From IMG/VR virus record IMGVR_UViG_3300035157_000196, positions 1 through 20,078 of that record: 20,078 nucleotides of DNA; one strand, 5' to 3'. This document shows positions 1-20,078 of this stretch, one piece after another. The position numbers and the translations under genes were made by a program. Origin of the DNA: a virus. The stretch's first letter is position 1, and each line of letters starts with the position of its first letter. Below the pieces are notes generated by a model. That model saw nothing but the letters and a program-made list of their open reading frames with translations, searched no databases and was not told the DNA's origin.

Positions 1-1
1 T

Positions 2-3000
2 TGGGGAATCCCTAATGATCCACCACCATCTGGAGCAACAAAAGATGGTTGGAAAGATTTATATAATAATGCAATGGGATTGGATTTAGAAGATCTTGTA
101 GAGTTGTCAAGAATATTAATAGATAAAGTTCCAGAATTAAAAACACCAAGAGATCCTACAACAAGAGGATTTTTTCAATCTATACAAGGATTAGATCCTA
201 AAGATCCTAGAATTAAAATAGTAATTAATGAAGCATTGCAAAGCGATCCTAGAGCAATAACACAAGTATTTGCACACGAGTTAGGTCATTTATTAGATTT
301 TGTAAGTGATAGCACAATGGCTAGAGGTAATATTTTAGGATCATTAGGTAGTTTTAAAAGATTTGGTAATCAATGGATTGATGGAAAAGGTAAAGGTGCA
401 GAGCCATTAAATAAAACAGAAATAAATAAATTAAAAAAAAGAGCCGAAGCTATTGCTAAACGAGCAGAAAAACAAACAGATGCAGAATTAAATGCATTAA
501 GAGTTGGTCCAGAAACTGTATTAAAAATATTTAATGATCCTAAAGCTAGAGATACAATTCCAAAAGAATTTTATGAAGCATTTGTAAAGTTATCAGATGC
601 ACTAAAAAAACAAGTAGTAAAAGATGCTATGAAAGGAATGACAAGTCCTTATATAAAAGCAATAGTAGATAAAGTAAATGGTAAAAAAGTAGATCCTAAA
701 TTATCAGATAAAGCTAACGAAATATTCCAAAAATTATTTACTAAAGAAATTAGAAAGCGTGGCTTGGTATCTAAAGAAGAAATAACACTAGAACTTAAAA
801 AATTATCACAAGCGTGGAAACCTTTTGATAGAAATAGAAATCCTAAATATACAAAATATAGAGATAATCCTAGAGAATTATTTGCTGATTTTATGATGGC
901 ATTTTTATTAAGAAATAAATGGACAAAAAATAATGCACCAAAATCGTATGAAGTGTTTATGAATTATATGGATAAAAAACCAGAATTTAAATCATTGTAT
1001 GAGGATATACAAAATTCGTTTATGGCAGGTCCAGATGCACGATATTCAAGAACAATAATGAATATTGAAAAAATGCAACAACGATCAGCAAAAAAAACAA
1101 CAGATGCATATTTGAATTTACCTTATGACAAATTAGGAAATAGGGTTATGGACACAATAGGTTCGCAATATATAGATAAATTTTTTTATTTAATACAAAG
1201 ATGGTCTAATGATACTAAAAGATGGATTAATGATTTAGCAAAAGAAAATGAATATAGAATGCAACGATATTTAAACAGGTGGTCAATTACTGAACCATAT
1301 GTAAATCAAATGAAAAATCGTGTATTAAATCAGTTAGAAAAATTTAATTATACTCCAGAAAATTTAGGCACAATGTTGTTTTTAAGAAATTTAGCAGAAA
1401 GTAAACAACGAGAAAATTTTGCAAATCCATTAGGTGTGTTAAAAAAAGAAAAACCTTCTCTATATCAAGAAATAACTAAACGACCTGTAGAAGAAACACT
1501 TAAATATTATAAAGAGTTACACCCAGAATTATATAAAATAGCAGATGATTTTTACAAAATAAGACAAGAATATATTTTACCAGAATTAAAAGAAGGTAAT
1601 ATTATAGGATCAGATGATCTTGCTAAAATAATGGATAACAGACAATACATAACATTTTCTGTTAGTAAATATATTGAAAAAAATATTAAAGATTTAGAAT
1701 CAGATTATTATGCAAGTGGATCAGTAAGAAAAACTAAAGGAACATTAGATGATATTATAAATCCATTTTTAGCAACTATAGAAAAAGATTTGTTATTAGT
1801 TAGTTATGCAAGACGAAATAGATTTAAAGCCGCAACTGCAGATTTTTTATTAAATTCAAGAGGTGATAAATTATTAATGTTTGATGCTAAATTTGATCCT
1901 AAAACTAAAAAATTTATACCACCTAAACTAATTGAAAAAGCTAAAATGGTAGGAAAAGGTAAAGTAAAGAAACCACCTGCAGGTATGGAGTTATTTACAT
2001 TTAAAGATCTTGAATTAGTTGTAGATCCAAAAACAGGTAGGTCAAAAGCAGAATCTGTAGTTAAAAGATATTATATTGATAAAAAAATTGCTAGAGGTTT
2101 TGAATCAGATGTAATTTATAACAACGCATTATTTAATGCATTAGGAGATACAGGGTTATTATTTAAAAAGTTTTACACAGAATATAATGTATTGTGGTGG
2201 AATAAAGCATTAATAGACGATATTAAAACTACAATTATATTAAACAAAGATGTTAAATTATTATTTAGTAAAGATCCATTTTTACCATATTTAATAAAAG
2301 CTATAGGTCCGTCTATATATAGTGTTTTTGGCAAAAGTAAACCTGTAAAATCTAAATTGGGAAAAAAATTATTACGACCAGATATTGCAGAAATGATGGC
2401 AAAAGAAGGTATTTTAATGCCATTAAGTGAAGGTTATAGAGGACAACAGGCATATTTTAACAAATTAGTTAAAAAAGGTTTAGTAAAAGAAGAAGATATA
2501 ATGTTAGATAGAGTTATGTCTAAAGTTGTAAAAAATGAAAAAGATTATAGAAATATGTTAACACGAACAGTAGGTAATTTGTTTAATGCTATTGGAAAAG
2601 GTGGAAGAACATACGATAGATTAGTAAAAGTTGGATTTGTTTTACAAAAAGAAGCACAAGCAAAAAAACAAAATATTCCACTTGACATACAAGATTTAAC
2701 TATAAGGGCGGCTAATGATGTTGGTACAGTAAACTATGCAAAAAAAGGATATTATCATAAATTAACAAATGCATTTATGTTGTATTTTGGACCATATGTA
2801 AGAGGTTTAGAAAGAGTGTATAATCACGCTAAACGAGATCCTAAAGGAGTGTTAACAAGATGGATGATGATAAGTGGATCTGGAGTATTAATTAGTAAAA
2901 TGGCATTATGGGGAATATTTGGCAAAGATCATCAAGAATTAATGTTAGGTGTAAATGATTGGGATAGAAAAAACTCAGTACCAATACCTTTTGGTCGTAC

Positions 3001-3832
3001 ACCAAGTGGTAAAGTTGTGTATTTTAAAATACCATTTTCTCCAGAAGAAAGATTATTTAATGGTATATGGTATAGAATATTAAGTAAATTTGATGGCGTA
3101 GCATCAGAACAATTTGGTGGCTATAACATAGAAGAAAATCTTGGCAAACAAAATTTACAAACTAATAGAGATTATAGTATTATATCTCAAATAGGTAAAG
3201 AAGGTACACCATCATTAAATCCTATTTTTGGAATTATGGGTGATATTATTACAATGATAAATGGTGGTAACCCTTATGATACATATAGACAAAGAGGTGC
3301 AATACAAGATAAAATACAAAAAGCAAGAGAAGGAAGATTTGATCCAAAGGCGTGGGCAGAATATACTAAATATCTTATGAACAATTATATAACAGGTAGT
3401 TATTATACTTTTCAATCAGATGATGAAAAAGCAATAATGAGAGAATTTGAAGAAATAACAGGCATTCCAATAATAGGTAAAGGAATACAACAATTTTTTA
3501 AAGTAGGTCAAGATCCTGTTGCAAAATTAATGAAAGAAAGTAAAAAAGAATTTAGAACATATAAAGCACAAGACCGATTAGATTATGAATCAGCAGTATT
3601 AAAATTGTTTGGAGATGACAGAGAATTAGAACCTTTAACTGAAGATGAAATAATAGAAGTATTAGATAGAGAAAATATAGATTTTCTTAATAATGCATTT
3701 ACAGCAAAACAACTTGTAGGTGATTCTGAATTGCAAGGATTTGTATATGAACTACTTACAGCACAATCAAAGGAAGAACAAATATTTATGCTACAAAAAG
3801 TTCAAAATCATTTGGACAATTTTGCAGAATAA
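2..3832 (+). CDS. Large virion-associated polyprotein with zincin motif (5' end missing)
   Basis: The frame is open from base 2, 24 codons upstream of the first Met (base 74), so the gene begins outside the window; at least 1276 residues remain. Numbered from that Met, HELGH (68-72) is a zinc-metalloprotease HExxH motif, and NPRELFAD supplies a candidate third ligand, Glu268, as in gluzincins of the ImmA/IrrE type. The rest is Lys/Glu-rich and helical. Residues about 830-1005 (an amphipathic helical block ending in a Trp-rich, Pro/Phe-containing stretch) resemble the LPD38-type domains of phage large polyvalent proteins. Being last of the structural genes and directly upstream of the tail-fibre gene suggests an internal or ejected virion protein that could trim virion components or the cell wall. 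The protease motif is seen; its activity and the virion location are inferred. Confidence 0.75.
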   Translation, partial: WGIPNDPPPSGATKDGWKDLYNNAMGLDLEDLVELSRILIDKVPELKTPRDPTTRGFFQSIQGLDPKDPRIKIVINEALQSDPRAITQVFAHELGHLLDFVSDSTMARGNILGSLGSFKRFGNQWIDGKGKGAEPLNKTEINKLKKRAEAIAKRAEKQTDAELNALRVGPETVLKIFNDPKARDTIPKEFYEAFVKLSDALKKQVVKDAMKGMTSPYIKAIVDKVNGKKVDPKLSDKANEIFQKLFTKEIRKRGLVSKEEITLELKKLSQAWKPFDRNRNPKYTKYRDNPRELFADFMMAFLLRNKWTKNNAPKSYEVFMNYMDKKPEFKSLYEDIQNSFMAGPDARYSRTIMNIEKMQQRSAKKTTDAYLNLPYDKLGNRVMDTIGSQYIDKFFYLIQRWSNDTKRWINDLAKENEYRMQRYLNRWSITEPYVNQMKNRVLNQLEKFNYTPENLGTMLFLRNLAESKQRENFANPLGVLKKEKPSLYQEITKRPVEETLKYYKELHPELYKIADDFYKIRQEYILPELKEGNIIGSDDLAKIMDNRQYITFSVSKYIEKNIKDLESDYYASGSVRKTKGTLDDIINPFLATIEKDLLLVSYARRNRFKAATADFLLNSRGDKLLMFDAKFDPKTKKFIPPKLIEKAKMVGKGKVKKPPAGMELFTFKDLELVVDPKTGRSKAESVVKRYYIDKKIARGFESDVIYNNALFNALGDTGLLFKKFYTEYNVLWWNKALIDDIKTTIILNKDVKLLFSKDPFLPYLIKAIGPSIYSVFGKSKPVKSKLGKKLLRPDIAEMMAKEGILMPLSEGYRGQQAYFNKLVKKGLVKEEDIMLDRVMSKVVKNEKDYRNMLTRTVGNLFNAIGKGGRTYDRLVKVGFVLQKEAQAKKQNIPLDIQDLTIRAANDVGTVNYAKKGYYHKLTNAFMLYFGPYVRGLERVYNHAKRDPKGVLTRWMMISGSGVLISKMALWGIFGKDHQELMLGVNDWDRKNSVPIPFGRTPSGKVVYFKIPFSPEERLFNGIWYRILSKFDGVASEQFGGYNIEENLGKQNLQTNRDYSIISQIGKEGTPSLNPIFGIMGDIITMINGGNPYDTYRQRGAIQDKIQKAREGRFDPKAWAEYTKYLMNNYITGSYYTFQSDDEKAIMREFEEITGIPIIGKGIQQFFKVGQDPVAKLMKESKKEFRTYKAQDRLDYESAVLKLFGDDRELEPLTEDEIIEVLDRENIDFLNNAFTAKQLVGDSELQGFVYELLTAQSKEEQIFMLQKVQNHLDNFAE

Positions 3833-3841
3833 TATTATAAT
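3813..3841 (+). promoter_or_regulatory. Candidate sigma70 promoter before tail-fibre gene
   Basis: TGGACA (3813-3818, 5/6 match to the -35 consensus), a 17-base spacer, then TATAAT (3836-3841, 6/6). The start site would fall only a few bases before the ATG at 3851, and no Shine-Dalgarno sequence precedes that ATG, so the message would be almost leaderless. The -10 box sits in a 14-bp perfect palindrome (3831-3844). AT-rich DNA produces TATAAT by chance, so the call is moderate. Confidence 0.45.
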
Positions 3842-3850
3842 ATTTTAATT

Positions 3851-4918
3851 ATGACTATTACAACAACAACAATTAAAAACAGTTATTCTGGTAATGGATC
3901 TAATGATACATTTGCATATACATTTAAAATATCTACAACTGCAGATATTGAAGTAGTTATTAGATCGTCTACAGGATTAGAAACTGTTAAAACAATTACT
4001 ACACATTATACTGTAACAGGTGCAGGAGAAGCTAGTGGTGGTAATGTAGTGTTTACATCTGGCAATATACCTTCAGCTACAGAAACAGTTGTTATAAGAC
4101 GAGATACAACACAAACACAAACATTAGATTTAGTTGAAAATGATCCGTTTACTGCAGATAGTGTTGAAGGAGCATTTGATAAAAATTTATCTATATCACA
4201 AGAATTACAAGAACAAATTAATAGATGTATTAAATTTTCAAAAGCAAATACTTTTACTTCTGCAGATTTTACAGAAAGTGTATCAGATAGAAGTGGTAAA
4301 GTATTAGGATTTGATACTGCAGGAGAACTAGCAGTAACAAACGAAATTGGTTCAAATAAAGGAAATTGGGCGGCAAGTACAGCTTATGGCATTAGGGATA
4401 TTGTTAAAGATACAAATACTAACAATATATTTATGGCAAATACTGCACATACATCTAGCGGTTCATTACCATTAACAAGTAATACAGATAGTGCAAAATG
4501 GGATTTATTAGTAGATGCGGCAAGTGCAACAACATCTGCAACTAATGCGGCAAATTCAGCTAGTACAGCAAGTACCCAAGCAACTAATGCGTCTAATTCT
4601 GCAACAGCATCAGCAAATAGTGCAAGTACAGCTAGTGGACACGCAACTAATGCGTCTAATTCTGCAACAGCGGCGGCTTCATCAGCGGCGGCGGCGGCGG
4701 CAAGTGCAGATAGTTTTGATGATACATATTTAGGAGCAAAAGCAAGTGATCCATCAACTGACAATGATGGAGATGCATTAAATGCAGGAGATTTATATTT
4801 TAATACATCTAGTAATGCTATGAGAGTTTACAATGGATCAGCTTGGGAAGATGTAGCAGTAAGCACTTCTGGTTTTGCAACAAATGGTTTTAGTATTGCT
4901 ATGTCCATTGCCTTGTGA
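3851..4918 (+). CDS. Tail fibre protein with T7 gp17-like N-terminal domain
   Basis: Residues 1-125 match the N-terminal, tail-attachment domain of T7-type fibres: a NSYSGNGSNDTF opening, a beta-rich body with VTG..GGNVVFT, then ATETVVIRRDT and the helix FTADSVEGAFDKNLSISQELQEQ that normally leads to the shaft. Residues about 172-226 (GNWAASTAYGIRDIV to AKWDLL) look like the small W/Y beta module common in marine phage fibres. Residues about 226-290 are an Ala/Ser/Thr/Asn low-complexity, probably trimeric coiled-coil shaft with a 21-residue internal repeat. The C-terminus (DDTYLGAKAS...GDLYFNTSSNAMRVYNGSAWEDV) is a short adhesin-like module. At 355 residues it is shorter than T7 gp17, suggesting it is an adaptor to which the downstream appendage proteins attach (inference). 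Confidence 0.8.
   Translation: MTITTTTIKNSYSGNGSNDTFAYTFKISTTADIEVVIRSSTGLETVKTITTHYTVTGAGEASGGNVVFTSGNIPSATETVVIRRDTTQTQTLDLVENDPFTADSVEGAFDKNLSISQELQEQINRCIKFSKANTFTSADFTESVSDRSGKVLGFDTAGELAVTNEIGSNKGNWAASTAYGIRDIVKDTNTNNIFMANTAHTSSGSLPLTSNTDSAKWDLLVDAASATTSATNAANSASTASTQATNASNSATASANSASTASGHATNASNSATAAASSAAAAAASADSFDDTYLGAKASDPSTDNDGDALNAGDLYFNTSSNAMRVYNGSAWEDVAVSTSGFATNGFSIAMSIAL
4581..4671 (+). repeat. 63-bp (21-residue) internal repeat in fibre shaft
   Basis: A 28-base identical block starting CAACTAATGCGTCTAATTCT occurs at 4581-4608 and again at 4644-4671, exactly 63 bases (21 codons, three heptads) apart. It encodes ATNASNSAT both times. It lies in the Ala/Ser shaft of the tail fibre, and shaft length could change by unequal recombination between copies. 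Confidence 0.8.
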
Positions 4919-4938
4919 TATAAAAGAAAGGATAGATT

Positions 4939-5265
4939 ATGGCACAGGATTTTAGAAGATATACAAGTAATGCAGTAGGAACAGGTGCTACAACAGTATT
5001 TACAGCAAATAGTTATGACACTATTGTAGGTATTAGTTTGGCAAATGTAACAACTAATGCAATAGTTGTGCATTGTTATATTAATGATGGTTCTAATGAT
5101 ATTAGTCTTGTAAAAGATGTATCTATACCTGCAGGTTCAGCTTTACAAGTATTAGATGGTGGAGCAAAATTTGTTGTCCAATCTGGAGATGCATTAAAAG
5201 TAATAAGTGATACAGCTAGTTCTTTAGATGTTTGGGTAAGTGCAGTAGATGCAATTAGTTCATAG
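4939..5265 (+). CDS. Small beta-rich virion protein, probably appendage component
   Basis: 108 residues, about 12 kDa, rich in Val, Ala, Ser and Asp, with predicted beta character throughout (for example TIVGISLANVTTNAIVVHCYIN and SIPAGSALQVLDGGAKFVV). No signal peptide or membrane segment is seen. Translation starts 20 bases after the fibre gene, with an AAAGGATAGATT ribosome site. Proteins of this shape sit between fibre genes in many marine phages and are usually called hypothetical structural proteins. I do not recognise a named family; placement inside the fibre operon suggests a tail-tip or head-tail decoration role. Confidence 0.65.
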   Translation: MAQDFRRYTSNAVGTGATTVFTANSYDTIVGISLANVTTNAIVVHCYINDGSNDISLVKDVSIPAGSALQVLDGGAKFVVQSGDALKVISDTASSLDVWVSAVDAISS

Positions 5266-5274
5266 GAGATATAA

Positions 5275-6186
5275 ATGCCATATATAGGTCATAAACCTGC
5301 AACATCTTTTCATTCTTTGGTAAAACAAGATTTTTCTGTTAGTGCAACAGCAAGTTATACATTATCACAATCAGTAACAAGTGCTAACGATATTGCATTA
5401 TTTATAAACAATGTAAGGCAAGAACCTACATATGCGTATTCTGCGTCTGGTACAAGTTTAACACTAACTGCGGCAACAGCAGGATCAGATGATATGTATT
5501 GTGTATATTTAGGAAAAGCGGTAGGTACAGTAAATCCTGCAAATGGTAGTGTTGGAATGGCACAGTTGTCAGCCACAGGCACAAAAAATAGTAGCACATT
5601 TTTAAGAGGTGATAATAGTTTTGCAACTGTAAGTGGGTCAAATGTTCTTGAGATTCTTACAGGTGTTTGTGATGGTCGTTCAGTAACAGTTCCTAGTGGT
5701 ACATACACTATGCCTAATGTTACAGCAGTTCAAAGTTTGACTGGAAGTTATGCAGATTTAACTGGTTCAGAAATAGCATATACTCCTCCAAGTGGTACGA
5801 AACAAGTTATCTATAGTTTTCAACACATATTCACAAGAGATGGTGATTATCCTTTAGCACACTATAAATTTTTTGTGGATTCTGACGAAGCAACTAGATA
5901 TAGAACAACTCTTTACGGAGCATATACAATTATGCTTCAAGAATTAAGATTTATAATAAGTATTACAGGTAGTGCAGATACAACAAATGCAAATTTAGCG
6001 TCTTGGTCCTCCGCTAAAACCCTAAAAATACAAGCAAGAGAGTATACTGATGGTTCTGGTGGTTCTACTAATACTGCAAGAGCACATGGACTTATCTATT
6101 GGGATGGAGGAGGACTATCTGGGTCTGGAAATGGTTTTCAATATAAAGCACCAATTTTAACAATAACTGCATTAAAGGATAGTTAA
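5275..6186 (+). CDS. Modular tail appendage protein A (MPYIG N-module plus GTYTMP C-module)
   Basis: 303 residues in two modules. Residues 1-115 begin MPYIGHKPA and run through a beta-rich segment to SSTFLRGDNSFATV, a fibre-attachment module widespread in marine phage tail proteins. From about residue 122 (SNVLEILTGVCDG) to the end (LKDS) the protein is a paralogue of the whole 191-residue protein encoded at 6407-6982; shared anchors are VTVPSGTYTMP, TAVQSL, SYAD, SAKTLKI/GAKVMKM, WDGG and the terminal LKDS. The C-module is the likely host-receptor or glycan-binding part. The ribosome site AGGAG lies 7 bases before the ATG. The small chaperone gene follows after one base, implying co-translation. 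Function by context and module resemblance; receptor unknown. Confidence 0.7.
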   Translation: MPYIGHKPATSFHSLVKQDFSVSATASYTLSQSVTSANDIALFINNVRQEPTYAYSASGTSLTLTAATAGSDDMYCVYLGKAVGTVNPANGSVGMAQLSATGTKNSSTFLRGDNSFATVSGSNVLEILTGVCDGRSVTVPSGTYTMPNVTAVQSLTGSYADLTGSEIAYTPPSGTKQVIYSFQHIFTRDGDYPLAHYKFFVDSDEATRYRTTLYGAYTIMLQELRFIISITGSADTTNANLASWSSAKTLKIQAREYTDGSGGSTNTARAHGLIYWDGGGLSGSGNGFQYKAPILTITALKDS

Positions 6187-6187
6187 G

Positions 6188-6406
6188 ATGTCTAAAGAAT
6201 TTGAATCAGCAATTGACGCAATTAGAATGGAAAGAAATCATATATTAATGTCAACAGATTGGGAAGTTTTAAAATGTTTAGAAACAGGTCAAACAGTTTC
6301 TGAATCTTTGAAAAAATATAGACAAGCATTAAGAGATTTAACTAATGGTGTTACAACATTAGACAAATGCAAAAATATAAAATTTCCAACTAGGGAGAAA
6401 GATTAA
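6188..6406 (+). CDS. Phage tail assembly chaperone, Phage_tail_APC-like (copy 1)
   Basis: 72 residues. It carries the signature of the Phage_tail_APC family: an R.ER..IL..TDWEVL block, then KKYRQALRDLTNGV. Family members are small cytoplasmic helpers for tail-fibre folding or assembly. The gene lies between two fibre-like genes: it starts one base after the stop of the 303-residue protein (AAGGA ribosome site) and its stop abuts the next ATG. A second, longer member is encoded at 8916-9224 and shares the (T)DW(E/T)V and R(Q/K)(A/K)LRD(L/I)T(N/K)GV motifs, so each may serve a different appendage set (inference). Confidence 0.7.
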   Translation: MSKEFESAIDAIRMERNHILMSTDWEVLKCLETGQTVSESLKKYRQALRDLTNGVTTLDKCKNIKFPTREKD

Positions 6407-6982
6407 ATGCCATTAAGTAAAATATTATCAGCAAGTATAGCATCTGGTGCTGTGTCAGCATCAAACATTTTAGAAATTTTATCTAGTCCTTGTAATGGTA
6501 CACAAGTAACAGTACCTAGCGGAACATATACAATGCCTGATATTACAGCAGTTCAAAGTTTATCAACTTCGTATGCAGATGCAACAGGGTCAAGTATTTC
6601 TTATACCGCTCCTTCAGGAACTACTAGAGTCATATATAGATATACATTTAATTGTCAATATGATGGTTCTGCTTATACAGGTATGCACATGAAACTGTTG
6701 TTAGATGGTACTGAAGTTACAGATGCAAGACAAACTATTTATGGATATTATACATCAATGGTACATACATATTCTTATACAATTAATTGTAATGCAGATT
6801 CAGCAAATACAGCACATGGAGATATTACTTCTTGGTCTGGTGCTAAAGTTATGAAAATGTCAGTTAGAGAATATAATAGTGGTAATCAAGCTAAATTACA
6901 TCAAACAGGTTTATGGGATGGAGGAAGTGCTACTCAACTTATAGTACCTCATTTAGAAATTATATCATTAAAGGATTCATAA
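6407..6982 (+). CDS. Tail appendage receptor-module protein (stand-alone C-module)
   Basis: 191 residues. After a short N-terminus (MPLSKILSASIASGAVSASN) the rest aligns along its length with the C-terminal half of the appendage protein at 5275-6186: NILEILSSPCNG, VTVPSGTYTMPDITAVQSL, SYTAPSGTTRVIYRY, SWSGAKVMKMSVREY, WDGG and LKDS. It lacks the MPY(I/V)G attachment module, so it is either a receptor-binding partner that trimerises with the larger protein or a recombination donor for it. The ribosome site is AGGGAGA. Its stop codon overlaps the next start as TAATG at 6980-6984. Divergence at DNA level shows the duplication is not recent. Confidence 0.7.
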   Translation: MPLSKILSASIASGAVSASNILEILSSPCNGTQVTVPSGTYTMPDITAVQSLSTSYADATGSSISYTAPSGTTRVIYRYTFNCQYDGSAYTGMHMKLLLDGTEVTDARQTIYGYYTSMVHTYSYTINCNADSANTAHGDITSWSGAKVMKMSVREYNSGNQAKLHQTGLWDGGSATQLIVPHLEIISLKDS

Positions 6983-8049
6983 TGCCATATGTAGGAAAAC
7001 AACCAGAAATTGGTGCATATAAAAAGTTAGATACTATATCTGTAGTTAATGGTCAAGCGGCATATACTCTACAATATAACTCCGTTAACTATAGTCCCGC
7101 TTCAGCAAATCATCTTATAATAAGTCTAAATGGGGTGATACAAGCACCACAAGATTCTTTCAGCGTTTCAGGCAGTACTTTGACTTTTGCTAGCAACCTC
7201 ACTACAGGCGACTCTGTGGATTTTATTTTAGCATTAGGAGATGTTTTAGATATTGGAACACCTAGCGACAATACTGTAACGAATGATAAGTTAGCTACTG
7301 CACCTACTATAATTAGTAAAGGAGATGGTGGTAGTACAGATGGAGCAATACAACTTAATTGTTCTCAAAATAGTCATGGAGTTAAGATTAAATCACCTCC
7401 ACATTCGGCAGGGCAGAGTTATACATTAGTCCTCCCAAGCACAGCACCTGCGGCAAATAAAATGTTACAATCAGATGGTTCTGGTAATTTAAGTTTTGTT
7501 GATGCACCAAGTGGAGGTTTGAAATTTTTACTTAGAACAACAATATCTACATCTACAGCTTATGTTGAGTTTAATAATACTTATATAAATTCTACTTATG
7601 ATGACTATATAATAAAAGCGTCTAGGGTTGTACCTACATCTGATGGTGCTTATATAAGAATGTTTACATCTGACCAAAATGGTGGAAATATGACACAAGG
7701 GTGGTATTCAAATGGTATTTATCAAAGAATGGATAATGGTAATATTGCGGCTTGTGGGTATCTAGCCAATCAAACATATTGGGATATTATAGGTGGTGCC
7801 GCTATAGGGACAGCTTCTGGAGAAAGTGCTACTTATACTGTTCATCTTAATAATGTTAATAATTCATCACAAGGTGGTACAACTGCAAAGGTTGATTTTA
7901 TAGCACATAACAGTAACAACTATTATTATCATGGTAATTTTGCGGCATATTTAGATCAAGGTGCGGCAACAAATTATATAAGATTATATTTTTCTTCTGG
8001 TAATATAGCTAGTGGAACATTTACTTTATATGGAATAGTGAAAAGCTAA
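6982..8049 (+). CDS. Modular tail appendage protein B (MPYVG N-module, distinct C-module)
   Basis: 355 residues from the ATG at 6982. I chose this over an upstream in-frame ATG at 6913 because it has an AAAGGATTCATA ribosome site, overlaps the preceding stop (TAATG), and gives the family-typical MPYVGKQPEIGAY start. Residues 1-115 are the attachment module related to that of the 5275-6186 protein (NGVIQAPQD..SVSG.TLTF, LDIGTPSDNTVTNDKL). Residues about 135-195 (GVKIKSPPHSAGQSYTLVLP...MLQSDGSGNLSFVD) form a conserved linker seen in many marine phage fibres. The C-module (LKFLLRTTISTSTAYVEF... to SGNIASGTFTLYGIVKS) differs from the GTYTMP module, so this protein probably recognises another surface ligand. 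Confidence 0.72.
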   Translation: MPYVGKQPEIGAYKKLDTISVVNGQAAYTLQYNSVNYSPASANHLIISLNGVIQAPQDSFSVSGSTLTFASNLTTGDSVDFILALGDVLDIGTPSDNTVTNDKLATAPTIISKGDGGSTDGAIQLNCSQNSHGVKIKSPPHSAGQSYTLVLPSTAPAANKMLQSDGSGNLSFVDAPSGGLKFLLRTTISTSTAYVEFNNTYINSTYDDYIIKASRVVPTSDGAYIRMFTSDQNGGNMTQGWYSNGIYQRMDNGNIAACGYLANQTYWDIIGGAAIGTASGESATYTVHLNNVNNSSQGGTTAKVDFIAHNSNNYYYHGNFAAYLDQGAATNYIRLYFSSGNIASGTFTLYGIVKS

Positions 8050-8609
8050 TGGCAATAATTAAAGCAAACAATAATACTTTATCTAGTGTAACTGCATTAC
8101 CAACTGGTTTAGGTGGTAAAATATTACAAGTTATACAAAATCATGATGACCAATATGCAACATATTCTAATACAAGCATAGATGCACAAGCTACAGTATT
8201 AAGTCAAGCAATTACACCAAGTGCAACATCTAGTAAAATTTTAATTAAAGTTAATTTATGTGTAAGTTGTACAACTGATGGTAACAAACATTTTGGATTA
8301 GTAATGTATAGAGGTTCAACTGAAATTGGAAGTGGTGATGCGTCAAGTTGGAATTCTGGTGTTGGCACAACACATAGTGCTACTGAACAAGTAAATTACT
8401 CACAGCCAGATAAAATACTTACAGGATTTTATTTGGATTCTCCAAACACTACATCAGCAACAACTTATAATATAAAAAGTTATATTCACGATTTTGGTAG
8501 TTCTATTAGTGCAAAAAATTTAGTAGTGAATGGCGGTGGTTACAGTTATAATAATAAAGAAACTGCAATAACATCATCAAGTATAACTTTAATGGAGATA
8601 GGTGCGTAA
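8049..8609 (+). CDS. Tail appendage protein C (MAIIKANNNTLSSVTALP family)
   Basis: 186 residues, beta-rich and Thr/Ser-rich, with no membrane segment. The N-terminus MAIIKANNNTLSSVTALPTG leads into GGKILQVIQN and TPSATSSKILIKVNL, a pattern common in marine cyanophage and pelagiphage fibre-tip proteins, ending in SSITLMEIGA. Start and stop codons overlap both neighbours by one base (TAATG at 8047-8051 and 8607-8611), so it is translationally coupled within the appendage operon. Probably another tail tip or receptor-contact subunit; family known from phage genomes, precise role unproven. Confidence 0.65.
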   Translation: MAIIKANNNTLSSVTALPTGLGGKILQVIQNHDDQYATYSNTSIDAQATVLSQAITPSATSSKILIKVNLCVSCTTDGNKHFGLVMYRGSTEIGSGDASSWNSGVGTTHSATEQVNYSQPDKILTGFYLDSPNTTSATTYNIKSYIHDFGSSISAKNLVVNGGGYSYNNKETAITSSSITLMEIGA

Positions 8610-8902
8610 TGGCTTATATAGTAGATGCAATATTAGCTTTAGATTCAAAAGCAAGAGTAAAAGTTGTAGGTGAAGATTATGATAAAATTACTTGGTTTGA
8701 CGACAATCCAAATAAAATAACTGTTGATCAAATAAAAACTAAAAAAACAGAGTTAGATAAAGTAGATAAAGCTAATGAATATAAAATGCAAAGAAAAAAA
8801 GAATATCCAACGATAGAAGATCAACTAGATACTATTTATCATAAAGGAATAGATGAGTGGAAAAAAACCATTAAAGCTGTAAAGGATAAATTTCCAAAAT
8901 AA
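8609..8902 (+). CDS. Small phage protein, IEDQLD..YHKGIDEWK family
   Basis: 97 residues, charged and soluble. The N-terminal half (LALDSKARVKVVGEDYDKITWFD) looks like a small alpha/beta fold. The C-terminal half contains the conserved phage motif YPTIEDQLDTIYHKGIDEWK followed by IKAVKDKFPK. This motif is frequent in small proteins next to tail-fibre genes, often the C-terminal half of fibre-assembly helpers. Coupled to the preceding gene by TAATG. A tail-assembly accessory role is inferred from location; no enzymatic motif is visible. Confidence 0.6.
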   Translation: MAYIVDAILALDSKARVKVVGEDYDKITWFDDNPNKITVDQIKTKKTELDKVDKANEYKMQRKKEYPTIEDQLDTIYHKGIDEWKKTIKAVKDKFPK

Positions 8903-8915
8903 AAAGGAGTTAAAT

Positions 8916-9224
8916 ATGTCTATTTATACACATAAAATAGTTAATGATAAAAAAGTAAAGTTAACTGCTGATGAAATCAAAGAACTAGAAGCTAGAGATG
9001 TTGAATGGGCTAAAGGTGAGTATGACAGACTGATGGCTAGTATTCGTGAAGAAAGAACTGAACTTTTAGATAAAACCGAATGGACAGTTAACAATGACAA
9101 TCAATTAACTGATGATAAAAAAACAGAATGGAAAGTTTGGCGTCAGAAGTTAAGAGATATAACCAAAGGTGTTGATACAGTTGATAAAGCAAAAGCTGTA
9201 ACTATGCCAGAGAAACCTAAATAA
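8916..9224 (+). CDS. Phage tail assembly chaperone, Phage_tail_APC-like (copy 2)
   Basis: 102 residues. It contains the Phage_tail_APC signature IREERTELLDKTEW, an acidic N/D stretch, then WKVWRQKLRDITKGV. An extra N-terminal 35 residues (KLTADEIKELEARDVEWAKGEY) forms an amphipathic helix absent from copy 1 at 6188-6406. Ribosome site AAGGAG lies 8 bases before the ATG. The stop overlaps the next ATG. Probably assists folding or attachment of the appendage proteins encoded upstream. Confidence 0.72.
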   Translation: MSIYTHKIVNDKKVKLTADEIKELEARDVEWAKGEYDRLMASIREERTELLDKTEWTVNNDNQLTDDKKTEWKVWRQKLRDITKGVDTVDKAKAVTMPEKPK

Positions 9225-9418
9225 TGTCTAATAAAACTATTCAAAATGTAGCTACTGAATTAGAAGCACACGAAAGAGAATGTGCTGTGTATAGAGATAT
9301 GACAAGATTGCAATTAGATAAATTAGAAGGTAGAATAAAAAGATTAGAAATGTTAATTATGGCATCTACTATATCTACAGTATCGTTTATATTAGTAGTA
9401 GCAATGAAAGTTATATGA
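9224..9418 (+). CDS. Small coiled-coil/membrane protein, XhlA-like holin candidate
   Basis: 64 residues. Residues 5-45 are a charged helix (ATELEAHERECAVY...LQLDKLEGRIKRLEMLIM) with heptad spacing; residues 46-64 are one hydrophobic segment (STISTVSFILVVAMKVI) at the C-terminus. This coiled coil plus single transmembrane layout matches XhlA/hemolysin-type lysis proteins and similar small marine phage proteins. Overlaps its neighbours by one base (TAATG) and four bases (ATGA). It may be a holin or an accessory to the GTA-type holin encoded on the other strand; a virion membrane-anchor role is also possible. Confidence 0.55.
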   Translation: MSNKTIQNVATELEAHERECAVYRDMTRLQLDKLEGRIKRLEMLIMASTISTVSFILVVAMKVI

Positions 9419-9684
9419 GAAAAGAACACAAAAGTAAAACAGGTGGATTAACAGCGGCAGGAAGAAAATATTTTAAACAAAAAGAAGGTGCTAATTTAAA
9501 ACCTCCTGTTAAAAAAGGTAAAAATCCTAGACGAGTTAGTTTTGCGGCAAGGTTTGCAGGAATGAAAGGTCCTATGAAAGATAGTAAAGGCAGACCTACA
9601 AGGAAAGCATTAGCATTAAAAAAATGGGGATTTGGTAGTGTTGCATCTGCGAGAAAATTTGCACAAAATAACAAGAAAGCATAA
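9415..9684 (+). CDS. Basic DUF6321-like phage protein
   Basis: 89 residues, with about a third Lys/Arg and very few acidic residues. Recognisable blocks are GGLTAAGRKYFKQKEGANLKPP, RRVSFAARFAGMKGPMKD and GRPTRKALALKKWGFG, in the order found in the DUF6321 family of small proteins common in cyanophages and pelagiphages. No catalytic motif; the charge suggests binding to DNA or to acidic virion surfaces. Start overlaps the preceding stop as ATGA. Function of the family is not known to me; only the family resemblance is supported. Confidence 0.65.
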   Translation: MRKEHKSKTGGLTAAGRKYFKQKEGANLKPPVKKGKNPRRVSFAARFAGMKGPMKDSKGRPTRKALALKKWGFGSVASARKFAQNNKKA

Positions 9685-9690
9685 TGTTTT

Positions 9691-10155
9691 ATGTTAATAG
9701 ATCCATTAACAGCATTTGCCGCAACAAAAAGTGCCATAGGATTAATTCAACAAGGTATAAAAGTAGGTAAAGACTTAAGTGAATTAGCTAGTCCAATAAT
9801 GAAATGGGCAGATGCAGAAGCTCATATAGATACCCACTCTAGCAATAAAGGTAAAAGTATGTTTGGTAAGTTTAGTAGTATTGAAAAAAATGCTATTGCC
9901 GCACATTTACGCAAAATGGAAATAGAAAAAATGCGTAAAGAATTAAGGGAAATATTTTTATTATATGCACCAGATGGGTTAGTTCAATGGGAAGCGTTAC
10001 AAAAAGAAATAGCACGACAAAGAAAAGCACATAAAGACGCATTAAAAAAACAACAACAAGAAAAACGAAAAAGATTAAATATATTAATGTGGATTGGTGC
10101 TAGTATAATTGTTATAGCATTTGCGATAATAGAATTTTATATATTATTATACTAA
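9691..10155 (+). CDS. Coiled-coil protein with C-terminal membrane anchor
   Basis: 154 residues. The N-terminus MLIDPLTAFAATKSAIGLIQQGIKVGKDL is an Ala/Ile-rich amphipathic helix; residues 65-125 are strongly charged helix with heptads (KMEIEKMRKELREIF, EIARQRKAHKDALKKQQQEKRKR); residues 131-152 are one transmembrane segment ending at the C-terminus. Similar MIDP(L/I)xAF proteins occur at the end of structural modules in marine phages, without an assigned role. The last nine bases overlap the 3' end of the convergent phosphoesterase gene, and no terminator separates them. Candidate virion membrane-contact protein or spanin-like lysis factor; uncertain. Confidence 0.6.
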   Translation: MLIDPLTAFAATKSAIGLIQQGIKVGKDLSELASPIMKWADAEAHIDTHSSNKGKSMFGKFSSIEKNAIAAHLRKMEIEKMRKELREIFLLYAPDGLVQWEALQKEIARQRKAHKDALKKQQQEKRKRLNILMWIGASIIVIAFAIIEFYILLY

Positions 10156-10845
10156 TTTTTTAATCCATTTACCTTTATTATTTAATATCATAGGTAATAA
10201 TTTAGGTACGCCATCTATAATAATTCCACAACCAATAATAAATCTTGTTCTAAAATTTTTAGCGTATGCAAACGCCATACTTTTTTGGTTTATTAAACAA
10301 CCTACATTCATAGCAAAAAATAAATTGTCTGGATTTGCCCACCATTGTATTAAAAATTTTGTATGGTAATGTCCTTGTACTGCTGACATTCCCATAGTTT
10401 GTGATACTTTTAAAATATCTGTTGCTCTTCCGTGTGTAAAAAAACATTTTTGTTTGTTAGACATTTCTAGTGTTAAATCATCTACCCATTCCCATTTTTT
10501 TGTACCAAGAAAATCTCCATAATTTTTTAAAAATTCTTTACTCATTCCATATCGTAATGCTCGTCTATATACTAAACTAGAATGATTGCTTTCTACTTCT
10601 ATCATATTAGGAAATATAGACTCTAATTCTTTTACATATTGTTTAGATAATTTTAATTCATCACCTGCTGAAGGTAAATCTGGATTATGTGAATGCATAC
10701 TTATTGCGTGAAAATCTAATAGATCACCAATATTTACAATAAAGTCTGGTTTGTATTGTTTTTTTATTTCTTTTAAAAAATCAAAACTATCCTTATGATG
10801 ATAAGGAATATGTAGGTCGCTTATAACTAATATTCTTTTGTACAT
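10147..10845 (-). CDS. Calcineurin-like metallophosphoesterase
   Basis: 232 residues with the complete dinuclear-metal motif set: SDLH (D10, H12), GDLLD (D41, D44), ESNHSS (N87, H88; the usual GNHE is altered to SNHS), THGR (H138) and GHYH (H159, H161). Such phage enzymes hydrolyse phosphodiesters or phosphomonoesters; candidates are nucleotide salvage, cyclic-nucleotide signals or nucleic-acid ends, none distinguishable here. It is the last gene of the leftward lysis operon. The ATG is only 8 bases from a stem-loop and has no Shine-Dalgarno sequence, suggesting reduced or regulated translation. The family call is firm; the substrate is unknown. Confidence 0.8.
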   Translation of the reverse strand: MYKRILVISDLHIPYHHKDSFDFLKEIKKQYKPDFIVNIGDLLDFHAISMHSHNPDLPSAGDELKLSKQYVKELESIFPNMIEVESNHSSLVYRRALRYGMSKEFLKNYGDFLGTKKWEWVDDLTLEMSNKQKCFFTHGRATDILKVSQTMGMSAVQGHYHTKFLIQWWANPDNLFFAMNVGCLINQKSMAFAYAKNFRTRFIIGCGIIIDGVPKLLPMILNNKGKWIKKLV

Positions 10846-10851
10846 AAAAAG

Positions 10852-10887
10852 TTATCCACAGGTTAAAAGTACCATATTCTGTGGATT
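10852..10887. promoter_or_regulatory. Inverted DnaA-box pair / hairpin between lysozyme and phosphoesterase
   Basis: TTATCCACA (10852-10860) equals the perfect E. coli-type DnaA box; an inverted TGTGGATTA (10880-10888) is one mismatch from it. The arms ATCCACAG (10854-10861) and CTGTGGAT (10879-10886) pair perfectly over 8 bp around a 17-base loop. On the minus strand the hairpin is followed closely by T5, so it could also be a weak terminator between lysozyme and phosphoesterase. Confidence 0.5.
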
Positions 10888-11323
10888 ATGCAAGACTACG
10901 CATTATTTTGGCTAGGGATTCTGCTCTGTTTTTAGTTTGTTTTGCCCATTTTGAATCTAACATTTCATCTGCGGCTTTATTATAATCTTGCCCAGATAAC
11001 GCTTCCCACATTTTTTTAAATTTACTTACACCTGTTTTTCCTAATTGAAATACCATTTCTAATATAATTTCATTTGCTTTATTTTCTAAAACTAAATTAC
11101 CTATTAATTCTTCTGCTTGTTTAGTTGCTTCCATAAAATCTATTTCAAAAACATCATTTAAATAACTATTATCATAACATTTACCATCTTCCCAATTTTC
11201 ATCATCTGTACATAAATGTCCATAACCTACTGTTCGTTTACCTAATGTGTCTTTATAGACATAATTAACAAAACCTTCGTGAGTTTTAATTCGTTCTTTT
11301 ACTTTATCTAAATCGTAAAACAT
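10886..11323 (-). CDS. Endolysin, T4-type lysozyme (GH24)
   Basis: 145 residues, covering the whole GH24 domain (T4 lysozyme is 164). The catalytic triad Glu-Asp-Thr is present with exact T4 spacing: E16 in THEGF, D25 in YKDT, T31 in RTVGYGHL. The C-terminal helical lobe carries MVFQLGKTGVSKFKKMWEAL and the SKWAKQTKNRAESLAKIM motif that closes GH24 domains. It cleaves the MurNAc-GlcNAc bond of peptidoglycan. No signal peptide, so release depends on a holin; the holin gene lies immediately upstream and its stop overlaps this ATG (TAATG at 11325-11321 on the minus strand). Confidence 0.92.
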   Translation of the reverse strand: MFYDLDKVKERIKTHEGFVNYVYKDTLGKRTVGYGHLCTDDENWEDGKCYDNSYLNDVFEIDFMEATKQAEELIGNLVLENKANEIILEMVFQLGKTGVSKFKKMWEALSGQDYNKAADEMLDSKWAKQTKNRAESLAKIMRSLA

Positions 11324-11691
11324 TACTTTCTAAATTGTGCTATACTTTTTAAGCCAAAAGATCCACCAATAGATGCAAGAATTCCCCAACTGATCCATTC
11401 TGGACAATCGTTTTTAAGAAAAATAAATCCTTGTTTCATATAAGGTTGTAATGCAGGTATAAAAGATGCTAAAATTATAGCAATAAAGGTAAGTGTCCAT
11501 GCTTCGTCTTTCCACGAATTATCAGATGCGGACATTGCTTTTTCTTCCCAAGTGCCATCTGATTCTATTTGTTTTTTTGTAGCTTGTAATTTAGTAAGTT
11601 CTACTTGCGTTTTAAGTTTAGCTTTTTCTTGTTTTCCTTGAATCCAAGTGGATGCTAATTTAGCAACAGGTCCTATTATTGCTTGAAACAT
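11323..11691 (-). CDS. Holin, GTA-type 3TM family
   Basis: 122 residues. A basic amphipathic N-terminus (IIGPVAKLASTWIQGKQEKAK) is followed by a linker ending SWKDEAWTL, a hydrophobic segment at about 66-86 (FIAIILASFIPALQP), and a second at about 99-117 (ISWGILASIGGSFGLKSI). The W-DE at the membrane entry, P-W near 97-99 and GSFGLKS are hallmarks of holins named for gene-transfer-agent release. It would form lesions letting the lysozyme reach the periplasm. Directly upstream of and overlapping the lysozyme gene, it forms a classical holin-endolysin pair. Confidence 0.8.
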   Translation of the reverse strand: MFQAIIGPVAKLASTWIQGKQEKAKLKTQVELTKLQATKKQIESDGTWEEKAMSASDNSWKDEAWTLTFIAIILASFIPALQPYMKQGFIFLKNDCPEWISWGILASIGGSFGLKSIAQFRK

Positions 11692-11717
11692 AATTTCGCC
11701 AATCTGCGTAACTTATA

Positions 11718-11825
11718 TTACCAGACATTCCATAATATAAGAAGTAACAAAGTAATTTCTACCCAATTATAAATAGTCCAATTACTTACAACTTCTTCAA
11801 TTTTATCTTTAATTTTATCCCACAT
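11718..11825 (-). CDS. 35-residue single-pass membrane ORF upstream of holin
   Basis: Reads MWDKIKDKIEEVVSNW..., an amphipathic charged helix of 15 residues, then a hydrophobic segment WVEITLLLLILWNVW to the stop. It lies 26 bases upstream of the holin, on the same strand, filling an otherwise empty gap. The shape is that of a tiny antiholin or membrane lysis modulator. Against it: no strong ribosome site, and the length is small. The start codon sits inside the 11-base palindrome CACATAATGTG (11821-11831). Confidence 0.45.
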   Translation of the reverse strand: MWDKIKDKIEEVVSNWTIYNWVEITLLLLILWNVW

Positions 11826-11871
11826 AATGTGTATGTTAGACTAGATCGTGGGCAAATCAAGTGTATTTTAG

Positions 11872-12777
11872 TTAAGTGCCTACACCCATATAATGACTAC
11901 AAAACTGATTAACTTTGCAGTAATTTTTACATCTAACATCTTCTCCTGCTCTATGCACAATAGCACAACCTTTATTTTCTATCATATTTTTATCTTTTAA
12001 ATATTGTAATGCATCTTCTCTGGTAGGCAATAATCGTAATGCAGTTTTTCTACCATCTTTAATAACTGCGTATTGATCTTCTTTTCTCCAACGCTCCTCT
12101 GCGGTGCATAATGGAAGTTTATCTGCAGTTTCAGAATCTTGATGTAATTTAATTCGCTCTCTAATAAAATCCTCTTGTTCTTGATCTGTCCATTTTCTAA
12201 TAGGAATAGTCATAGCTTGTTTCTTTGGGTATCTATCATCTTTTTCTACTCTGTTAATAGACCAATCTCTTAACACCGCAACAATAGACAAATCTTTTAC
12301 TTGTATATTTTTACTACCAACAGTTAATTCATTTTGGTTTTTTCTACATAAAAAATCTAATACATTTAATTGTTGCTCCCATTCTGGTTTGCCACTTTCT
12401 GACGAACTAATAGCGGAATATGCAGAGGTGGTTTTAAAATCAATAAGATTACCCTCGCCTGTAAGCAAATCAAATGTGCCAGAAATTTTCCACCCATTTG
12501 TAATATCATCATCTTTATAGAACAAAGTTTTTTCTGCTATATCTGTTCTTCGTGCAGATCGCTCAATAATATGATGTACTGATTGTCCAAGTAATGACCA
12601 TATTCTATCTGACACATCTTCTTCTAATAAATCCCAATTCCGTTTTTCCAAAATTCTTATTCTAGGTGGTGTAATTATGCGTGTTGCAGATATATCTGAC
12701 TTTGACGCATCATAAGGATCGTTTTCTACTGCTCTGACTAAACAGGCAGGTAAGTTTGAATGATTAGTTATTTTCAC
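11872..12777 (-). CDS. Cas4/RecB-like PD-(D/E)XK nuclease with Fe-S cysteines
   Basis: 301 residues, starting at GTG (12775-12777), supported by GGAG seven bases upstream. PD-(D/E)XK core: SVHHIIE (H68/H69), GTFD (D103), then LIDFKTTS (D113, K115) and EWEQQLNVL (Q135/Q136). Four cysteines could hold a 4Fe-4S cluster as in Cas4 and AddB: C283, C287 and C293 (C-x3-C-x5-C) plus either C12 or C224. Such phage enzymes act as 5'-3' or 3'-5' DNA exonucleases in recombination and replication. It is transcribed after the SSB-like gene, fitting a recombination module. No Cas1/Cas2 or repeat array is nearby, so a CRISPR role is not supported. Confidence 0.75.
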   Translation of the reverse strand: MKITNHSNLPACLVRAVENDPYDASKSDISATRIITPPRIRILEKRNWDLLEEDVSDRIWSLLGQSVHHIIERSARRTDIAEKTLFYKDDDITNGWKISGTFDLLTGEGNLIDFKTTSAYSAISSSESGKPEWEQQLNVLDFLCRKNQNELTVGSKNIQVKDLSIVAVLRDWSINRVEKDDRYPKKQAMTIPIRKWTDQEQEDFIRERIKLHQDSETADKLPLCTAEERWRKEDQYAVIKDGRKTALRLLPTREDALQYLKDKNMIENKGCAIVHRAGEDVRCKNYCKVNQFCSHYMGVGT

Positions 12778-12979
12778 GATACAACTCCATTAGTGGTTTG
12801 TTTACTTCAAATTCTGTATAATTATCACATTTAACTGCAATAAGTTTTGTTGGCTTATCTTTATACTCTTCGTACAATTTTTCTACTGCGGATTCACAAG
12901 AGTATGGCGTAAGTTTATAATGTTCGTGCAATTTATCATTATACTCTACCCAAATAGTCAAGATTATGTATTCTAACAT
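12764..12979 (-). CDS. Hypothetical small protein (71 aa)
   Basis: 71 residues: a beta strand start (MLEYIILTIWVEYND), then a helix (SCESAVEKLYEEYKDKP), a strand (TKLIAVKCDNYTEFEV) and a short helix. This strand-helix-strand layout with two Cys is common in small early phage proteins. It overlaps the nuclease gene by 14 bases downstream and the 49-residue ORF upstream (TAATG), so it is coupled in the SSB-nuclease operon. No family recognised. Confidence 0.6.
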   Translation of the reverse strand: MLEYIILTIWVEYNDKLHEHYKLTPYSCESAVEKLYEEYKDKPTKLIAVKCDNYTEFEVNKPLMELYRENN

Positions 12980-13128
12980 TACTTATCCAATACCTTATAA
13001 TATTTTCTATATTCTTCTGGCACAAAAATATCTCTGCCGTGATGGTCTTTTACTATTGTGCCACGAAGATCCACAATATATCCGTCTTTATTTATGTATT
13101 CTATCATTCCGTCTTTAAAATGGTACAT
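12979..13128 (-). CDS. Small ORF (49 aa) between SSB-like and 71-aa genes
   Basis: Begins MYHFKDGMIEYINKDGYIVD and ends EEYRKYYKVLDK. The ATG lies inside the end of the SSB-like gene (14-base overlap) and its stop overlaps the next ATG as TAATG, filling the gap exactly between two coupled genes. Two DG(M/Y)I repeats and a DLRGTIVKDHHGRDIFVP stretch suggest a small beta barrel. No recognised family; the tight fit is the main support. Confidence 0.6.
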   Translation of the reverse strand: MYHFKDGMIEYINKDGYIVDLRGTIVKDHHGRDIFVPEEYRKYYKVLDK

Positions 13129-13678
13129 TACCACTACTTTCTTCTTCTTTAGTTAATTCACTTGATCTTAAAATAATGTTTCTAATACCCTCTCTAATTT
13201 GATTGAATACTTCCTTATTACCCTTTTGATAATCTTCTATACTAAATAATTTAGACTTATGATACTGTTGGTTTATATCATCTTTAAGTGGCATAATGCT
13301 TACAATATGTTGCTTACCATTATCTTTTTCCATTATCTGTATTTGACAAGTTTCACCCAACATATCGCCTAAATTAAATTGCTTTTTCTCTTGAGCAGAA
13401 AATGGCTTACCTCTCCACGAAGTTAAATCTTTAGATAGATTTGATTTTTCGTAAAATGATACATTATAAAATTTGCTTATAGTTAGTGGGTCGTTATCAT
13501 TATTAGTATGTTCTGGAACTTCCCATTCAAACAATACTTGTCGTTTCCAAGATGTTTCTCCTTGCCAATTATTTTCCTGTGTACCTAAATCTATTACACT
13601 AATACATCTAGCTTTTTGAACACCAAGTGGAATTGTTGGATATTTTGGTTTACTATCTTCTGACATTACTAAACTCAT
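13115..13678 (-). CDS. Phage single-stranded DNA-binding-like protein
   Basis: 187 residues. The pattern IPLGVQKARCISVIDLGTQ, SWKRQVLFEWEVP, YNVSFYEKSNLSKDLTSWRGKPF and FNLGDMLGETCQIQI is that of a phage family taken to be an OB-fold ssDNA-binding protein. The C-terminus is acidic and ends SSGNVPF, resembling the (D)DIPF tip by which SSBs recruit partners. A strong ribosome site (TAAGGAG) and a near-consensus promoter precede it. First gene of the leftward operon and the immediate target of the divergent switch. Role: coating ssDNA in replication and recombination with the Cas4-like nuclease downstream. A family-level similarity call, not proven. Confidence 0.7.
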   Translation of the reverse strand: MSLVMSEDSKPKYPTIPLGVQKARCISVIDLGTQENNWQGETSWKRQVLFEWEVPEHTNNDNDPLTISKFYNVSFYEKSNLSKDLTSWRGKPFSAQEKKQFNLGDMLGETCQIQIMEKDNGKQHIVSIMPLKDDINQQYHKSKLFSIEDYQKGNKEVFNQIREGIRNIILRSSELTKEEESSGNVPF

Positions 13679-13713
13679 AATTTTCTCCTTATATTTAAGT
13701 TTTACTTTGGTTA

Positions 13714-13741
13714 AGTATAACTTTATTAATTATATAGTCAA
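13714..13741 (-). promoter_or_regulatory. Leftward promoter for SSB-nuclease-lysis operon
   Basis: On the minus strand TTGACT (13741-13736) and TATACT (13719-13714) are separated by 16 bases, each a 5/6 match to sigma70 consensus. The predicted start leaves a leader of about 30 bases with TAAGGAG before the ATG at 13678. Confidence 0.65.
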
Positions 13742-13753
13742 CTAAATATTGAC
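13737..13753. promoter_or_regulatory. 17-bp inverted repeat shared by both divergent -35 boxes (candidate operator)
   Basis: GTCAA-N7-TTGAC at 13737-13753. The left arm is part of the leftward -35 box and the right arm part of the rightward -35 box, so a repressor bound here would cover both promoters. A second near-palindrome, TTGACATATGTTAA (13749-13762), overlaps it; all but one of its base pairs match. The 17-bp length is like lambdoid operators. Confidence 0.5.
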
Positions 13754-13777
13754 ATATGTTAATTTTTTTTATAGATT
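13749..13777 (+). promoter_or_regulatory. Rightward promoter for repressor gene, leaderless
   Basis: Perfect TTGACA (13749-13754), 17-base spacer, TAGATT (13772-13777, 4/6). The expected start coincides with the ATG at 13784; there is no Shine-Dalgarno sequence. This resembles leaderless cI transcription from lambda PRM. Confidence 0.55.
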
Positions 13778-13783
13778 TACAAT

Positions 13784-13984
13784 ATGATTAATAAATACGA
13801 TCTAGCAATACAACGAAAAAAAGAAATTGTAGCCAAGTATGGCGGTAAAAACTTATCTGAAAAATTAAATATATCTCACCCTGCAGTTTCTAAATGGGAA
13901 GTCATACCACAATTAAGGGCGTACCAGATTGCAAGTTTTGGTGATTACAAATTAGAATATATTAGACCAGATTTAAGTTTTTAA
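13784..13984 (+). CDS. Cro/YdaS-like helix-turn-helix repressor
   Basis: 66 residues. Residues 14-42 give a helix-turn-helix: EIVAKYGGKNLSEKLNISHPAVSKW, with LSEKL as helix 2, NISH as the turn and PAVSKWE as recognition helix, followed by IPQLRAYQIA. This is the pattern of Cro/YdaS one-domain regulators. It probably binds the inverted repeats in the 105-bp divergent region and regulates its own promoter and the SSB operon. The only neighbour on its strand is the 70-residue gene one base downstream. No integrase or CI protease-sensitive domain is visible, so lysogeny cannot be claimed. Confidence 0.72.
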   Translation: MINKYDLAIQRKKEIVAKYGGKNLSEKLNISHPAVSKWEVIPQLRAYQIASFGDYKLEYIRPDLSF

Positions 13985-13985
13985 A

Positions 13986-14198
13986 ATGAAAACTTTATTT
14001 GTTGTTGTTGCCTTGTTGACATATCCAAAAGAACAAGCGGTAGTTTTTCACAACTTATATGATAATTGTAAAGTCGCAATACACGAATTAAAACAAAAAT
14101 ATGAATTTGAATGGTATGTGTGTATAACTGAACTACATTGGAGAAAATGGCATAAAGATAAGACCGCTGGAGAGTGGTTGAAGTGGTTTAAGGATTGA
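13986..14198 (+). CDS. Hypothetical small secreted or membrane-associated protein (70 aa)
   Basis: 70 residues beginning MKTLFVVVALLTYPKEQ: a Lys, then a 10-residue hydrophobic stretch that could be a short signal or weak anchor. Two cysteines (C28, C46) and many Trp (EFEWYVC, ELHWRKWHK, GEWLKWFKD) follow. It starts one base after the repressor stop, so the two are co-transcribed. The pairing with a repressor gene could mean an exclusion or toxin-like function, but nothing in the sequence proves it. Its 3' end overlaps the convergent Ref-like gene by 11 bases. Confidence 0.55.
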   Translation: MKTLFVVVALLTYPKEQAVVFHNLYDNCKVAIHELKQKYEFEWYVCITELHWRKWHKDKTAGEWLKWFKD

Positions 14199-14505
14199 TA
14201 CTACCCAAAAGATTTAAAACCTCCTCTAGGAGCTTTATTTGGCTACCAAAACGATTTTCAAATTTTTTAGGAGAATAATGATAACTTTCGTTAGAATTTC
14301 TATGATGATTAGGGCATAAAGGTAAAACTAGCATATGGCTAGACCTTTTTCCCATACCTGTTTTATTTCTTATGTGATGAATTTCTGCAGGCGAATCATA
14401 AATTCCTAATTTACGACAGGCAATGCAACCTAAACTAACAACTTTATCCATATGTCGTTGTTCTTTTAATGTGGGTTTTTTACGCACCATATTTTTTTCG
14501 TTCAC
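14188..14505 (-). CDS. Ref-like (RecA-dependent nuclease family) HNH endonuclease
   Basis: 105 residues from GTG (14505); an ATG at 14490 is the alternative start. Zinc/HNH residues: GCIAC (C27, C30), AEIHHIR (H43, H44), LPLCPNHHR (C64, H67, H68), with GMGKRSSHM between. The order LGCIAC-spacer-AEIHHI-GMGKR-PLC..HHR, then FENRFGS.IKLLEE, matches the Ref family of P1, whose member cuts DNA within RecA-formed D-loops. In a replication-recombination operon it may resolve or process recombination intermediates. Overlaps the upstream coiled-coil gene by 26 bases. Confidence 0.75.
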   Translation of the reverse strand: MNEKNMVRKKPTLKEQRHMDKVVSLGCIACRKLGIYDSPAEIHHIRNKTGMGKRSSHMLVLPLCPNHHRNSNESYHYSPKKFENRFGSQIKLLEEVLNLLGSINP

Positions 14506-14824
14506 TCATTACTGCAAATTGATTTACTTTCCAATAGTCAAACTTCATCTCAATAATTTTTCGCTCCCACCAGAGTCTTGATTCTTCTTCTACTGCTTGA
14601 GATAATTCTTTACATAATTTTTGATATTCTTCTGTTGCTCGTGATTCAAGATCCGCTTTTGCAACACTCATTTTTTCATTGCCTGACATTTTTATTTTCA
14701 TCATTTTGGCTAATTCTATTTTTCTATTGTTTTCGTGAAAATTTAGAGTCGCTTTAGCTTTTGCATAAGACTCTCCAATTTTTCTTATTTCTTCCATTCG
14801 TTTTTCTAATTCTTGTTCACTCAT
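14480..14824 (-). CDS. Coiled-coil protein of replication operon (114 aa)
   Basis: 114 residues, almost wholly helical with heptads: LEKRMEEIRKIGESYAKAKATL, then KMMKIKMSGNEKMSV, then LESRATEEYQKLCKELSQAVEEESRLWWERKIIEMKFDYW. No Cys cluster and no catalytic motif. The pattern (early phage gene next to helicase and nuclease) is shared with unnamed proteins in marine phages. Ribosome site GTAGGAGAG precedes the ATG. It may be a helicase partner or scaffold; this is inference from context. Confidence 0.6.
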   Translation of the reverse strand: MSEQELEKRMEEIRKIGESYAKAKATLNFHENNRKIELAKMMKIKMSGNEKMSVAKADLESRATEEYQKLCKELSQAVEEESRLWWERKIIEMKFDYWKVNQFAVMSERKKYGA

Positions 14825-14827
14825 TAA

Positions 14828-14995
14828 TTACTCTCCTACTTTTTCTATATCAGAAACAAATACTTGTGGGTCAGTTATTGAGTTAATTTGACCACAAATT
14901 GCCATTTCTTTAACATCTTCTTCACAATCTGCTTTAACATAAGTTGTTTCAGTAGTTGTAACTATACATCTGTATAAATTTTTATATTTTTTCAT
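14828..14995 (-). CDS. Small ORF (55 aa) after helicase gene
   Basis: Reads MKKYKNLYRCIVTTTETTYV..., 55 residues with two more Cys (ADC, AIC). It starts at an ATGA overlap with the helicase stop, preceded by a strong AAGGAG ribosome site that lies inside the helicase's last codons. Strand-helix-strand layout, ending IEKVGE. It stops 4 bases before the next ATG. Ribosome site, coupling and tight packing make it a likely real gene; the family is unknown. Confidence 0.65.
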   Translation of the reverse strand: MKKYKNLYRCIVTTTETTYVKADCEEDVKEMAICGQINSITDPQVFVSDIEKVGE

Positions 14996-16476
14996 AATCT
15001 AACTCCTTTTGATTTAGCTTTTTTAATTTGTAAATGCTTAATAAAATTATGCACTTCGTTTGTAGGTGGTATGGGCAAGACCATTTTAGAATGGGGAAAG
15101 TGATGGAATTTTTCTCTAAAAGTATGACTTGCCCACCCCTCTTTATACCCTTTTTGTTTTGCAATAAACAATAGTTGGGCATAAAACCTTTTCTTATCTT
15201 CTGCTTTTGTTTCTTTCATTTTTGGTAATTCTATTAATCTACCTTGTTTAATTAACATAATCTGTTCTTTTTTAGTTGGTATGTGAGAACAGTTTGGACA
15301 TTCTGGTTCTTCTTTTGTAGGTTTATAAACAAAATCACATTTAACACAAGTATAAGGTTGTTTTTCAATAGGTACAGGGTCTTTCTTTTTTCTTTCTTTT
15401 TCTTCCCTGCGTTTTAATTCCCATTTAGGTACATCTTCTGGAAATCCGTGTTCATATATGCAACCACTATGATCTATTATTAATGTGTCGTTTTTATCTG
15501 GGTGTGGTCTTAATGATCTACCTACCATTTGCAAATACATTCCATAAGATTTTGTAGGGCGACAAATCACTACACAAGAAACTTTTGGACAATCCCACCC
15601 CTCCGTCAGTATCATACAATTTGACAGCACTTTAATTTTATCTTCCTGCAAATCTTTTAACACTTGCTCTCTATCTTCATCATTCATTTCACTATCAATA
15701 TGCCCTGCAGGTACACCATTTTGGTTAAATATGTTAGCTATATATTTACTATGAGCAATACTACTAGCAAAAACAACAGTTGGTCTATTCTCTGCAAACT
15801 TAATCCAATGAGTTACAGTATCGCCAACTAATTTTGTTTTATTCATTCTTTTATCTAATTCTGTTTTATCATAATCGCCCATAGAAATTTTTAATCCCTG
15901 CAAATCTGGAATACTAGGTGCAAAAACTCTGTTCTTAACAAGATACCCTTGTGCAGTTAAATCTCTTATATTGCTACTCTCTACTAACTCATCATAAATA
16001 TTGCCAAGTGGTTTTCCGTCATTTCTAATTGGTGTTGCGGTTAATCCCACGACATAGGCATCTGGATATTCTTCTAATAATTTTTTAAATGTATCACTCG
16101 TTGATCTATGTGCTTCGTCTAAAATAATCAAATCTGCATCTGGTTTAATAAAATCGTCATTATCTTTTCTGGCATTATAAGTTTGAATACTTGCCACTTG
16201 TGTATTGTGTAAATAACTACCTGTAATACCTGCCATTATCACCCCTGCATCAATTCCAAATTGATGTAATTTATTAGAACATTGCATTACTAACTCTCTG
16301 CGGTGAGCAACAAACAAACAACATTTATTTTTCTTTCTTGCTTTTTCTATCATTCTACTTGCAATAACAGTTTTACCGCTACCTGTTGGAGCAACTAATA
16401 AAACTTTTTTATTTCCTTGTTGAAATTTTTGTTTTATTTGTTCTATAGCAAACTCTTGATATTCACGAAGTTGCAT
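14992..16476 (-). CDS. SF2 DEAH-box DNA helicase with C-terminal zinc finger
   Basis: 494 residues. Helicase motifs in order: Walker A APTGSGKT (29-36), VAHRREL (Ia), LDEAH (119-123, motif II), LTATP (145-149, motif III), VVFASS (IV), LTEGWDCP (V, near 290) and QMVGRSLR (VI, 316-323). C377, C380, C393 and C396 form a C-x2-C ... C-x2-C zinc ribbon after the second RecA lobe. This layout is that of RadD/UvrB-class phage helicases, acting in DNA unwinding for replication or recombination. A GGAGAAGAT ribosome site precedes the ATG, inside the primase gene's end (14-base overlap). Partner of the primase by proximity. Confidence 0.85.
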   Translation of the reverse strand: MQLREYQEFAIEQIKQKFQQGNKKVLLVAPTGSGKTVIASRMIEKARKKNKCCLFVAHRRELVMQCSNKLHQFGIDAGVIMAGITGSYLHNTQVASIQTYNARKDNDDFIKPDADLIILDEAHRSTSDTFKKLLEEYPDAYVVGLTATPIRNDGKPLGNIYDELVESSNIRDLTAQGYLVKNRVFAPSIPDLQGLKISMGDYDKTELDKRMNKTKLVGDTVTHWIKFAENRPTVVFASSIAHSKYIANIFNQNGVPAGHIDSEMNDEDREQVLKDLQEDKIKVLSNCMILTEGWDCPKVSCVVICRPTKSYGMYLQMVGRSLRPHPDKNDTLIIDHSGCIYEHGFPEDVPKWELKRREEKERKKKDPVPIEKQPYTCVKCDFVYKPTKEEPECPNCSHIPTKKEQIMLIKQGRLIELPKMKETKAEDKKRFYAQLLFIAKQKGYKEGWASHTFREKFHHFPHSKMVLPIPPTNEVHNFIKHLQIKKAKSKGVRL

Positions 16477-17257
16477 ATCTTCTCCACATATCGTCTAATT
16501 GCCATAATACTTCCTGCTCTGTATCTGGCGGATTACACATACTATTAAACTTTAATACTTCAGCTTTTGCATACTGATATTCCTCGCCACGCTTAATTAT
16601 TGAAATTACCATTTTTACTAATTTAGCGTGCCTATCGCCTTGTGTTGCTCCTGTCATACCGCCTGTATATTTGTGTGCATAATTTGGATTATGTATAAAC
16701 ACTCTTTTTTTTGGTCTTTCTAAACCAAAACCATCTCTAATTTCTTCTTTTGTATATTCTGGCATTATGTTTTGTTTAACTACCTTTACAGGATATGGCT
16801 CTTTTTTATTGTGCCAAAAACCTGCACATCTCATTATTCTAGGTAAATCTTTTACAACAGGATCACTTCCAAACTTACTTGCTAATGCCTGTTGGTAAAG
16901 AGTAAAACTTTCTAGTGGCATATCTTTTACTAGCCAATAGGTATGATATTTATTAGGACTTGTATTTACTATAAAATGCGGTAACACATCAAACTTTTCT
17001 GGCATTGGTGTTCCGTCAAAATCACAAAATACCGCTCTTATCTTTTTAATGTTTTTAGTTGTTCTGCCCTGCAAATCAGTTTCATTGACAGTAAAATAAA
17101 CTCCTGCACCCTTTTGATTTAATTCTGACAGTTCATCTATATGCTCGTCAATATGTCCGTGTAATTGTTTAATTAATCTTTTGTTTTTTCCTTTATCGCA
17201 AAAAGTTTGAAAACTATTTGTTAAACCAAATGGATATAAAAAATCGTAATACATCAT
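16463..17257 (-). CDS. DNA primase, archaeo-eukaryotic (RepB-primase-like) type
   Basis: 264 residues. The core runs GAGVYFTVNETDLQGR (50-65), RAVFCDFDG with catalytic D79-x-D81, then NTSPNKYHTYWLV (S100, H105) and KDLPRIMRCAGFWHNK (D137, R140, H149). These are the conserved motifs of RepB-like AEP primases that make primers on ssDNA. No fused helicase; the SF2 helicase is encoded immediately downstream. The start ATGATG overlaps the stop of a 21-codon ORF and is preceded by GGGAG; either ATG could serve. Residues 205-264 are a helical C-terminal region (KMVISIIKRGEEY...VLWQLDDMWRRY) as in primase C-terminal domains. Confidence 0.8.
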   Translation of the reverse strand: MMYYDFLYPFGLTNSFQTFCDKGKNKRLIKQLHGHIDEHIDELSELNQKGAGVYFTVNETDLQGRTTKNIKKIRAVFCDFDGTPMPEKFDVLPHFIVNTSPNKYHTYWLVKDMPLESFTLYQQALASKFGSDPVVKDLPRIMRCAGFWHNKKEPYPVKVVKQNIMPEYTKEEIRDGFGLERPKKRVFIHNPNYAHKYTGGMTGATQGDRHAKLVKMVISIIKRGEEYQYAKAEVLKFNSMCNPPDTEQEVLWQLDDMWRRYATS

Positions 17258-17319
17258 TTTTTATTCTCCCACCAATACCAAGATAAACCAAATGCAATGT
17301 ATAATAAAACTAATTCCAT
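17254..17319 (-). CDS. 21-residue membrane-like ORF coupling DUF1376 gene to primase
   Basis: Reads MELVLLYIAFGLSWYWWENKK. Its ATG overlaps the upstream stop (TAATG) and its TGA overlaps the primase ATG. Hydrophobic residues 3-17 could form one membrane segment. It may encode a micropeptide, or simply carry ribosomes to the primase start, whose GGGAG lies inside this ORF. Confidence 0.35.
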   Translation of the reverse strand: MELVLLYIAFGLSWYWWENKK

Positions 17320-17696
17320 TATTTACCCCACCTAATTTTAGCACCAAGTTTCCCTGCTTTTTGTTTTTTAACTCTGTTTATAGCTTGTTCTTTTCTTTCC
17401 TGCTCCGCTTGAACGCATATAAAATAAGTTTTTCCGTTTCGCTCTTTCTTTACTAAAAATTCTTTTTCTACTAACTTTGCAAATATTCTGCGAATTTTAT
17501 CAATAGTACAATTACACATTCTACTTAATACTTCTTCGTCATACTCTATTTCAAAACTTATCCAACAACGACAATATAACAAGATATATGCACCCTGTTC
17601 TTCTAAACTTAATTTTACTCTGTCATTACTAGCTAACCAATCGTTAGCATAAAACCTAAAAATAGGTGATTGTTCTTCCCTAGTTGTTCTTCTCAT
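17319..17696 (-). CDS. DUF1376-like replication-associated protein (winged helix)
   Basis: 125 residues. The start RTTREEQSPIFRFYANDWLASNDRVKLSLEEQGAYILLYCRCW matches the DUF1376 opening (SPxFxFYxxDWL...EQGAYxxLL..CW). Residues 52-90 (EIEYDEEVLSRMCNCTIDKIRRIFAKLVEKEFL) look like a winged helix-turn-helix. The basic tail (RVKKQKAGKLGAKIRWGK) fits DNA contact. Family members sit beside replication genes and resemble initiator or helicase-loader N-domains. First gene of the primase-helicase operon, directly downstream of the hexamer array at 17727-17774, which could be its binding site (inference). An AAGGA site lies about 10 bases before the ATG. Confidence 0.68.
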   Translation of the reverse strand: MRRTTREEQSPIFRFYANDWLASNDRVKLSLEEQGAYILLYCRCWISFEIEYDEEVLSRMCNCTIDKIRRIFAKLVEKEFLVKKERNGKTYFICVQAEQERKEQAINRVKKQKAGKLGAKIRWGK

Positions 17697-17726
17697 TTAC
17701 ATTGTCCTTGTTTGATCTATCTTGAT

Positions 17727-17774
17727 AGTATAAGTATTGGTATAGGCATAGGTATATGTATATGTATAGCTATG
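17727..17774. repeat. Array of eight degenerate 6-bp units (iteron-like)
   Basis: Reading in register: AGTATA AGTATT GGTATA GGCATA GGTATA TGTATA TGTATA GCTATG, consensus (G/A/T)GTATA, 48 bp with no gap. It lies 31 bases upstream of the DUF1376 gene's ATG in a 139-bp gene-free interval. Possible replication-origin iterons, an AT-rich unwinding element, or a repressor array. TATACT for a leftward -10 box also lies at 17732-17727. Confidence 0.6.
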
Positions 17775-17791
17775 TTTTGCCATTAGCAAAA
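17775..17791. repeat. Short inverted repeat TTTTGC-N5-GCAAAA
   Basis: Six-bp perfect arms (17775-17780 and 17786-17791) around CATTA, directly after the hexamer array. It has no following T-run on either strand that would make a convincing terminator, so an operator or origin element is likelier. Confidence 0.5.
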
Positions 17792-17803
17792 ATATAGCAC
17801 AAC

Positions 17804-17818
17804 TATGGCATTGCCATA
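17804..17818. repeat. Perfect palindrome TATGGCA-T-TGCCATA
   Basis: Seven-bp perfect arms with one central base. The half-site TGCCAT also occurs at 17778-17783 inside the neighbouring inverted repeat, giving three copies within 41 bp, a layout expected of a dimeric DNA-binding protein site. Confidence 0.6.
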
Positions 17819-17835
17819 ACATATTTTTACACCAT

Positions 17836-17982
17836 TTAATCATCTTTTGGCTCTGTATCACAAGGTAAAGCGTCTATATGTTCATCTGCTTTTACTTTAT
17901 CAAACCAGATAGAACGATCATATCCACCATAATTAAAATTTCTTTTTAACTTAAAAACTTTAGATTTTTTTTTGTTGCTCAT
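17836..17982 (-). CDS. Small ORF (48 aa), basic N-terminus
   Basis: Begins MSNKKKSKVFKLKRNFNYGG and ends with an acidic stretch CDTEPKDD. Its ATG lies inside the 3' end of the zinc-ribbon ORF (23-base overlap, +1 frame), separated from it by a run of nine A. Last gene of the small-ORF operon before the 139-bp gene-free interval. No family recognised. Confidence 0.5.
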   Translation of the reverse strand: MSNKKKSKVFKLKRNFNYGGYDRSIWFDKVKADEHIDALPCDTEPKDD

Positions 17983-18127
17983 TTATTATTTCTCCCATTG
18001 TTATATCGTGGCAACGAATACACACTTGCCCATATTTATGACCAATAGCATACATTTTAGTATATCTAAAATAATGATAACACCTATCACATTTCAAACT
18101 TGAGTTTTTATTGGTCAATTTGTTCAT
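17960..18127 (-). CDS. Small zinc-ribbon protein (55 aa)
   Basis: Sequence MNKLTNKNSSLKCDRCYHYF... with C13-x2-C16 and, 19 residues later, C36-x2-C39 (VCIRCHDI): a standard four-Cys zinc ribbon. Positively charged between the knuckles. Its start overlaps the stop of the 68-residue gene as ATGA. Early phage zinc ribbons often bind host RNA polymerase or nucleic acid; the target is unknown here. Confidence 0.6.
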   Translation of the reverse strand: MNKLTNKNSSLKCDRCYHYFRYTKMYAIGHKYGQVCIRCHDITMGEIINEQQKKI

Positions 18128-18330
18128 ATATATTTACTCCAAAATTCATTCCAATATCCTTTACATAAACTACATACATAAGTATTTGTATAAACAGGAA
18201 ATTTCATATTATCTTCCATTGCTCTTTCTTCATATTCCTGCAAAGTTTCACATTCAAAAATATAAGATTGTATTTTTAATTTAAAATTCTCTTTATATGT
18301 TTTGCAAATAGGTATTTTTTCACTTGACAT
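18124..18330 (-). CDS. Hypothetical Cys-containing small protein (68 aa)
   Basis: 68 residues, acidic centre (ECETLQEYEERAMEDNMKF), with C9, C27 and a C-terminal CSLCKGYW knuckle. Beta-helix-beta character. Starts at a TAATG overlap with the 83-residue gene and ends at an ATGA overlap with the zinc-ribbon gene, so all are co-translated. No family recognised; Cys spacing does not give a full zinc site on its own. Confidence 0.55.
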   Translation of the reverse strand: MSSEKIPICKTYKENFKLKIQSYIFECETLQEYEERAMEDNMKFPVYTNTYVCSLCKGYWNEFWSKYI

Positions 18331-18581
18331 TACATTTTCTCACAAATTGTTTCCTGCATTTCATATTCTTTTTGAAATTCGTTCCTACTGTTTCCTAAAT
18401 CTAATTGTATTAATGCCAGATTGTGTAAACTATCTTTATTTTCTTCTATTCCTAAATCTTCTAATCTTTTTATTAATCTGTCTAAATCTTTAATTAAATC
18501 ATTATAATAATTGATAACTTGTTCCATTTTTAATCTTCGCATATTTGCTAAATGAATGTTAATATCTTCTTTACTCATCAT
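18330..18581 (-). CDS. Coiled-coil small protein (83 aa)
   Basis: 83 residues starting MMSKEDINIHLANMRRLKMEQ, then YNDLIKDLDRLIKRLEDLGIEENKD with clear Leu/Ile heptads, and a second helix ending YEMQETICEKM. No motif. Either of two adjacent ATG codons may start it; the upstream ORF's stop overlaps the first. Early-region helper protein of unknown function. Confidence 0.55.
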   Translation of the reverse strand: MMSKEDINIHLANMRRLKMEQVINYYNDLIKDLDRLIKRLEDLGIEENKDSLHNLALIQLDLGNSRNEFQKEYEMQETICEKM

Positions 18582-18730
18582 AAATTAACCTTATTTAATC
18601 TCTCATCTACCTCTATTCTAGTTTCTTCTGACAAATCTTCAAAATAATCCATAAGAATATTATACGCTTTTTTATATCGCCTATTCTCGTTTTCAAGTTG
18701 TTTAATTCTTAATTTATCATCTATCTTCAT
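18578..18730 (-). CDS. Small coiled-coil ORF (50 aa) opening the small-gene operon
   Basis: Reads MKIDDKLRIKQLENENRRYK... and ends RIEVDERLNKVNL: a leucine-zipper-like helix (L7, L12, then Y19 and Y23) and an acidic second helix. Its TGA overlaps the next ATG. It lies 55 bases downstream of the intrinsic terminator of the methylase operon, so it needs its own promoter; I found no convincing one. Confidence 0.55.
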   Translation of the reverse strand: MKIDDKLRIKQLENENRRYKKAYNILMDYFEDLSEETRIEVDERLNKVNL

Positions 18731-18784
18731 ATTAACCTATCTTAATTTATTAAAAATAGTAATGCAAGTTTTTTTTTATTATAC

Positions 18785-18823
18785 AAAAAAAAATCCCCTA
18801 AAGTCGTTAAACAATAGGGGATT
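18785..18823 (-). terminator. Intrinsic terminator of methylase operon
   Basis: On the minus strand, AATCCCCTA (18823-18815) pairs perfectly over 9 bp with TAGGGGATT (18800-18792) around a 14-base loop; four G:C pairs sit at the stem centre. The stem runs straight into nine T residues (18793-18785). Classic Rho-independent form, placed 33 bases after the 104-residue gene's stop codon. Confidence 0.88.
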
Positions 18824-18855
18824 CACTAGGAAAGAAATAATAACTAAAGTTATCA

Positions 18856-19170
18856 TTATTCAGTTAGTTTTGCAAGGTTCAAAGTTTTTTCTCTCAAATT
18901 TTCGCCAATCTGCCCTACTTTCTCTTTCTCTTTCTCTTTCTCTTTCTCTCTGGGATCTCCCATTTTCTGGTCAACAGTATTCCAAGAAAAATTGGGCTGA
19001 ACATCATAAATAAATCTACTAGGACTCCTATAAATTTTAATAGGTTTTCTTACCTCTTTTTCAATGTTACCAATAATTTTATAGATATAACTGTCCTCCC
19101 ATTCATCAATAGAATAATCGCAACTTATTCTATCCCTTAACTCATCAAGTAATTTAATTATTTTATTCAT
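18856..19170 (-). CDS. Hypothetical protein with Glu-Lys repeat (104 aa)
   Basis: 104 residues. Residues 1-45 are mostly helical (IIKLLDELRDRI, YKIIGNIEKEVRKP); the middle carries YRSPSRFIYDVQPNFSW; residues about 73-85 are a run of alternating Lys and Glu, REKEKEKEKEK, encoded by five tandem hexamers. The C-terminus ends KTLNLAKLTE. Ribosome site AAGGAG sits inside the end of the methylase gene, one base separating the TAA from the ATG, so the two are co-translated. No family recognised. The terminator follows 33 bases after the stop codon. Confidence 0.6.
   Translation of the reverse strand: MNKIIKLLDELRDRISCDYSIDEWEDSYIYKIIGNIEKEVRKPIKIYRSPSRFIYDVQPNFSWNTVDQKMGDPREKEKEKEKEKVGQIGENLREKTLNLAKLTE
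18919..18948. repeat. Hexanucleotide tandem repeat (TTTCTC)5
   Basis: Five exact copies of TTTCTC (GAGAAA on the coding strand), encoding Glu-Lys pairs in the 104-residue protein. Because the unit is two codons, gain or loss of copies keeps the frame and changes only the length of the charged run. Confidence 0.85.
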
Positions 19171-19171
19171 C

Positions 19172-19711
19172 TTATTTTTCTCCTTTTATTTTGTTTTGCA
19201 TTGATATTTTTTCAATATAAAAATGTTGGCTCATTGATAAATCATTTTTATCTAATAACCCATATCTACGACTAAAAACCACGATACAACTAGGAAAAGG
19301 TGCGGAATTTTTAGAATTACCAAATTTTAATCTACCTTTAATGTATCGTATTTGACCATAAATGCAGTAGTCATGCCAATACTTCGTATCTGTTCTGCTA
19401 GGAATTAACATCACAACTGTACAACCTTTTAAACTTTCTTCGTATGCTTTTTTTACAAACTCACCAATTTTTGAATAAGGTGGATTACACCAAATAAAAG
19501 GTTCAAAATTATTTTCATCTTTTAACAACATAGACCAATCATAATCTAAACTGTTCTGGTCTTTAGTTGTATAAAATGTTTTTACTTTTGTATTCTGATG
19601 ACTGGCACAAATATCATAATCAAACTCAAATTCATTGTTTAATCTATCATATAAATGTTGCGGTGTTTCCCACTCATCAGAATTTTTTGAAAATAAAACT
19701 TTATCAATCAT
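19172..19711 (-). CDS. Phage DNA N6-adenine methyltransferase (Dam family, PF05869-like)
   Basis: 179 residues from the ATG at 19711. I prefer this to an in-frame ATG at 19726 because it makes an ATGA overlap with the upstream stop and is preceded by GGGGGGAATATCT. Motifs: DEWETPQHLYDRLNNEF (12-28), FDYDICAS (SAM-binding acidic region), WCNPPYSKIGEFV with catalytic NPPY (76-79), VVMLIPSRTDT, GRLKFGN and APFPSCIVVF, all in the order of phage Dam-type methylases. It transfers methyl from SAM to the N6 of adenine; the family usually modifies GATC. No cognate nuclease gene is near, so it probably protects phage DNA or regulates. Confidence 0.88.
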   Translation of the reverse strand: MIDKVLFSKNSDEWETPQHLYDRLNNEFEFDYDICASHQNTKVKTFYTTKDQNSLDYDWSMLLKDENNFEPFIWCNPPYSKIGEFVKKAYEESLKGCTVVMLIPSRTDTKYWHDYCIYGQIRYIKGRLKFGNSKNSAPFPSCIVVFSRRYGLLDKNDLSMSQHFYIEKISMQNKIKGEK

Positions 19712-19899
19712 AGATATTCCCCCCAATATTCATTGAATTTTGGTAAAGTCTTTCTTAAAAAATACAACTCATCTTTCGTAAAAGCTTCAAAATAATTTAC
19801 CATTTCATATTTATTGCTTAAAGTATCCAGATAATATAAATCACCTTTTTCTACTTTGTAGGCAATACCATTAAAAACAGTTCTAGTAAATTTAGCCAT
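19708..19899 (-). CDS. Hypothetical small protein (63 aa) before methylase
   Basis: 63 residues: MAKFTRTVFNGIAYKVEKGDLYYLD, then KYEMVNYFEAFTKDELYFLRKTLPKFNEYW. Aromatic-rich, with a beta-sheet start and a helical second half. CGGAG lies 7 bases upstream of the ATG. Its last codons overlap the methylase start (ATGA), and its GGGG stretch serves as the methylase's ribosome site. First gene of this operon; family unknown. Confidence 0.6.
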   Translation of the reverse strand: MAKFTRTVFNGIAYKVEKGDLYYLDTLSNKYEMVNYFEAFTKDELYFLRKTLPKFNEYWGEYL

Positions 19900-19911
19900 T
19901 TTTTCTCCGTT

Positions 19912-19921
19912 TTTGGTTAAG
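19912..19921 (-). promoter_or_regulatory. Leader element CTTAACCAAA, shared with SSB leader
   Basis: CTTAACCAAA (minus strand) lies in the leader of the methylase operon and the identical 10-mer lies at 13706-13715 in the SSB leader, adjoining the -10 box there. Here it is the second part of a TTAACC-TTAACC tandem. It may be a shared initial-transcribed or regulatory sequence; two copies are weak evidence. Confidence 0.35.
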
Positions 19922-19943
19922 GTTAATATTCATTAAACTATTT

Positions 19944-19974
19944 AAATCGCTCTGTATGGCTCTTAAAATCGCTC
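19944..19974. repeat. Direct repeat AAATCGCTC x2, 22 bp apart
   Basis: Copies at 19944-19952 and 19966-19974; a degenerate TGGCTCTTA lies between. The 22-base period is about two helical turns, so a protein could contact both on one DNA face. Located 45-75 bases upstream of the methylase operon. Confidence 0.5.
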
Positions 19975-19986
19975 AATTATCACTAG

Positions 19987-20008
19987 ACAGGGCAAAATTT
20001 CGCCCTGT
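19987..20008 (-). terminator. Hairpin after partial gene, weak terminator or processing site
   Basis: ACAGGGC (19987-19993) pairs with GCCCTGT (20002-20008) across an 8-base A/T loop, with further A:T pairs possible at the tips. It follows the stop codon at 20016 by 8 bases on the minus strand, the usual place for a terminator, but no T-run follows, so it could be an RNA-stability hairpin instead. Confidence 0.4.
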
Positions 20009-20015
20009 TTCTGGT

Positions 20016-20078
20016 TTAACCTTCATCAGTAGTGATTGCGTTTCTAAATAAATCTTCCCTAAAATTAGGATTATCTTC
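20016..20078 (-). CDS. C-terminal 20 codons of an unidentified gene (cut by window end)
   Basis: Open frame from the window edge reading EDNPNFREDLFRNAITTDEG and then TAA. A Phe-Arg rich helix and an acidic tail, with codon use like the rest of the early region. The stop is followed by a hairpin, supporting a real gene end. Too short to assign. Confidence 0.5.
   Translation of the reverse strand, partial: EDNPNFREDLFRNAITTDEG

Follow-up and report, generated by a model that had tools for sequence, protein, structure and literature searches.

At RK2 oriV, the winged-helix initiator TrfA contacts the iterons as duplex DNA and, together with them, a single strand of the DUE repeats (PMC4081077). 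The DnaA-trio rule calls for a run of three or more NAN trinucleotides following DnaA boxes (PMC8287927), and the DnaD recognition element is described by conserved TnnT pairs on one strand (PMC10201434). Contiguous short repeats are also known from parS of pSM19035, which consists of 7-bp heptads (PMC9499535). Here we describe a locus in a 20,078-bp IMG/VR phage contig (the window) in which tandem 11-bp repeats are followed by an array of hexamers and a gene for a DUF1376 protein. Its sequence and gene linkage suggest that this element is most likely the replication origin of these phages, the site where DNA copying starts. We found no pelagiphage origin of this kind described in the open-access literature.

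Layout of the element in the window

A 140-bp interval holds the array; it is bounded by a small upstream gene and by the start codon of DUF1376 (minus strand, 17696; Table 1). On the minus strand, the element consists of TGCYAW repeats in 11-bp steps, a 16-nt spacer, six to eight T-N-C-N-N-N units, CAAGATA, and then DUF1376, with the last TGCYAW repeat at a fixed 22 nt before the array. The array of the original prediction was confirmed, but the strand that matters biologically is the minus one. Tandem Repeats Finder reported a period of 6 with 7.7 copies, 80% matches and a score of 50 at 17728-17773, a stretch that overlaps the seven-unit array. Lag-6 identity over that stretch (32/40) was the maximum of the window and far above the maxima of 20-26 obtained when the entire window was dinucleotide-shuffled 200 times. 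The seven-unit array was the only (TNCNNN)x7 run in the window, and no second run was present in the 12 genomes or records scanned. Another 6-bp array in the window (CTTTCT, 5.3 copies, 100%), at 18918-18949 within the ORF at 18856-19170, codes for an EKEKEK stretch and is unrelated to the origin candidate.

Table 1. Features of the element and its neighbouring genes (window coordinates)
Feature	Position	Strand	Remarks
Iteron-like half-site TGCCAT, -44 nt from array	17805..17810	-	Within palindrome TATGGCATTGCCATA (17804-17818); in 11-bp phase with the next two
Iteron-like half-site TGCTAT, -33 nt from array	17794..17799	-	In 11-bp phase
Iteron-like half-site TGCTAA, -22 nt from array	17783..17788	-	Within TTTTGCTAATGGCAAAA (17791-17775); -22 is also the commonest position in TTCANC-class relatives
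Array of seven units (T-N-C-N-N-N): TACATA TACATA TACCTA TGCCTA TACCAA TACTTA TACTAT	17725..17766	-	In register with CAAGATA
CAAGATA box, closes the array	17718..17724	-	Follows the array in relatives examined, including replaced arrays
DUF1376 winged-helix protein, 125 aa, candidate initiator	17319..17696	-	Pfam PF07120; PHROG; fold match
RepB-like primase	16463..17257	-	Pfam PF16793 RepB_primase
SF2 helicase	14992..16476	-	Pfam ResIII and Helicase_C

The interval was predicted to be gene-free, and it holds no conserved gene: the 54-aa ORF that crosses it (17861-17697, minus strand) matched no Pfam family, and no frame has a universal start codon. Rfam gave no match at E <= 1. The elements listed in the original prediction, the array and two palindromes, are present, and the conserved CAAGATA box after the array had been missed.

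The two palindromes, TTTTGC-N5-GCAAAA (17775-17791) and TATGGCA-T-TGCCATA (17804-17818), are better described as parts of TGCYAW direct repeats in 11-bp steps (17810, 17799 and 17788). The motif TGCCAT does occur three times, as predicted (plus strand, 17778 and 17812; minus strand, 17810). Perfect palindromes with 7-bp arms are not rare in the window (21, vs 29 +/- 8 in shuffles), and it is therefore conservation alone that gives this palindrome weight. Across 50 non-redundant upstream stretches, lag-11 identity was 0.44 vs 0.27 expected, the strongest signal among lags 4 to 33; the corresponding z value of 20 does not translate into a probability because the sequences are related. Fifty of 83 successive TGCYAW spacings were exactly 11. 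The last site lies at -22 in both the TTCANC class of relatives and the TATACM class of the window, where the array is counted in register from CAAGATA. In the plus-strand direction, the palindrome at 17804-17818 and the ACATATTTTT that follows it (17804-17827) score as a terminator-like site, which may end rightward transcripts.

Conserved layout and variable units among relatives

An element of the same kind holds the same position in the cultured Pelagibacter phage Baldr and in over 110 IMG/VR contigs, and its carriers are marine phages that probably infect SAR11. A search with the DUF1376 protein gave 80 loci, nearly all with upstream regions that share one plan on the DUF1376 strand: tandem TGCYAW sites, TTTTGCTAATGGCAAAA or a variant of it, A/TATCCCC or TAGCCC, the array, CAAGATA, in most cases a TTGAC promoter motif, and DUF1376. 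A scan for the array pattern that used no gene information returned 112 contigs, of which 110 carry DUF1376 downstream, at a distance of 97-690 bp and in the same orientation; in the remaining two, the contig stops less than 190 bp from where the array begins. Likewise, for each of the 61 distinct DUF1376 proteins included in a tree, the 1.3 kb upstream contains a repeat array and then CAAGATA. Among cultured relatives, only Pelagibacter phage EXVC032P Baldr (OQ414636; array at 32,377) was found, and the pattern was absent from the bacterial and archaeal genomes scanned. The element is single copy per genome, as seen in contigs of relatives that are largely incomplete. Matches to looser patterns (L227, L231, L237, L240-L243, L246-L249) were attributed to chance, and one further contig (L196) has a short TATACA run with no DUF1376 found nearby.

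Lack of a conserved hexamer register in relatives had been named as a refuting result; here the 6-bp period and the place of the array were conserved, but the unit sequence differed between clades. Units fall into the classes TTCANC, TTCGTC (L223, L224 and L233) and TATACM, the last being that of the window's clade. TTCANC units have T (98%), C (98%), A (96%) and C (89%) at positions 1, 3, 4 and 6, with positions 2 and 5 free, as counted in 219 units from 32 non-redundant arrays that were fetched by protein only and matched by a regular expression demanding an initial TTCA and a closing CAAGATA. Units of the window's clade follow TAC-N-W-A, and a T-N-C every six bases is common to both classes. 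Array length varies mainly in steps of 6, with 42-43 nt in 41 of 51 arrays and 35-38 or 48 nt in the rest. On the tree of 61 proteins, the TATACM clade (98/93 support) adjoins the TTCANC clades; the "mixed" class shown there is crude, with clear 7-nt or irregular units only in L056/L239, L238 and L075.

In two contigs, a 4-bp GTAA array replaces the hexamers between the same flanks (L076:1752-1812 and L078:2201-2261). Both retain CAAGATA, the start GCCCTTCA and the repeats of 11 bp, here with the core TGCGAT; TTCATC units are found in L252, a near relative of the two. The place of the array, the 11-bp repeats and CAAGATA are thus more conserved than unit sequence or even unit length. Given the GTAA arrays and the few contigs with mixed 6/7-nt units, a strict 6-bp reader is not universal. 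The GTAA replacement amounts to a natural experiment, and if the element is the origin, the 6-bp arrays of three sequences, the mixed 6/7-nt arrays and the 4-bp arrays would form a natural series for testing which properties an initiator requires of the track next to its binding sites.

The DUF1376 gene and candidate functions of the element

The partner that the array keeps throughout is DUF1376; it follows neither the primase-helicase block nor any promoter or reading frame. The element had been predicted to precede a DUF1376-primase-helicase operon; in six contigs the array and DUF1376 stay together although the primase/helicase/HNH block is partly or wholly inverted or moved. Baldr and others have a gene inserted between the array and DUF1376, and two genes that are divergent from the array in other clades sit elsewhere in the window's clade. 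The contigs with an inverted block (L131, L088, L146, L156, L179 and L191) indicate repeated rearrangement in this phage group. We also note a missed gene in Baldr: positions 31098-31691 (minus strand) encode a full-length homologue (51% identity) of the window protein at 13115-13678, where the record annotates a ribosome-binding site only.

The DUF1376 protein matched PHROG primosomal, initiation and DnaD-like families, and a winged-helix structure is predicted for it (mean pLDDT 78). Among solved structures, its best fold matches are the RepA_N plasmid initiator domains 4pql, 4pt7 and 5kbj, one of them a Rep-DNA complex, in a weak match that lies near other winged helices (Foldseek E 1.8e-3, Z 6.4; Foldseek and VIA). 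At the sequence level, a Pfam scan of the window protein gave DUF1376 only, with no RepA_N domain, and a PDB search returned nothing relevant. The fold match to RepA_N initiators is suggestive, not proof.

We consider it fairly probable that the element is an iteron-type theta origin, with a winged-helix initiator that would attach to the 11-bp repeats and either open the neighbouring track or load onto it. The TGCYAW sites by DUF1376 are multiple short direct repeats with regular spacing beside an initiator-like gene, as expected of an iteron origin. Spaced by one helical turn (11 bp), these sites would share one face of the DNA; the DUF1376 protein, made beside the element, would bind them and form a multimer with a fixed end point. 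Along the 36-48 nt T-N-C-N-N-N track, the strands would then be separated and one strand held, or the helicase and RepB-like primase would be loaded. CAAGATA would set the far boundary of the track, and theta replication would begin with the host polymerase. The array of the TTCANC class is stabler than its surroundings (mean -1.31 vs -1.23 kcal/mol per step) and so does not fit a classical AT-rich unwinding element. Less stable DNA is found 35-80 bp past CAAGATA, and the window's array is only mildly unstable. Since the TTCANC-class array is not easily melted, this class may use active melting, or its array may be a loading track with melting starting in the weaker stretch after CAAGATA.

The prediction of an origin or master operator gained partial support for its first half from strict linkage to an initiator-like gene, an architecture fixed across more than 110 contigs, and single-copy occurrence. 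The proposed check by cumulative GC skew spoke neither for nor against it: in 10 phage contigs and Baldr, the extremes track gene orientation and the strand-corrected residual was uninformative.

The main rival is an operator role of the same sites, alone or in addition. Taken alone, this would have a phage regulator, possibly DUF1376 itself, acting on the repeats and array to control early replication promoters (divergent in the TTCANC class), with no origin. This would fit the repressor function common among winged-helix proteins, as well as the layout of the TTCANC class, where divergent operons flank the element and nearly all contigs have a TTGAC motif after CAAGATA. However, the distance from CAAGATA and the array to TTGAC varies from 1 to 39 nt, whereas that from repeats to array is fixed, and the window's clade, with an ATG 21 nt after CAAGATA, has no room for such a promoter. 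Genes inserted between array and DUF1376 in several contigs, and the presence of one copy per genome, also argue against an operator without an origin, which we regard as possible but unlikely.

We find it improbable that the array is instead a site for primase or helicase loading (single-strand initiation) or for R-loop priming, used on a single strand, either within an origin or in a late replication mode, and not recognised by DUF1376. Such a site would suit the RepB-like primase in the same operon, an array strand that is nearly free of G in most classes, and a TTCANC-class array that is no unwinding element. Yet the array remains with DUF1376 when the primase and/or helicase genes are inverted away, and strand composition differs by class, with G present in TTCGTC and GTAA arrays. 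A site of the partition or anchoring type, in which a small DNA-binding protein coats short repeats lying end to end, has its precedent in the pSM19035 heptads (PMC9499535) but is very unlikely here, as Baldr has no parA-like gene among its annotated genes and the neighbours of the element are replication genes.

Equally unlikely is a coding stretch (a Tyr-Thr, Ser/Thr-Pro or His-Leu repeat peptide) or functionless low complexity or slippage: in almost every relative, none of the three forward frames is interrupted across the array, and the array is annotated in Baldr as the N-terminus of WDQ27616.1, but start codons occur in only 22, 18 and 39 of 54 relatives per frame, which led us to reject coding in any frame, and from one clade to another the units are replaced altogether, whereas CAAGATA, the 11-bp repeats and the period and place of the array persist. 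The annotated start of that Baldr CDS (EXVC031PHodr_035; OQ414636, 32360-32731) falls inside the hairpin and array, so that the first ~20 residues (MANTSPSSSPSTATTPTTA) are probably a translation of repeat DNA that does not code. A Rho-utilisation (rut) site, raised by the C-rich, G-poor TTCATC arrays, was also rejected, as TATACA units of the window's clade have no YC pairs and the array is upstream of the promoter.

If the element is an origin, it would provide a marker for origins in an abundant group of marine phages, and would suggest a likely role for the DUF1376 domain in this group.

Comparison with known origins

Several described origins share parts of this layout. PICI/SaPI origins likewise have a primase or initiator gene beside an iteron origin, but two iteron sets flank an AT-rich region there (PMC6092414), whereas the one repeat set seen in the phages lies upstream of the array, as scanned on the upstream sides of aligned elements. 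The origin of the PLE satellite is similar in lying between divergent operons and in its semi-palindromic direct repeats (PMC7145576). RepA_N initiators (pSK41 and pTZ2162) provide the best solved fold for the phage protein; however, phage DUF1376 is a single 125-aa domain, the element has no poly-A centred iterons, and RepA_N origins as described (PMC7145576) have no adjacent hexamer track.

Resemblance to the basal unwinding system (PMC8287927) and the DnaD recognition element (PMC10201434) lies in double-strand boxes, a short and partly GC-rich spacer, and a directional track with 3-nt-like periodicity, and the DnaD-like PHROG match of DUF1376 is a further likeness. Neither published rule describes the array itself. 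The middle base of the triplets in TTCANC arrays alternates between A and T on the lower strand in every unit, which departs from the DnaA-trio, and no DnaA box was identified in the phage element. For DnaD, the T's of the would-be TnnT pairs fall at positions 2 and 5, the most variable ones. We put forward only tentatively, as a rather doubtful idea, that a phage winged-helix initiator unrelated to DnaA might use a DnaA-trio-like principle, in which double-strand sites spaced by one turn would guide it onto a directional track of 6-nt (2 x 3-nt) units read on a single strand, with T-N-C constant and the code rewritable between clades.

The likeness to RK2 oriV and TrfA concerns direct-repeat initiator sites adjoining shorter direct repeats, together with a winged-helix initiator. 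RK2 differs in having four 13-mers in an AT-rich DUE, whereas the phage element combines 11-bp repeats with an array of 6-nt units that, in the TTCANC class, is neither AT-rich nor unstable. By analogy, an origin opened by DUF1376 appears the favoured reading because the layout resembles, in principle, those of RK2 oriV and the basal unwinding system.
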